Assembly (NCBI GenBank): GCA_016192455.1
Contig: JACPUC010000012.1
Coordinates: 1-64,000 of the forward strand
Origin: Candidatus Tectimicrobiota bacterium
GTDB lineage: Bacteria > JACPUC01
Direction: 5' to 3'
DNA length: 64,000 nucleotides
Every line of letters begins with the position of its first letter. Positions within the stretch are counted from its first letter, which is position 1. Shown here one piece after another: positions 1-64,000 of this stretch. Below the pieces are notes generated by a model that did no database searches, had not been told where the DNA came from, and worked only from the letters and a program-made list of their open reading frames with translations. The position numbers were made by a program, and so were the translations under genes.

Positions 1-20
1 CCTCGCGCGCCCCGGCTTGG

Positions 21-44
21 AGGGGCGGTTCGCGAACCGCCCCT
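21..44. repeat. dispersed palindromic element, copy A
   Basis: A perfect 24-base palindrome (arms AGGGGCGGTTCG / CGAACCGCCCCT) lies just downstream of the mdh stop codon on the minus strand. The same palindrome recurs at 6743-6770. Similarity between the copies extends beyond it: both carry TGGGGGAGCA followed by an imperfect GGGT motif, and both carry GCGAACTT followed 12 bases later by CCTA, where the CTA is the complement of the TAG stop of the neighbouring gene. It looks like a REP/MITE-type repeat near gene 3' ends. Its function is unknown. Confidence 0.8.
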
Positions 45-143
45 ACGGGATGGGCGTGTGGGGGAGCATGGGTTCCTCACAAGCCCCTTGCCAATGCAGC
101 GAACAGCGCCGCAACGATGTAAGCGAACTTCTGAGACGCCACC

Positions 144-2434
<2,291 letters not shown>

Positions 2435-2782
2435 ACGCTCACCTTCACGTCTGCTCGGTAGCTTCCATGCAGGAGCGGCGCGCAACAGCGCTCCGCGCTC
2501 TGCCCGCCTCCGGGCCGGAGACGCAGGCGCACCCCCTTCCAGCTTACCCGCCAAGTAGCATCGCGTGGAGACTGTTGGAGGAAATGGACTCAGGACGAAA
2601 GGCCCGGGGTCGCGCGCCGCGCAGCTTGCCGCGCCGTCGAGGCGCCGCCCGCCTCGCAGACGCACGGCCGCCATCCCCCCGCCGCGGTGCCGCCTCCCTG
2701 CTCGGAGCAAGCTGGGAGGTGCCCCGGCGCCGCACGGTCGAGAGGACACCCGAGAAGGCCACGTAAAATCCCTAAAATATCC

Positions 2783-2810
2783 CATATAACCCCCATCGGG
2801 CAGGTGTCAA
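2783..2810 (-). promoter_or_regulatory. sigma-70-like promoter candidate for icd-mdh
   Basis: Read on the minus strand, TTGACA (2810-2805) is followed after 16 bases by TATATG (2788-2783), inside the only AT-rich patch of the region. The -35 is a perfect consensus match. Confidence 0.6.
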
Positions 2811-2868
2811 GGAGAAAGCGCAGATTTCCTGGAGTTGCCCGTCGCCGCGAAAGGCTTGCCGCACCCCG

Positions 2869-2897
2869 ATGACAGCGCCACCCGCACGTGCTAGCAT
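2869..2897 (+). promoter_or_regulatory. extended -10 promoter candidate for pdxA
   Basis: ATGACA (2869-2874) is followed after 17 bases by TAGCAT (2892-2897), preceded by TG one base upstream (TGCTAGCAT, an extended -10). The expected transcription start falls at about 2904-2905, on the first base of the ATG at 2905, so the messenger may be leaderless. The same TGCTAGCAT sequence is found in front of plsC. Confidence 0.45.
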
Positions 2898-2904
2898 GGG
2901 TCCC

Positions 2905-3951
2905 ATGGAACCGGCCCACGCGCAACGCCAAACGTCCCCGGCGCGCCTTGCGGTGACCATGGGTGATCCGGCGGGGATCGGTCCGGAGATCGTCGCCAGG
3001 CTCCTTGCCGACCCCGAGGCGGCGCACTGCCGCATCCTCGTGGTGGGAGCAGCGACGGTGCTGCGCGCCAGGCAGGAGGCCCTGGGGTTGCCGGCGGTGG
3101 AGCCGGTCCTGCGCGCCTCCGAGGTGGATGCCGGCACGCTCCCTGCGCGAGGGCTGCCGGGTCATCCCTGCGTGGTCGATGTTGATGATGGGCTGGCCGC
3201 CGGGCTGCGGCTCGGCAAGGTGCAGCCGGAGGCTGGCGAGCTCGCATATCGCTCCATTTGCACGGCGGTGCGCCTGGTGCAGAACGGCCGTGCCGATGCC
3301 GTGGTGACGGCCCCGATCAACAAGGCGGCGCTGCGGCAGGCCGGGCATGCCTACCCCGGCCACACCGAGCTGCTGGCCGAGCTGTGCGGCAGCGGCGACG
3401 TGGCCATGATGATGGCCGAGGAGCGCCTGAAGGTCACCCTGGCAACCATCCACGTGCCCCTCGCCAAGGTGCCGTCGCTGCTGTCTACGGCGGCGATCGG
3501 CAGTGCCATCCGTTTGACGGCGCAGTTCCTCGGCCGCCTCGGCATGCCCGCGCCGCGCCTGGCGGTGGCGGGGCTGAACCCCCACGCCGGCGAGGGCGGC
3601 CTGTTCGGCGACGAGGAGGAGACGATCATCCGTCCCGCCGTCGAGGCGGCGCGCAGCCGCGGCCTTGACGTGAGCGGGCCGCTGCCGGGTGACGTGGTCT
3701 TCCACCAGGCGGTCCTGGGGCGCTACGATGCCGTCATCGCCATGTATCACGACCAGGGGCTCATTCCCGTGAAGCTCCTGGGGTTCGGCCGGGCGGTGAA
3801 CGTGACTCTGGGCCTGCCCTTCCTGCGCACCTCCGTCGATCACGGCACGGCCTTCGATATCGCCGGGCGCGGCGTCGCCGATGCAACGAGCCTGAAGGTC
3901 GCCACCCTGATGGCGGCGCGCTGGGCCGCGAGGTGGCAGCGTGATCCCTAG
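2905..3951 (+). CDS. pdxA: 4-hydroxythreonine-4-phosphate dehydrogenase
   Basis: PdxA oxidises 4-phosphohydroxy-L-threonine in the DXP-dependent route to pyridoxal 5'-phosphate. The protein opens with the family signature RLAVTMGDPAGIGPEI. It carries the three metal-binding histidines in their usual contexts: YPGHTELLA, ATIHVPLAK and MYHDQGLIPVK. The length of 348 residues is slightly above the family norm because of a short N-terminal tail. The start is uncertain: in-frame ATGs exist at 2869, 2896 and 2905, and none has a convincing ribosome binding site. I chose 2905 because the best promoter places the transcription start there. The end overlaps rsmA by 11 bases, and a pdxA-rsmA pairing is common in bacteria, so translational coupling is likely. 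Confidence 0.93.
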   Translation: MEPAHAQRQTSPARLAVTMGDPAGIGPEIVARLLADPEAAHCRILVVGAATVLRARQEALGLPAVEPVLRASEVDAGTLPARGLPGHPCVVDVDDGLAAGLRLGKVQPEAGELAYRSICTAVRLVQNGRADAVVTAPINKAALRQAGHAYPGHTELLAELCGSGDVAMMMAEERLKVTLATIHVPLAKVPSLLSTAAIGSAIRLTAQFLGRLGMPAPRLAVAGLNPHAGEGGLFGDEEETIIRPAVEAARSRGLDVSGPLPGDVVFHQAVLGRYDAVIAMYHDQGLIPVKLLGFGRAVNVTLGLPFLRTSVDHGTAFDIAGRGVADATSLKVATLMAARWAARWQRDP

Positions 3952-4801
3952 GTCCCGCGGGCGCACCGGCGCGCGCCGGCAGCGGCGGCCGTCGGCCCGC
4001 CTGCGCAGGCGCCAGGGGCGGCACTTCCTGCGCCGCCCGGAGATACTGGCCGAGATCGCGGCCCTGGCGGGCATCGGGCCGCGGCAGACCGTGCTCGAGA
4101 TCGGCTGCGGCGAGGGGTTCCTCACCGCCGCCCTGGCGGAGCAGGCGTGCAAGGTGCTCGCCGTCGAGGTGGATCGGCGCCTCATCGAGGTCGCCCGCCG
4201 CAACCTCCTGCCGGCGCCGAACGTGGCGCTCCTCTGCGCCGACATCCTCAGCCTCGATTTGCGCCGCCTGCCGCCCGGCATCGTCGCGGTGGGGAACCTT
4301 CCGTACTCCATCGCCACGCCGATCATCTTCCGCTGCCTGGAGCATCTCGAGCGCTTCGCCTCGTTGACCTTCACGGTGCAGCTCGAGGTGGCGGAGCGCC
4401 TCGTTGCAAAGCCGGCAACGAAGCCCTACAGCGTGCTGAGCGTCGCCGTGCAGCTCCGCTGTCATGTCGAGGCGCTGCTGAGCATTCCGCGCCGGGCCTT
4501 CTCGCCGCCGCCGCGGGTCGATTCCGCCGTGGTGCGTTTCCTCCCCCTGCGTGAGCCGCCCGTGCCGGCGGCCGAGCAGCCGCAGCTTCTGCGGGTGGTG
4601 CGCACCGCCTTCGCCCAGCGGCGCAAGACGCTGCGCAATGCCCTCCTCGGCGCCGGCTGGCTTGATTGGCGCGGCGGCGACATCGACGCCTGCCTACAGC
4701 GCCTCGGCATTGCTCCCCAGCGCCGCGGGGAGACCTTGAGCCTGGCGGAGTTCGCGGCCCTGGCGCGGGCGGTGCCGCGGCCGCCGGCAGGGCGCCCGTG
4801 A
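3941..4801 (+). CDS. rsmA: 16S rRNA dimethyladenosine transferase RsmA (KsgA)
   Basis: RsmA dimethylates two adjacent adenosines in the 3' terminal hairpin of 16S rRNA with S-adenosylmethionine during late 30S assembly. After a basic tail, the family motif RHFLRRPEIL precedes the SAM-binding motif VLEIGCGEGFLT. The catalytic motif NLPYSIATPI and the later FSPPPRVDSAVVRF block are both present. Length is 286 residues, normal for the family. The start overlaps the pdxA stop by 11 bases, so it is probably translated by coupling. An alternative start inside the basic N-terminal tail cannot be excluded. Confidence 0.95.
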   Translation: MIPRSRGRTGARRQRRPSARLRRRQGRHFLRRPEILAEIAALAGIGPRQTVLEIGCGEGFLTAALAEQACKVLAVEVDRRLIEVARRNLLPAPNVALLCADILSLDLRRLPPGIVAVGNLPYSIATPIIFRCLEHLERFASLTFTVQLEVAERLVAKPATKPYSVLSVAVQLRCHVEALLSIPRRAFSPPPRVDSAVVRFLPLREPPVPAAEQPQLLRVVRTAFAQRRKTLRNALLGAGWLDWRGGDIDACLQRLGIAPQRRGETLSLAEFAALARAVPRPPAGRP

Positions 4802-4921
4802 GGCGCGGCCCCGGCTCTCCAAGGTGGCGCGTCGTTTCCCGTCACCACCATCCCCTCCCGGCCCTACGCCCGGCCTTCGCGGGTGAGAGGGCAGGGGAGG
4901 TGCGCGAGGAGGATTTCCGCC

Positions 4922-5500
4922 ATGATCCCTCGCTCTGCCGCCGCTCTCTTGTGGCTTGGAGCCTGCCTCCCGAGCCTTCTCCTGGCCTGGTCCAGCGGTC
5001 CAGCCGGCGCCCAGCCGCGGCTGGACAAACATGAGGTGACGAACCGCGAGTACGCCGCCTTCGTGGCGGCCCAGGGACACCGGCCCCCCGGGCATTGGAA
5101 CGGCGCCAAGCCGGATGATGCCATCGCCGACGAGCCGGTCGTCCTCGTGACGTTCCACGACGCCGAGGCCTACTGCGCCTGGGCGGGGGGCAAGCGCCTG
5201 CCGAACGTGGAGGAGTGGCAGCGCTCCTGCCGGGACCGAGAGCTCGACAAGCTCGGCATGGTCTGGGAATGGACCTCGACGCTCACGCCGGGCCGCGGCG
5301 GAGAAGGATTCAGGGCGCTCTGCGGGCCTGGCCTGGAGAACACCGGCTGCGACTGCTCCCACAGCTACCATCCGACCTGGATGAATGAAGTGAAAGGCTT
5401 TCGCTGCACCGCCGCCCCGCCCATGGCCGAGGTCTGGCCTGGGATCGACAGAGGCGCGGAGCGTTGGGCTGACCGGCAGGCGGAGGAACCTGGCCCCTGA
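4922..5500 (+). CDS. small secreted formylglycine-generating-enzyme-like (SUMF1 fold) protein
   Basis: This 192-residue protein has a cleavable signal peptide (hydrophobic residues 8-24, probable cleavage after AGA at about residue 30), so it should be exported. The body has SUMF1/FGE-sulfatase fold hallmarks: KHEVTNREYAAFV near the start, VTFHDAEAYCAWAGGKRLPN (residues 76-95), EEWQRSC, MVWEWTST, and GFRCTAAP at the end. It is shorter than true formylglycine-generating enzymes; the segment between WEWTST and FRC is compressed, so catalytic activity is doubtful. No sulfatase gene is nearby. The start was chosen at 4922 because GAGGAGG precedes it. I infer a periplasmic or surface domain protein of unknown role. 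Confidence 0.75.
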   Translation: MIPRSAAALLWLGACLPSLLLAWSSGPAGAQPRLDKHEVTNREYAAFVAAQGHRPPGHWNGAKPDDAIADEPVVLVTFHDAEAYCAWAGGKRLPNVEEWQRSCRDRELDKLGMVWEWTSTLTPGRGGEGFRALCGPGLENTGCDCSHSYHPTWMNEVKGFRCTAAPPMAEVWPGIDRGAERWADRQAEEPGP

Positions 5501-5623
5501 GGTGATCGAGCGGCGAACCTGGCGGATTTGTTGTAGGGAGGCGGACCCTGCGCCACGGCGAAGGCTGCCGCGCCGCCGTCACGACCGCGCCGGGAGACCA
5601 TCCAGAGGCTTCCCGGCACATAC

Positions 5624-5667
5624 AGCAACGCCACCCGGCGCTGGTCCTGCCGGGCGGCGTTGTTGCT
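5624..5667. terminator. hairpin between convergent genes
   Basis: CAACGCC / GGCGTTG and CCCGGC / GCCGGG arms, separated by one A-C mismatch, form a long stem between the plus-strand SUMF1-like gene and the minus-strand cyclase gene. There is no T-run on either side, so intrinsic termination is uncertain; it could stop or stabilise transcripts from both directions. Confidence 0.45.
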
Positions 5668-5685
5668 TCACGCAAGCTGCCGCCC

Positions 5686-6645
5686 TTACTTGATGGCCAA
5701 GGGGTTGATGGGGCTGCCGATGCCGCCCTTGATATTCAGCGGCTGGGCGATGAAGAGGAACTCGTAGACACCGTCGGCGGCGCAATCCTCCGAGAGCTTT
5801 TCGAGGTCGAAGAGCTCGCCGATCATGACGCCGAGGTCGCGCAGCAGCACCGCATGCAGCGGGTAGAAGGCATCGGGGTGCTGGATGCGCGAGGGCTCCA
5901 CCTCGAGGGAGACGTTATCGGCCGCCACGGCGGCGATCTCATGCTCGTGGATCCAGGGCGCCGTGTCGATGCCCAACCCCGGGTGGCCGTCCTTCCAGTA
6001 AGCGCTCTTGTCCTTCAGGCTATACCAGAACGGCACGTTGCCGGTGCGGATGAGGAGGGCGTCGCCGCTCTTGATCTCCACCTTCTGCGCCGCGGCGGTG
6101 GCCTCGAGGTCGGCGGCGGTGATGACGGCGCTCCCCTTCAGGGCCTCGGCGCCTTTCTGCCGCAGCACATCGAGGAGCACGCCGCGGGTGACGAATTGGG
6201 TGGCGAACTTGCCGATATCGAGCCGCCGCAGGCCGCCGAAGTTGGGGTTGCGCATGTAGGTCTCGGAGAAGCCGTTGTACATCTGGTTGCCGTACCAGGC
6301 ATGGGCGAGACCGTCCCACTGCGTGGTGCTCTGGGTGGAGAGGTGGATGCCGTCGTCGCTGAACTTCACCCCGCCCTCGGGAATCTTGCCGCCGCCGGGC
6401 GCGCCCAGGGCGTAGTCGCCGGCGCCGAAGCGCATCCAGTGCTCGGGCAGGCCGCGGGCCGGGTGCACGGGACCGTGCCGGTCGAGCGGGATGGCGCAGG
6501 TGATCACCTTCCCCCGGCGCACCAGCTTCATGGCGTTCAAGAGCACCTCGGGGGTGATGTAGTTGGCGGCCCCCAGCTCATCATTGGCCCCCCACTTGCC
6601 CCAGTTCGAGAGGCGCGGGAAGGAGAAGTCGCTCGGCTCGGTCAC
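5686..6645 (-). CDS. cyclase-family (kynurenine formamidase-like) metal hydrolase
   Basis: This 319-residue protein belongs to the Mn-dependent cyclase/kynurenine formamidase family (PF04199). The sequence STQSTTQWDGLAHAWYGNQ occupies the place of the HxGTHxDxPxH metal motif, the variant typical of the larger uncharacterised cyclase subfamily. Later blocks such as GDALLIRTGN and SLEVEPSR also fit. Family members hydrolyse cyclic amides or N-formyl groups; the substrate cannot be read from the sequence. The GTG at 6645 is preceded by GAGGAGG at 5 bases, which decides the start. The nitrilase gene lies upstream on the same strand, separated by a palindromic repeat. Confidence 0.85.
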   Translation of the reverse strand: MTEPSDFSFPRLSNWGKWGANDELGAANYITPEVLLNAMKLVRRGKVITCAIPLDRHGPVHPARGLPEHWMRFGAGDYALGAPGGGKIPEGGVKFSDDGIHLSTQSTTQWDGLAHAWYGNQMYNGFSETYMRNPNFGGLRRLDIGKFATQFVTRGVLLDVLRQKGAEALKGSAVITAADLEATAAAQKVEIKSGDALLIRTGNVPFWYSLKDKSAYWKDGHPGLGIDTAPWIHEHEIAAVAADNVSLEVEPSRIQHPDAFYPLHAVLLRDLGVMIGELFDLEKLSEDCAADGVYEFLFIAQPLNIKGGIGSPINPLAIK

Positions 6646-6742
6646 GGTATCCTCCTCACGGGGCGGGAGCACGGGGGCCTGGCGTTTGAGTGATTCACGG
6701 TTCAAGTGCGAGGGAGCCGTGCCCCCTGGCGCACCCCTAATC

Positions 6743-6770
6743 GTAGGGGCGGTTCGCGAACCGCCCCTAC
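6743..6770. repeat. dispersed palindromic element, copy B
   Basis: A perfect 28-base palindrome (GTAGGGGCGGTTCG and its complement) lies between the nitrilase stop and the cyclase start. Its inner 24 bases match copy A at 21-44. The flank toward the nitrilase gene shares further motifs with copy A (TGGGGGAGCA at 6792-6801, GCGAACTT at 6861-6868), ending at the TAG stop complement at 6882-6884. Confidence 0.8.
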
Positions 6771-6881
6771 AGCTCGCGGGAAACGGGAGGCTGGGGGAGC
6801 AAGGGTCCCCCGCCCAACCTCCCCCCGTACCAAGCCGCCCGCGACGCATCCACTTCGCGAGCGAACTTTTACGACCTCACC

Positions 6882-7940
6882 CTACCCCTTCGGCCGCTTC
6901 CAGACGCCGCGTTCCTGCAGGTCGCGGATGACCTTGCGGTGGATTTCCTGGCGCTCGGCGCGCTTCGGCGGCGGCGTGTGCAGAAAGAGGTTTTTCGGGA
7001 AGATCGGCTGCTCGTAGATGAGCTTGTACTGCTCCGTGCGCAGGTCTTTCAACCAGTTGCCGAACAGCGACTTGTCGCGGAAGTCGCGCAGGGCCTCGAT
7101 GTCCACCATAGCGCTGCAGAAGGAGTCGGTGCCGGCGATGTGGTGGGCGATGACCTCGCCCTTGTAGTTGCACATCATCGAATGGCCGCCGGTGATGTCC
7201 CAGCCGTGCGGCGAGTCGGCGCTGAGCATGCCGAGGGCCGGGTTCGGCGCCAGCACGTAGCAGGTGTTGTCGAGGGCGCGCGAGCGGCAGCGCAGCTCGT
7301 ACCAGCCGCGGCCCACCCACGGCTCGGGGTAGCCGGGCATGTAGATGACCTCGGCGCCGTTCATCGCCAGGCCGCGCGCCGTCTCCGGGAAGCTGTGGTC
7401 CATGCAGACGAGGGTGCCGAGGCGGCCGATCTCGGTGTCGCAGACGGGGTAGAAGGCGTTGAGATCATCGCCGTACTTGGCGACGTAGCGGTCCCAGACG
7501 TCGTGCGGCACGGTGCTTGGCTCGTTCGGGTAGACCTGCAGCTTGTGGTACTTGTGGATGACCTTGCCTTCGGGGTTGATGATGTAGGCGAGGTTGAAGT
7601 AGCGGTCCTCGATGAGGTCCGGCTCCACGGCGCGGATTTGGCCGATGAGGTAGATGTTGAAGTCGCGGGCGATGTCGCCCAGGTAGTCGGTCTCCGGCCC
7701 CGGCACCGTGGTCATCAGTTCGCGGCAGGAGCGCACGTGGTCCCAGTCCTGCACCGAGTCGGTGAAGCCCTGGATGGCGCCCTCGGTGAAGCAGATGAGC
7801 TTCACCGGGTACTCGAGGCTGGCCAGCCAGAAGCTGGCGCGGATGCCCTGCGCCAGGTGATCGAGGTTGCGCTTGACGTCATCGCGGCGTTGGATGTTGA
7901 GGAACGTGCTCTGCACGGCGACAGCAGTGTAACGGTCCAT
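6882..7940 (-). CDS. nitrilase-superfamily C-N hydrolase (aliphatic amidase-like)
   Basis: This 352-residue cytoplasmic enzyme of the carbon-nitrogen hydrolase fold has the full Glu-Lys-Cys triad: E53 in FTEGAIQG, K133 in HKYHKLQVYP and C179 in LVCMDHSFPE. It should hydrolyse an amide, carbamoyl group or nitrile; the long C-terminal part after residue 280 is more like amidase-branch members, and the substrate is unknown. The ATG at 7940 follows GGAGGG. It probably shares function or regulation with the cyclase-family hydrolase downstream, though the 236-base gap holding a palindrome means they may be separate units. Confidence 0.88.
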   Translation of the reverse strand: MDRYTAVAVQSTFLNIQRRDDVKRNLDHLAQGIRASFWLASLEYPVKLICFTEGAIQGFTDSVQDWDHVRSCRELMTTVPGPETDYLGDIARDFNIYLIGQIRAVEPDLIEDRYFNLAYIINPEGKVIHKYHKLQVYPNEPSTVPHDVWDRYVAKYGDDLNAFYPVCDTEIGRLGTLVCMDHSFPETARGLAMNGAEVIYMPGYPEPWVGRGWYELRCRSRALDNTCYVLAPNPALGMLSADSPHGWDITGGHSMMCNYKGEVIAHHIAGTDSFCSAMVDIEALRDFRDKSLFGNWLKDLRTEQYKLIYEQPIFPKNLFLHTPPPKRAERQEIHRKVIRDLQERGVWKRPKG

Positions 7941-8046
7941 GCGGCTCCCTCCTTGTCGTGGAACGGGTCAGCGCAAGGCGCCCCCTTGCCGGCACAGGGC
8001 GGGGCGAGCCTCTCCACGTCTCTAACTTTTCCCAGGTTTAGGGTTC

Positions 8047-8076
8047 AGCTTAGCGTGGCGGAGCGGATCGGGTCAA
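8047..8076 (-). promoter_or_regulatory. promoter candidate for the nitrilase gene
   Basis: Read on the minus strand, TTGACC (8076-8071) is followed after 18 bases by TAAGCT (8052-8047), about 100 bases before the start codon. The -35 is good and the -10 is weak. Confidence 0.4.
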
Positions 8077-8171
8077 GGCTGCGGCAGCCCCCACCCTGCC
8101 GTCCTGGGAGCGAAACAGTCGACGCCTTCACCACGACGCTTCAGGCCAGGGTGGTTCGGAACCAGGTCAGG

Positions 8172-8957
8172 TCAAGCAAACGCCGCCGGCAGGTCGCGCT
8201 CCGGGGGACCGTTGTACACGATGTCGCTCGCCGCGGCGGCCTTGAAGGGGCGCTCCTTGGTCATCTGCTCATGACTGTGCGCCACCAGGCCGACGGTGCG
8301 GGCGATGATGAAGAACCCCTTGCCGAGCCGCCAGTCGATGCCGAGATCGGAGATAAGGGCGGCGATGGCCCCATCGACGTTCAGCGGCAGCTCGCGCCCG
8401 AAGCCTTCCTTGATCGCCCCCTCGAGGGCGAGCGCCAGGCTGGTGTTCGGGCCGATGAGGTGCAGCCGCTCGGCCAGCTCGAGCATCTTCAGGGTGCGGG
8501 GATCGGGGTTGTGGATGGGGTGGCCGTAGCCGAGGATGCGCTGTTTCGCCTGCCGGTACTGCTGCACGACGCGCCGCGCCACCTCGGCGTGCTCGACGCC
8601 GGGGTGCGCCGCCAGGGCCTCCTGGAACATCTTGGCGCACTGCTCGATGGCGCCGCCGTGGATGTCCCCCAGGGCGTTCACGCCGGAGGCCACCGCCGCC
8701 TGCATGGGGACGCCGCAGGAGGCCACGAAGCGCGCCGCGTCAATGGAAGGCGCCGCCAGGCTGTGGTCCACGCTGGAGACGAGGATCGCCTCGATAAGCT
8801 TGCCTTCGTTGCCCTTCGGCAGCTCGCCCGCGAACATCAGGTAGACCACGTCGCCGAAGGAGCAGCGCTCCATGAGGTCCTCGATGCGGTAGCCGCGCAC
8901 CAGAATCTTGCTGCGCGCCACGAAGGAGAGTTCGGTTCGCCAGAAATCGTCAGCCAT
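8172..8957 (-). CDS. citryl-CoA lyase / citrate synthase-like protein
   Basis: This 261-residue protein resembles the stand-alone citryl-CoA lyase of Hydrogenobacter and the C-terminal part of ATP citrate lyase. All three catalytic residues of the citrate synthase fold are present: H100 in GDIHGGA, H146 in LGYGHPIH and D195 in PLNVDGAIAA. The N-terminal dimerisation region of full-size citrate synthase is absent, which favours lyase over synthase. It would split citryl-CoA into acetyl-CoA and oxaloacetate, or run the reverse. It sits downstream of two CoA-ligase-like subunits on the same strand, which supplies a plausible first step. A related hydroxyacyl-CoA substrate is possible. Confidence 0.82.
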   Translation of the reverse strand: MADDFWRTELSFVARSKILVRGYRIEDLMERCSFGDVVYLMFAGELPKGNEGKLIEAILVSSVDHSLAAPSIDAARFVASCGVPMQAAVASGVNALGDIHGGAIEQCAKMFQEALAAHPGVEHAEVARRVVQQYRQAKQRILGYGHPIHNPDPRTLKMLELAERLHLIGPNTSLALALEGAIKEGFGRELPLNVDGAIAALISDLGIDWRLGKGFFIIARTVGLVAHSHEQMTKERPFKAAAASDIVYNGPPERDLPAAFA

Positions 8958-9064
8958 GTGAGTCGCCCCTGTTCGAGTTGCGTCGTCTGGGATGACGTGG
9001 TCGCGTTGAACCGTCGGCGTTGACCCGCGGGAATGGCGCCCGCCGCCAGCCCGCCCGCGCCGCC

Positions 9065-9964
9065 TCAGGTCTTCAGCACCGCGCGCAGCCCGCCGACGAG
9101 GTCGTGCAGCTCCTCGACGACGTGGATGCCGGCGGCGCGCATGGCGGCCATCTTCGTCCTCGTGCTGCCGCGCTCCCCCTCGACGAGCACCGCCGCATGC
9201 CCGAAGCGCATGCCCGGCATCTCATCGACGAAGCGCCCGGCGATGAAGGCGAAGACCGGCAGGGTGGATCCCCCCTTGACGTAGAACTCGGAGAAGGTCT
9301 CCTCGGCGTTGCCCCCCGGCTCGCAGAAGATGACCATGGCCTGCGTCGCCGGGTCCTCCTGGAAGAGGGGCAGCACGTCCATGTACGTGGTGCCGACCAT
9401 CGGGTCGCCGCCGATGCTGACGCAGGTGCTCTGGCCGATCCCCGCCTGGGTGAGGAGGTTGGCGATCTCGGTGGTCATGCCGCCGCTGCGGGAGACGATG
9501 CCCACCGGCCCCTCGGTGTAGGCCTTGCGCACGTCCGCCGCCGGCCCGCCCACCATGCCCGCCTTGGCGCGCGGCGGCGACAGGATGCCGAGGGAGTTCG
9601 GCCCCACGATGCGGGCGCCGCGCTCGTTCGCGAAGGCGATGAAATCGACCACGTCGTGCCGCGGCACGCGCTCCGTCACCACGACGACGAGCTGCACCCC
9701 GGCGTCCACCGCCTCGTAGACGGCGCCGCGCACGAACCCCGCCGGCACCGAGATGACGCTGGTGTTGGCGCCGTGCCGCTCCACCGCCTCGGCGACGCAG
9801 TCGTACACCGGCACGCCGTAGATCGACTCGCCTCCCTTGCCGGGGGTGCAGCCGGCGACGACCTTCGCCCCATAATCGAGGGAATGCTTCGTGAACGTGG
9901 TGGCCTCGCGGCCGGTGATGCCCTGCACTACGATTCGCGTCGCGTCGTCAATCAGAATCGCCAC
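9065..9964 (-). CDS. succinyl-CoA synthetase alpha-like subunit (possible citryl-CoA synthetase small subunit)
   Basis: This 299-residue protein is homologous to SucD. It starts AILIDDATRIVVQGITGRE, has a CoA-binding Rossmann domain, and keeps the phosphohistidine in RFGHAAVL (H256). I chose the GTG at 9964 because GGGGAG precedes it and it reproduces the normal SucD N-terminus; a GTG five codons upstream is also possible. Its location between a SucC-like gene and a citryl-CoA lyase suggests that the CoA acceptor is citrate (as in CcsB) or another carboxylate such as malate (as in MtkB), rather than succinate. Sequence alone does not decide among these. Confidence 0.85.
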   Translation of the reverse strand: MAILIDDATRIVVQGITGREATTFTKHSLDYGAKVVAGCTPGKGGESIYGVPVYDCVAEAVERHGANTSVISVPAGFVRGAVYEAVDAGVQLVVVVTERVPRHDVVDFIAFANERGARIVGPNSLGILSPPRAKAGMVGGPAADVRKAYTEGPVGIVSRSGGMTTEIANLLTQAGIGQSTCVSIGGDPMVGTTYMDVLPLFQEDPATQAMVIFCEPGGNAEETFSEFYVKGGSTLPVFAFIAGRFVDEMPGMRFGHAAVLVEGERGSTRTKMAAMRAAGIHVVEELHDLVGGLRAVLKT

Positions 9965-10031
9965 CGTCGATCTCCCCACCTCAGTGCATCGTCAGAGTTC
10001 CCCCCGGGTTCGTTGTCGAGCTCGTTGCTGC

Positions 10032-11219
10032 TTACGCCGCCGCAAAGGCCGCCACGGCGCGCCGCGCTGCTTCGTCGATGGAAACGGTGCGGTCGCAGTA
10101 CGTGACGCCGTACTTCTTCAGGATCATGAAGCCGTCCCCCTCGTAGGAGCCGGGAATGCGGAAAATGGCGATCTTCTCCGCCGGCTTCTCGCCGCGCTCG
10201 ACGATGGCCTTGATGACGCCGCGGGCGACCAGATCGACGCGAGTGTTGCTGACGACGTTCATGATGACGGCGATCTTCTCCACCCCCGGCTTGCTGAGGA
10301 GGTGGGCAACGAGGCGCTGCACCTTGCGGACGCTGGGGTTGCCGCCGATCTCGCAGTAGTTCGCCGGCTTGCCGCCGTGCTTGCGGATGGCGTCGAAGAC
10401 CGTCAGGCTGGCGCCGCCGCCGCCGATGAGGAGGCCGAGCTGGCCGTCGAACTCGATCATGCGGCCGGCCACGCCGCGGTGGTCGCTGGCGTCGATCGCC
10501 GCCGCCGCCAGCTCGAAGGGCGTGGGGGGACGGGCGCCGGCCTCGCGCTTCGGGATGCCGTACTTCTCCTGCAGCTCGGCGTGCCGGCTGAGGGCGTCAT
10601 CCTCGATGTCGATGTGGGCGTCGGCGGCCAGGAAGCGGCCGTCGGCGGTCTGCACGATGGGGTTGATCTCGGCGATCGTCGCATCCATGCGCTGGAAGAG
10701 AGTGGCGAGGCGGTGCAGGATGGCGCCGAGCTGCATGAGGGGGCGGCCGCTGAGGCCGGCCTTGCCGACCATCTGGCGGGCATGGAAGTCATGGAAGCCG
10801 ACGCGGGGGTTGTAGGCGCGGCTGACGACGGCCTCCGGGCGCTCCTTGGCGAGAGTCTCGATGTCCACCCCGCCGGCGGCCGAGAAGAGCACCACCGGCT
10901 GCTTCTGGGCGAGGTTGTGGGTGGCCGCGGCGAAGAACTCCTGCTCCACCTGCAGGCGCTCCTCGACCAAGAGCTTCTCCACCTTATGGTTCAGTATGGT
11001 GCGGCCCAGGAGGTCGGCGGCGATGGCGCGGGCTTCCGCTTCGGTGTCGGCGAACTTCACGCCGCCCGCCTTCATGCGGCCGCCCGAGAGCACCTGTACC
11101 TTCAGGACGCGCCGCGCATCTCCGGCGATCTCCTCCGGGGAGCTGATCACCTGGCCTTGCGGGAGTGGAATGCCGTAGGCAGCCAGCAGCCGTTTCGCTT
11201 CGTATTCGTAGAGTCGCAT
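10032..11219 (-). CDS. succinyl-CoA synthetase beta-like ATP-grasp subunit (possible citryl-CoA synthetase large subunit)
   Basis: This 395-residue protein is homologous to SucC. The ATP-grasp domain begins RLYEYEAKRLLAAYGIPLP, contains KVQVLSGGRMKAGGVKF, and ends with AEINPIVQTADGRFLAADAH. The C-terminal ligase domain has LIGGGGASLTVFDAI and ANYCEIGGNPS, where ordinary SucC usually reads NFLDVGG; this difference points away from a housekeeping succinyl-CoA synthetase. AGGGGAG precedes the ATG. Order on the minus strand is beta, alpha, citryl-CoA lyase, with gaps of 67 and 107 bases, consistent with one operon. I infer a role in two-step citrate (or malate-type) cleavage. Confidence 0.83.
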   Translation of the reverse strand: MRLYEYEAKRLLAAYGIPLPQGQVISSPEEIAGDARRVLKVQVLSGGRMKAGGVKFADTEAEARAIAADLLGRTILNHKVEKLLVEERLQVEQEFFAAATHNLAQKQPVVLFSAAGGVDIETLAKERPEAVVSRAYNPRVGFHDFHARQMVGKAGLSGRPLMQLGAILHRLATLFQRMDATIAEINPIVQTADGRFLAADAHIDIEDDALSRHAELQEKYGIPKREAGARPPTPFELAAAAIDASDHRGVAGRMIEFDGQLGLLIGGGGASLTVFDAIRKHGGKPANYCEIGGNPSVRKVQRLVAHLLSKPGVEKIAVIMNVVSNTRVDLVARGVIKAIVERGEKPAEKIAIFRIPGSYEGDGFMILKKYGVTYCDRTVSIDEAARRAVAAFAAA

Positions 11220-11481
11220 CGCGGCACTCCCCTGCGAGTGGTCGTTGCGGCACGCCGCGCCGGTAGCGGCACATGCTCATCGTCGCAGGTAGGTATGCTC
11301 CCTTGGCGAGGGGATTGCAACGCCGAGAGGCTGCCAGGCGGCTGCCCGGAGCACGCGCCCGCCGCCGCGCAGGATGGTTAGCTCCGCGCCTGAAGACGCC
11401 GGGCGGCGTGCAGGCCCGGAATAGCGCCGCGGCGCACGCGGGGCACGCCCCTGGCGCGCCCTCCCCCATCGCCGTGTCACG

Positions 11482-12489
11482 CTACATGGCGCCCTCCACC
11501 CCGATCTTCTTCAGCTCCTTCGCCGCTGTTTTCGCGCTCACCGGCAGGTAGCCGTCCTTCACTACGACGAGCTGCCCCTCCTTGCTGAAGACGAACTTGA
11601 GGAACTCACGGCGCAGCACGTCGAGCTCCCGGTTCGGGTCCTTCACGAGATAGATATTCAGGTAGCGGCTGATGGGGTAGTTGCCCTTGACCACCATCTC
11701 GAAAGTCGGCAGGTAGGCCTTCGCCCCCTCTTTCTTGGCTACGGCCAGGGCTTTCACATCCGAGGTCCGATAGCCGATGCCGCTGTAGCCGATGCCGTTG
11801 CGATCCTCGGTGATGCCCTGCACGACAGAGGCGGAACCCGGCTGTTCCTTCACCTCGTCCTTGTAGTCACCCTCCTTCAGCGCCCCCTCTTTAAAGTACC
11901 CGTAGGTGCCGGAGGCGGAATTGCGCCCATACAGACTGAGGCGCCGGGTTGCCCATTCGCCGCGCAGGCCGAGGTCGCCCCAGGTGGTGATGGCGCGGGG
12001 GTAGCCATGCTTGCGCGTCTTCGAGAAGATCGCGTCCACCTGCGCCAGCGTCAGCTCCTGCAGGGGGTTATCCTTGTTGACGTAAACTGAGAGGCCATCG
12101 AGGGCCACGCTCAGGCGCGCGGGCTTGAAGCCGTACTTCTTCTCGAACGCGTCCTGCTCGTTGGATTTCATGAGGCGGGACATGGGGCCGAACTGCGCCG
12201 TGCCGGCGGCGAGGGCGGGCGGCGCCGTGCTCGAGCCTTTCCCCTCCACCTGGATGTTCACGTTCGGGTAGTACTTCTCGAACCCCTCCGCCCACAGCGT
12301 CACGAGGTTCACCATCGTATCGGAGCCCACGCTGCTGAGGTTGCCGCTCACTCCTTGCACTGCCCGGTAGCTCGGCAGCGCCGGGTCCACCTGCACGGGT
12401 TGCGCTGCCACCCAGACCGGCCAGCTCAGGACGAGCAGGAGAGCTAGGGCCCAAAGGCCGCGCCGACGAGAACCGGATGCCCGCGTCAT
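11482..12489 (-). CDS. PstS-like phosphate ABC transporter substrate-binding protein
   Basis: This 335-residue periplasmic binding protein has a signal peptide (hydrophobic residues 12-27, cleavage expected after WVAA). The mature part shows PstS features: VGSDTMVNLVTLWAEGF, a GSSTAPPALAAGTA phosphate-loop segment, YGRNSASGTYGYF, and YPISRYLNIYLVKDP. It should bind phosphate or a similar oxyanion. No pstC, pstA, pstB or phoU lies beside it, so it is an orphan here. The start at 12489 is fixed by AGGAGG six bases upstream. Confidence 0.85.
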   Translation of the reverse strand: MTRASGSRRRGLWALALLLVLSWPVWVAAQPVQVDPALPSYRAVQGVSGNLSSVGSDTMVNLVTLWAEGFEKYYPNVNIQVEGKGSSTAPPALAAGTAQFGPMSRLMKSNEQDAFEKKYGFKPARLSVALDGLSVYVNKDNPLQELTLAQVDAIFSKTRKHGYPRAITTWGDLGLRGEWATRRLSLYGRNSASGTYGYFKEGALKEGDYKDEVKEQPGSASVVQGITEDRNGIGYSGIGYRTSDVKALAVAKKEGAKAYLPTFEMVVKGNYPISRYLNIYLVKDPNRELDVLRREFLKFVFSKEGQLVVVKDGYLPVSAKTAAKELKKIGVEGAM

Positions 12490-12648
12490 GGTTTTCCTCC
12501 TTTCCACCGCATGGTGTGCTGCATGAGGGCCCGGCCCGCGTGGCCCGAAGGCGACGCCGCAGCCACGCCGGGCAGGAGCCGCGATGCTGCGTTGGGAATA
12601 ACATAGCAGGACCGTGTGCCGATCAGTTGAACACGCGGCAACGAGACG

Positions 12649-12663
12649 GTCACATTTCGTGAC
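12649..12663. promoter_or_regulatory. small inverted repeat upstream of the pstS-like gene
   Basis: GTCAC and GTGAC arms flank a 5-base AT-rich centre, about 160 bases upstream of the pstS-like start and just below dppC. It could be an operator. It does not match the Pho box well. Confidence 0.25.
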
Positions 12664-12694
12664 GATGGCGCAAACTCGGCGGCGCGCTGGGCGC

Positions 12695-13519
12695 TCAGCG
12701 CCGTTGCCGTGGATTCAGGAGGTCGTGGAGGCCATCGCCGAGGAAGTTGAAGCCGAGGATGGTGAGCATGATGGCGAAACCGGGGAAAAGGGTGAGGTGG
12801 GGGGCGACGAGGAGGTAGTGGCGCCCTTCATTGAGCATGCTCCCCCAGCTCGGCGTCGGCGGCTGCACCCCCAGGCCCAGGAAGCTCAAGCCGGCCTCCG
12901 CGAGGATGGCGCCGGCCATGCCGAAGGTGGCCTCCACGATCACCGGCGAGAGGACGTTCGGCAGCAGGTGCCGGGCGATGACGCGGCGGGGCCGCGCTCC
13001 CAGGGCCTGCGCCGCCGTCACGTAGTCGAGCTGGCGGGCCGCCAGCACCTGGCCGCGCACCAGCCGCGCGTAGCCCACCCAGCCCATCACCACGAGGGCC
13101 AGGATGACGTTGCCGAGGCTCGGTCCCAAGACGCCCATCAGCGCAATGGCCAAGAGGATGCCAGGAAAGGCGAGGAAGATGTCGACGAGCCGCATGAGGA
13201 GCTCGTCGAGGCTGCCGCGGAAGTAGCCCGCCAGGGCGCCCAGGAGGGTGCCGATGCCGGCCGCCAGCAGCACCGTCACGACCCCCACGTAGACGGAGAT
13301 GCGCGTGCCGTGGAGGATGCGGCTGAGGATATCGCGTCCCAGGCGGTCCTGCCCCAGGAGGTGCGCGCGCCCCGGCCGCTCCAGCCCCTCGAAGAGGTGT
13401 TGCGCGGTCGGGCTGTGCGGCGCCAGCCACGGCGCCAGCAGGGCGGTGGCCAGCAGGGCGAGGGTGAGTCCCCCGCCGACCCACAGCTTGAGACCAAGAC
13501 GCGGCAGGCGCAGCCTCAC
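12695..13519 (-). CDS. peptide/nickel ABC transporter permease, DppC type
   Basis: This 274-residue inner-membrane permease begins with a membrane segment (residues 13-33) and the periplasmic GQDRLGRDILSRILHGTR block typical of DppC/OppC. The cytoplasmic EAA loop YVTAAQALGARPRRVIARHLLPN contacts the ATPase. Its start overlaps the DppB stop by 4 bases, so the two are translationally coupled. No ATPase genes (DppD/DppF) follow; they must be encoded elsewhere if the importer works. Confidence 0.93.
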   Translation of the reverse strand: MRLRLPRLGLKLWVGGGLTLALLATALLAPWLAPHSPTAQHLFEGLERPGRAHLLGQDRLGRDILSRILHGTRISVYVGVVTVLLAAGIGTLLGALAGYFRGSLDELLMRLVDIFLAFPGILLAIALMGVLGPSLGNVILALVVMGWVGYARLVRGQVLAARQLDYVTAAQALGARPRRVIARHLLPNVLSPVIVEATFGMAGAILAEAGLSFLGLGVQPPTPSWGSMLNEGRHYLLVAPHLTLFPGFAIMLTILGFNFLGDGLHDLLNPRQRR

Positions 13520-14460
13520 GGCTCGCTCTCCTCCTCCGCCGCAAGACGGAGCCGCGGGTCAATCCAGACGTAGAGGACATCGACGACGAGGTTTACCAGC
13601 ACGTATCCCAGGGCAATCACCAGGACGCACCCCTGCACGAGCGGGAAATCGCGCCCCTGGATGGCCTGGATCACCAGCCGCCCGATCCCCGGCCAGGCGA
13701 AGATCGTCTCCGTGATGATCGCCCCGGAGAGCAACGCCCCGAACTGCAGCCCCAGCACCGTGACGAGCGGGATGAGGGCGTTCGCCAGGGCGTGCTTGAA
13801 GAGCACGAGAAGCTCGCGCAGCCCCTTGGCCCGCGCCGTCCGCAGGTAGTCGCTGCCCAGCACGTCGAGCACCGAGGCCCGCGTCATGCGCGTGAGGATC
13901 GCCGCCAGGGCGCTCCCCAGAGTGAGCGCCGGCAGGACGACGTGCGCCGCGCCGCCGAAGCCGCTCACCGGCAGGAGGCGCAGCTCGATGGCGAAGAAGA
14001 TGATGAGGAGCGGCCCCAGCCAGAAGTTCGGCATCGAGATGCCGAGAAGCGCCAGGAGCATGGAGCCGTGGTCGTAGAGCGTGTTGTGCCGCGCCGCGGC
14101 CAGGATGCCGAGGGGCACCGCCAGGAGAATCGCCACGGCGAGCGACACCACGGTGAGCAGGATGGTTGCCGGCAGGGTGCGGGCAATGGCGGCGAGGACC
14201 GGTTCACGCGTGCTGAGGGAGCGGCCGAGGTCGCCCTGGGCGAGTCGGCCGAGGTAGCGCAGGTACTGGACGTGCAGCGGCGCGTCGAGCCCGAGCTGCC
14301 GCCGCAGGGCCGCCTTGTCCGCCGCCTGCGCCATCTCCCCCAGCATCGACTCCACCGGGTCGCCGGGGATGAGGTGGAGAGTGAGGAAGACGACGGTCAT
14401 CACCCCGAGGACCGCCGGGATGGTCAGCGCCAGACGGCGAAGAACGTAGCGTCGCATCAC
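13516..14460 (-). CDS. peptide/nickel ABC transporter permease, DppB type
   Basis: This 314-residue permease has the characteristic N-terminus (RRYVLRRLALTIPAVLGVM), an HLIPGDPVESML periplasmic segment, and an EAA loop ending in AKGLRELLVLFKHALANALIP. It forms a heterodimeric channel with the downstream DppC-type protein. The ATG at 14460 is followed at once by a second ATG; either may be used. The SBP gene ends 19 bases upstream, so SBP, DppB and DppC form one operon. Confidence 0.93.
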   Translation of the reverse strand: MMRRYVLRRLALTIPAVLGVMTVVFLTLHLIPGDPVESMLGEMAQAADKAALRRQLGLDAPLHVQYLRYLGRLAQGDLGRSLSTREPVLAAIARTLPATILLTVVSLAVAILLAVPLGILAAARHNTLYDHGSMLLALLGISMPNFWLGPLLIIFFAIELRLLPVSGFGGAAHVVLPALTLGSALAAILTRMTRASVLDVLGSDYLRTARAKGLRELLVLFKHALANALIPLVTVLGLQFGALLSGAIITETIFAWPGIGRLVIQAIQGRDFPLVQGCVLVIALGYVLVNLVVDVLYVWIDPRLRLAAEEESEP

Positions 14461-14479
14461 TCCCCAGCTCCCGGCCCCG

Positions 14480-16081
14480 TCAGTCGGCGCGCAGCTCCAC
14501 CTCCCGCAGGGACATGAAGTCGCCGGCGGGATGGAGACGGAAGCCCTGCACCGTGGTTCGCATGACGGCGATGTTGGTGGAGTACCAGAGGCTCACGTAC
14601 GGGAGCTCCGCGGCAACCAGCCGTTGCACCTCGCTGTAGATGGCGCGCCGCTCCTCCAGGGTGCCGGCGGCGCGGCCGCGCTCCAGCAGGAGATCGAGAG
14701 GCGCGCTCCGATAGCGTCCGCGGTTCGCCCCCTGCGGCGGCTCGCTGGCGCTGTGCATGGTGTAGTAGTAGATGTCGGGATCGCGCACGCCGACCCAGGT
14801 CAGGGTGTAGAGCTGGAAGTTGCCGCGCGCGATGTCCGCGAAAAAGGTCCCCCACTCGAAGAAGCGTACCTGCAGCTCGATGCCGATCTCCGCCAACTCC
14901 TCCTGGAGGACCAGGGCGATGCGCTGCCGCAGGTCGTTCTGGGTCGTCTTGTAGTGCAGCCGGAAACGCGGCGCCGGCCCCGCTCCATCCGGGTCCGGGA
15001 AGCCCGCCGCGTCGAGGAGGGCGCGCGCCCGCGCCGGGTCGTAGGGGTACGTGGCGACCTCGCCATCGTAGGCCCAGTTGAGGGGCGAGAGCAAGCCGGT
15101 CGCCGGCTCGGCAAGGCCCCGCAGGAGGTGACGGATGATGCTCCGCCGGTCGATGGCATGGGCGATGGCCGCCCGCACCTCCCAGCGGCGCAGGATCGGG
15201 TCGGTGAAGTTGAACCCGAAGTAGGAGTAGTTCGTGCCGGGGCCGGTGACCACCCGCAGGGCGGGATTGCGCCGCAGGCGCGGCAGCAGGTCCGGGGCCA
15301 CCTCGTTCTGAATGAGATCGATGCCGCCGTTCTCCAGCTCCAGCACGCTCACCGTCTGCTCGGGGATGACCCGGAAGAGCAGACCGGCCAGCTTCGGAGG
15401 CCCCTCGAAGGAGTCGCGGTTGGCGCGCAGCTCCAGGGCATCGTCTCCCACCCAGCGGGCGAAGCGGAACGGGCCGGTGCCGATGAGCTGGCGCTGATCA
15501 GCATGTGGCGGGAAGGTGCGCATGCCCTCCCGTGCCCGGGCGTCGCCTGCCGGCGCGGGCCGCGGCAGGATGCCCAGCGAGAGGTTGCCCAAAAAGGGCG
15601 CCTCGTAGGCCGAGAGCGTGAAGCGCACGGTGAGGGAATCCAACGCCGTCACCTCCTGGAGGCCGCGGTAGCTGCCGCGTTTCGGCGAGGCGAGCTCGGG
15701 GTCGAGGAGCGAGGTGTAGGTGTAGACCACATCCTCGGCGGTGAGGGGACGCCCGTCGTGGAAGCGCACCCCCGGACGCAGGTGGAAGATGAACGTCGTC
15801 GGGGAGGGCTGCTCCCAGCTCAAGGCCAGATCGGGCGCCACCCGCGAACGCTCGTCGTAGCGCACCAGGCCATTGAAGATGAGCTGGGCGATGCGGGAAG
15901 AGTTGGCGTCGAGGGCGAAGCGCGGATCGAGGTTCGTGGGACGGCTGTCGAGGGCGATGCGCAGAACGCCCTGGCTGGGGCCGGGGAGGGATCGCGCCCC
16001 ATCACAGGCCGCCAGCCCCATCCCCAGCAGCACCAGGCAGAGAGCGCGGGCCAGCCGTCCTAGGCGCAGCGGCGGTCGCAT
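14480..16081 (-). CDS. family 5 extracellular solute-binding lipoprotein of a peptide-type ABC importer
   Basis: This 533-residue protein has an N-terminal lipobox (LLGMGLAAC), so it should be anchored in a membrane by lipidation. The SBP_bac_5 signature follows: LRIALDSRPTNLDPRF near the start, GVRFHDGRPLTAEDVVYTY, and GTGPFRFARWVGDDALEL. It captures a peptide or similar ligand for the DppB/DppC pair encoded immediately downstream. GAGGAG lies before the ATG at 16081; the open frame extends further upstream but that part is not protein-like. Confidence 0.92.
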   Translation of the reverse strand: MRPPLRLGRLARALCLVLLGMGLAACDGARSLPGPSQGVLRIALDSRPTNLDPRFALDANSSRIAQLIFNGLVRYDERSRVAPDLALSWEQPSPTTFIFHLRPGVRFHDGRPLTAEDVVYTYTSLLDPELASPKRGSYRGLQEVTALDSLTVRFTLSAYEAPFLGNLSLGILPRPAPAGDARAREGMRTFPPHADQRQLIGTGPFRFARWVGDDALELRANRDSFEGPPKLAGLLFRVIPEQTVSVLELENGGIDLIQNEVAPDLLPRLRRNPALRVVTGPGTNYSYFGFNFTDPILRRWEVRAAIAHAIDRRSIIRHLLRGLAEPATGLLSPLNWAYDGEVATYPYDPARARALLDAAGFPDPDGAGPAPRFRLHYKTTQNDLRQRIALVLQEELAEIGIELQVRFFEWGTFFADIARGNFQLYTLTWVGVRDPDIYYYTMHSASEPPQGANRGRYRSAPLDLLLERGRAAGTLEERRAIYSEVQRLVAAELPYVSLWYSTNIAVMRTTVQGFRLHPAGDFMSLREVELRAD

Positions 16082-16245
16082 CGGTGTGAACTCCTCGGCG
16101 CCCGCTTCCGGCGGCACGACCACCGGCGAGGCAGGGCGCGGGGAAGGCGCAGCCGCGTGCCGGTCTGCCGCACCAGCCGGCGGCGGCGGCCGCCCGCCAC
16201 TCGTCGTCGGCAAGCGTCGTGACGTTCCCCAGGGGAGAAAGGGCC

Positions 16246-16273
16246 TTGATTTTTCTTGACTCGGGGCAATAAT
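16246..16273 (+). promoter_or_regulatory. promoter candidate for dprA
   Basis: TTGATT (16246-16251) is followed after 16 bases by AATAAT (16268-16273), in a short AT-rich patch about 30 bases upstream of the dprA start and divergent from the SBP gene. Confidence 0.45.
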
Positions 16274-16308
16274 GAGTGCCGTTTTGGCTTCTGACCGAGG
16301 AAGACCGC

Positions 16309-17415
16309 GTGCATACCCTCACCGAGCAGGATTCCTGGCTGGCGCTGAGCCTGGTCCCCGGTCTCTCCACCGCCACCTTCCACCGTCTGGTCGAGGAGCA
16401 CGGGTCGGCCCGCGAGGTCCTTGCCCGGTCGCCCGGGGACCTCCACGCCGCCGGTCTCATCAACGACACCGTCCGCCATGCCCTCGAACAGTTCGAGTGG
16501 CGGCGTGCCGTCGACCTGGAGCGGCGGCGCCTGGAGAAGCTTGCGGCCCGCGCCGTCTGTCTCAGTGATCCGGAGTACCCGGTGAACCTGCGGGTCATCG
16601 AAGACGCCCCGCCGGTGCTCTTCGTGCGCGGCACGCTGCTGCGCGACGACGTGCTGGCCGTGGCGATCGTCGGCACGCGGCGACCGAGCAACTACGGGCG
16701 GCAGCTCGCCGAGAAGCTCAGCCGCGGCCTGGCGGCGCACGGGGTGGTGATCGTCAGCGGCATGGCCCTCGGCATTGATGGGCAGGCGCACCGCGGCGCT
16801 CTGGCCGCGGGGGGGCGCACCCTCGCCGTCCTTGGCAACGGCCTCGACCTCGCGTACCCGCCGGAGAACCGCGAGATGCAGGAGCAGGTGGCCGCGCAGG
16901 GCGCCCTCATCTCCGAGTTTCCCATGCAGACGAAGCCGGACCGCTTCAACTTCCCCCAGCGCAATCGCATCATCAGCGGTCTCGCCCTGGGGACGCTGGT
17001 GGTGGAAGCCGCCGAGAAGAGCGGCGCCCTCATCACCGCCAAGTACGCCCTGGAACAGAACCGGGACCTCTTCGCCGTGCCCGGCAACGTCACCTCAAAG
17101 CTCAGCCGCGGCACGAACACCTTGTTGAAACAGGGAGCCACCCTGGTGACGAGCGAGGAAGACATCCTCGAGAGCCTCCCCTGGTACGCCCGCAAGCTTG
17201 TGCAGCGCACCCGGCGGGACGAGCAGGCGCTCCTGCACGACCTCACCGATGACGACAAGGGGGTCTTGCATGCGGTCACCGCCGAGGAGAAGCACATCGA
17301 TAGGATCATCAATGAGGTCGCCTTGCCGGCGAGCCTCGTGTCGGGAATTCTCGTTCGACTTGAACTCTTGGGTCTGGTAAAGCAATACTCTGGGAAGATG
17401 TTCGTGCGAAGCTGA
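16309..17415 (+). CDS. dprA: DNA-processing protein DprA
   Basis: DprA binds incoming single-stranded DNA and loads RecA during natural transformation; it is widespread even in species not known to be competent. This 368-residue version has an N-terminal helical (SAM/HhH-like) domain, a central Rossmann-like domain with AIVGTRRPSNYGR, VSGMALGIDGQAHRGAL and SEFPMQTKPDRFNFPQRNR, and a C-terminal winged helix ending LVKQYSGKMFVRS. The GTG at 16309 was chosen because GAGGAAG precedes it at 6 bases. It lies next to topA, a pairing found in many bacteria. Confidence 0.94.
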   Translation: MHTLTEQDSWLALSLVPGLSTATFHRLVEEHGSAREVLARSPGDLHAAGLINDTVRHALEQFEWRRAVDLERRRLEKLAARAVCLSDPEYPVNLRVIEDAPPVLFVRGTLLRDDVLAVAIVGTRRPSNYGRQLAEKLSRGLAAHGVVIVSGMALGIDGQAHRGALAAGGRTLAVLGNGLDLAYPPENREMQEQVAAQGALISEFPMQTKPDRFNFPQRNRIISGLALGTLVVEAAEKSGALITAKYALEQNRDLFAVPGNVTSKLSRGTNTLLKQGATLVTSEEDILESLPWYARKLVQRTRRDEQALLHDLTDDDKGVLHAVTAEEKHIDRIINEVALPASLVSGILVRLELLGLVKQYSGKMFVRS

Positions 17416-17508
17416 CCTGCGTGAGCCGGTCGGCAAGGCGGCACATTCGCTCTCCCGTGATGCTTGCTGCGTCGTTGACGTAGGCTGAGCAAAGGCGACC
17501 TTCACTCC

Positions 17509-20181
17509 ATGGCGATGACACCCTCGCACTCCCTGGTAGTCGTTGAATCCCCCGCCAAGGCCCGCACCATCGGGCTCATCCTGGGGCAGAAGTTTAGCAC
17601 GCTGGCATCCTACGGTCACGTGCGCGACCTGCCGAACAAGCCGGGATCGGTCGATATCGAGCGCGGCTTCGAACCGAAGTATGAGGTCCTCCCCGACAGC
17701 AAGAAACACCTGGCGAAGATCAAGGAGAAGCTGGCCTCGTGCGGCACGCTCTACCTCGCCACGGACCTCGATCGCGAGGGGGAGGCGATCGCCTGGCATC
17801 TCGTCGAAGCCCTCGGCCTGAACGGCTCGACGCGGGGGAGCGACGGCGCCGCCGCCTCGAAGGCGAAGCGGCGCAGCGCCTCGAGCGTCGAGGTGAAGCG
17901 CATCGTCTTCCACGAGATCACCCGCGAGGCGATCCTGGAGGCCATGCAGCATCCGCGGGACATCGCCTACGCCCTCGTCGACGCCCAAAAAGCGCGCCGG
18001 GTGCTCGATTACCTCGTCGGCTTCAACCTCAGCCCCTTCCTCTGGAAGAAGGTGCGCTACGGCCTTTCGGCCGGACGCGTGCAGTCGGTGGCGCTGCGCC
18101 TCATCTGCGAGCGCGAGCGGGAGATCCAGGCGTTCACCGTCCAGGAGTACTGGACGATCACCGCCGATCTCTCCTCCCTGAAGAGCGGCGGGGAGGCCGC
18201 CACCTTCGCGGCGCGCCTCGTCGAGCTGGAGGGGACGAAGCTCGACAAGTTCGACATCCCCAACGAGGAGCGGGCGCGCCAGCTCGTGGCGCAGTTCGAA
18301 GGCGCCGACTACCAGGTGCTGGCCGTGACGCCGAAGACGAATCGGCGCAACCCGGCCCCGCCCTTCATCACCAGCACCCTGCAGCAGGAGGCGTCGCGCA
18401 AGCTCGGCTTCTCCGCCAACAGGACGATGATGCTGGCGCAGCGGCTTTACGAGGGCATGGACCTCGACGGCGACCGCACCGGCCTCATCACCTACATGCG
18501 CACCGACAGCGTCCACCTCGCCGAGGTGGCGCTGCGCGAGTGCCAGGAGGTTATCCAACGCCTCTATGGCAATGACTACGGTCTGAAGCAGCCGCGCCGC
18601 TTCAAGCGCCAGGTGAAGAATGCCCAGGAGGCCCACGAGGCGATCCGCCCCACCAGCCTGAACCGCCTTCCCGACAGCCTGCGGACGGTGATCTCCGAGG
18701 ACGAGCTGAAGCTCTACGACCTCATTTGGAAGCGCACCATCGCCAGCCAGATGGCGCAGGCCGTGATCGACTCGGTTTCCGTCGACATTCGCGCCGATCG
18801 CCAGGCCGGCTCCGGCGCGCGCTCCGCGCTGCTGCGCGCCACGGGCTCCACCGTCCGGTTCCCCGGCTTCATGCGGGTCTACACGGAAGGCCGCGACGAC
18901 CAGGAGGAGGAGCAAGGGAAGGCGCTGCCGCCGCTTGCGCCGCAGCAGGCGCTGGCGCTCCGCCGGCTCACGCCGGAGCAGCACTTCACCGAGCCGCCGC
19001 CGCGCTACAACGAGGCAACGCTGGTGAAGACCCTGGAGGAGAATGGCATCGGCCGACCCTCCACCTACGCCTCGATCATGAACACGCTGCAGCAGCGTGG
19101 CTACGTCCGCCTGGAGAAGAAGCGCTTCTTCCCGGAGGAGATCGGCCTTGTCGTCAACGACCTGCTGGTGGAGCACTTCTCGAAGTACGTCGATTACCAG
19201 TTCACCGCCCACCTGGAGAACGAACTTGATGTCATCTCCACCGGCAAGGCCGAATGGCGGACCGCGGTGCGCAACTTCTGGGAGCCCTTCATCGCCCTGC
19301 TGACCGAGAAGGAGGCTACGGTGAAGAAGTCCGACGTCACCGAGGAGGCCACGAAAGAGACCTGCCCCGAGTGCGGCAAACCCCTGGTCATCAAGCTGAG
19401 CAAGTACGGCAAGTTCCTCTCCTGCACGGGGTTCCCGGCCTGCAAGTACGGCCGCCCCCTGGAGAAGGAGAAGCCGTCAGCAGCGCAGGAGGCCACGGCG
19501 GAGACCTGCCCCAACTGCGGCAAGCCCCTGGTCATCAAGCTGGGGAAGTACGGCAAATTCCTCTCCTGCACGGGGTTCCCGGCCTGCAAGTACGGCCGCC
19601 CCCTGGAGAAGGAGAAGCCGTCAGCAGCGCAGGAGACCCCCGCCGACGCCGACGCCGCCTGCGAGAACTGCGGCAAGCCGATGGTGCTGAAGCAAGGTCG
19701 TTACGGCAAGTTCCTGGCGTGCACCGGTTACCCCGAGTGCAAGACGACGCGCAAGCTGGGGGGCGAGGCCGGCAAGCCGAAGCAGACCACGCAGGAGACC
19801 GACGAGAAGTGCGACAAGTGCGGCGCCTCGATGGTCATCCGCGAGGGGCGCTTCGGGCGTTTCCTCTCCTGCTCGCGCTATCCCAAGTGCAAGGCGATGC
19901 GGCCGTTCTCCATCGGCGTTGCCTGCCCCGAAAAGGGCTGCAAGGGCTACCTGGGCGAGAAGCGCACGAAGCAGGGCAAACTCTTCTACGGTTGCAGCCG
20001 CTACCCGGACTGCAAGTTCTCGATGTGGGACAAGCCGATTCCGGAGCGCTGCCCAGTCTGCGACCATCCCTACCTGGTGGAGAAGTCGTCGAAGTCCGAC
20101 GGCAAGAGGACCATCTGCCCGGCGCAGGGGTGCTCCTACAGCGTTGCGGCGGCTGAGGTCGCCGCCGCGAAGCGGCAGTGA
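17509..20181 (+). CDS. topA: DNA topoisomerase I
   Basis: This 890-residue type IA topoisomerase relaxes negative supercoils. The TOPRIM domain opens the protein (VVVESPAKARTIGLIL, ATDLDREGEAIAWHL), and the active-site tyrosine is Y329 in GLITYMRTDSV. The C-terminal quarter carries at least five four-cysteine zinc ribbons (CPxCGKPLV...C types). The first two ribbon modules (residues about 617-664 and 665-709) are almost identical even at DNA level, a recent tandem duplication. An ATG two codons downstream is an alternative start; the ribosome binding site is weak. xerC follows after 28 bases. Confidence 0.96.
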   Translation: MAMTPSHSLVVVESPAKARTIGLILGQKFSTLASYGHVRDLPNKPGSVDIERGFEPKYEVLPDSKKHLAKIKEKLASCGTLYLATDLDREGEAIAWHLVEALGLNGSTRGSDGAAASKAKRRSASSVEVKRIVFHEITREAILEAMQHPRDIAYALVDAQKARRVLDYLVGFNLSPFLWKKVRYGLSAGRVQSVALRLICEREREIQAFTVQEYWTITADLSSLKSGGEAATFAARLVELEGTKLDKFDIPNEERARQLVAQFEGADYQVLAVTPKTNRRNPAPPFITSTLQQEASRKLGFSANRTMMLAQRLYEGMDLDGDRTGLITYMRTDSVHLAEVALRECQEVIQRLYGNDYGLKQPRRFKRQVKNAQEAHEAIRPTSLNRLPDSLRTVISEDELKLYDLIWKRTIASQMAQAVIDSVSVDIRADRQAGSGARSALLRATGSTVRFPGFMRVYTEGRDDQEEEQGKALPPLAPQQALALRRLTPEQHFTEPPPRYNEATLVKTLEENGIGRPSTYASIMNTLQQRGYVRLEKKRFFPEEIGLVVNDLLVEHFSKYVDYQFTAHLENELDVISTGKAEWRTAVRNFWEPFIALLTEKEATVKKSDVTEEATKETCPECGKPLVIKLSKYGKFLSCTGFPACKYGRPLEKEKPSAAQEATAETCPNCGKPLVIKLGKYGKFLSCTGFPACKYGRPLEKEKPSAAQETPADADAACENCGKPMVLKQGRYGKFLACTGYPECKTTRKLGGEAGKPKQTTQETDEKCDKCGASMVIREGRFGRFLSCSRYPKCKAMRPFSIGVACPEKGCKGYLGEKRTKQGKLFYGCSRYPDCKFSMWDKPIPERCPVCDHPYLVEKSSKSDGKRTICPAQGCSYSVAAAEVAAAKRQ
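19357..19636 (+). repeat. in-frame tandem duplication within topA
   Basis: Bases 19357-19500 (48 codons) are repeated at 19501-19636 with only a handful of substitutions, including synonymous third-base changes. Each unit encodes one zinc ribbon with a CPxCGKPLVIKL start and a PLEKEKPSAAQE linker. The reading frame is preserved. Confidence 0.9.
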
Positions 20182-20209
20182 GGCGGGGCGCGAAGGGGAG
20201 AGCAGCGGC

Positions 20210-21235
20210 GTGGCCGAAGCTGGGGAAGCCCGAGGGGACCTCCTGGAAGAGCCCTTCGCGACGTGGCTGAGCGGCTATGAGCGCTACCTCGCCGCTGAGC
20301 TGAATGCCTCGCCGCACACGGTGAGCGCCTACCTCCGCGATGCGCGGCAGTTCGCGCGGTACCTCTCGGCGCGCGGCCTGCTTCCGCCGTCCCCCGCGCA
20401 GCCGCCGCCGGGCGCGCCGACCGACCCCGGCCACCTCGCCGCGCAGCTCTTCAGCCGCGGGGTGCTGCGCGGCTACCTCGCCGAGCTGCATCGCCGCCGA
20501 CTGAGCGCGCGCTCCGTCGCCCGCAAGCTCTCCGCCCTGCGCAGCCTGACGCGCTACCTCGGCCGCGAGGGCCTGCTGGAAGCAAATCCGCTCCGCCGCC
20601 TGCCGACCCCCCGCCAGCCCCGCCGGATCGTGACCAGTCTCGGCGTGGACGACGTGTTCCGCCTCCTCGAGCTGCCCACCGGCGAGACGGTCCTCGGGCT
20701 GCGCGACCGCGCCATGCTGGAGCTCCTCTACGCCTGCGGCCTGCGCGTCGCCGAGCTCACCACCCTGCGGCGCGGCCAGCTCGACCTGGAGTCGCGCACG
20801 CTGCGGGTGCGGGGCAAGCGCCGCAAGGAGCGCCTGGTCCCCGTCGGGCGAAAAGCGGTGGCGGCGCTGCGGGCCTACCTGGCGCGGCGCGCGGAGCTCC
20901 TCCACCGCGGCTCCGGGACGACCGCCGCGGGCCATCTCCAGCGGCCTCCCCACGACCCCGGTTGGCTTTTCCTCAACCATCGCGGCGAGCCGATCTCGCC
21001 GCGCGGGGTGCAGCAGATGCTCGCCAGGCTGGTCGCCCAGGCGGCGAGCCACTTGAAGGTGACGCCGCATGTCCTGCGCCACAGTTTCGCCACTCACCTG
21101 CTCGATGGCGGGGCAGATCTGCGCGCCATCCAAGAGCTGCTTGGACATGCCAGCCTCTCCTCTACCCAGGTTTACACGCACGTCAGCCTCGATCGCCTCA
21201 TGGACGTCTACGACCGTACCCACCCCCGCGCCTGA
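20210..21235 (+). CDS. xerC: tyrosine recombinase XerC/XerD family
   Basis: This 341-residue recombinase probably resolves chromosome dimers at dif. The N-terminal SAM-like DNA-binding domain covers residues 13-125. The catalytic domain holds R179 (CGLRVAEL), K203 (RGKRRKER), H287 and R290 (HVLRHSFATH), H313 (LLGHASL) and the nucleophile Y322 (TQVYTHV). The extra residues at about 232-250 (HRGSGTTAAGHLQRPP) lengthen a loop. The GTG at 20210 follows AAGGGGAG. Its place between topA and hslVU is the classical position of the chromosomal Xer gene, so a phage integrase is unlikely. Confidence 0.93.
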   Translation: MAEAGEARGDLLEEPFATWLSGYERYLAAELNASPHTVSAYLRDARQFARYLSARGLLPPSPAQPPPGAPTDPGHLAAQLFSRGVLRGYLAELHRRRLSARSVARKLSALRSLTRYLGREGLLEANPLRRLPTPRQPRRIVTSLGVDDVFRLLELPTGETVLGLRDRAMLELLYACGLRVAELTTLRRGQLDLESRTLRVRGKRRKERLVPVGRKAVAALRAYLARRAELLHRGSGTTAAGHLQRPPHDPGWLFLNHRGEPISPRGVQQMLARLVAQAASHLKVTPHVLRHSFATHLLDGGADLRAIQELLGHASLSSTQVYTHVSLDRLMDVYDRTHPRA

Positions 21236-21264
21236 GCGGCGCGCCCCGCGTCCCCGTCAATCGG

Positions 21265-21291
21265 TTGCGCGCGCGCGGGCGCTGATATATG
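21265..21291 (+). promoter_or_regulatory. promoter candidate for hslVU
   Basis: TTGCGC (21265-21270), a 15-base spacer and TATATG (21286-21291) lie in the 100-base gap between xerC and hslV. The spacer is short, so this is tentative. Confidence 0.3.
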
Positions 21292-21389
21292 TTCATGCAG
21301 CGAGAGGCCGAGTGGGTGGCAGGCGCTGAGGTTCCATGACTGCTCGCAATCCTTTTCGCATCTCCTCCCAAGCAAGCGCAGAGACAGGC

Positions 21390-21938
21390 ATGAGACGCGC
21401 GCAGACTCCGCGGCCGCACGGCACCACGGTGCTTGCGGTACGGCATGGCGGCCGACTGGCCATGGCTGCCGATGGGCAGGTGACCTTCGGCCAGACGGCG
21501 ATGAAGCACCAGGCGCGCAAGCTGCGCCGTCTGCATGGCGATGCCGTGCTGGCGGGGTTCGCCGGCGGCGCCTCCGACGCCTTCGCTCTCTTCGAGCGCT
21601 TTGAGGGCAAGCTGAAGGAGTACCGCGGCAACCTGCAGCGGGCGGCGGTGGAGATGGCGAAAGACTGGCGCACGGACCGCGTGCTGCGCCGACTCGAGGC
21701 CATGCTCGTGGTCGCCGACACCGAGCACCTCCTCGTGCTCTCCGGCACGGGGGACCTCATCGAGCCCGATGACGGGGTGGTCGGCATCGGTTCCGGCGGG
21801 CCGTATGCCATGGCGGCGGCGCGCGCCCTGGTGCGCCACTCATCCCTCACGGCGCGCGAGATCGCCATTGAAGCCTTGAAGATCGCCGCCTCCCTCTGCA
21901 TCTATACCAACGAAGAACTGAGCATCGAGGAGATCTAG
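21390..21938 (+). CDS. hslV: HslV (ClpQ) peptidase subunit of the HslUV protease
   Basis: HslV is the proteasome-related threonine peptidase that forms double hexamers capped by HslU. The catalytic N-terminal threonine is exposed by cleavage inside [13 protein letters not shown], then [14 protein letters not shown] follows, as in the family. The propeptide is about 11 residues from the ATG at 21390. An in-frame ATG at 21336 has a slightly better ribosome binding site (GAGG) and would give a propeptide of about 29 residues; the mature enzyme would be the same. hslU follows after 100 bases. Confidence 0.94.
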
Positions 21939-22038
21939 AAGCCGTGGCGCCGGTGGTGCCGTGCCGGCGGGGAAACCACGGCGGCCGAGCGTGCCAGGCG
22001 CGCCGGCGTCCCGGCGCTGCGCCGCAGCAAGGTTCAGC

Positions 22039-23397
<1,359 letters not shown>

Positions 23398-23482
23398 CGT
23401 CGGGCGCGCCCCGCCGGCCGCCGCGTCAGCATCTCCATCCGAGCCGCTGGCGTCGCGGCCGCACGGCAGTGAGGGAGACTCG

Positions 23483-24409
23483 ATGGCTGCATCCGATTCC
23501 GGCGCCCAGCAGAACGAGGGGAAGGTGCGCGACCCTCTCGCCACGGCCCGCACCCTCGTCGAAGCCCTGCCGTACATCCAGAAGTTCGCCGGCAAGCGCA
23601 TCGTCATCAAGTACGGCGGCCACGCCATGGTGGATGCGCGGCTGAAGGAGAGCTTCGCGCAGGATATCGTCCTCATGCGCTACGTCGGCATCAGCCCGAT
23701 CGTCGTGCACGGCGGCGGGCCGCAGATCGGCGAGACGCTGGCGAAGATGGGCAAGGAGTCGCACTTCATCCAGGGGCTGCGCGTCACCGACCATGAGACG
23801 CTCGACATCGTCGAGATGGTGCTGGGCGGCAAGGTGAACAAGGAGATCGTGGCCCTGCTGAATCGCCACGGCGGCCGCGCCGTCGGCCTGAGCGGCAAGG
23901 ACGGGCAGCTCATCCTGGCGAGCAAGATGAACCTGACGCGGGCGGCGGCCGACGGCGGGGCGCCGGAGATCATTGATCTCGGCATGGTTGGCTCGGTGCG
24001 CAAGGTGAACCCCGGCATCATCACGGTGCTCGATGCGAACGGCTACATTCCGGTGGTAGCCCCAATCGGCGTCGATGCCGCCGGCGCGTCGTACAACATC
24101 AACGCCGACACGGTGGCGAGCAAGATCGCCAGCGCGCTGCAGGCCGAGAAGCTCCTCCTCCTCACCGATGTGCCCGGCATCCTCGACGCCCAGCAGCGCA
24201 TCATCTCCTCACTGCGGCGGGCCGAGATTGATCAGCTCATCGCCGACGGCACCATCAGCGGCGGCATGCTGCCGAAGGTGGAGGCCTGCCTGTCGGCCCT
24301 GGATGCCGGCGTGGCGAAGACGCACATCGTTGACGGGCGCGTCGAGCATGCGGTACTATTGGAAATCTTCACCGACCACGGCGTGGGCACCGAGATCACG
24401 CAGAGCTAG
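23483..24409 (+). CDS. argB: acetylglutamate kinase
   Basis: ArgB phosphorylates N-acetylglutamate, the second step of arginine synthesis and often the arginine-inhibited one. The 308-residue protein has the amino-acid-kinase signatures [31 protein letters not shown] and [14 protein letters not shown]. The extended N-terminal helix (residues 13-34) is the element found in arginine-sensitive hexameric enzymes, so feedback inhibition is plausible. GAGGGAG precedes the ATG. It heads the argB-argD-argF-argG run. Confidence 0.96.
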
Positions 24410-24441
24410 CCACGACCGCCTCCTTCCGACGCGTCCTTGAG

Positions 24442-25653
24442 ATGACCCCCATGGATACGCAGGAGATCATGGCGCGTGGGCAAGCCTTTCTTGCCGGCAC
24501 CTACGGGCGGGCTCCCGTGGCCTTCACACGCGGCGCCGGCACGCGCCTGTGGGACAGCGACGGCAGGGAGTACCTCGACTTCGTCAGCGGCATCGCCGTC
24601 TGCAACGTGGGCCACTGCCACCCCAAGGTGGTGGCCGCCATCCAGGAGCAGGCGCAGCGCCTGCTGCACGTTTCCAACCTCTACTACATCGAGCCGCAGG
24701 TCCGCTTGGCGCGCTGGTTGGCGGAGCACTCCTTCGCGGACAAGAGCTTTTTCTGCAACAGCGGCGCCGAGGCGATCGAGGCGGCGCTGAAGCTGGCGCG
24801 GCGCCATGCCGCCACGCGCTGCGGGCCGCAGCGCCACGAGGTCGTCTGCATGGAGAACTCCTTCCACGGCCGCACCTTCGGCGCCCTCTCCGCCACGATG
24901 CAGCCGAAGTACCAGGAAGGCTTCCAGCCCCTCGTGCCGGGTTTCGTGAGCGTGCCGTTCAATGATCTGCCGGCGCTCGAGCGCGCGGTGACCGAACGGA
25001 CCTGCGCGGTGCTCCTCGAACCGATCCAGGGGGCGGGGGGCGTCAACGTCCCCGATCGCGGCTACCTAGCGGCCGTGCGCCGCGTCTGCGACGAGCGCGG
25101 GGCGCTGCTCATCTTCGACGAAATCCAGACCGGCCTGGGGCGCACCGGCACCCTCTTCGCCTACGAGGACGAGGGCGTGGAGCCGGACATCATGGCCCTG
25201 GCGAAGGGTTTGGCGGGCGGCGTGCCGATGGGCGCCATGCTGGCGCGGGACGAGGTGATGGCGGCGTTCACCCCGGGCAGCCACGCCTCCACCTTCGGCG
25301 GCAACCCGCTGGCCAGCGCGGCCGCCTTCGCCACCGTCTCGGTGATCGAGGAAGAGCACCTGGTGGAGCACGGCCGCAAGGTGGGGGCCTACTTCGCCGC
25401 CGGCCTCGAACGCCTGGGGGAGTACTTCCCGCGCCTGGGCCGCGTGCGCGGCCGCGGTCTGCTCCTGGGGTTGGAGCTGCCCGTCGAGGGGGCGCCCGCC
25501 GTCGATGCCTGCCGGCAGCGCGGCTTCCTCATCAACTGCATCAAAGGCTCGGTGCTCCGCTTCCTGCCGCCTCTGCTCATCCAGGAGCAGGAAGTGGAGG
25601 CCCTCCTGACCTGCCTCCACGAGGTCTTCACCGAGTTGGATGGACTGCGATGA
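24442..25653 (+). CDS. argD: acetylornithine aminotransferase
   Basis: ArgD is a PLP enzyme that transaminates N-acetylglutamate semialdehyde to N-acetylornithine. Landmarks: FFCNSGAEAIEAALKLAR, ENSFHGRTFGALSAT, LIFDEIQTGLGRTG (PLP-binding Asp), and the Schiff-base lysine in MALAKGLAGGVPMGAM. Length is 403 residues. ATGs at 24442 and 24451 are both possible; GAGATG sits at a normal distance from the second. The stop overlaps the argF start by 4 bases, indicating coupling. Confidence 0.95.
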   Translation: MTPMDTQEIMARGQAFLAGTYGRAPVAFTRGAGTRLWDSDGREYLDFVSGIAVCNVGHCHPKVVAAIQEQAQRLLHVSNLYYIEPQVRLARWLAEHSFADKSFFCNSGAEAIEAALKLARRHAATRCGPQRHEVVCMENSFHGRTFGALSATMQPKYQEGFQPLVPGFVSVPFNDLPALERAVTERTCAVLLEPIQGAGGVNVPDRGYLAAVRRVCDERGALLIFDEIQTGLGRTGTLFAYEDEGVEPDIMALAKGLAGGVPMGAMLARDEVMAAFTPGSHASTFGGNPLASAAAFATVSVIEEEHLVEHGRKVGAYFAAGLERLGEYFPRLGRVRGRGLLLGLELPVEGAPAVDACRQRGFLINCIKGSVLRFLPPLLIQEQEVEALLTCLHEVFTELDGLR

Positions 25654-26588
25654 TCCGCCACTTGCGGACGATCGTGGATCTCAGCCGGGCTGAGATCGAG
25701 GCGCTGCTGGAGCTGGCGCGGCTGATCAAGAGGCTTGGGCTGCCGGAGTCGTATGCGCGGGTGACGCGGGGCAAGACCCTCGGCATGCTCTTCCAGAAGC
25801 CGTCCACCCGCACCCGCGTCTCCTTCGAGGTGGGGATGGTGCAGCTCGGCGGCAGCGCCATCTTCCTCACCGAGGATAGCCTGCAACTGAAGCGGGGCGA
25901 GACCATCGCCGACACCGCGGCGGTGCTGTCGCGCTACCTCGATCTCATCGTCCTGCGCACCCGCGACCACGGCTTCCTCGTCACCTTCGCCGAGCACGCC
26001 AGCATTCCGGTCATCAACGGCTTGACCGACCAGTACCACCCCTGTCAGATTCTCTCCGACCTGTTGACCATCCAGGAAAAGTTCGGCGGGCTGCGGGGCA
26101 TCAAGCTGACCTACCTTGGGGATGGGAACAACATCGCGCATTCCTGGCTCTTGGGCGCCGCGCAGCTCGGCCTGCGCCTGACCGTCGCCTCGCCCGCCGG
26201 CTACGAGCCCGAGGCCTCCATCGTGGCGCAGGCCCTGGAACTGGCCCGCGAGACCAAGGCGCAGATCGAGATCACGCACGATCCGATTGCGGCGGTGCAG
26301 GATGCCGACATCCTTTACACCGACGTCTGGGTGAGCATGGGGATGGAAGAGACGCGCCAGGGCGGATGCTCTGCCTTCCACCCGTATCAGATCAATGGCG
26401 CGCTGCTCGCCAGGACGGGCAAACCAACCAAGGTCATGCACTGCCTGCCGGCGCACCGGGGTGAAGAGATCACCGACGACGTGCTGGACAGCTCCGCGTC
26501 CATCGTCTTCGACCAGGCGGAGAACCGTCTTCACCTGCAGAAAGCCCTCGTCACGCAGATGCTCGTGTGGGCTGCGGAGCGTGCCTAG
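25650..26588 (+). CDS. argF: ornithine carbamoyltransferase
   Basis: ArgF makes citrulline from ornithine and carbamoyl phosphate. The 312-residue protein carries the carbamoyl-phosphate motif [13 protein letters not shown], the [11 protein letters not shown] block, the ornithine-binding TDVWVSMG and the SMG-loop partner [11 protein letters not shown]. Its first codon overlaps the argD stop (ATGA). argG follows after 100 bases. Confidence 0.97.
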
Positions 26589-26631
26589 GCGCCGCACCCC
26601 CCTGAAACTCGGAACACCGCTGCGATTGCCA

Positions 26632-26653
26632 GGCTCCGGCAGGAGCCGGAGCC
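26632..26653. promoter_or_regulatory. hairpin between argF and argG
   Basis: GGCTCCGG and CCGGAGCC arms (8 base pairs) enclose a 6-base loop in the 100-base gap. No T-run follows. It could modulate expression or mRNA stability within the arg operon. Confidence 0.35.
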
Positions 26654-26688
26654 ATGGGTCACCCCCCGCGCTGAGGAGACTCCGCACC

Positions 26689-27879
<1,191 letters not shown>

Positions 27880-27922
27880 CAGCCGGCGCGGCAGACGGCC
27901 AGCCGGGGGAGGCCAGCAGGGG

Positions 27923-27948
27923 AGGGCGCCTGAAGGGGGCCCTTTTTT
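27923..27948 (+). terminator. rho-independent terminator after argG
   Basis: AGGGCGCC and GGGGCCCT arms (one internal mismatch) with a 5-base loop are followed by six T residues, 44 bases after the argG stop. Confidence 0.75.
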
Positions 27949-28075
27949 AGGGGTGAGAGCCGCCGCCGAGGTCGGCATCCGGACGCTCTGCGGGCCGCTG
28001 CGGGCGCGCCCGGCGCGGCAGCGCTCCTGGAGGCGTGGCGGGCGGGCTGCCCGTTGCGAGGCGAGAGAAACCGTC

Positions 28076-29572
28076 GTGAAGAGGTCTGAGTATCACGCCA
28101 TCGTACTGGGAAGCGGCATCGGCGGCTTGGTCTGCGCCGCGATGTTGACGCGCCGTGGGCTGCGAGTCCTCGTCCTGGAGCCAGGGCACCAGCCCGGCGG
28201 CAGCAATGGCGTGGTCGATCGTGAGCCGTACCGATTCGGGCTCGGGAGCTCCGTGGCCTGGGGCTTCCACGAAGGCGACGTAATCCATACCCTGCTGACG
28301 GAGCTGGGCTGCCTCGACGATCTGCTGCACAACCATCGCCTTATCCAGCAGCTCCACGTACCCCTCCAGGTCATCCTGCCGTACCACCGACTCAACGTTT
28401 ACTCCCAGCGCGCGCTCCTCTACCAGGAAGTGGAACGGGAGCTGGGGGAGGACCTTGATGAGCTGCGGCTGTTCTACGAGACCATGGACGCCCTTGCCAA
28501 TCTGCTCGACCGCCTGAAGGTCGGCTATCCTTTCGTGGGCCATCCCGCCCACGGCATCCGCGGCAGCCTGCGAAGGAGTACGGCCGGCGGCGCGCTGCGA
28601 GACTGTCAGCGCCAGCTCGAGCACATCTTCACCGGCAAGGTGATCCGCCCGGAGACGCGCGCCTTCCTGGCGGCGCAGGCGCGATTCTTCGGCGCCATCC
28701 CCTTCACCCCGCAGGCGATCCAGCAGCTCGCCTCCCTGTACCGGTTGCCGCAGCGCGGCGTCTATACCTTTCGCGGCGGCGGCTGGGGTTTCGCCAAGTT
28801 CCTTGCTGATCGCGTGCGCGCCTTCGGGGGCAGCATCGTGTACGGGGCGGGAATCGATGATCTCTTGCTGAACGGCTCGCGGGTGATGGGGGTGCGCGCC
28901 CGGCTGGAAGGCTCACCGGTCAGCCTCACGGCGGAGCACACGGTGGCGAACCTCAGTCTTGAGTTTCTCCTCACGCACCTGCTCCGCGAAGCGCCGCGGC
29001 TTGGCCGCCTGAAGAAGCGCTTCCTGCAGGCCCGCAGGCCGTGGGTAACGGTTTCCCTGCTTCTCGGGGTTGACGACGCCGTCATTCCCGAGCCGATGGC
29101 GAACCAGGCCCTCCTCATTCCTGATGAGACGTTGGCCCCTGAGGGGGAGAACCTCATTTCCCTGTCGGTGAATCCTATCTGGGACGACAGCCGCGCTCCG
29201 GCCGGCAAACGGAGCCTGTTGGTGACGACCTACCTGCCAAGCCCGCAAAACGGCATCGACAACCTTCCGTCCGTGGATGAGGAATTCTGCCAAAGACTGC
29301 TGCTGCGGCTGGGCCGCGTCCTGCCGTTCCTCTCTTCGTCCATCGAGTACCAGGCCGTGCTGCAGCCGAGCGACTATCTCGAGGCCACCCTGCGGCCTGC
29401 TGACGACCTCGTGCGCCTTGAGGGGTTCCCCCAGGAGCCTGGCCTGAGTGGACTTCCCCTGCACCTCGGGCTGAAGAACCTCCTCCTGGTCGGTTCTGAC
29501 AGCTACCTGGGACCAAGCTGCGCCGGCTCGGTCATGTCGGGGTGGCTGGCGGCCGAAGCCGCCACCTCGTAG
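28076..29572 (+). CDS. CrtI/phytoene-desaturase-like FAD-dependent oxidoreductase
   Basis: This 498-residue flavoprotein has the dinucleotide-binding motif AIVLGSGIGGLVCAAML, then LEPGHQPGG. The substrate-side motif GGGWGFAKFLADRV and the C-terminal FAD-closing segment NLLLVGSDSYLGPSCAGSVMSG place it in the phytoene desaturase/carotenoid isomerase/retinol saturase superfamily. It could desaturate or isomerise a polyene or another lipid. There is no phytoene synthase nearby, so carotenoid synthesis is not established. The GTG at 28076 puts the flavin motif at residue 8; the ribosome binding site is weak. It is convergent with a methyltransferase gene. Confidence 0.85.
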   Translation: MKRSEYHAIVLGSGIGGLVCAAMLTRRGLRVLVLEPGHQPGGSNGVVDREPYRFGLGSSVAWGFHEGDVIHTLLTELGCLDDLLHNHRLIQQLHVPLQVILPYHRLNVYSQRALLYQEVERELGEDLDELRLFYETMDALANLLDRLKVGYPFVGHPAHGIRGSLRRSTAGGALRDCQRQLEHIFTGKVIRPETRAFLAAQARFFGAIPFTPQAIQQLASLYRLPQRGVYTFRGGGWGFAKFLADRVRAFGGSIVYGAGIDDLLLNGSRVMGVRARLEGSPVSLTAEHTVANLSLEFLLTHLLREAPRLGRLKKRFLQARRPWVTVSLLLGVDDAVIPEPMANQALLIPDETLAPEGENLISLSVNPIWDDSRAPAGKRSLLVTTYLPSPQNGIDNLPSVDEEFCQRLLLRLGRVLPFLSSSIEYQAVLQPSDYLEATLRPADDLVRLEGFPQEPGLSGLPLHLGLKNLLLVGSDSYLGPSCAGSVMSGWLAAEAATS

Positions 29573-29642
29573 TGCCCAACCTCCAGGCCCCAGCGTGCGC
29601 CTTCCCCCCTCTTTTTCCTGACCACGCGGAGAGAGCGCGCCA

Positions 29643-29682
29643 CGAGCAAGGGCCTTGCCCTCGACGGCAAGGCCCTTGCTCG
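29643..29682. terminator. perfect 17-bp hairpin between convergent genes
   Basis: Arms 29643-29659 and 29666-29682 are exactly complementary and enclose a 6-base loop (CTCGAC). The stem lies between the CrtI-like gene (+) and the methyltransferase (-). No T-run is present on either strand, so it may be a bidirectional attenuating or RNA-protecting structure rather than a classical terminator. Confidence 0.5.
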
Positions 29683-29821
29683 ACTCGCGTACATCGAGAT
29701 CATTCCGGGCGGCCGCTACCCCAGCGGGCAGAGCGCACACCCTTCACGATCTGGTCGGGAGCGTGGCGCCGCACCCGGCTCCGCGGCGCACGGCCAGAGC
29801 TGCCGCCCCCGCATCAACCGC

Positions 29822-30610
29822 TTACCTTAGCGTCTCCGCTAAGGCCGGGGGTTGCTGCGGCGAGGTTTCCAGGTGCGGCGTGCAATGCGCCACCTTCACT
29901 CCAAGGTAGAGCTTGCCACGGTAGCGGATGCGCTGGTTCTCCAGCTCTCCGAGGCCGGTCATCTTCAAGCCGTAGCGCTCGAAGGTCTGCCGCAGGCTGT
30001 CGATGTCATAGAGCTGCCAGCCGATGCGCTGGGCGAGGCGGCGCAGCCAGGGATGCGGACGGGAGAGACAGACCTTGAACCAGACGCCAATTTCTCCCCC
30101 GACCTTGAGCGTGCGGGCCATCTCCGCAATGCCCAACTCCTCGTCGAAGTACGCGAAGGCGACCATCCCCATGGTGCCGCAGGTCACGGCCACATCGCAG
30201 GACTGATCGGCGAGCGGAATCGCTTCGATGCTGGCATGCACGGCAGCGAGGTTGCGGGGCCCCTTGTGCTGCTGCTTCAGGACCTGAAGCTGATCGGAGC
30301 TGACATCAATGCCGATGACCCGGCGCGCCAGCGGCGCCAAGCGCTCCGCCAACAGGCCGGTTCCCGTGCCCGCGTCAAGGACGACCGCATCCTTGATGTT
30401 TAGGTTGCGCATGAAAGCTTCAAAGAAGGCATTGTAGCGCTTCGAGGTGACGTTGCCGTCGAAGACGACGTCGTAGGTCGGCGCCATGTGACGGTACAGT
30501 TCCTCGATGTCATGGCGATAGCGGATTGTCCAGAAGGTCCATTTCAACTTCTCCTTGCGGTAAAGAAGAAGATCGCGCAGGCGTACTCCGAAAGATGCAA
30601 GTTTCGACAT
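29822..30610 (-). CDS. class I SAM-dependent methyltransferase (UbiE-like)
   Basis: This 262-residue enzyme has motif I VLDAGTGTG at residues 77-85, the acidic end of beta-2 in RVIGIDVSSDQL, and the post-motif block LADQSCDVAVTCGTMGMVAF. It is of the Methyltransf_11/25 type; the substrate is unknown. The N-terminal basic helix may touch the membrane. The start has AAGGA upstream, and a promoter with a perfect TTGACA lies at 30744-30772. Its convergent neighbour is a CrtI-like oxidoreductase, so modification of an isoprenoid or other lipid is a reasonable guess. Confidence 0.85.
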   Translation of the reverse strand: MSKLASFGVRLRDLLLYRKEKLKWTFWTIRYRHDIEELYRHMAPTYDVVFDGNVTSKRYNAFFEAFMRNLNIKDAVVLDAGTGTGLLAERLAPLARRVIGIDVSSDQLQVLKQQHKGPRNLAAVHASIEAIPLADQSCDVAVTCGTMGMVAFAYFDEELGIAEMARTLKVGGEIGVWFKVCLSRPHPWLRRLAQRIGWQLYDIDSLRQTFERYGLKMTGLGELENQRIRYRGKLYLGVKVAHCTPHLETSPQQPPALAETLR

Positions 30611-30743
30611 TCCTTATCCTTGCGAGATGGAAGAAGAGGATGAGGGCCAAACTGGGCGTGCACCTACCGACGTGCTCTCCGCGTTGGGGTTGGCGGGGCC
30701 GAGAACCCGCCACTGTTCTCTTAACCTCTCGAAATCGAAAGCA

Positions 30744-30772
30744 TTACTACTGCACGGCGACGTATCTGTCAA
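30744..30772 (-). promoter_or_regulatory. promoter candidate for the methyltransferase gene
   Basis: On the minus strand TTGACA (30772-30767) is followed after 17 bases by TAGTAA (30749-30744). It sits just below the secF terminator. Confidence 0.5.
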
Positions 30773-30796
30773 GAAGAATTCCGTCTCCACGGGAGA

Positions 30797-30816
30797 CAAA
30801 AGCGGCCTCTTGCCGC
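30797..30816 (-). terminator. intrinsic terminator after secF
   Basis: On the minus strand GCGGC, loop AAGAG and GCCGC are followed by TTTTG, about 150 bases beyond the secF stop. It would end the long minus-strand block. Confidence 0.6.
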
Positions 30817-30964
30817 GCCGACCGAGGAGAGCTTGCCCGCGGAACCTGACCCCCCGCTTTTCCGCCTGGCCAAGCGCTCCTCACCTTTCTCCCCGCCACC
30901 TCTCTCCGCGGCCCCGGCGAGCTGCGGTCCGATGCCGCTCTCACTCCTATCGCCGCAGTCCTTC

Positions 30965-31894
30965 TCAGCGTTTGGTGCTGATGAGCTTCGCTTTGCTGCG
31001 GTCCGGCCGCTGGTGCTCCCGCCAGAGGACCACGATGGGGCTGGCGACGAAAATGGAGGAATAGGTGCCGACAATGATCCCCACCAGCAGCGCGAAGCTG
31101 AAGTCGTGGATCACCTCGCCGCCGAGGAAGAAGAGCGCCACCAGCACGATGAGCGTGGTCCCCGAGGTGAGGATGGTGCGGCTCAGAGTCTCGTTGACGC
31201 TGGCGTTGACCATCGTCTCGTACCCCTCCTTGCGGACGCGCCGCTGGTTCTCGCGAATGCGGTCAAAGACGACGATGGTGTCATTGAGCGAGTAGCCCAC
31301 CACGGTGAGGAGGGCGGCGATGACGGTGAGCGACATCTCTTTGCCGGTAATGGAGAAGGCGCCCAGGGTGATGAGGACATCGTGGATGAGCGCCACGATT
31401 GCGGCCACGCCGAACTTGAAGTCGAAGCGAATCGTGATGTAGATGATGAGGCCGATCATCGAGTAGACGATCGCCATGATCGCCTGCCGGATCAGATCGC
31501 GCCCCACCTTCGGACCCACCGTCTCGACGCGCTGCACCTCGAAGGCGTCCTTGCCGAACGCCCGGCCGATCTGCTGACGCACCGCGTCGCTCATTTTCTG
31601 GGGGTCTTCCTCGGTCTGCGGCAGGCGCACCAGCACTTCGTCGCGCTGGCCGAAGTGCTGGATCACCGCGTTCTCCATGCCTGCGCCACTCAGGGCCGAA
31701 CGCACCGCATCAATGGCAACCGGGCTCTTGAAGTGCATCTGCACGATCGTGCCGCCGGAGAAGTCGATACCCGGCACGAGCCCCCGCGCCAGGAAGAACA
31801 CGAAGGACAGCAGGATGAGTCCTCCGGATACGGCGAAGGCGTACTTCTTGCGGCCAAGGAAATCGTAGGTCGTGCCAGGAGGAATGAGCTGCAT
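30965..31894 (-). CDS. secF: protein translocase subunit SecF
   Basis: SecF pairs with SecD to pull translocating proteins into the periplasm using the proton gradient. The 309-residue protein has six expected membrane segments, the N-terminal GIDFSGGTIVQMHF motif before the periplasmic domain, and the conserved VVGYSLNDTIVVFDRIREN and NETLSRTILTS blocks. GAGGGAA precedes the ATG at 31894. It follows secD after 107 bases. Confidence 0.96.
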   Translation of the reverse strand: MQLIPPGTTYDFLGRKKYAFAVSGGLILLSFVFFLARGLVPGIDFSGGTIVQMHFKSPVAIDAVRSALSGAGMENAVIQHFGQRDEVLVRLPQTEEDPQKMSDAVRQQIGRAFGKDAFEVQRVETVGPKVGRDLIRQAIMAIVYSMIGLIIYITIRFDFKFGVAAIVALIHDVLITLGAFSITGKEMSLTVIAALLTVVGYSLNDTIVVFDRIRENQRRVRKEGYETMVNASVNETLSRTILTSGTTLIVLVALFFLGGEVIHDFSFALLVGIIVGTYSSIFVASPIVVLWREHQRPDRSKAKLISTKR

Positions 31895-32001
31895 TCCGGT
31901 TCCCTCGTCGAACGTGGTGTGCGCTCCAAGCGAGCCCCAGGGAGAACCTCGCCGCCCCCGCATCAGTCAGCCCTTGCTGTTGATGCTGGGTTGCCGGGCC
32001 C

Positions 32002-33549
<1,548 letters not shown>

Positions 33550-33677
33550 GGTAGACCTCGCTGCTCTGCGCTGCTGCTCTTGGGACCCGATCTGCTCAAC
33601 TCAACCGCTCGCCGGGGCTGCTTGCCGGTGTCACCCGGCGGGCCGCCGCAGGTTCGAGGCCGGCCGGCGGATCGGAG

Positions 33678-33998
33678 CTACTCTTCGCGCACCGACGCAA
33701 TGGCGGATTTGTTCACATCCACGCGCACTTGCTCGGCGATCTGAATCGTGACGATGTCATCCTTCACCCGCGTCACCGTGCCATGGATGCCCCCTTGGGT
33801 GATCACCCGCTGGCCCTTCTTGAGCTGCTCGAGCACCTTGCGATGCCCGGCCTGGCGCTTCTGCTGCGGCCGGATGAGCAGGAAGTAGAAGATCGCGAAG
33901 ATGATGACGAGGGGGACGAAGCTGACGAGACCGACGCCACCTCCTCCATTCCCCGAGGATGCCGGGCTCCCCAGCGCATAGGCGGATTGTGCAAACAC
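33678..33998 (-). CDS. yajC: preprotein translocase subunit YajC
   Basis: This 106-residue protein has one membrane helix (VSFVPLVIIFAIFYFLL) followed by the YajC signature IRPQQKRQAGHRKVLEQLKK and GDxV-like GQRVITQGGIHGTV. It associates with SecDF. The start is not certain; I chose the GTG at 33998 because GAAGGTGA lies 4-6 bases upstream. Another GTG three codons earlier is possible. Confidence 0.92.
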   Translation of the reverse strand: MFAQSAYALGSPASSGNGGGGVGLVSFVPLVIIFAIFYFLLIRPQQKRQAGHRKVLEQLKKGQRVITQGGIHGTVTRVKDDIVTIQIAEQVRVDVNKSAIASVREE

Positions 33999-34098
33999 CG
34001 TCGTCACCTTCTTGAGTCGGATGGAGGGGAGGCACTGCCGCGTTGCCTGCGGCCGCAGGCAGGCCACAAGGCGTTCGACCCGCGCCAAGCTTCAGCGC

Positions 34099-35313
<1,215 letters not shown>

Positions 35314-35377
35314 TCAAGGAGGAGCGTTCCGGCTTCCTCCGAAGGTGCCGAATGTCGGCGCCGGCGAAGCCCCGCGA

Positions 35378-36994
35378 TCACGATGGCGTCGAAGAGGGGC
35401 TCGGCGCGCCGATGATGACGCAGAGGGCGGTGCTCACCGTGCCCGTGGCGGTTTCGACTTGCCAGACGTAGTTGCCGCTCTCGTTTGCCGTGAAGACAAT
35501 GCCCGGCAACGAGACCGTTCCTCCCGTGTCCGCGGCGTCGAAGGCGAGGACCGGCAACAGGGGGATGCCGGTGTCGAACTCGTTGACGAACAGCGTGTCG
35601 CGCGCCACGCCGGAGCGCCCGGACGGCAGGGTGGCGTTCAAGGTGAGGGTGAACGCCGCGCTGCTGGTGACCATGACGGGGGTGACGTCCAGGCGCGGCA
35701 GGCTGGTCGGGGCGACGGCGCTCACCCTGCGGATGCGGTTGGTGAATAAATCGGTGATGAAGAGGCTGCCGTCCGTGGCGATCGCCACGTCCTCGGGCAG
35801 CGCCACCCTTGCGCTCGCGGCCGGGCCGCCGTCGCCGCTGAGGCAACGCTCCCCGCTGCCCGCCACGGTGGTGATGATGCCGCCGGGATCAACCTTGCGC
35901 ACCCGGCTGTTGAAGTAATCGGCGATGTACAGGCTGCCGTCCGTGGCGATCGCCACACCGGTTGGCAATGACAGCCCGGCGCTCGTTGCCGGGCCGCCGT
36001 CGCCGCTGAAGTGGCCCTGGTTCAGCCCGATGGGGCCGCTGCCGGCGACGGTGCTGATGATGCCGCCGGGATCAACCTTGCGCACGCGGTGGTTAAAAAA
36101 ATCGCCGACGTAAAGGCTGCCGTCCGTGGCGATCGCCACGCTCGCGGGAATTGACAGCGTGGCGCTGGTCGCCGGGCCGCCGTCGCCGCTGAAGCCGCCC
36201 GCCTCGTACCCTACCACGCCGCTCCCCGCAACCGTGGTGATGATGCCGCCGGGATCAATCCGGCGGATGCGGTTGTTGCCGGTATCGGCGAAATAGAGGC
36301 TGCCGTCCGGGGCGATCGCCCCGCCGCTGGGGGAGGCGAGCATGGCCGTTGTCGCCGGGCCGCCGTCGCCATCGAAGCCGCCCTCGAACAGGAACCCCTG
36401 CGGGCCGCTGCCGGCGATGGTGCTGATGATGCCGCCTGGGTCCACCTTGCGGATGCGGTTGTTGTCGCGATCAGCGATGTAGAGGCTGCCGTCGGGCGCC
36501 ACCGCCACGCCTGCTGCAAGGTCGAGCATGGCGCTCGTCGCCGGGCCGCCGTCGCCGCCGAAACCGCCGAAGCCGTTGCCCGCCACGGTGGTGATGATGC
36601 CGTTGGGATCAATCCGGCGGATGCGGTAGCCGCCATCGACGAAGTAGAGGCTGCCGTCCGGCGCGATCGCCATGCGCGAGGGCACCCGCAGCATGGCGCT
36701 TGTTGCCGGGCCGCCGTCGCCGCTGAAGCCGCCCGCGATGAACCCGATCGGGCCGCTGCCGGCGACGGTGGTGATGATCCCCTGGCTTCTGGCGGGGTGC
36801 GGCAGGAAGACGAGGAGCCAGCTCAAGAGTGCCAGCGCGCCGAGGGCGCGCCTGCCGAGGCGTGCCGGCGCAAACCCGGCCTGCTGGCGCCGGGCCGCCC
36901 GCCAGGCCAAGCCGAGCCAAGGATTGACACCGCGGCGACGGGTCATCGGAGTAGCGGACAACACGTAGCCAGCGCCACGATGTTGATGATGCAT
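35378..36994 (-). CDS. secreted NHL-repeat beta-propeller protein
   Basis: This 538-residue protein has a late hydrophobic segment (about residues 50-65, cleavage near ARS-QG) that suggests export. Six NHL-type repeats of roughly 55-60 residues follow (residues 72-424), each with GIITTVAGSG, SGDGGPATSA, a VAIATDGSLYIAD strand and NRIRRIDP; six blades make a full propeller. The last about 110 residues form a separate beta-rich domain with an unknown role. NHL propellers bind proteins, RNA or carbohydrates; function here is unknown. The ATG at 36994 has GGGAGAGG directly upstream; an ATG 16 codons later would give a more usual signal peptide. Confidence 0.82.
   Translation of the reverse strand: MHHQHRGAGYVLSATPMTRRRGVNPWLGLAWRAARRQQAGFAPARLGRRALGALALLSWLLVFLPHPARSQGIITTVAGSGPIGFIAGGFSGDGGPATSAMLRVPSRMAIAPDGSLYFVDGGYRIRRIDPNGIITTVAGNGFGGFGGDGGPATSAMLDLAAGVAVAPDGSLYIADRDNNRIRKVDPGGIISTIAGSGPQGFLFEGGFDGDGGPATTAMLASPSGGAIAPDGSLYFADTGNNRIRRIDPGGIITTVAGSGVVGYEAGGFSGDGGPATSATLSIPASVAIATDGSLYVGDFFNHRVRKVDPGGIISTVAGSGPIGLNQGHFSGDGGPATSAGLSLPTGVAIATDGSLYIADYFNSRVRKVDPGGIITTVAGSGERCLSGDGGPAASARVALPEDVAIATDGSLFITDLFTNRIRRVSAVAPTSLPRLDVTPVMVTSSAAFTLTLNATLPSGRSGVARDTLFVNEFDTGIPLLPVLAFDAADTGGTVSLPGIVFTANESGNYVWQVETATGTVSTALCVIIGAPSPSSTPS
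35723..36781 (-). repeat. six tandem NHL-coding repeats
   Basis: The NHL segment is visible as a degenerate DNA repeat of about 170-185 bases, with recurring AGGCTGCCGTCC and GGGCCGCCGTCGCC blocks (plus-strand view). Copies have diverged, so the array is not a recent expansion. Confidence 0.8.
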
Positions 36995-37137
36995 GCCCTC
37001 TCCCCCCCCCCACGCCCCCTTGCCCCGAAGGTGCACCCCGCCCCTGCGGGAAAGGGAGCGCCAAAAACCCGCCCTTTCCGGCACCCCTTCCGCTCCAGGC
37101 AGCGGTGACCGTTTGGCAGTGAATTTCCGCGACCTAC

Positions 37138-38745
37138 TTATGGGCTTCCGGGGGTGCGCGGTCGCCGCCAATTACCCCAACGGAACTCGTAGCCGGTGCC
37201 GAGGAAGAGGGTGCGGAAATCCGGGTCGAGCAGATCGTCGACCCCAGCGGTGGCGTAGAACCCTCCCCGGAGATTCAGCCGGGTGCGAAAGGTCAGGTGC
37301 GGGTCGTCACGCCGGTCGCGAAACGCGTCGCCGCTGAAATCGTAGGCATCGACTCCAAAGGAGAGGCGGTCGCCCCAGGTCGAGAAGTCCGCCCCCACGC
37401 CGAAGGTATTCTCGATGACCCCTGCCCGCAGGGCGAGGGCCCCAAGCCGCCTGGCGAACTGGAAGCTGTAGCGCAGGTCCTCCAGCTCGCTCTCGCCGCT
37501 GCCGCGGCGCCGCGGATCGGTTACGGCCTCGAAGAGGAACGCGCTCTCCAGACTCGGCTCGAAGGCGAAGGAGAAGTACCCTTTCGTTCGATCTTCCTCA
37601 AGCTGGTGTTCCGCGCGCAGGCCGAAGCTGCCGCGGAACCCTTGCAGCCGCTGCATGACGCCGCGCACGGAGTGCAGCGACTCTCGCACATCCACCTCGA
37701 GGCCCTCATCATGGATGAGGGCGCCCAGCGTCCCCTTCCCCTCGTCGATCCTGGCCGTCAGGCGGGAGAGCGTGCCCAGGGTGGTGTCGAGATGCTTGAT
37801 GGCGTTGCGCAGCTCGTTGTACAACTGCTCGTCGGTGAGGAATTTGCCGGCGCTCCCCTGCCCGCGGACCAGCCGTGTGCTGATGGTCTCCATGGCCTCC
37901 AGCGTCGCCGGCAGCGTCTGCGTGGCTTCACGAAGGCTCGTGAGGGTGGCGGCGAGCGAGGCGCGATTTTCGGCGACGACAACCCCCATACTATCAACCA
38001 CCCGTCCCAAGCTTTCAAGGGTTTTCGGCAGCCGAGCGTTGAGGGCGGCGGTGAGACGGTGCGTCTCGCGCAGCGTCGCCGCCAGGGCGCCGGGTTCGAC
38101 GCCAAAGGTCTCGCGCAGCCTGCCGCTCATCGCCTCGAGGTTCTCCAGGGTGGCGCGCAGGCTGGCGCGATTCTCGCCGAGGAGGCTGTGCAGCTCATCG
38201 CTGAGCTGCTGGACACTGCGCAGCACCCGCGGCAGCGCCCCTTCTTCGTCCTGCGGTCCCAGGAGCGCACCGCGCAGGCTGGCAAAGGCGGAGCTCACGC
38301 TCTCCACCGCCTTGCTCACCTGCGCCATGACGAGGTCCGGATCGACCACCAGCGGCTCAGTCGGCAGCACGCCGCCGTCGGGGACAAAGTCGGCCTCCGC
38401 CGTCCCGCCCGTGATCTCGATGTACTTCTCTCCCAGCAGGCCGAAGACGCGGATGCTGGCCACGGCATTGGCGCGAACCTTCTGGTCGCGCTTCAGGCGG
38501 ATGATCACCTTCGCCCGCCCTTCTTCGAGGGCGATGTGCTCCACCCGCCCCACATCAACGCCGGCCACCTTCACCGGCGACTTCGCGTCAAGACCCGCGA
38601 CGCTGGAGAAATAGACGATCAGGCTGCGCCCGGTGCGCCGCTGCAGGAGGGTGCCAGTGCCAAGCGTGAAGGTGATGGAGAGGAGGATGGCACCCGCAAG
38701 CAACACGAAGATGCCAACCTTGACCTCGGACGACAACGATGTCAC
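37138..38745 (-). CDS. mlaD: MCE/MlaD-family lipid-transport protein with C-terminal beta-barrel-like domain
   Basis: The 535-residue protein starts with a single membrane anchor (VKVGIFVLLAGAILLSITF) and one MCE domain (about residues 30-115, including AGVDVGRVEHIAL and GEKYIEITGG). A long helical stretch follows (about 130-375) with repeated LxxL heptad-like segments. The last about 150 residues alternate hydrophobic and polar residues, with FSFAFEPSLESAFLFEAV, FGVDAYDFSGD and a final FLGTGYEFRWGNWR, resembling outer-membrane beta-hairpins. It could span the periplasm and end in the outer membrane. The GTG at 38745 follows GAGGAG; an upstream ATG at 38790 is an alternative. It lies downstream of mlaE and mlaF. 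Confidence 0.88.
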   Translation of the reverse strand: MTSLSSEVKVGIFVLLAGAILLSITFTLGTGTLLQRRTGRSLIVYFSSVAGLDAKSPVKVAGVDVGRVEHIALEEGRAKVIIRLKRDQKVRANAVASIRVFGLLGEKYIEITGGTAEADFVPDGGVLPTEPLVVDPDLVMAQVSKAVESVSSAFASLRGALLGPQDEEGALPRVLRSVQQLSDELHSLLGENRASLRATLENLEAMSGRLRETFGVEPGALAATLRETHRLTAALNARLPKTLESLGRVVDSMGVVVAENRASLAATLTSLREATQTLPATLEAMETISTRLVRGQGSAGKFLTDEQLYNELRNAIKHLDTTLGTLSRLTARIDEGKGTLGALIHDEGLEVDVRESLHSVRGVMQRLQGFRGSFGLRAEHQLEEDRTKGYFSFAFEPSLESAFLFEAVTDPRRRGSGESELEDLRYSFQFARRLGALALRAGVIENTFGVGADFSTWGDRLSFGVDAYDFSGDAFRDRRDDPHLTFRTRLNLRGGFYATAGVDDLLDPDFRTLFLGTGYEFRWGNWRRPRTPGSP

Positions 38746-38985
38746 CGGCAGCCGACTCCTCTGCTGGCCCCCCTGCTCCGCCGACCGCATGCTGAATCAG
38801 GCACGGACGCGCCAGCCTCACGCGAGCGCGCCGCCCACCGGCGCGAGGGGGTTCCGACGCTGCACGGCGCCGCCCGCCCCGGCAGGCCATGCCTCTCGGC
38901 AGGCAGGCGGCCCGCACCGCTAGGTCTCGCACCTGCGCGCCGGGGTGGCGCCTCCCCGCAGCCTGCCGATGCCGGGCGCGCCACC

Positions 38986-39738
38986 CTAGTCTACCGCAAT
39001 CGGTCCCACGGCGCTCCCCTCGATGAACTGGCGCACCACCGGCTGCTCGGTCCGGCGCACCTCGTCGGGCGTTCCCTGGAAGATGATGGCGCCCTCGTAA
39101 AGCATGGCGATGCGATCGGCAATGGTATAGGCGCTCTGCATGTCATGCGTGATGGCGATGGAGGTTACGGCGAGCTGCTCGCGCATGGCGACGATGAGCT
39201 GGTTGATGGCGGCGGCGCGGATCGGGTCAAGGCCGGTTGTCGGTTCGTCGTAGAGGAGGATCTCCGGCTCGACGGCCAGGGCCCTGGCCAGGCCGACGCG
39301 TTTCCGCATGCCGCCGCTGAGCTGCGCCGGATAGAGGTGCTCGGTGCCGGGCAGGCCCACCAGGCTCAGCTTCTCGGCAACCCGATAGGCGATGACGCGC
39401 GGCTTCAGCCGGGTCTGCTCGCGCAGGAAGAAGCCGACGTTCTGGCCCACCGTCATGGAGTCGAAGAGGGCGGCATTCTGGAACAGCATGCCGAGCTTGC
39501 GCCGCAGCTCATTGAGGGAGCGCTCCGACAGCTCGTGGACGACCTGGCCGGCCACCACCACGCGGCCGCGATCCGGCCGCAGCAGGCCGATAATGTGTTT
39601 GATGAGGACACTCTTGCCGCACCCGGACGTGCCGATGACCACCAGGCTGTCGCCGCGCTCCACCTCGAGCGTCACCCCGCGCAGCACGGCAAGATCGTCG
39701 AACGACTTGTGTACCTCGTGGAACTCGATCATGGCCAT
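38986..39738 (-). CDS. mlaF: MlaF-type ABC transporter ATPase
   Basis: This 250-residue ATPase powers MCE-type phospholipid transport. Walker A is GTSGCGKS, the Q-loop is MLFQNAALFDSMTV, the signature motif is AQLSGGMRKRVGLARAL, and Walker B ends EILLYDEPTTGLDP. It pairs with the MlaE-type permease encoded upstream. An ATG two codons in is an alternative start. Confidence 0.95.
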   Translation of the reverse strand: MAMIEFHEVHKSFDDLAVLRGVTLEVERGDSLVVIGTSGCGKSVLIKHIIGLLRPDRGRVVVAGQVVHELSERSLNELRRKLGMLFQNAALFDSMTVGQNVGFFLREQTRLKPRVIAYRVAEKLSLVGLPGTEHLYPAQLSGGMRKRVGLARALAVEPEILLYDEPTTGLDPIRAAAINQLIVAMREQLAVTSIAITHDMQSAYTIADRIAMLYEGAIIFQGTPDEVRRTEQPVVRQFIEGSAVGPIAVD

Positions 39739-39914
39739 GGCCGCAGGCTCATTCCCCCGTGTCCCCAGGGTGCTCGCTCGAATCCTTGGCCGGCGTTGCT
39801 CGCGGCCGCTTCATCCGCTGGCGTCGCGCTGCCCTCCGAGGCGCCTCGCGGGCGCCCGCGCCGCGCCGCCTGCCTGCCGGTAAGCAGGGCGGGCCGGTCT
39901 TCCACGCGCTCGCC

Positions 39915-40730
39915 TCAGTAGAAGAGCGCCGTCAAGAAGTAATCCGAGATGAGGATGCCGAGCGACGCGAAGACGACGGCGCGCGTGGCGGCCCTGCCGA
40001 CTCCGGAGGCTCCCTCCTCCGCATGGAACCCTTCCGCGCAGCCGACGATGCTCACCATCATCCCAAAGACGACGGATTTCGCCAAGCCGGTGTAGACATC
40101 CGCCGTCTCGAGCATGTACGTGGTGTTCCGCACGTAGACGTTCGGGTTGCTGTTGAAGATGTAGACGGCGACGATGTAACCGCCGACGATGCCGACGAGG
40201 TCGGCGATGATCGTCAGCAGGGGGAGGACGACGGCGGAGGCCAGGAAGCGGGGCACGACAAGGTACTTGACGGGGTTCGTGGCGAGGGAGATCAACGCAT
40301 CGATCTGCTCGGTCACCTTCATGGTGCCGATCTCGGCGGCCATGGCGGAGCCGGCGCGGCCGGCGACCATCAGCCCGGTGATCACGGGACCGAGCTCGCG
40401 CGTGATGGAGAGCGCCACCACCGAGGCGACCAGGGTCTCGGCGTTGAAGCGGCGGAAGGCGATGTAGCTCTGCAGCGCCAGGACCATGCCGGTGAAGGTG
40501 GTGGTGACGAGCACCACCGGCAGCGAGTTCACCCCCACCAGCTCCATCTGCTTGACGATGAGGCGCAGGCGGTAAGGAGGCTCGACGCTCTGGCGCAGCG
40601 TCTGCAGCCAGAGGTGGGCGATCGAGCCGCAACTCCCGCAGAGCCGCAACAGCCCGGCGCCGAGCGAGCCCACGAAGCGCCACCCCACCCCCCGCGGCTG
40701 CTGCATCTGCAGGCTGGCGTTGCGTTCCAC
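39915..40730 (-). CDS. mlaE: MlaE-type ABC transporter permease
   Basis: This inner-membrane permease (about 271 residues) has the conserved VVLVTTTFTGMVLALQ, ELGPVITGLMVAGRAGSAMAA and IGTMKVTEQIDAL blocks of the MlaE family and five predicted helices. It forms the core of a phospholipid transporter with the MlaF ATPase and MCE protein that follow. The start is ambiguous: GTG at 40787, GTG at 40730 and ATG at 40706 are all in frame. I chose 40730 because its length fits the family. Confidence 0.92.
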   Translation of the reverse strand: MERNASLQMQQPRGVGWRFVGSLGAGLLRLCGSCGSIAHLWLQTLRQSVEPPYRLRLIVKQMELVGVNSLPVVLVTTTFTGMVLALQSYIAFRRFNAETLVASVVALSITRELGPVITGLMVAGRAGSAMAAEIGTMKVTEQIDALISLATNPVKYLVVPRFLASAVVLPLLTIIADLVGIVGGYIVAVYIFNSNPNVYVRNTTYMLETADVYTGLAKSVVFGMMVSIVGCAEGFHAEEGASGVGRAATRAVVFASLGILISDYFLTALFY

Positions 40731-40840
40731 CGCCGTCGTCTCGCCCTCTGGAGGCTTCCTTGCCGCGGGGCCCGCGCCCGCGCCCACGGGGTCCCCGGGC
40801 CGCGGCGGCCGCGGCGCGGCAGGGCCCGGGGCTGCCGGCG

Positions 40841-42235
40841 CTACCCCTCCCGCACCTCATCGTAAACCGCCGGCAGGCCCACGTCATCCCGCGGGGTGTA
40901 GTTCTCGAACGCCGTGCTCTCCTTGTGGAAGTGCAGGGTCATGGATCCCGTGGGACCGTTCCGTTGCTTGCCGATGATGATCTGCGCCTTGCCGCGGTTC
41001 TCCTCGGTTTCGTGGTAGAACTCCTCGCGGAAGACAAACATCACCACATCGGCATCCTGCTCGATGGCGCCGGACTCGCGCAGGTCGGCAAGCTGCGGGC
41101 GCCGGTCGGTGCGCTGCTCGACGGCGCGGCTGAGCTGCGACAGCGCCACCACGGGCACCTTCAACTCTTTTGCCAGGGCCTTGAGCGAGCGGGTGATCTC
41201 CGAGACCTCGAGATGGCGCGCGTCCTCGCGGCGCCGCGAACGCATGAGCTGCAGGTAGTCGATGATCACCAGGCTCAAGCCCGGGCCGTTGTGCAGCTCG
41301 CGCTGCAGGCGGCGGCACTTGGCGCGAATCTCGAGGGCGCTCTGGGCGGGCGCGTCGTCGATGAAGATGGGCGCTTCGCTGAGGTCCGCCGCCGCGCCCG
41401 TAAGCTTCGGCCAGTCCTCCTTGCGCAGGCGACCGGCCTTCAGGCGCGAGGAGTCGATGCGCGTGCGCGAGCAGAGCAGGCGGAAGCCGAGCTGCTCCTT
41501 CGACATCTCCAGGCTGAAGAAGACGACGCCGCGCTTCGCCTCCACGCCGACGTGCTCGGCGATGTTCAGGCAGAGGGAGGTCTTGCCCATGCTGGGCCGG
41601 CCGGCAACGACGATGAGGTCGGAGGGCTGGAAGCCGTGGGTCATGTGGTCGAGGTCGTCAAACCCTGTCGGCACGCCGGTGATGTGGCTCTTGTTGGCAA
41701 CGAGCTGCTCGATGGTGCCGATGCTCTGGATCATCAGCTCGGACATGGTGCTGAAGCCAGGCCTGATCTTCTGATCGGAGAGATCGAAGATCGCCTTCTC
41801 GGCGCGGTCGAGGAGCTCATCGACATCGCCGCCCTCATCGTAGCAGTCGCCGACGATCTGCGTGGCCGCCTTGATGAGGTTGCGGAGCACGGCGCGTTCT
41901 TTGACGATGCGGGCGTAGTACGTGATGTTCGCGGCGGTGGGGATGCTGTCGGCGAGGGTGGCGAGGTAACTGACGCCGCCGACCTCCTCGAGCGCGCCGC
42001 TCTTCCCCAACCGATCGCTGATGGTGATAAGGTCGATCGGCTCGTTCTTCTCGAAGAGCGAGACGGCGGCGGCGAAGATTCGGCGATGAGCCTCGCGATA
42101 GAGATCGCCGTCAGAGAGGATGTCGAGGACCTTGGCGATGGCGTCTTGATCGATGAGGAGCGCCCCGAGGACGCACTGCTCGGCTTCGAGGTTTTGCGGC
42201 GGCAGCTTATGGAGTCCCAGATTTGGCGCCTCCAC
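40841..42235 (-). CDS. dnaB: replicative DNA helicase DnaB
   Basis: The 464-residue hexameric helicase unwinds DNA at the fork. The N-terminal domain starts PPQNLEAEQCVLGALLID, Walker A is AGRPSMGKTS, Walker B is LSLVIIDYLQLM, and ALSQLSRAVEQR and the arginine-finger region follow. There is no intein. The GTG at 42235 is preceded by AGAAGGAA. It follows rplI, a widely conserved arrangement. Confidence 0.97.
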   Translation of the reverse strand: MEAPNLGLHKLPPQNLEAEQCVLGALLIDQDAIAKVLDILSDGDLYREAHRRIFAAAVSLFEKNEPIDLITISDRLGKSGALEEVGGVSYLATLADSIPTAANITYYARIVKERAVLRNLIKAATQIVGDCYDEGGDVDELLDRAEKAIFDLSDQKIRPGFSTMSELMIQSIGTIEQLVANKSHITGVPTGFDDLDHMTHGFQPSDLIVVAGRPSMGKTSLCLNIAEHVGVEAKRGVVFFSLEMSKEQLGFRLLCSRTRIDSSRLKAGRLRKEDWPKLTGAAADLSEAPIFIDDAPAQSALEIRAKCRRLQRELHNGPGLSLVIIDYLQLMRSRRREDARHLEVSEITRSLKALAKELKVPVVALSQLSRAVEQRTDRRPQLADLRESGAIEQDADVVMFVFREEFYHETEENRGKAQIIIGKQRNGPTGSMTLHFHKESTAFENYTPRDDVGLPAVYDEVREG

Positions 42236-42372
42236 GCTCGTTTCCTTCTTTCGGCTTCCTCTCCGAGCCGGAGCGGGACGGCCTCTGCGGCGTTGGCGCG
42301 GTGGTCTGCGGCTCCTCCTTCGCCGGGGGGCCGCGCCCACCCCTGGCGCGGCGGCGCCGTGGCGGCGCTGCC

Positions 42373-42828
42373 TTACTCGGCTTCCTCCTCGCGCGTCACC
42401 ACAACCCGCAGCTTTGCCGTCACCTCGGGGTGGAGCTTGATCGGGACCACGGTTTCGCCCAGGGTCTTAATGGGTTCCTCGAGATCGATCCTGCGGCGGT
42501 CGATGCTGAACCCCTGGGTGGTGAGGAGTTCGGCGACATCCATGCTCGTCACCGAGCCGAAGAGCCGATCGCTTTCGCCCGTCTTGCGCACGAACGTGCA
42601 GTGGGTCTGCTCCAGGCGCGTGGCGAGGTTTGCGGCATCGGCGTAGTGCCGCTGCAGCTTCTCGCGCTTCACCTTCAGCTCACGATCGAGGGCCTGCAGG
42701 TTGGGCGTATTGGCGGGGACCGCGAGGCCGCGCGGCAGCAGGAAATTGCGGGCATAGCCGTCCTTGACGTTGACGGTGTCTCCCACCATGCCAAGCTTTC
42801 CCATGCTCTCTTTCAGGATGACCTTCAT
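42373..42828 (-). CDS. rplI: 50S ribosomal protein L9
   Basis: This 151-residue bL9 has the N-terminal RNA-binding domain (MKVILKESMGKLG, GYARNFLLPRGLAVPA), the long connecting helix (about residues 45-75) and the C-terminal domain (LFGSVTSMDVAELL onward). The start at 42828 gives the invariant MKVIL N-terminus. Confidence 0.97.
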   Translation of the reverse strand: MKVILKESMGKLGMVGDTVNVKDGYARNFLLPRGLAVPANTPNLQALDRELKVKREKLQRHYADAANLATRLEQTHCTFVRKTGESDRLFGSVTSMDVAELLTTQGFSIDRRRIDLEEPIKTLGETVVPIKLHPEVTAKLRVVVTREEEAE

Positions 42829-43188
42829 ACCTTGGATTCTCCTCGGCCGGTGCGGCATCCGCCGGCTCGCTGCCGCGCCGCCTAGTGTTACGTCACACAA
42901 ATTCCATCCTTAATCGGACGCCTTCTTCGGGCCATGTGGTGGGGGAGTTTTTGCGCAAGACCTTTGCTTCCCCACACCCCCAATCCCCGCGAGCTGCGCA
43001 GTAGCTCGCGTAGTCGGGGTGCGCGAGGAGGCGAGACTCCCTCGCAAATTCTTGCGATAGAATTTGTGAAACAGCACACTGGCCAGCCGCTCCCGCCTTC
43101 ACGTCTCGCCCCCATCGTTCGCGCCGGGCGAACAAACCCTCGTGAACGTGGCGCAGGCGCGACCTCCAACCTGCCGCCCGCTCGCGGG
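42829..43188. other. intergenic region upstream of rplI with inverted repeats
   Basis: These 360 bases hold no convincing gene. They contain a lower-GC inverted repeat (43045-43066) and a second small one around 43125 (GTTCGC / GCGAAC). A segment near 42940-42975 (minus strand: GGGGAAGCAAAGG then CTCCCCCACC) loosely resembles the flank of the palindromic elements at 21 and 6743. A promoter for rplI-dnaB is expected here, but I cannot place one with confidence. Confidence 0.45.
43045..43066. repeat. inverted repeat upstream of rplI
   Basis: CAAATTCT and AGAATTTG are perfect 8-base arms around a 6-base centre (TGCGAT). This AT-rich palindrome in a GC-rich context could be an operator or part of a dispersed element. 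Confidence 0.45.
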
Positions 43189-44142
43189 CTAGCCGCCGGG
43201 CAACGCGGGCGGACGGGGGAGGCGCCGCACATTGAACCAGCAGTCGAACACCCCCACGGCCGCCAGGACGAGGGGCGCCATGAGGAGCACCCCATAGCCG
43301 GCCGCGCGAAGCGCGCCTGGCAGGCGACTGCGGGCCAGGTAGAAGTGGGCCACGGCCAGACCGTGGAGGAAGAAGAGGAGCGCCAATACCAGGAGGACAT
43401 TGGCGGCGCCCACCCGCAGCAGCCGCACCGGCAAGAGGAGCGCCGCGCCGCTGGCGAGGCCGACGAGCAGGCTTGGCCAGGGAGCGCTCCAGAGACCGAG
43501 ATCAGGATCGCGCGGGATGCCGGCGCCGCCCCAGCGCGGCAAAATCCGCCGCACCATCAGGAGGTTGGCCGTCACGCCCGCCAGCGCTAGGCTCACCAGC
43601 AGCCCCGGCACCATCAGGCGCAGGCTCCGCCCCAGGCGAGCCGCCATCGTGCGCATCGCGGCGAGCTGCGCGTCGTTCTGCCCCACCTTCCGATAAGCCT
43701 CGAGGGTCGCCTCGAAGGTTGCTTCGATGTTGCTGGTGAGCGCCGCCAGCGGTGGCTCCTCGCTCACCACCTGAGCCACGCCGAGAAGGAGGGCGCCTGC
43801 CAGCACCACCGCCGCGACGCTGCCGCCGACTACAAGGTTCGTGGGGGCGCGCCGCTGCAGCGCCTCGCTCATCGCCACCGCCGCCACGACGTACTGCGCC
43901 GCGAAGAGGAGGGCGATGGAGCTGCCGAGCAGCAGGGTCACGCCGCCCATCGACAACAGACCGGCGATCGCGGCCACTCTCCAGCCGAAACGCAGACCAG
44001 CCAGGACGAGCGGGGTGGGGGTGAAGAGCGCCAGCAGATCACCGAGCAGCGGCAGGACCCCCGGCGCCAGGAACAGCATAAAGCTTCCGGCGGCTGTCCC
44101 TAGAATGGCACGCACCTGACCCACCGCTCCACGCCCGTCCAC
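43189..44142 (-). CDS. DUF2232 (YybS-like) multi-pass membrane protein
   Basis: This 317-residue hydrophobic protein has about eight membrane segments. A protein of this family commonly sits between rpsR and rplI in deltaproteobacteria and relatives, as here, and its fold resembles ECF-type S-components. The function is unknown. The GTG start has AGGAGG eight bases upstream. The position and topology, more than specific motifs, support the assignment. Confidence 0.75.
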   Translation of the reverse strand: MDGRGAVGQVRAILGTAAGSFMLFLAPGVLPLLGDLLALFTPTPLVLAGLRFGWRVAAIAGLLSMGGVTLLLGSSIALLFAAQYVVAAVAMSEALQRRAPTNLVVGGSVAAVVLAGALLLGVAQVVSEEPPLAALTSNIEATFEATLEAYRKVGQNDAQLAAMRTMAARLGRSLRLMVPGLLVSLALAGVTANLLMVRRILPRWGGAGIPRDPDLGLWSAPWPSLLVGLASGAALLLPVRLLRVGAANVLLVLALLFFLHGLAVAHFYLARSRLPGALRAAGYGVLLMAPLVLAAVGVFDCWFNVRRLPRPPALPGG

Positions 44143-44192
44143 CTGCGGCCTCCTGTGCGCCCCTCGGGGGAAACGCGTGCGGGGAGGCGCTG

Positions 44193-44447
44193 CTAGTGCT
44201 CGAGCGTGAACGGCATCAGCGCAATGTTCCTGGCGCGCTTCACGGCGATCGTCAGTTGCAGCTGATGGCGGCGGCAGTTGCCGGAGATGCGCCGCGGGAT
44301 GATCTTGCCCCGCTCGCTCGTCAGGTTGCGCAACCGCTTCACATCCTTGTAGTCAATGAACGGGACTTGGTCGGCGCAGAAGCGACAGATCTTGACGCGT
44401 TGAAAGCGGCGTTTCTTTTTCTTTTTCTTCGTTACCGGGATTGCCAT
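44193..44447 (-). CDS. rpsR: 30S ribosomal protein S18
   Basis: This 84-residue bS18 has a lysine-rich N-terminus ([12 protein letters not shown]) and the core [19 protein letters not shown]. It keeps a zinc-ribbon-like set (CRFC, and Cys/His of GNCRRH), the metal-binding C+ form. It lies in the rpsF-ssb-rpsR order. Confidence 0.97.
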
Positions 44448-44616
44448 GCCACCTACTCTCTCTCAGGCACTCCGGCAAGGAATGCCGAGAATTCCCGAGC
44501 GCTCCGGCGCCAGTTCCCTGACGCCCGCGCCTCCCAGAACAACGCACCTTCCTCGACCAGATCGCTTCCTGGGCCAGGATCCTTGGCCAGAGGATCGAGA
44601 AGATCGTCTGGCGTCC

Positions 44617-45048
44617 TTAGAACGGGATGTCATCCTCGCCGGCGGCGCGATCGTTCACCGCATCTTGGGAGGCCGCCGGGGAGGCGCCGCTGCTCTTGCC
44701 CCCGCCAGCCGCGCCCCCACCCGGGCGACCGAGGAACTGCACGTTCGACGCCACCACCTCGAGTTTGCTCCGTTTCTGGCCTTCCTGCGACTCCCACTGG
44801 CGATAGTTAAGCCGCCCCTCGACGAGGACGGGTTGGCCCTTGTTGAGGTACTCGCTGCAGTTCTCAGCGGTGCGGCCAAAGACCGTGATGTCAACAAAGC
44901 AGGGCACTTCCTTCCACTCGTCGCCCTGCTTCACCCGGTCGTTCACCGCCAGGCCGAAGCTCGTCACCGCCGTGCCGGAGGCCGTGTAGCGCAGCTCCGG
45001 GTCGCGCGTCAGGTTGCCGAGCAAGTAGACCTTGTTCAGGCTGGCCAT
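44617..45048 (-). CDS. ssb: single-stranded DNA-binding protein
   Basis: This 143-residue SSB has an OB fold ([18 protein letters not shown] to about residue 105), a Gly-rich linker, and the acidic protein-interaction tip DDIPF. GGAGAG precedes the start. The ATG overlaps the rpsF stop (TGATG), so the two are translationally coupled. Confidence 0.97.
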
Positions 45049-45518
45049 CAGGGGCTCTCCTCGGGGGGATCACCTGGGGCTGCCTCTTCCTCCTGCACCG
45101 AGACCACCGACGACGCCTGAGCCGCTGCTTGCCCCCCAGCCTCGCCCTGCTTCGTTGCGGCGTCCTGCGCCTCGGACACGGCGGGTCGCCCGCGCGACTT
45201 GTGCTCCTCGATCATGGCCAGCACGTCGCGCTCGCGCTCAACCCGCACCACGATGCTCTTGATGACCTGCTCGTTGATCCGGTAGAAGCGCTCGAGCTTG
45301 CTGATCTGTTCCGCCTCGCCGCGGAAGTAGGCCAGCGTATAGTAGCCATATTTGTGCTTCTTCACCATGTACGCAAGGCGTTTCTTCCCCCAAGAGTCCA
45401 CGCGCAGGACGTCCAAGTTCAGCCGCGCAAGCTCTCCCAGAATGCCGCGCGCCACCTCTTCCGCCTGCTCATCGCTCAGGTCAGAGCGCAGGATGAAAAT
45501 CGTCTCGTACAGTCGCAA
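45048..45518 (-). CDS. rpsF: 30S ribosomal protein S6, with extended C-terminus
   Basis: This bS6 protein begins [18 protein letters not shown] and has [24 protein letters not shown] and the [15 protein letters not shown] strand. The first codon is a TTG at 45518, supported by a perfect Shine-Dalgarno AAGGAGGTGA; no ATG fits. The protein (156 residues) has a non-conserved Ala/Gln/Glu-rich tail after about residue 105, as seen in some S6 proteins. Confidence 0.95.
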
Positions 45519-45625
45519 GGTCTCACCTCCTTCGCGGGGGGTGTCCGCCGCCGGCCGTTCCCCGGCGCGCCGCGCCGAGACGGCCTGGCCGCCCATGCGG
45601 CCGGGCGCGTCCAGCCCCCTCCGGC

Positions 45626-47602
45626 TCACTTGGCAAGGAGCGGGGCAATGACGAGCGACACCACCGACATGAGCTTGATCAAAATATTCATCGAGGGGCC
45701 GGAGGTATCCTTGAACGGGTCGCCGACGGTATCGCCGACCACGGCGGCCTTGTGGGCTTCCGACCCTTTGCCCCCAAGGTGGCCTGCCTCGATGTACTTC
45801 TTGGCATTATCCCACGCGCCGCCGCCGTTGGCCATCATCAAGGCGAGGAGCACCCCGGCGAGGGTAGCGCCGGCCAGCATGCCGCCCAATCCGTGCGGCC
45901 CCAGCAGCAACCCAACCAGGATCGGCGCCAGCACCGCCGTCAGACCGGGCAGCACCATCTCCTTCAGAGCCGAGGTGGCGCTGATCTGCACGCAGCGGGC
46001 TGAATCGGCTTTCGCCTTGCCCTCCATGAGGCCGGGGATCTCGCGGAACTGGCGGCGGATTTCCTCCACCATGGCGCCCGCCGCGCGGCCCACCGAGGTC
46101 ATCGTGAGGGCGGCGATGAAGAACGGCAGGATGCCGCCGATGAACAGCCCGATGATCACCGTCGGTTCGGTGATGTCGATGGTCTCCAGCCCGGCCACTT
46201 TGCTGTAGGCCGTGAAGAGGGCCAGGGCGGTGAGCGCCGCCGAGCCGATGGCGAACCCCTTGCCGATCGCCGCCGTGGTGTTGCCGAGGGAATCGAGCGA
46301 ATCGGTGATCTTGCGCGTCTCCGGTCCCAGCCCGGCCATCTCCGAGATGCCGCCGGCGTTATCGGCGATGGGACCATACGCATCGACCGACATCGTCACC
46401 CCCACCGTCGCCAGCATGCCGACCGCGGCAATGGCGATGCCATAGAGTCCCGCCCACTTGGCCGCGAGGAAGATGGCCAGGCAGATGACCAGCATAGGCA
46501 GGGCGGTGCTCTCCATGCCGACGGCAAGGCCGGAGATAATGTTCGTCGCCGAGCCGGTGCGCGACGCGTCGGCGATGCGCCGAATGGGCCGCGCCGAGGT
46601 GTAGTACTCGGTGATGCCGCCGATGAGGATACCGGCGAGGGTGCCGCTCAGCAGGGCCCAGAAGAGGCCGCTGCCGTTCCCCACCCCAAGGCCTGTCACC
46701 ACAAGATAGGACCCAACCAGGAAGAGCAGGGCGGCGATGAAGGTGGAGTAGCGCAGCGCCGCCGCCGGGCTCAGCTTCTCCAGGATGCGGATCGCCAGGA
46801 TGCCGATGACCGAGGCGATGAGGCCGAGCATGACGAGGAGGAGGGGGATGGCCATGTACTGCGGCGCCTGCGCTCCCATGGTCGCCCCGATGGCAATGCT
46901 GGCGACGATGGAGCCGACGTACGACTCGAAGATGTCCGCCCCCATGCCGGCGGTGTCCCCGACGCAGTCCCCCACATTGTCGGCGATGACGCCGGGGTTG
47001 CGCGGATCGTCCTCGGGGATGCCGGCCTCTAGCTTGCCGACGAGGTCGGCGCCGACGTCGGCCGACTTCGTATAGATGCCGCCTCCGACACGGGCGAAGA
47101 GGGCGATTGAGCTGGCGCCCATGGCGAAGCCGTTGATCGAGGCGGCCTGCTCGACGGTGCCGTAGAGGGCGAAGAAGATGCCGACGCCGATGAGACCGAG
47201 GCTAGCGACCGAGAGCCCCATGACGGCGCCGCCGGCGAAGGCCACGCGCAGCGCCAACCCCTGGCCCGACTCCTTGGCGGCTTGCGCGGTGCGCACGTTC
47301 GCCCGGGTCGCCGCCTTCATCCCGAAGAAGCCGGCCAGCATCGAGCAGGCGGCGCCGCTGACGAAGGCCACGGCGGTGCTCCAGCCAATGTACCACCCCA
47401 GGAGAAGGAACACGACGGCGATGAAGACGACGAGGATCGAGTACTCGCGGCGCAGGAAGACCATCGCGCCATCATGAATGGCCGCGGCGATCTCGCGCAT
47501 GCTCTCGGTCCCATCTGGCTGATGCTTAATGAACCGGTACAGGAGCCAGGCGATGATGAGACCGATCACGCCCAGCCAGGGGGCGAAGCGTACGTAAGAC
47601 AT
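45626..47602 (-). CDS. hppA: membrane-bound ion-translocating pyrophosphatase
   Basis: This 658-residue protein with about 16 helices couples pyrophosphate hydrolysis to H+ (or Na+) export. Active-site loops: [47 protein letters not shown] and the C-terminal [14 protein letters not shown]. The residue that distinguishes K+-dependence is Ala in [16 protein letters not shown], so the K+-dependent class is indicated. Proton versus sodium cannot be called. The start follows AAGGAG. It sits unusually between pth and rpsF in the ribosomal-protein run. Confidence 0.96.
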
Positions 47603-47795
47603 GCCCTCTCCTTCCTGCGCAGCGAGCAGGCGCCGCCTCTGAAATCGTCCATCCTCCGTCAGCCGCCAGGGGGCCGAACGCGGCGCCACCGCTCGGCATT
47701 CCGCCTGCAGCCGCAACGTGGGGTTCAACCCTCTGCGACGCCCTCGGCAAAGCGCGGCGCTCCGGCCGGCGCCTCACGCCACGCCACCGGGGGGG

Positions 47796-48386
47796 TCAGC
47801 CGCAGACGCTCAGGCTCCACGTCTGCTGCTCGCCCCGCTGCATGCGGTCAAGGAGCTGATACACCTCGTGCTCGGCCTGCGCCAGCACCTTGGCGAGCAG
47901 CTCGCGCTCCGCTGCGGTGAACGGCTGCAGGACATAGTCCACCGCCTCGAGGCCGGCGGGTGGCCGCCCAATTCCCAGCCGCAGCCGGTAGAAGCTGCCG
48001 CTCCCCAGGTGCTGGGTGATCGAGCGTACCCCGCGATGCCCCGCATCGCCGCCGCCCCAACGCGCCTGCAATCGTCCGAGGGCGAGATCGAGGTCGTCGT
48101 GCAGCACGAGGAGGCGTTCCGGCGCGAGCTTAAACCAGCGCGCCAGCCGCGCCACCTCCTCCCCGCAGACGTTCATGTACGCCCGCGGCGCATAGAGAAT
48201 CACTCCCAGCTCGGCGCAGCGCACAAGCTCGTACGCCCCCTGCCACCGCTCGAGCTCTCCTCGCTCGGCGGCGCCGTCGAGAAGACGCTCCAGCACCATG
48301 CGCCCGATGTTGTGCCGGGTGCGCTTGTAGCGGCGACTCGGATTTCCCAGCCCCACGACGATGGCGAGGGCTTGCTCTTGCAGCAC
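47796..48386 (-). CDS. pth: peptidyl-tRNA hydrolase
   Basis: Pth recycles peptidyl-tRNA released from stalled ribosomes. The 196-residue protein has VVGLGNPSRRYKRTRHNIG (catalytic His), the YMNVCGEEVA block and the catalytic Asp in VLHDDLDLALG, with GHRGVRSITQHLGS. The GTG at 48386 is preceded by AGGAGG at 6 bases. It follows rplY, as in many bacteria. Confidence 0.95.
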   Translation of the reverse strand: MLQEQALAIVVGLGNPSRRYKRTRHNIGRMVLERLLDGAAERGELERWQGAYELVRCAELGVILYAPRAYMNVCGEEVARLARWFKLAPERLLVLHDDLDLALGRLQARWGGGDAGHRGVRSITQHLGSGSFYRLRLGIGRPPAGLEAVDYVLQPFTAAERELLAKVLAQAEHEVYQLLDRMQRGEQQTWSLSVCG

Positions 48387-48590
48387 GACGCCCTCCTGCG
48401 CCGCGTCCAGGACCGAAGCCGCCTGGCGCTGCCCCACTGCGTGCCGCCGGCGCGTCCCCCCGGCGGCCCCGCCTTGCTCCCCCGGTCCTAGCGATGGGCG
48501 CCGCCTCTCTCCGCCTGGGGCGGCCCAGGCCCGCATGGCCGGCCGCTTCGCCGTGCACCGAGGCGCCGCCGGGCGGCCGGGCTGCTGCTT

Positions 48591-49250
48591 CTAGCCACGC
48601 CCCCCAGGCCGCGGCGCAGCCTCCTCCCCCGCGGCGGCGGCACCTTCCTCGGTGGGCGCCTCCGCTGCTGCCTCGGCGGCTTCCGGAGCCTTGACGAGTT
48701 CGGCCATCAGGCTGACCAGGGGCTCATCCTCGCCGGTGACGATGGCGATCCCCACAGGCGCGGGAAGATCGCGCACATGGAGAATCTGCCCGGTCTCCAG
48801 GGATGACACGTCGAGGTGCAGCGCCTCGGGGATGTTGCCAGGCAGGCAGCGGACCTCCACCTCCCGCAGGTGGTGGAGCAAGACGTTGCCGCGCGCCACC
48901 CCGGCGGGGGTGCCGTCCAGCACCACCGACACCATGACCTCGATCTCGCGCTGCAGGTCGATCTCCAGGAAGTCCACATGCAGGGGCGACCAGGTCAGCG
49001 GATCGAACTGCAAGGCCTTGATGAGGACCGTGCGCGCCGCCTGGGCATCTCCCTCGAACTTCAGCTCGAGGATGACATTCTCTCCCCCCTCGCGCCGCAG
49101 CCTCTGAAACTCCCGCGCCTCGACGCTGAGCGAGGTGGTCCCCTGCGCGCCGTAGCAAACGCCGGGCAGACGCCCGCTCTGGCGCAGCTTGCGGGCGACG
49201 CCCTTGCCGCTGCGCTCGCGGGCACGCGCCACTAACTCTCGCGTTTCCAT
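48591..49250 (-). CDS. rplY: 50S ribosomal protein L25/CTC family
   Basis: This bL25 of the long (CTC) type has 219 residues. The 5S rRNA-binding domain covers residues 1-95 (VARARERSGKGVARKLRQ, RLPGVCYG, ALQFDPLTWSPLHVDF), and the C-terminal beta domain covers about 96-190, followed by an Ala/Glu-rich tail. AAGGG lies eight bases before the ATG at 49250. It sits between prs and pth, the conserved order. Confidence 0.95.
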   Translation of the reverse strand: METRELVARARERSGKGVARKLRQSGRLPGVCYGAQGTTSLSVEAREFQRLRREGGENVILELKFEGDAQAARTVLIKALQFDPLTWSPLHVDFLEIDLQREIEVMVSVVLDGTPAGVARGNVLLHHLREVEVRCLPGNIPEALHLDVSSLETGQILHVRDLPAPVGIAIVTGEDEPLVSLMAELVKAPEAAEAAAEAPTEEGAAAAGEEAAPRPGGRG

Positions 49251-49336
49251 CCTCACGTCCCTTCTGCCACAATCCTCCACCGCCGTTTTCTCGGCTGTCA
49301 TGGGGCAGCACGGTTCGGGAACCATGGCGGTGCGGA

Positions 49337-50278
49337 CTAGATAAACAGCGAGCTCACCGAGTCATCAGAATGAATCCGTTTCACGGCCTCGCCGAGGAGG
49401 TGGGCTACCGAAAGCACCGTGATCTTCTTCGGCTCCGATTCCTGGTTGGCGAGCAGCGGAATCGTGTTGGTCGTCACCAGCTCGCTCAGCGCCGACTCGT
49501 TGATGCGTCCGATGGCGGGGCCGGAGAGGACCGGGTGGGTGCAGCAGGCATAGACGCTGCGCGCCCCTTCGGCAAGGAGGGCGCTGGCCGTCTCCACCAA
49601 GGTGCCGGCCGTGTCCACGATGTCATCCACCACCAGGGTGTTGCGGTTTCGCACCTCGCCGATGATGCGCATGACCTTCGCGACGTTCTTCTCTTCCCGG
49701 CGCTTGTCCACGATGCCGAGCGAGCAGCCGAGCCGCTTGGCGAAGGCCCGGGCGCGCTCCACGCCGCCGGCATCGGGGGCGATCACCACGAGGTTGTCAA
49801 ACTTGTAACTCCGGATATGCTCGACCAGGACGGGTGAGGCAAAGAGGTGATCGACCGGGATATTGAAGAACCCCTGGATCTGGCCCGCATGCAGGTCCAT
49901 GGTCAGGATGCGTTGGGCGCCCGCCGTCGACAAGAGGTCCGCCACCAGCTTGCCGGTAATCGGCACGCGCGGCTGGGACTTGCGATCCTGCCGACCGTAG
50001 GCGAAGTACGGCAGCACCGCGGTGATGCGCTCCGCCGAGGCGCGCTTGCAGGCGTCGAGGATGATGAGCAGCTCCATGAGGTGCTCGTTCGGCGGGTAGC
50101 AGATGGACTGCACGAGGAAGACATCGCAGCCGCGGATGTTTTCCTGAATCTGGACGAAGACCTCGCCATCGCTGAAGTTCACGATCTCAAGCTGGCCGAG
50201 GGGAATGCCGAGGTAGCTGGCGATCTCGCTGGCGAGGACTCGACTGGCTCGCCCTGAGAAGACCTTCAACTGCTTCAT
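49337..50278 (-). CDS. prs: ribose-phosphate pyrophosphokinase
   Basis: Prs makes PRPP from ribose-5-phosphate and ATP for nucleotide, histidine and tryptophan synthesis. The 313-residue class I enzyme shows FSDGEVFVQIQENIRG, the ATP loop YFAYGRQDRK, DLHAGQIQGFFNIPVDHL, and the PRPP-binding VVDDIVDTAGT. The start at 50278 gives the normal MKQLKVFSG N-terminus. Confidence 0.97.
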   Translation of the reverse strand: MKQLKVFSGRASRVLASEIASYLGIPLGQLEIVNFSDGEVFVQIQENIRGCDVFLVQSICYPPNEHLMELLIILDACKRASAERITAVLPYFAYGRQDRKSQPRVPITGKLVADLLSTAGAQRILTMDLHAGQIQGFFNIPVDHLFASPVLVEHIRSYKFDNLVVIAPDAGGVERARAFAKRLGCSLGIVDKRREEKNVAKVMRIIGEVRNRNTLVVDDIVDTAGTLVETASALLAEGARSVYACCTHPVLSGPAIGRINESALSELVTTNTIPLLANQESEPKKITVLSVAHLLGEAVKRIHSDDSVSSLFI

Positions 50279-50609
50279 GCTCTTACCCCCAGCAGGAAAG
50301 GCCGCTTCGCGCTCTCGACCTCTCGTCCTCCCCACCCCGGCTTGCCCTCGCTCGTCCGCTGGAGCCGAGAGCCCGGGCGAAGCGCCACCCCGCCCCGCTC
50401 CCGCCTGCTGCCGGCCGCGCCCGCCGCTTTCCGGCCCGATCTCCACCCAGAAACGCCCGCCTCCCTCGTTCCACCGCGGACAGCGCGCCGCTTCTCCCGG
50501 CTGGTCTCCAGCTTCCCCGGAGGCCGAGAAAGGCTTGCTGCTCACACTCCAAGCGCTAGCTCCATGATGGCGGAAAAGGTCGCACGTAGGGGCTACGCAA
50601 GAGGGAAGG

Positions 50610-50684
50610 TGGCTGGGGCGGGAGGATTCGAACCTCCGAATGCAGGATCCAAAGTCCTGTGTCTTACCGCTTGACGACGCCCCA
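50610..50684 (-). tRNA. tRNA-Gln (anticodon UUG)
   Basis: The minus strand folds as a cloverleaf. The acceptor stem is TGGGGCG / CGCCCCA with discriminator G and an encoded CCA. The anticodon loop is CTTTGGA (anticodon TTG) in a CAGGA / TCCTG stem, and the T loop is GTTCGAATC in a GGAGG / CCTCC stem. The tRNA-Gln between ispE and prs is a conserved arrangement. Confidence 0.97.
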
Positions 50685-50720
50685 CCGGTATGGTCAACGA
50701 TGGGCTGTGGAACGCGGCGC

Positions 50721-51707
50721 TCAGGGCACGCCTTTCCTTGGCATCGTGGCAGGAAGAGAGGCCGAGCCGCCCTCGGCCGCAGCGTTCAGCACCACCTCGG
50801 GGTAAACCTCGGCAAGATCGACGAGGCTCCGCTGCAGGTGCACGGGCCACGAGCCCGCCAGCCGCCTTGCGGCGCGCTCCGCCGCCTGCGGCGTTGCAAA
50901 CCACGCCACCACCGTCGGGCCACTGCCGCTCATGAACGCCCATGGCGCGCCACACTGGTGGGCCGCTTCTAAAATCCTCCCAATCTCCGGGTAAGCTGCC
51001 GCGACAATCGGTTGTAAATCATTGCCCGCCGTTGCCCCAAGCTTCTCGACGGCGGCGCCAAGCAGATGCGAAGCAGTTAGTCTAACGGCGGCCGCACGGC
51101 TCGTCAAGGGCAATTTTACCTGGCCATAGGCCCACGTGGTGCTCACCTGGAAACCTGGGGTAATGAGGAGCAGGGGCCAGGTGCGCGCCAGACGGAGCGG
51201 CTCGAGGGTGGCGCCGGTTCCCGTGCCGATGGCGCAGGCGGCGCTGAGGAAGAACGGCACGTCGGCTCCCAAGCGGGCGGCCAGGTCGAGCAGGCGCCGC
51301 CGCGGCCAGCCGAGGCGCCAGAGGTAGTTGAGGCCCAAGAGCGTCGCCGCCGCATCGCTGCTGCCGCCGCCAAGGCCCGCCGCAACCGGCACCTGCTTGC
51401 GCAGGGTGAGCCGTGCTCCGCCGCGCACCCCTGCCTCGGCGGCAAGGAGCCGCGCGGCGCGACTGACCAGGTTGCGCTCGTCGGTCGGCAGGAGCGGATC
51501 GCTGCAGCTCAAGTGCAGGCCGCCGGCGGTGCGCTCCATCTCCAGCTCGTCGCAGAGGTCCACCATGAGGAAGATGGTCTCGATTTCGTGGTACCCGTCC
51601 GGCCGCTTCCCGAGGATGCGCAGGGAGACGTTGATCTTGGCTGGCGCCCGCAGGCGGAGGCGGTCCGACTCCACGCGCACCCTCCGCGCCGGGCCGGCGG
51701 GGCTCAC
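50721..51707 (-). CDS. ispE: 4-diphosphocytidyl-2-C-methyl-D-erythritol kinase
   Basis: IspE phosphorylates CDP-methylerythritol in the MEP isoprenoid pathway. The GHMP-kinase motifs are APAKINVSLRILGKRPDGYHE, PVAAGLGGGSSDAAATLLGL and the late MSGSGPTVVAWF. Length is 328 residues, slightly long because of the C-terminal tail. The GTG start overlaps the upstream lipoprotein gene stop (GTGA), so the genes are coupled. Confidence 0.96.
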   Translation of the reverse strand: MSPAGPARRVRVESDRLRLRAPAKINVSLRILGKRPDGYHEIETIFLMVDLCDELEMERTAGGLHLSCSDPLLPTDERNLVSRAARLLAAEAGVRGGARLTLRKQVPVAAGLGGGSSDAAATLLGLNYLWRLGWPRRRLLDLAARLGADVPFFLSAACAIGTGTGATLEPLRLARTWPLLLITPGFQVSTTWAYGQVKLPLTSRAAAVRLTASHLLGAAVEKLGATAGNDLQPIVAAAYPEIGRILEAAHQCGAPWAFMSGSGPTVVAWFATPQAAERAARRLAGSWPVHLQRSLVDLAEVYPEVVLNAAAEGGSASLPATMPRKGVP

Positions 51708-52855
51708 GACGCCTCATCGAGGCGGATGACCTCTGCGCCGGGCGGCGGCGGGAACGCAAAGGCGGCCTGGTCCAGGCCCACGTTGAACTCCGGCTCTTCA
51801 TAGCGGAGACGCAGGAAGGCGCCATCCTGCGGCATGACAATCTCGATCTCGTGCGGGAAGCGCAGGGTCGTCGCCGCGCCGGCGGCGCCGGCGGAGGGCG
51901 TGTCGCGGGGCGCTCCAGGCGCCGCCGTCGCCGCGCCGGTTTCGCCACGCTCCCCGCCCAACGCCGTGGCGGAGCTTGAGGCGGACGCCCCCCCGCTCGA
52001 GCTCGGCTGGGGGCCCAGCGTCACCTCGCGAAAATCCGCGAAGGCGGCCAGGAGGATGAGGCGACCGGCTGCATCGTAGCGCAGCACCCGCGTCGGCGTC
52101 GCCGAGGTATCGAACCAGACCTCCTGCCGGCCCGCGGCGGGCGTCGGGAAACTGAGCACCTGGAGCCGCAGGGACGGCACCGCCTGGACGCCGGCGCCGC
52201 TCACCAGGCGCGGCAGCGGCACGCCGCCGCTGCTCAGCGTTGCGAGGGAGGTGATGGAGAGCGACAGACCAAGCAGGCGGGAGAGGTTCTTCCTCGTCGC
52301 CTGCGCGAGGTAGTACTTGCGCTCCCGCGGGTAGAAGATGCGCAGCTCGCGGCTGTCGCTCGTGAAGAGGAACATCGATTGGCCGAAGAGGCCCAGGGTT
52401 TCGATGCGCAGCATGGCGGGAAGCCTGATGAGCACCGCCTGCTTGGCCTGGAAGCGCTGCGTTCCGAGCTCGAGGGTGAGGTGGGCCACGCCGCGCAGGT
52501 CGCGCACCAGGCGCGCCCGCCGCTCCAAGATGGCCACCAGCTCGTCTGCGCCGTAGAGCGCCAGGGGCGGGGCGGGGCGGGGCGCCTCGGGCGGGAGCAG
52601 CGCGCAGCCGCCCAGGGCGCTCAGCAGACTCGCCGCAAGAAGGGTGCGGGCGAGGACCTTGGCTCGCCCCCCGCCGCAGGCGCGCAGGAGACGGGAGAGG
52701 CGGCCGGCGGCGGAGTTGGCGCCAGGGACGGGCGTCGCCTGGCTCCGCACCTCAGGGGACGAGGCGTCCTGGGACCATGACCTGTGCCGCGGTTCAATGT
52801 CCACGATGCGCTCGGATCGGCAACGCAGCAGAACCTGCGGATCAGGGGGTGGCAA
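51704..52855 (-). CDS. LolB-like outer-membrane lipoprotein
   Basis: This protein resembles the LolB/DUF4292 fold: LVRDLRGVAHLTLELGTQRFQAK, IRLPAMLRIETLGLFG, and a beta-rich body to the end. The lipobox LSALGGC is at about residue 83 when counted from a TTG at 52855. That leaves an unusually long cytoplasmic segment before the signal peptide, so the true start may lie further in, at a codon I cannot identify. A Ser/Gly/Ala-rich insertion (around residues 288-328) interrupts the fold. It should help insert lipoproteins in the outer membrane or have a related role. Confidence 0.78.
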   Translation of the reverse strand: MPPPDPQVLLRCRSERIVDIEPRHRSWSQDASSPEVRSQATPVPGANSAAGRLSRLLRACGGGRAKVLARTLLAASLLSALGGCALLPPEAPRPAPPLALYGADELVAILERRARLVRDLRGVAHLTLELGTQRFQAKQAVLIRLPAMLRIETLGLFGQSMFLFTSDSRELRIFYPRERKYYLAQATRKNLSRLLGLSLSITSLATLSSGGVPLPRLVSGAGVQAVPSLRLQVLSFPTPAAGRQEVWFDTSATPTRVLRYDAAGRLILLAAFADFREVTLGPQPSSSGGASASSSATALGGERGETGAATAAPGAPRDTPSAGAAGAATTLRFPHEIEIVMPQDGAFLRLRYEEPEFNVGLDQAAFAFPPPPGAEVIRLDEAS

Positions 52856-54815
52856 CCGTGGGACGCTCCGGCATGTTCGGCGTCTCGGTCACGACGCCGC
52901 TTTGGGCGGCCTTCTTGGCCGGTGCGCGTCGTCTCCCCAGGCGCCTCAGGTCTTCCCGAAGCTGGTCGAGCTTGCGCTGCACCGCCGCGTCGAGTTTGAT
53001 CTGGATCGATTGGCTCCACGCCTGCACCGCGGCGTCGCGCCGCTGCAGGCGCAGGTAGACATCCCCCAGGTGGTCGTGCACGACGGGGTCGTCGGACACC
53101 AGACGCACCGCCTTTTCCAGGAGCTTCCGCGCCTCCTGGACGCGACCGAGCTTGAAGTACGCCCAGCCAAGGCTGTCGAGGAAGGCGCCGTTCTCCGGCT
53201 CGAGGCGCAGCGCTTCCTTGATCGCAGCCACGGCGATCTCCAGATGCATCCCTTTCTCGGCGTAGGCGTAGCCGAGGAGGTTCAAAGCATTGGCGTGGCG
53301 CGGGTTGAGCGCCAGGGTGGCGCGCATGAGAGAGAACGTTTTCGGGTAGTTGCCGAGCTCGTACATCGTCGCCCCCAGACCGAAGAGGTAGCGTTCGTTG
53401 CGCGGCTCGAGGCGGGCGGCCGAGAGGTAGGCGAGCAGGGCGCGGTAGTGGCGCTTCAGGCGCGAGGCCGTCAGCCCGAGGTAGTGGGCGATGGCGGCGT
53501 TCTTCGGGTTCGAGGCGCTCCCCCGGACCAGCAGCGCATGGGCCTGCGGCAGGCGCTTCAGGCGGTCGTAGAGCTGCGCCAGGCTGAGGAGGAGCTCATC
53601 GGCCGTCGGTTCCACGAGGAGCGCTTCCTTCAGCTCCGCCATGGACCGGCCGTAGGCTTGCCGTTCCTCGTAGGCCGCCGCCAAGTAGTAGTGCACGCGC
53701 GTCAGCTTGGGGTTCAGGCGCAGCGCTTCCCGGAACCGCTTCTCGGCTTCCGGGAACTCGCGCTGCTCGAGGTACATCAGGCCGAGCTGGATTTTCACCC
53801 GCGGGTTCTTCGGCTCCAGCTTGGCGAGGGTCTCGTACTCCCGCAGCGCGTGCGGCAGTTCCTTCAGGTTCCAGAGCGCCTGGGCGAGCGAACGGTGCAC
53901 CTCCACCTGGTACGGCGACTCGAAGAGGAGCTGCTTGTAAAGGGCGATCGTCTTCGACCAGCGTCGGGTGAGCTCGTAGATGCTGGCAAGCCGCAGGTAG
54001 GCGCGCAGGAATTCCGGATCGAGGAGGATGGCCCGGCGCACGACGGCGATCGCGGCGTCGTAGCGCTTCAAATTCACGTAGACATCGCTGCTGGCGAAGA
54101 AGGCGAAGGCGTTGGCCGGCTGCCGCTCGATGGTCTCCAGGTAGGCGAGGAGGCCGTGGTCGATCTGCCGCTCGTTGACGAAGAGCTGGGCCAGGTAGAG
54201 GCCCGCCTGCTCATGCGCCGGCTCCAGCTCGAGGGCGCGGCGAAATTGCCCCCGCGCCTCCCGCCCGCGCCGGAGCTCGGCGTAGGTGCGCCCCAAGAGC
54301 AGGCGCGCCGGCACGAACGCGGCGTCGCGCCGGATTGCCTCCTCGAGGAGGCGCACCGCGTCGAGACTGTTTTTCTGCTGCAGGTGGAGCTCCGCCAGCT
54401 CGTAGCGCAGGTAGGCGGAGTTCTCATCGTAGGAGATGGCCTGCTGATACTCCTGGATCGCCGCCTCGAATTGGTGCTGCTGCACGTAGAGGCGGGCGAA
54501 GAGGTAGTGCTGGTAGGCGCGCCAGTCGGGCTGCTCGGCGAGCGAACTCCGCCCCCGCGCCCCCAGCGCCTGGCGCGCCATCTGATTGCGCTCTTCAATG
54601 GTGGCGACGTTGACGCGGCCGGCGGCTGGCGGCGCAGCCGCACCCTCCTCCGCGGCGGAGAGCTGGGAGCGGCGCGGGGCGCCTGCCTGACATCCCCCCG
54701 CCAGGAGGACGAGCGCCGACAGGAGGAGGCACCAGACCGCTGCGCCGCGGCACGGCCTCAACCTGCCGGCCGCCTGCAACCTGGAAGCGCTTTGCAGCAC
54801 AGGGGAACCCTGCAT
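52842..54815 (-). CDS. tetratricopeptide-repeat lipoprotein
   Basis: This 657-residue protein has a lipobox (LVLLAGGC, Cys at about residue 42) and then roughly fourteen TPR units, for example AYLRYELAELHLQQKNSLDA and NPRVKIQLGLMYLEQREFPE. It should be anchored in a membrane and act as a scaffold in the periplasm; partners are unknown. A basic tail follows the last repeat. The ATG has GAGGAG upstream. It overlaps the LolB-like gene by 14 bases, and dciA ends 14 bases before it, so this is one operon. Confidence 0.87.
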   Translation of the reverse strand: MQGSPVLQSASRLQAAGRLRPCRGAAVWCLLLSALVLLAGGCQAGAPRRSQLSAAEEGAAAPPAAGRVNVATIEERNQMARQALGARGRSSLAEQPDWRAYQHYLFARLYVQQHQFEAAIQEYQQAISYDENSAYLRYELAELHLQQKNSLDAVRLLEEAIRRDAAFVPARLLLGRTYAELRRGREARGQFRRALELEPAHEQAGLYLAQLFVNERQIDHGLLAYLETIERQPANAFAFFASSDVYVNLKRYDAAIAVVRRAILLDPEFLRAYLRLASIYELTRRWSKTIALYKQLLFESPYQVEVHRSLAQALWNLKELPHALREYETLAKLEPKNPRVKIQLGLMYLEQREFPEAEKRFREALRLNPKLTRVHYYLAAAYEERQAYGRSMAELKEALLVEPTADELLLSLAQLYDRLKRLPQAHALLVRGSASNPKNAAIAHYLGLTASRLKRHYRALLAYLSAARLEPRNERYLFGLGATMYELGNYPKTFSLMRATLALNPRHANALNLLGYAYAEKGMHLEIAVAAIKEALRLEPENGAFLDSLGWAYFKLGRVQEARKLLEKAVRLVSDDPVVHDHLGDVYLRLQRRDAAVQAWSQSIQIKLDAAVQRKLDQLREDLRRLGRRRAPAKKAAQSGVVTETPNMPERPTVATP

Positions 54816-54829
54816 TACCAGCTCCTCGC

Positions 54830-55399
54830 CTAAGGGGTTTCCCCGCGTGCAACACTGCTGAGGAACAGGCGGCGCAACGCCTCGCGCAATGCCGCCTGGG
54901 GGACCGTGCGAACAAGGTGCTCAATTTCGTCTCGCCCCGCCTGGCTGACGGGGGGCCTGGCCCGGGGCTGGCCGCCGGCCGGCGCGGGCCGGCGCGCTGT
55001 CGGTCTGCGGCCTGCCGACGGGGAACGTCCCGCGCCCTCATCTCGCCCCTGTCCGGCGCCGCCGCGCGGGGGCGCGCCCCCGGGAGCATCCCCTGATCCC
55101 AAGGCAGCCTCCCCGTCTGCGACCAGGCCGAAGAAGAGGCGCTCGACGATCCCAGGCCCGACGAGGGCGCGGATGCGTTCCAGCATGAGGGGCTGCATGT
55201 AGCTGAGCTGCTGGAGCCACATCGAGTCGCGCACATCGACGTAGAGCGTCGTGCGGCGCCGCCTGCGCGGCTGGGTCATGGCCGCCACCTGCGCGCCGAC
55301 GATCTCGTCCCAGCGCGTCCAGATGCTCGCCTCCCGGAGCAGCGCCTCAAGGTTCAGAGACGGCGCCACCCCGTGCAGGAACTCACCCAGGCGGATCAT
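54830..55399 (-). CDS. DciA/DUF721-family protein
   Basis: The 189-residue protein has the DUF721 core at residues 1-95: a helix, WTRWDEIVGAQVAAMTQPRR, and the strand TTLYVDVRDSMWLQQLSYM. In bacteria lacking DnaC/DnaI, DciA loads the replicative helicase, and dnaB is present in this window. After the core comes a low-complexity Gly/Ala/Arg/Pro region (about 95-155), then a helical tail (DEIEHLVRTVPQAAL). DciA proteins often have such a disordered arm. Confidence 0.82.
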   Translation of the reverse strand: MIRLGEFLHGVAPSLNLEALLREASIWTRWDEIVGAQVAAMTQPRRRRRTTLYVDVRDSMWLQQLSYMQPLMLERIRALVGPGIVERLFFGLVADGEAALGSGDAPGGAPPRGGAGQGRDEGAGRSPSAGRRPTARRPAPAGGQPRARPPVSQAGRDEIEHLVRTVPQAALREALRRLFLSSVARGETP

Positions 55400-55533
55400 G
55401 GTGCGTGCCGTTCCTCTTCAGGCGCGCCGACCACCCTGCCGCGGCCACGGGCCGGCGGAGCAGCCTCCCGCGCGCGTTCCGCGCCGTGCGGCGCCCGCCG
55501 CCGCGGGGTGCCGGGAAGATCGCGCGCGCCGCG

Positions 55534-56432
55534 TCACGAGCCGGAACCGGCGTGGTGGTAGCGCAGCCTGCCGTCGTCGGTCGGTCCGGCCGCGAGCGCC
55601 TCTCCCTGCGCCGCCCGCGCCCCGCCTGCCGCCGCCTGGGTGCTCTGAACTCCCTGGGGCGCCTGGCCGGGCCGGGCCTGCGGGGCCGCCTGGGCCGCCC
55701 GGCTGCCCCGGTGAGCTTCGGGAGGAGCTTCGAGGAGCCGCCGGATGCCCTCCATGAGCCGATCGGTGACGTACTGCGCCGCCTCCTTGCGCGACAAATG
55801 CGCCGGCGGCTCCCAAGCGAGCGGCGCGCCGAAGCGCACCTGCAGCCGCTGAAAGAGCCGCGGCAGCTTCATGCGCGGGCTGAGCACACGCTCGGTGCCG
55901 AGAATCGCGGCGGGGATGACGATCGGCTTCGCCTCCAGGACAACCCGGCCGACCGCGCGCACCCCAACCTCGAGGGAGCCGCTGAGGCTGCGACCACCTT
56001 CGGGGTAAAGCAGCATCTTCTGGCGCCGCAGCACCTGGGTCATGCGCCGCAGCACGCGCAGGTCCCGCCCCGTGCGCTGCACCGGGAACGCCCCCAGAGA
56101 GGTGAGCAGGCGGTCGAAGCCTGCCAGGGAGAAGAGCTCGGCCTTGGCGGGAGCGCGGACAATCTCGTCGGGATAGCGGTCGATGAGCACGCTTATGATG
56201 AACGGCGGATCGAGGTAGGAGACGTGGTTGCTGACCACCAGCACCCCGCCGCCCTCCGGGACGTGCTCAATACCGCGAATCGTGGTGCGATTCAGGCAGC
56301 GAAAAAAAAACTGCACACCCGCACGGCGAACTGAATCCAGAGCCGCTGTCCGAAGGAGGTCTTCGCCGCCAGTGACTCATTGGCGCTGCCCCTCGTCACC
56401 AGTCGCTGGATGCGCCGCTGGCCCCGTGTCAT
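55534..56432 (-). CDS. plsC: 1-acyl-sn-glycerol-3-phosphate acyltransferase (PlsC family), frame broken at a T9 run
   Basis: PlsC acylates lysophosphatidate. The catalytic NHVSYLDP (NHx4D), PVQRTGRD and LYPEGGRS motifs are intact. The longest uninterrupted frame (GTG at 56316, 260 residues) begins MQFFFRCLNR and lacks the usual N-terminal helix. An ATG at 56432, 10-15 bases after GGGGGA and below a promoter, opens a frame (MTRGQRRIQRL to RLWIQFAVRVCSFFF) that reads like the missing start but ends at a TGA just after the T9 run (56302-56310). One extra T would fuse the two into a 299-residue protein. RNA polymerase slippage, phase variation, recent mutation or sequencing error could explain this. 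The C-terminal tail is low-complexity Ala/Gln/Gly. Confidence 0.8.
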
Positions 56433-56516
56433 CGTTCGCCATCCCCCTGCCAGGATGCTGCCGAGCGCCTGCCCTCGCCCCCCCTGGGGAACGCCGGTTC
56501 CCCCTCTCCTGTCCCT

Positions 56517-56545
56517 ATGCTAGCACGCCGCCCGGGGGAGAACAA
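56517..56545 (-). promoter_or_regulatory. extended -10 promoter candidate for plsC
   Basis: On the minus strand TTGTTC (56545-56540) is followed after 17 bases by TAGCAT (56522-56517), with the extended -10 TG (TGCTAGCAT). It matches the sequence in front of pdxA. Transcription would start near 56510, about 78 bases before the ATG at 56432. Confidence 0.5.
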
Positions 56546-56657
56546 GGACCATGGCGGCGGCGGGGTGAGCCGCGAGCCACCCTGGTCACCTCACCCGGGC
56601 CCGGGCCGTTCGGCCTCGCGGCGGTCGCTCCGCCACTCCGCTTGCCACGACGCTGCA

Positions 56658-58142
56658 CTAGACGTCGATCTGCGCCCGCTGCAGCTTGCCGCTGTAATCG
56701 ATGTAGAGCGTGCGCCACTCGCTGAAGGTGTCGAGGGCGGCGCGGCCCGCTTCCCGATGCCCGTTGCCGGTTGCTTTCGCGCCGCCGAAGGGGAGGTGGA
56801 CCTCGGCCCCGATGGTGGAGGCGTTCACGTAGACGATGCCGGTGGTGATCTCCTCCATCGCCTGGAAGGCGGCGTTCACGTCGGCGGTGTAGATGGCGGC
56901 GGAGAGGCCGTAGTCGGTGTCATTCACCACGGCGATCGCCTCCTCGAGGTCGTGCACGGCGATGATGGCGACCGTGGGTCCGAAGATTTCCTCCCGGGCG
57001 ATGCGCATGCTCGGCTTCACCTCCGTGAACACCGTCGGTTGGTAGAAGCTCCCCAGGGCGCAGGCGCCCTGCGTGGCGCGCTCGCCGCCGGTCAGCAGCC
57101 GCGCCCCTTCTTCCAGGCCGATCTCGGTGTAGCGGTGGATGTTCTCGAGCTGGCTGTCGTTGATGACCGGCCCCATATCGGTGTCGGCGCGCAGCGGGTC
57201 GCCGAGGCGCAGGGCATTCGCCCGCGCCACGAAGCGCTCCTGCAGCTCGCCGAGCACGGCGCGATGCACCACCAGGCGGCTGGCGGCGGTGCAGCGCTGA
57301 CCGCTGGTGCCGAAACCGCCCCAAACGGCGCCATCGACGGCGAGGTCGAGGTTGGCGTCGTCCATGACGATGATGGCGTTCTTGCCCCCCATCTCCAGAG
57401 CGTACGGCTTCATCTGCCGGGCGCAGCCAAGGGCGATCTCCTGCCCGCTGGCGGTCGAGCCGGTGAAGGAGATGAGGCGCACCCCGGGATGGGCCACGAG
57501 GGGCTGGCCCACCTCGGCGCCGCCGCCGGTGACGAGGTTGAGGACCCCCGGCGGCAAACCTGCTTCGCTGATGAGCTCGACCAGCCGCACGGCGCTGAGC
57601 GGCGTATCCGTGGCCGGTTTGAAGACGATGGTGTTGCCGCAGATGAGGGCGGGCATGATCTTCCAGGCGGGGATGGCCATGGGGAAGTTCCACGGCGTGA
57701 TGAGGCCGACCACCCCCACCGGCATGCGCACCGTCAGGCAGAACTTGCGCCGCAGCTCGGATGGCGTGGTGTCGCCGAAGAGGCGACGCCCCTCGCCCGC
57801 CATGAGGAGGGTCATGTCAATCGCCTCTTGCACGTCGCCCCGCGCTTCGGCGAGCACCTTGCCCATCTCGCGCGTCATGTCGCGCGCCAGTTCCTCCTTG
57901 CGCTCGATGAGGAGGTGGCCGAGCCGATAGAGGACCTCGGCGCGCTTCGGAGCCGGCGTGTGGCGCCAGGCATCGAAGGCCCGGCGCGCCGCCTGCACGG
58001 CGCGCCCCACATCCTCGTGGTCCGATCGTTGGAAGAGGCCGATCACCTCGTCGCGGCGGGCCGGGTTGCGGTTCTCAAAGGTGCGCCCGCGCTGCGCCGC
58101 AACCCATTCGCCGCCGATGTAGTTCAAATAGGTCTGGGCCAT
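56658..58142 (-). CDS. NAD(P)-dependent aldehyde dehydrogenase
   Basis: The 494-residue ALDH has the general base E250 in ALEMGGKNA and the nucleophile C284 in [10 protein letters not shown], plus the Rossmann segment [10 protein letters not shown]. The end [19 protein letters not shown] resembles the semialdehyde dehydrogenases of lysine or omega-amino-acid breakdown. AAGGAG before the ATG fixes the start. An aminotransferase lies immediately upstream on the same strand, which suggests that an amine is turned into an aldehyde and then into the acid. The actual substrate (lysine-derived aminoadipate semialdehyde or another) is inferred. Confidence 0.9.
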
Positions 58143-58280
58143 GGTGATCTCCTTGCGGCAATCGCGCGGCGGAGCCATGGAGCGCCGTCATGGGGGATCG
58201 CCTGCTCCTCCACCGACTCTCACCCCGGCGCCGCCGCTTGCCGGGCACGGCATGCTTCTGGCCGGTTCCGGGCCGTGCCG

Positions 58281-59771
58281 CTACCCCCTCTCCACGTCGC
58301 GCAGCGCATCCTCCAGGAGGGTTACGGCAAGGCGGAGTTCGCGCGGACGCAGGTTCAGGGGCGGCAGCAAGCGCACGCCGCGACTGCCGCAGCCGAGGAG
58401 CAGGAGACCCCGCTGGAAGCAGGCCTGCACCATGGCTGCCCGCTCTGCTGCGCCCGGCAGGTCGAAGGCGAGCATGAGGCCGAGGCCGCGCACGTTGGTC
58501 ATGGCGGCGTGGCGTTCGGCCACCGCCTGGAGCGCGCTGCGCGCCTCCTGCCCCAGGATCTCGGCGTTGCCCATGAGCTGCTCGTCCTCAATCACCTCCA
58601 AGGTGCTCACCGCCACCGCGGTGGCGATCGGCCCGCCCGCCCAGGTGCTTGAGATCGCCCCGGGCTGGGACGGGAAATGCTGGCGCTTGCTGAGCACGGC
58701 CCCCACGCGCAGCCCCTTGGCGGCGGCGACGATGTCCGCCGCCACGCCGTGGTGCTCGATGGCCCAGAACCGCCCGCTGCGCCCCAGGCCGGTCTGCACC
58801 TCATCGGAGATGTAGAGGGCCTCGTGGCGGTGGGCGAAATCGGCCAGGCGCCGCAGGAACGCCGTCTCGCCGATGATGTAGCCCCCCTCTCCCTGCAGCG
58901 GCTCGGCGATGACGTAGGCGAGCAGGTCGCGCGGCGCCTTCTGCTGCTCGTAGATCACGCGCGCCGCCTCGCCCGCCTCGACGATGGCGGCGAGGTCGCG
59001 CTGATCGAGCAGCTTGTCGAAATCGAAGGCGACGTCGTTGTACGGCGCGAAGCGCACCCAAGGGATGGCGGCATAGCCTTCGCGCTGCACCGTGCGGCTG
59101 TTCGTGAGGCTGAGGGCCCCGAGGGTGCGGCCATGGAAGGCGCCGGACATGGCGATCCCGAACAGGGGGTAGTTCGTCCGCGCCTCGGTGAGGTACGGAT
59201 GCCAGGGCAGGTGGAGCTGCCGGCAGAGCTCCTCGAGGAGCGCCGCCGGCCAGCGCTGGCAAAGACGCTGCCAGCAGTGATGCATGGCGATCTTGACGGC
59301 GTTTTCCACCGCCTCGGCTCCGGAGTTCACGAAGAACGCCGTATCGAACCCGAACCCGCGGCTGAGATCGAAGAGCTTCTGCTGCAGGTGCCCCGCGGTG
59401 CGGAAGCGGCCCGCCTCCGCCGGCAGGCGCAGGGGACGGGGACGCGCCGGGTCCGGCCCCACCGCGAGGTAGAAGTCGTGGTCGGCGGTCTTGATGGGGT
59501 CGAAGGGGACGCCACATTCCGTGAGGATGCGCGGGTGGTTGTAGCCGAGCGGGGCGGAGGCGACGTGGGTGCAGCAATCGAGGAAGATGTTGCCGTCGGG
59601 ATCGCCGCAGAACGGCCCCTCGGCCCACTCGCTGACATCCCAGACGAACGGATAGACATACGTCGACGGGGCCGAGCCGGCCTCGAAGGCGGCAATCCAA
59701 CGCTGCGCCCGTGGACCCGGCAGGGACCCGGCAACGCGCACGCTGGCAGACTCGCGATGTGGACGATCCAT
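58281..59771 (-). CDS. class III (omega-amino acid) PLP aminotransferase
   Basis: The 496-residue aminotransferase has FVNSGAEAVENAVKIAMHH, AFHGRTLGALSLTNSR, EPLQGEGGYII, the PLP-binding Asp in YISDEVQTGLG (D323) and the Schiff-base Lys in AAAKGLRVGAV (K352). An extra segment (residues about 100-130) lengthens the substrate region. The family includes lysine 6-aminotransferase and GABA transaminase; pairing with an ALDH points to an omega-amine donor. GAGG lies seven bases before the ATG. Confidence 0.88.
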   Translation of the reverse strand: MDRPHRESASVRVAGSLPGPRAQRWIAAFEAGSAPSTYVYPFVWDVSEWAEGPFCGDPDGNIFLDCCTHVASAPLGYNHPRILTECGVPFDPIKTADHDFYLAVGPDPARPRPLRLPAEAGRFRTAGHLQQKLFDLSRGFGFDTAFFVNSGAEAVENAVKIAMHHCWQRLCQRWPAALLEELCRQLHLPWHPYLTEARTNYPLFGIAMSGAFHGRTLGALSLTNSRTVQREGYAAIPWVRFAPYNDVAFDFDKLLDQRDLAAIVEAGEAARVIYEQQKAPRDLLAYVIAEPLQGEGGYIIGETAFLRRLADFAHRHEALYISDEVQTGLGRSGRFWAIEHHGVAADIVAAAKGLRVGAVLSKRQHFPSQPGAISSTWAGGPIATAVAVSTLEVIEDEQLMGNAEILGQEARSALQAVAERHAAMTNVRGLGLMLAFDLPGAAERAAMVQACFQRGLLLLGCGSRGVRLLPPLNLRPRELRLAVTLLEDALRDVERG

Positions 59772-60073
59772 CTCTCTACCTCGGTCTCCTCGGTGCTTCC
59801 ACCTTGTGAATCCGTCCCCACCGCCTTGCCGAGGGCGCTCCCCGCCTCCGCCCCGCCTCGTCTGAGGCGAACACTCGCGGGCGAGGACGAGGGCAGGGGA
59901 TGAGAAGCGCAGCGAGGGCTGAGAAGCGATCCATCCGCTCCCACGGGGGCATCCGCACCCTGACGGCGCTGCCTATCCCTCAATGTAGCGCTGCTCTCCG
60001 GGCTTTGGTAGGGAGAACGAGGATTCTCCAGAGCGCACCGGTTTTCTGGTTCAGGAGAGGTTCTGTGTTAGGC

Positions 60074-60132
60074 GGGAAAAGAAAGCTCCCGGCACCCCTC
60101 TGCACAGGATCACCGTGTGGGTGCCGGGAGCT
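60074..60132 (-). terminator. strong rho-independent terminator
   Basis: On the minus strand AGCTCCCGGCACCC (60132-60119) pairs perfectly with GGGTGCCGGGAGCT (60097-60084) across a 21-base loop, and the stem is followed by TTTCTTTTC. It lies about 237 bases past the HTH gene stop, so it ends either a long 3' UTR or a separate RNA. Confidence 0.8.
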
Positions 60133-60340
60133 ACACTCTGGAAGTTCGAGACCCGCAGTTACTGCGGCTCTTCACGGTTGGATGGGCGAGACGGCTCCTC
60201 CTCCCCTGCTGCACACCACCCGCTGCGGCAGGCGGGAACCGCGGAGCTCCCCGCTTCCCACCCAGGAGGCTCAGCCCCCGCCGGCAGGATGGCGCCGGCG
60301 GGACAATCCCCCACCGCAGCTTCCACCTTTACCTAAAACC
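60133..60340 (-). ncRNA. candidate structured RNA or structured 3' UTR
   Basis: Read on the minus strand, this stretch between the HTH stop and the terminator contains several stems: CCCGCCGGC / GCCGGCGGG (60302-60277), GGGAAGCGG / CCGCGGTTCCC (60259-60234) and the 15-base palindrome at 60167-60153. I recognise no known RNA family (no SRP tetraloop motif, no tmRNA or RNase P core). The ends are not defined. It could be a free RNA or the 3' end of the HTH messenger. Confidence 0.35.
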
Positions 60341-60368
60341 GCGGGTCCCTGACACGCGATCCGCCATC

Positions 60369-60803
60369 CTACGCTACAACGGGCTCACGCCGTTCGCCGC
60401 GCACGGGGCGGACTGTCTGCCGCTCGGTCTGTTTCTCGCCCTTCACCCTCGCCGGCTTTCCCTCGGCCCCGCGCGCCTTCGCAAACTCACGGTACGACAT
60501 CCCGTACAGCTTGCGATGGACTTGACGAGCGTACTCCCGGGAGAACCCGAAGCGCCGGCCGATCTCCTGCAGCGACACCCCCTGCTCCACGAGCTCGCGG
60601 AACCGCTGCTCGGCGACCTCGCCGTACTTCTCGCGGAAGCGGCGGTGGAATTTCTCCGCCGGCCTGATGCTGAACCGGTTCCGCCAGCAGTTGACGGTGG
60701 TGGTCCCGACGTTCAACATTTGGGCGATCTCATGGTCGCAGAGCCCCCGGCGCTCGATGTTATCACGCAGGATCTTCTCTATGGTGTTCCGGTTGATCTT
60801 CAT
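60369..60803 (-). CDS. orphan DNA-binding protein with two helix-turn-helix motifs
   Basis: This 144-residue basic protein has one HTH at about residues 21-44 (LCDHEIAQMLNVGTTTVNCW) and a second at about 76-101 (VSLQEIGRRFGFSREYARQV), the latter like sigma-factor region 4. The C-terminal 30 residues are charged and probably disordered. There is no sensor or effector domain. I do not recognise the family. GAGG precedes the ATG. It stands alone on the minus strand, followed by hairpins and a terminator. Confidence 0.7.
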   Translation of the reverse strand: MKINRNTIEKILRDNIERRGLCDHEIAQMLNVGTTTVNCWRNRFSIRPAEKFHRRFREKYGEVAEQRFRELVEQGVSLQEIGRRFGFSREYARQVHRKLYGMSYREFAKARGAEGKPARVKGEKQTERQTVRPVRGERREPVVA

Positions 60804-61892
60804 GGCTTCACTACCTCACGCCTCCTCGCCAAGGCTCTCCCGTCCGCACCCGGCGCATCTTCCATGCAGCGCCGCTGGCGGCGGGAGCCCCAAGGAGGAA
60901 CCCTCTCCAAACCGCTGCCGCAAGCGCAAACCCCTCCAGGGCCTCCTTGACGAAACGCAGCTCGTCCCATCTCGACAAAGGTGAACCGCGCGCCCACGCG
61001 AAAGTCTCCCGGAAGTTCATGAACGCTTGCCAGTTCATCAGCTTACAGCGGCGCCTACACCCTCTTGCCACCGCACGGCTTGCTACCGTACAGATAGCGT
61101 GATTTCGCGGGGAATTCATCCCTTCCGTTTAATGAGACAACGAAAGCACAGAATAGTTGCAACCAAAACGCTCCCTTATACCCTTCGCTCGCGGTCACCG
61201 CACCCCCCAGTCCTTGGCTATATGTTGAACTTCAACGCCTTATCCAGATTCACCAGACCATTCGTGTGGCTTTCTCTCTACGATTCCTTAGCCTGATGAG
61301 ACAAAGTGTCCAGCACCGCTGGGGGCAGAAGGCCACAGGGAGAGCCAACTTGTCCTCAACCTAGGTGACCTGGAGGGGGCGGCGGCGGGGTATGACATGA
61401 GTCTTGCGTCAAGGGAAGCGCGCTCCGAGGAGCTTCGCCGGCACAGTGGCCCGCTCTAGCTCCGCGACCCACCTGGTGAACCGAGCACGGACTGCCGCGG
61501 CGGCCCCTGGAGCCGGCCTGGCAGAGTGCTTGCCCCTCGGCAGGCGGCGTTCCGTGACTGGCCCCGACTTGACCCGCTTCACCTTGACAGGGCAGAGGGA
61601 GAAATTTTGACTTTCACCAGCCAGGCATATTAGGTTGACTCCCCAAGAGACCAAGAGATTAAAGGTTGAAGAGGGGCCAAGCTTTACGAGAGGGGTCGGA
61701 ATGCCCTGCGTGGCGGAGCCGTGGGGCTGATCAGGGGTGGCGCGGAGCAGCAATCAGAGGCGGGTGCCGAGGTTGGCCGGCGCCTCGCGGGCTGGCGGGG
61801 AAAAGGCCTGGGGGCGGAGCCACCGATCGGCCGCGAGGCTTCTCTTCCAGCTCTGAGCGCAGGGCGTGGCGGAAACGAGGGAGGAGGAAACA
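60804..61892. other. gene-poor stretch between the HTH gene and hpaB-like gene
   Basis: These 1.09 kb contain only short frames without recognisable similarity or codon pattern. Base composition falls between about 61060 and 61310, unlike the flanks. That patch is bounded by ATGAGACAA at 61132-61140 and again at 61296-61304. Closer to the hpaB-like gene, four TTGAC motifs start at 61569, 61584, 61607 and 61635. It may be a remnant of a mobile element plus a regulatory region. Confidence 0.5.
61607..61633 (+). promoter_or_regulatory. promoter candidate for the hpaB-like gene
   Basis: TTGACT (61607-61612), a 15-base spacer and TATTAG (61628-61633) lie about 260 bases upstream of the start. Another TTGACT begins at 61635. 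The spacer is short, so the assignment is weak. Confidence 0.3.
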
Positions 61893-63335
61893 GTGGGAAT
61901 CCGCACCGTTGAAGAGCACTTGCGCAGCCTCCGGGATGACCGCGTCGTCTTCTTCAAAGGCCAGCGCGTCTCGGACGTGACCTCGCATCCCGTGCTGGGG
62001 ATCGGCGCGCGGCACGCCTCCCTCGACTTCCAGCTTGCGGAAGACCCTGCATTCCAGCAGCTCATGACCTACATCGAGCCGGCCACAGGAGAGCGCTGCA
62101 GCCGTTTCTTCAAGCTCCCCGAGAGCGCCGAGGACCTGCTGCGGCGGCGGCTGATGATCGAGACCTCGACGCGCGAAGGCGCCGGCCTGGTGCTGCTGGT
62201 GAAGGAGATCGGCACCGATGCCCTCTTCGCCCTGCACGCCGTGGCGCGGCGCCTCGACGCGGCCTGCGGCACCTCGTACCGCGAGCGCGTCGCCGCCTAC
62301 CACGCCGCCTGCCGCGACCACGACTGGAGCATGGCGGTGGCGCAGTCCGACGTGAAAGGGGACCGCAGCCTGCGCCCCTCGCAGCAGGCGCATCCCGACT
62401 ACTACCTGCACATCGTCGAGGAGCGCCGCGACGGCATCGTGGTGCGCGGCGCCAAGGCGCACACCTCGCACGCCCCGTACGTGAACGAGATCATCGTCCT
62501 GCCGACGCGCGCCCTGGGGGAGGCCGACCGCGCCTACGCCGTGGCCTTCGCCGTGCCCGCCGCCACCCCCGGCCTGCGCTTCATCGGCAGTCCCTTCTCC
62601 GCGGCCGCCACCAGCACCTTCCACCACCCCCTGAGCGCCGAGCACAAGATGATCGAGACGGTGACGGTCTTCGATAACGTCCTCGTTCCCTGGGAGCGGG
62701 TCTTCATGAAGGGGGAGCACCAGTTCGCCGGCGACCTGGCGAACTCCTTCGTCGAGTACCACCGCTTCACCGCGGTCTCCTACAAGACCCCCTGGCTGGA
62801 GCTGATGCTGGGCGCGGCCGATCTGATGGCGGAGTACAACGGCATCGAGCGCGCCGCCCACGTGCGCGAGAAGCTCTCCGCGCTCGTCGGCTACCTGGAG
62901 GCGGTGCGCGCCCTCATCCAGCAGGCGGCGCTCGGCTGCCGCCCCACCGGCGCCGGTACGGTGGCGCCCGATTCGGTGCTGACGAACATCGCCAAGTGCT
63001 ACTTCGCCACCCACTACCACCAGATGGTGTCGTACGTGCAGGACATCGCCGGCGGCCTCCTGGTGACGGGTCCGTCCGAGGAGGATTGGCTGAACCCCGA
63101 GACGCACGCCGACCTCGAGCACTACCTCGGCGGCAAGGCCGGCGTCAGCACCGAGGCGCGCCTGCGCCTGCTGAACTTCATCCGCGACATGTGCGCCTCC
63201 GACTACGGCGGCTACCACGAAATCCTCAACCTCCACGCCGAGGGCGGCCTGGAGGCCCAGAAGATGACCATCCTGCGCAACTACGACCGCACCTTCTGCC
63301 GCGACGTGGTGAAGCGGTTCGCAAGGCTCGCGTGA
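61893..63335 (+). CDS. 4-hydroxyphenylacetate 3-hydroxylase (HpaB)-family flavin oxygenase
   Basis: This 480-residue protein belongs to the HpaB / 4-hydroxybutyryl-CoA dehydratase fold: VGIRTVEEHLRSLRDDRVVF at the start, HDWSMAVAQSDVKGDRSLRP, VVRGAKAHTSHAPYVNEIIV, VFDNVLVPWERVFM and SDYGGYHEILNLHAEGG. The iron-sulfur cysteines and histidine that mark the dehydratase branch are not where expected, so an FADH2-dependent aromatic hydroxylase is more likely. It would need a flavin reductase (HpaC type), which is not next to it. GGAGGA before the GTG at 61893 decides the start. A DinB-like gene follows after 47 bases. Confidence 0.88.
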   Translation: MGIRTVEEHLRSLRDDRVVFFKGQRVSDVTSHPVLGIGARHASLDFQLAEDPAFQQLMTYIEPATGERCSRFFKLPESAEDLLRRRLMIETSTREGAGLVLLVKEIGTDALFALHAVARRLDAACGTSYRERVAAYHAACRDHDWSMAVAQSDVKGDRSLRPSQQAHPDYYLHIVEERRDGIVVRGAKAHTSHAPYVNEIIVLPTRALGEADRAYAVAFAVPAATPGLRFIGSPFSAAATSTFHHPLSAEHKMIETVTVFDNVLVPWERVFMKGEHQFAGDLANSFVEYHRFTAVSYKTPWLELMLGAADLMAEYNGIERAAHVREKLSALVGYLEAVRALIQQAALGCRPTGAGTVAPDSVLTNIAKCYFATHYHQMVSYVQDIAGGLLVTGPSEEDWLNPETHADLEHYLGGKAGVSTEARLRLLNFIRDMCASDYGGYHEILNLHAEGGLEAQKMTILRNYDRTFCRDVVKRFARLA

Positions 63336-63382
63336 GCGCCCGGCGTCTTGCGGCGTGCTCCGCCTCCAGGAAAGGTCAGCCG

Positions 63383-64000
63383 ATGCCCGACCCCTCTCCG
63401 GGCGCCCCGGCCCTGGCGCTCTTCCCGTACTACGAGCAGCTCGTCCCCTGGTTCGAGGAGGAGCTGGCCGGGATCACGGATGAGCAGCTCGACTTCACCA
63501 ACCCCGCGCAATGGTTCGCCGTCTGGAGCATCCGCCGGCAGGTGAGCCACGTCTGCTACGCGCACTTCTTCTGGAGCGGCATCCAATGGGGGAAGGTGCT
63601 GCGGGCCGACGACCCCGTGGACATCAAGGCTCACCTCGACCGCCGCTACGACCGCGTGCTGCGCGAGGACCGCTGGTGGGCCATCGCGGACCTGAAGACC
63701 AAGCTGCGCGACTGCGTCGGGCGCAGCCTGGCGCTGCTGCGGGGCGAGACCGTGGCGGGGGCGCAGGCGCGCGAGGTGTCGATGAAGATCCCCGCCGGCA
63801 CGCCGGTGGGGCTGGGCGACCGCGAGGACGTGCATACTTTTTGGCAGCGCTACGCCGCCTATCACCGGCGCGGCATCCGCCGCGATGCCGACGACCCGGA
63901 GAGCTGGCGCTTCAGCCTCGAGATGAGCATGCGCCACATCCTCTGGGAGGGGACGACGCACCTCTACGCCATCCAGCTCATCAAGAAGGAGCTCGGCCTG
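63383..64000 (+). CDS. DinB-superfamily protein (C-terminus beyond the window)
   Basis: The frame is open from the ATG at 63383 (AAAGG upstream) to the last base, 206 codons without a stop. The sequence fits the DinB/YfiT four-helix metal-binding fold: WSIRRQVSHVCYAHFFWSG near the first metal histidine, and SMRHILWEGTTHLYAIQLI near the second and third. Members include thiol-dependent isomerases and transferases. Its position 47 bases after the HpaB-like gene suggests joint action on an aromatic or thiol adduct, which is a guess. Confidence 0.75.
   Translation, partial: MPDPSPGAPALALFPYYEQLVPWFEEELAGITDEQLDFTNPAQWFAVWSIRRQVSHVCYAHFFWSGIQWGKVLRADDPVDIKAHLDRRYDRVLREDRWWAIADLKTKLRDCVGRSLALLRGETVAGAQAREVSMKIPAGTPVGLGDREDVHTFWQRYAAYHRRGIRRDADDPESWRFSLEMSMRHILWEGTTHLYAIQLIKKELGL

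Follow-up and report, generated by a model that had tools for sequence, protein, structure and literature searches.

Organization of the locus

The window, i.e., the whole 64,000-nucleotide stretch of DNA analysed here, carries three intact open reading frames on the minus strand, separated by intergenic gaps of 52 and 107 bp, which encode the beta and alpha subunits of a CoA ligase and a short lyase with the citrate-synthase fold. The grouping of the three on one strand, first recognized in a first-pass annotation of this DNA, is borne out by our ORF check. The genes of the cluster and its surroundings are as follows:

10032-11219, minus strand: ligase beta gene; ATP-grasp and CoA-ligase domains, SucC-like, 395 aa
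9065-9979, minus strand: ligase alpha gene; SucD-like, 304 aa
8172-8957, minus strand: lyase gene; short citrate-synthase fold, 261 aa
6882-7940, minus strand: C-N hydrolase (nitrilase superfamily) gene, 232 bp downstream of the lyase
5686-6849, minus strand: PF04199 cyclase-family hydrolase gene; start likely internal to the ORF
11482-12507: PstS-like gene, upstream of the cluster
1166-2785: icd, a genuine gene
144-1313: mdh, a genuine gene
2869-3951: pdxA-like gene (named from sequence), between icd/mdh and the cluster
3941-4801: ksgA-like gene (named from sequence), between icd/mdh and the cluster

The icd and mdh genes do lie within 10 kb of the cluster, as had been remarked earlier; however, about 5 kb of unrelated genes, part of them (the pdxA-like and ksgA-like ones) on the opposite strand, intervene. 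We accordingly reject a functional link and regard the nearness as incidental. The C-N hydrolase and the PF04199 cyclase form a same-strand pair downstream of the lyase (5686-7940). A comparison of the neighborhoods of related loci found neither an amidase of this kind nor a cyclase beside any related cluster examined, and we rejected a conserved pathway role for the pair.

The lyase

The lyase shows the catalytic triad that had been assigned to it (H100, H146 and D195), as confirmed by alignment to the Hydrogenobacter citryl-CoA lyase (CCL; PDB 6hxp) and citrate synthase. That CCL is its top PDB match (204 bits, E 2e-59), followed by ATP-citrate lyase (ACLY) and then citrate synthases; it is of the citrate type rather than of the malyl-CoA-lyase fold. 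More broadly, H65, H100, H146, R154, D195, R220 and R236 align with the substrate-binding and catalytic residues of citrate synthase, whose roles we assume to be those known from established structures of that enzyme. All the substrate arginines (R154, R220 and R236) are kept, including those holding the second carboxylate.

In its chain length (about 260-270 aa for this type) and H/H/D triad the protein resembles the characterized Hydrogenobacter Ccl, but it does not share its clade. In a tree of 43 sequences, it falls in a 12-row clade, the 94/94 support of which is slightly below the tree program's own threshold, whereas CCL falls in a separate 17-row clade (99/99); grouping the window lyase with CCL is rejected by the AU test (p 0.0002). 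The clade is typified by a GHP motif (H146-P147 in the window) as against GHR or GHK in CCL, ACLY and the citrate synthase of the window genome, with citryl-CoA lyase itself displaying GHR. Likewise, its members mostly show DHS..APS where CCL has DHG..PPS.

These observations bear on a rival reading of the locus, namely a divergent citryl-CoA synthetase and lyase, part of a TCA cycle run reductively or in both directions, that would convert citrate, ATP and CoA via citryl-CoA to acetyl-CoA and oxaloacetate or carry out the opposite conversion. The identity of the closest solved relative and the retention of every substrate arginine speak for citrate and count against the alternative substrate, citramalate, which we favor below; the GHP motif and the separation from CCL point away from citrate.

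The ligase

The beta and alpha subunits match PDB chains of both succinyl-CoA and citryl-CoA synthetases. Their scores do not reach the NCBIfam thresholds of sucC (265 versus 376 bits) and sucD (295 versus 353 bits), nor that of malate-CoA ligase (NF010647; 202 versus 604 bits). The alpha subunit retains the phospho-histidine motif RFGHAA (H261) and the glutamate of CEPGG. In the beta subunit, the substrate loops read GGGGAS (266-271), YCEIGGNP (288-295), SNTRVD (324-329) and FRIPG (353-357); the departure from SucC around NYCEIGGNPS that had caught the eye earlier is evident in the alignment. The GGGGAS and SNTR-D loops of this ligase clade are much like those of CcsA, while SucC and MtkA have NGAGLAM and NIFGG/AG-RCD instead.

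The RR[GN]GP motif of ACLY, CcsA and AclB is, however, replaced in 13/13 members of the clade by FR[IV]PG, which places Ile or Val at the arginine position, or by YRGAG, the variant of Mnemosynella. We take this arginine to be the equivalent of ACLY Arg379, which contacts citrate in the ACLY structures. Members of the clade retain the SNTR-D loop, which lies near ACLY Asn346 (in a few it reads SNSR or NNTR), and its asparagine presumably corresponds to a citrate-pocket residue of ACLY. Thus, with respect to the citrate pocket of ACLY, the window ligase has the SNTR-D loop together with a hydrophobic residue in place of the arginine. As citramalate bears a methyl group at the site of citrate's CH2-carboxylate, such a replacement of a carboxylate-binding arginine fits citramalate.

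A tree of 30 beta sequences places the window protein in a clade of 13 (99/97), separate from SucC plus MtkA, CcsA, AclB and a ferredoxin-tailed type from Aminicenantes; MtkA itself lies inside the SucC clade. AU tests, designed after seeing the tree, reject the grouping of the window beta with SucC/MtkA (p 5e-47) and with CcsA alone (p 0.0045), whereas a single clade of the whole window-type family and CcsA is not rejected (p 0.233). We therefore rejected an identity with MtkAB, on account of the position of MtkA, the AU test and the NF010647 score, as well as a housekeeping succinyl-CoA synthetase isozyme, on account of the tree and the AU test. Nonetheless, the unrejected union of the family with CcsA, together with a match to the citrate-binding Pfam domain that is marginally above the cut-off on the window, L038 and L136 betas (52 bits on real CcsA; unreported for SucC/MtkA), counts against citramalate; the shared GGGGAS, GGNP and SNTR-D loops likewise favor the citrate reading.

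The ligase might also be viewed as a second succinyl-CoA synthetase with an incidental lyase neighbor, given its membership in the SCS-like family and its location in one genome (G203) beside succinate dehydrogenase/fumarate reductase-like genes. We consider this very improbable: in addition to the distinct clade and the rebuilt substrate loops, a canonical-type beta is also found in the window genome and most other genomes tested, and the window-type ligase repeatedly adjoins a lyase in several phyla.

Related clusters and their genomic contexts

The nearest complete cluster, from Aerophobetes (L038), encodes proteins with 50, 57 and 56% identity to the window beta, alpha and lyase, respectively. 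Here the trio is followed on the same strand by an ORF without a Pfam match, the S and E subunits of glutamate mutase and methylaspartate ammonia-lyase; a class I fumarase, needed as mesaconase, is encoded in the same genome. The methylaspartate pathway ends in (S)-citramalate, and in Clostridia its gene cluster includes genes that carry a citrate lyase annotation but putatively encode citramalate lyase (PMC4682846). The Aerophobetes trio thus occupies the slot of the clostridial citramalate lyase, a context that points to citramalate and away from citrate. This operon is seen beside the cluster in one genome, and glutamate mutase was rejected as a general companion since its other matches were weak and probably represent different B12 mutases. 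Our literature search returned nothing on a citramalate ligase paired with a citryl-CoA lyase or on Aerophobetes with methylaspartate.

The distribution of the genes adds to this picture. The window-type ligase is present in 6/12 genomes with a GHP lyase, 0/24 genomes with other short lyases and 9/386 sampled genomes. Among 14 genomes with the ligase, the six with a GHP lyase have no CitE-type lyase (0/6), while 7/8 of those without one do (Fisher p 0.005, from few genomes that are partly related and in some cases incomplete). In one genome (G391), a CitE/RipC-like lyase immediately precedes beta-alpha; lyases of the RipC type act on citramalyl-CoA. In Lentisphaerae the trio is lodged between the E2 and E1 genes of a pyruvate-type 2-oxoacid dehydrogenase, with sugar-acid genes around it. 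Acidobacteria have the GHP lyase without the window-type ligase, so there it must be fed differently.

Some of these contexts suggest that another 2-hydroxy acid, such as malate, a 2-methylmalate isomer or a longer 2-substituted succinate, might be split into acetyl-CoA and a different 2-oxo acid. The sugar-acid genes of Lentisphaerae would fit this, as would a second GHP-type lyase in the Mnemosynella archaeon (L239, 7007-7780) beside a GlcD-like hydroxyacid oxidase and Fe-S genes, and CoA-transferase and hydroxyacyl-CoA dehydratase genes in the ligase context of G102. In the window, the acid could be released from an amide or a cyclic compound by the C-N hydrolase and the cyclase; yet this pair is not conserved with the cluster, and we know of no citrate-synthase-fold enzyme that cleaves malyl-CoA. 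We hold this explanation to be unlikely.

Metabolic setting in the window genome

The window genome (4.46 Mb, 88% complete) shares only its domain with every sampled genome. It encodes a separate sucCD, a search for which had been suggested earlier, adjoining succinate dehydrogenase and class I fumarase, as well as a full-length citrate synthase; because of these, the beta-alpha-lyase cluster is an extra module. The ligase thus neither clusters with SucCD nor comes from a genome that lacks any other sucCD, the two findings that had been named earlier as refuting. Six 2-oxoacid:ferredoxin oxidoreductase alpha-type genes lie on contigs C1, C8, C9, C22 and C31; one is clearly of the OAFO-type 2-oxoacid:acceptor oxidoreductases. 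The first-pass annotation had proposed looking for a 2-oxoglutarate:ferredoxin oxidoreductase.

That oxidoreductase lends some support to citrate as the substrate and leaves a reductive cycle conceivable, whereas the full-length citrate synthase speaks against the citrate reading. Nothing in the window indicates carbon fixation, and the earlier suggestions of CO2 fixation and of an unusual cytosolic acetyl-CoA route find no support in a gene set of citrate synthase, sucCD, succinate dehydrogenase and class I fumarase, with icd and mdh unlinked to the cluster. What survives of the original interpretation is a ligase-lyase module that is neither SucCD nor MtkAB with malyl-CoA lyase; its assignment to citrate is weakened by the separate clades, the lost arginine and the Aerophobetes context, and we regard it as doubtful. 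Glutamate mutase was not found in this 88% complete assembly, and no source of citramalate is evident in it beyond the class I fumarase.

Proposed function

Taken together, we suggest, with evenly balanced confidence, that the trio comprises a citramalate:CoA ligase and a citrate-synthase-fold citramalyl-CoA lyase. The replaced ACLY/CcsA arginine, the GHP lyase, the Aerophobetes operon, the mutual exclusion of GHP and CitE-type lyases and the CitE/RipC-like lyase of G391 support citramalate; the E2/E1 context in Lentisphaerae and the occurrence of the ligase in half of the genomes with GHP lyases and in none of those with other short lyases are counted on the same side. On the other side, beyond the features shared with citrate-acting enzymes, stand the occurrence of the methylaspartate operon in one genome, the Acidobacteria lyase without the ligase and the want of an evident citramalate source; the association with citramalate genes is clear in Aerophobetes, and in the window genome it comes down to the class I fumarase. 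On these sequence-based grounds citramalate appears better supported than citrate, which is possible.

Briefly, we envisage the following mechanism. Beta-alpha would join a 2-hydroxy acid to CoA at the expense of ATP, and citramalate (2-methylmalate) is most likely its specific substrate: the beta subunit, using ATP, would phosphorylate H261 of alpha, and the phosphate would then activate the CH2-COOH arm of the acid for transfer to CoA. The H/H/D triad of the lyase would cleave the C-C bond of citramalyl-CoA in a retro-Claisen reaction to give acetyl-CoA and pyruvate, the carbonyl of the latter arising at the hydroxyl-bearing carbon. In the window genome the class I fumarase could supply citramalate from mesaconate. 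Like the substrate, we infer the direction of the reaction in this organism and any physical coupling of ligase and lyase.

More tentatively, we propose that these clusters represent an undescribed citramalate module, which would combine a dedicated SCS-type ligase with the first citramalyl-CoA lyase of the citrate-synthase fold, occur in archaea as well as in several phyla of bacteria, stand in for citramalate lyase in an operon for glutamate fermentation and currently go under the label of citryl-CoA lyase. If citramalate is the substrate, a path so far unrecorded would connect citramalate with acetyl-CoA and pyruvate, and the fold would gain a new activity. In the strain of E. coli examined by Kronen and Berg (PMC4682846), citramalate lyase activity was not found, and the authors considered it unclear what becomes of its (S)-citramalate; other routes of citramalate cleavage are worth knowing.

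Short citrate-synthase-fold lyases more widely

Short lyases of this fold pair with several activating enzymes and form several clades. In Nitrospira the lyase occurs with CcsAB. In Aminicenantes (L102, L114 and L115), a beta subunit with a C-terminal ferredoxin-like region and an SGVASQEQ loop neighbors genes for alpha, a short lyase, an HD-domain protein, a LeuC/LeuD-type aconitase and an IDH/homoisocitrate-type dehydrogenase, possibly a citrate-forming or citrate-splitting operon. In Thermoplasmata (L093, L095, L099 and L104), a CitF-like citrate CoA-transferase lies immediately 5' of the lyase, with an aconitase-like gene after it at several loci, in effect a hybrid between citrate lyase and citryl-CoA lyase that pairs a CoA-transferase with a lyase. 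Zixibacteria have the short lyase with no window-type ligase adjacent, and several of their genomes encode a GGISRCD-type beta elsewhere.

In L047 and other loci of Zixibacteria, GN15 and Ignavibacteria, the short lyase sits beside VorB/PorB/PorC-type 2-oxoacid oxidoreductase, NuoE/NuoF-like and Fe-S genes and has no ligase of the window type next to it; the genomes concerned encode a beta of unusual type, marked by FMDSGGG and RFGGISRCD loops. Plasmids of Azospirillum and Rhodococcus (L151 and L152) carry another SCS-like ligase clade, with FLEIGG and NFCGAFARTD loops, which follows an aldehyde dehydrogenase gene; Azospirillum additionally has a tripartite tricarboxylate transporter there.

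In surveys of carbon fixation, CCL and CCS are taken to be key enzymes of the reductive TCA cycle (e.g., PMC9802188), and clusters such as the present one are routinely labelled as citrate-splitting carbon fixation and are liable to be counted towards that cycle. With several short lyase clades accompanied by differing ligases, the annotation "citryl-CoA lyase" alone is a poor marker for it.

Comparison with known systems

Among known systems, the CcsA/CcsB plus Ccl pair of Hydrogenobacter thermophilus (6hxq, 6hxp) offers a close parallel in combining a two-subunit SCS-like ligase with a separate short citrate-synthase-fold lyase, along with GGGG[AS]S-type, GGNP and SNTR-D loops and the H/H/D triad. 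However, both its proteins belong to other clades (the betas being about 32% identical), and the window cluster has FR[IV]PG for the RRNGP arginine and GHP for GHR. The clostridial citramalate lyase (CitDEF-like) catalyzes the net C-C cleavage that we propose for the module, and its genes are placed in a glutamate-mutase/methylaspartate ammonia-lyase operon much as the Aerophobetes trio is; in contrast to it, the proposed module would dispense with the ACP complex, use free CoA and ATP, possess an unrelated fold and yield acetyl-CoA rather than acetate. The (S)-citramalyl-CoA lyases RipC/Ccl/CLYBL would share the proposed reaction, and CitE-type enzymes take the place of the citrate-synthase-fold lyase in other genomes with the ligase; theirs, however, is a TIM-barrel CitE fold, usually fed by a CoA-transferase. 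MtkA/MtkB with malyl-CoA lyase, from the serine cycle, follows the same ligase-plus-lyase logic, but MtkA has a NIFAGINRCD loop within the SucC clade, and its lyase is of the CitE fold. Finally, SucC/SucD shares the fold, the catalytic histidine and the ATP-grasp domain with the window ligase, yet is set apart by its NGAGLAM, GGGA and NIFGGI-RCD loops and its separate clade, and is represented by a canonical pair elsewhere in the window genome.
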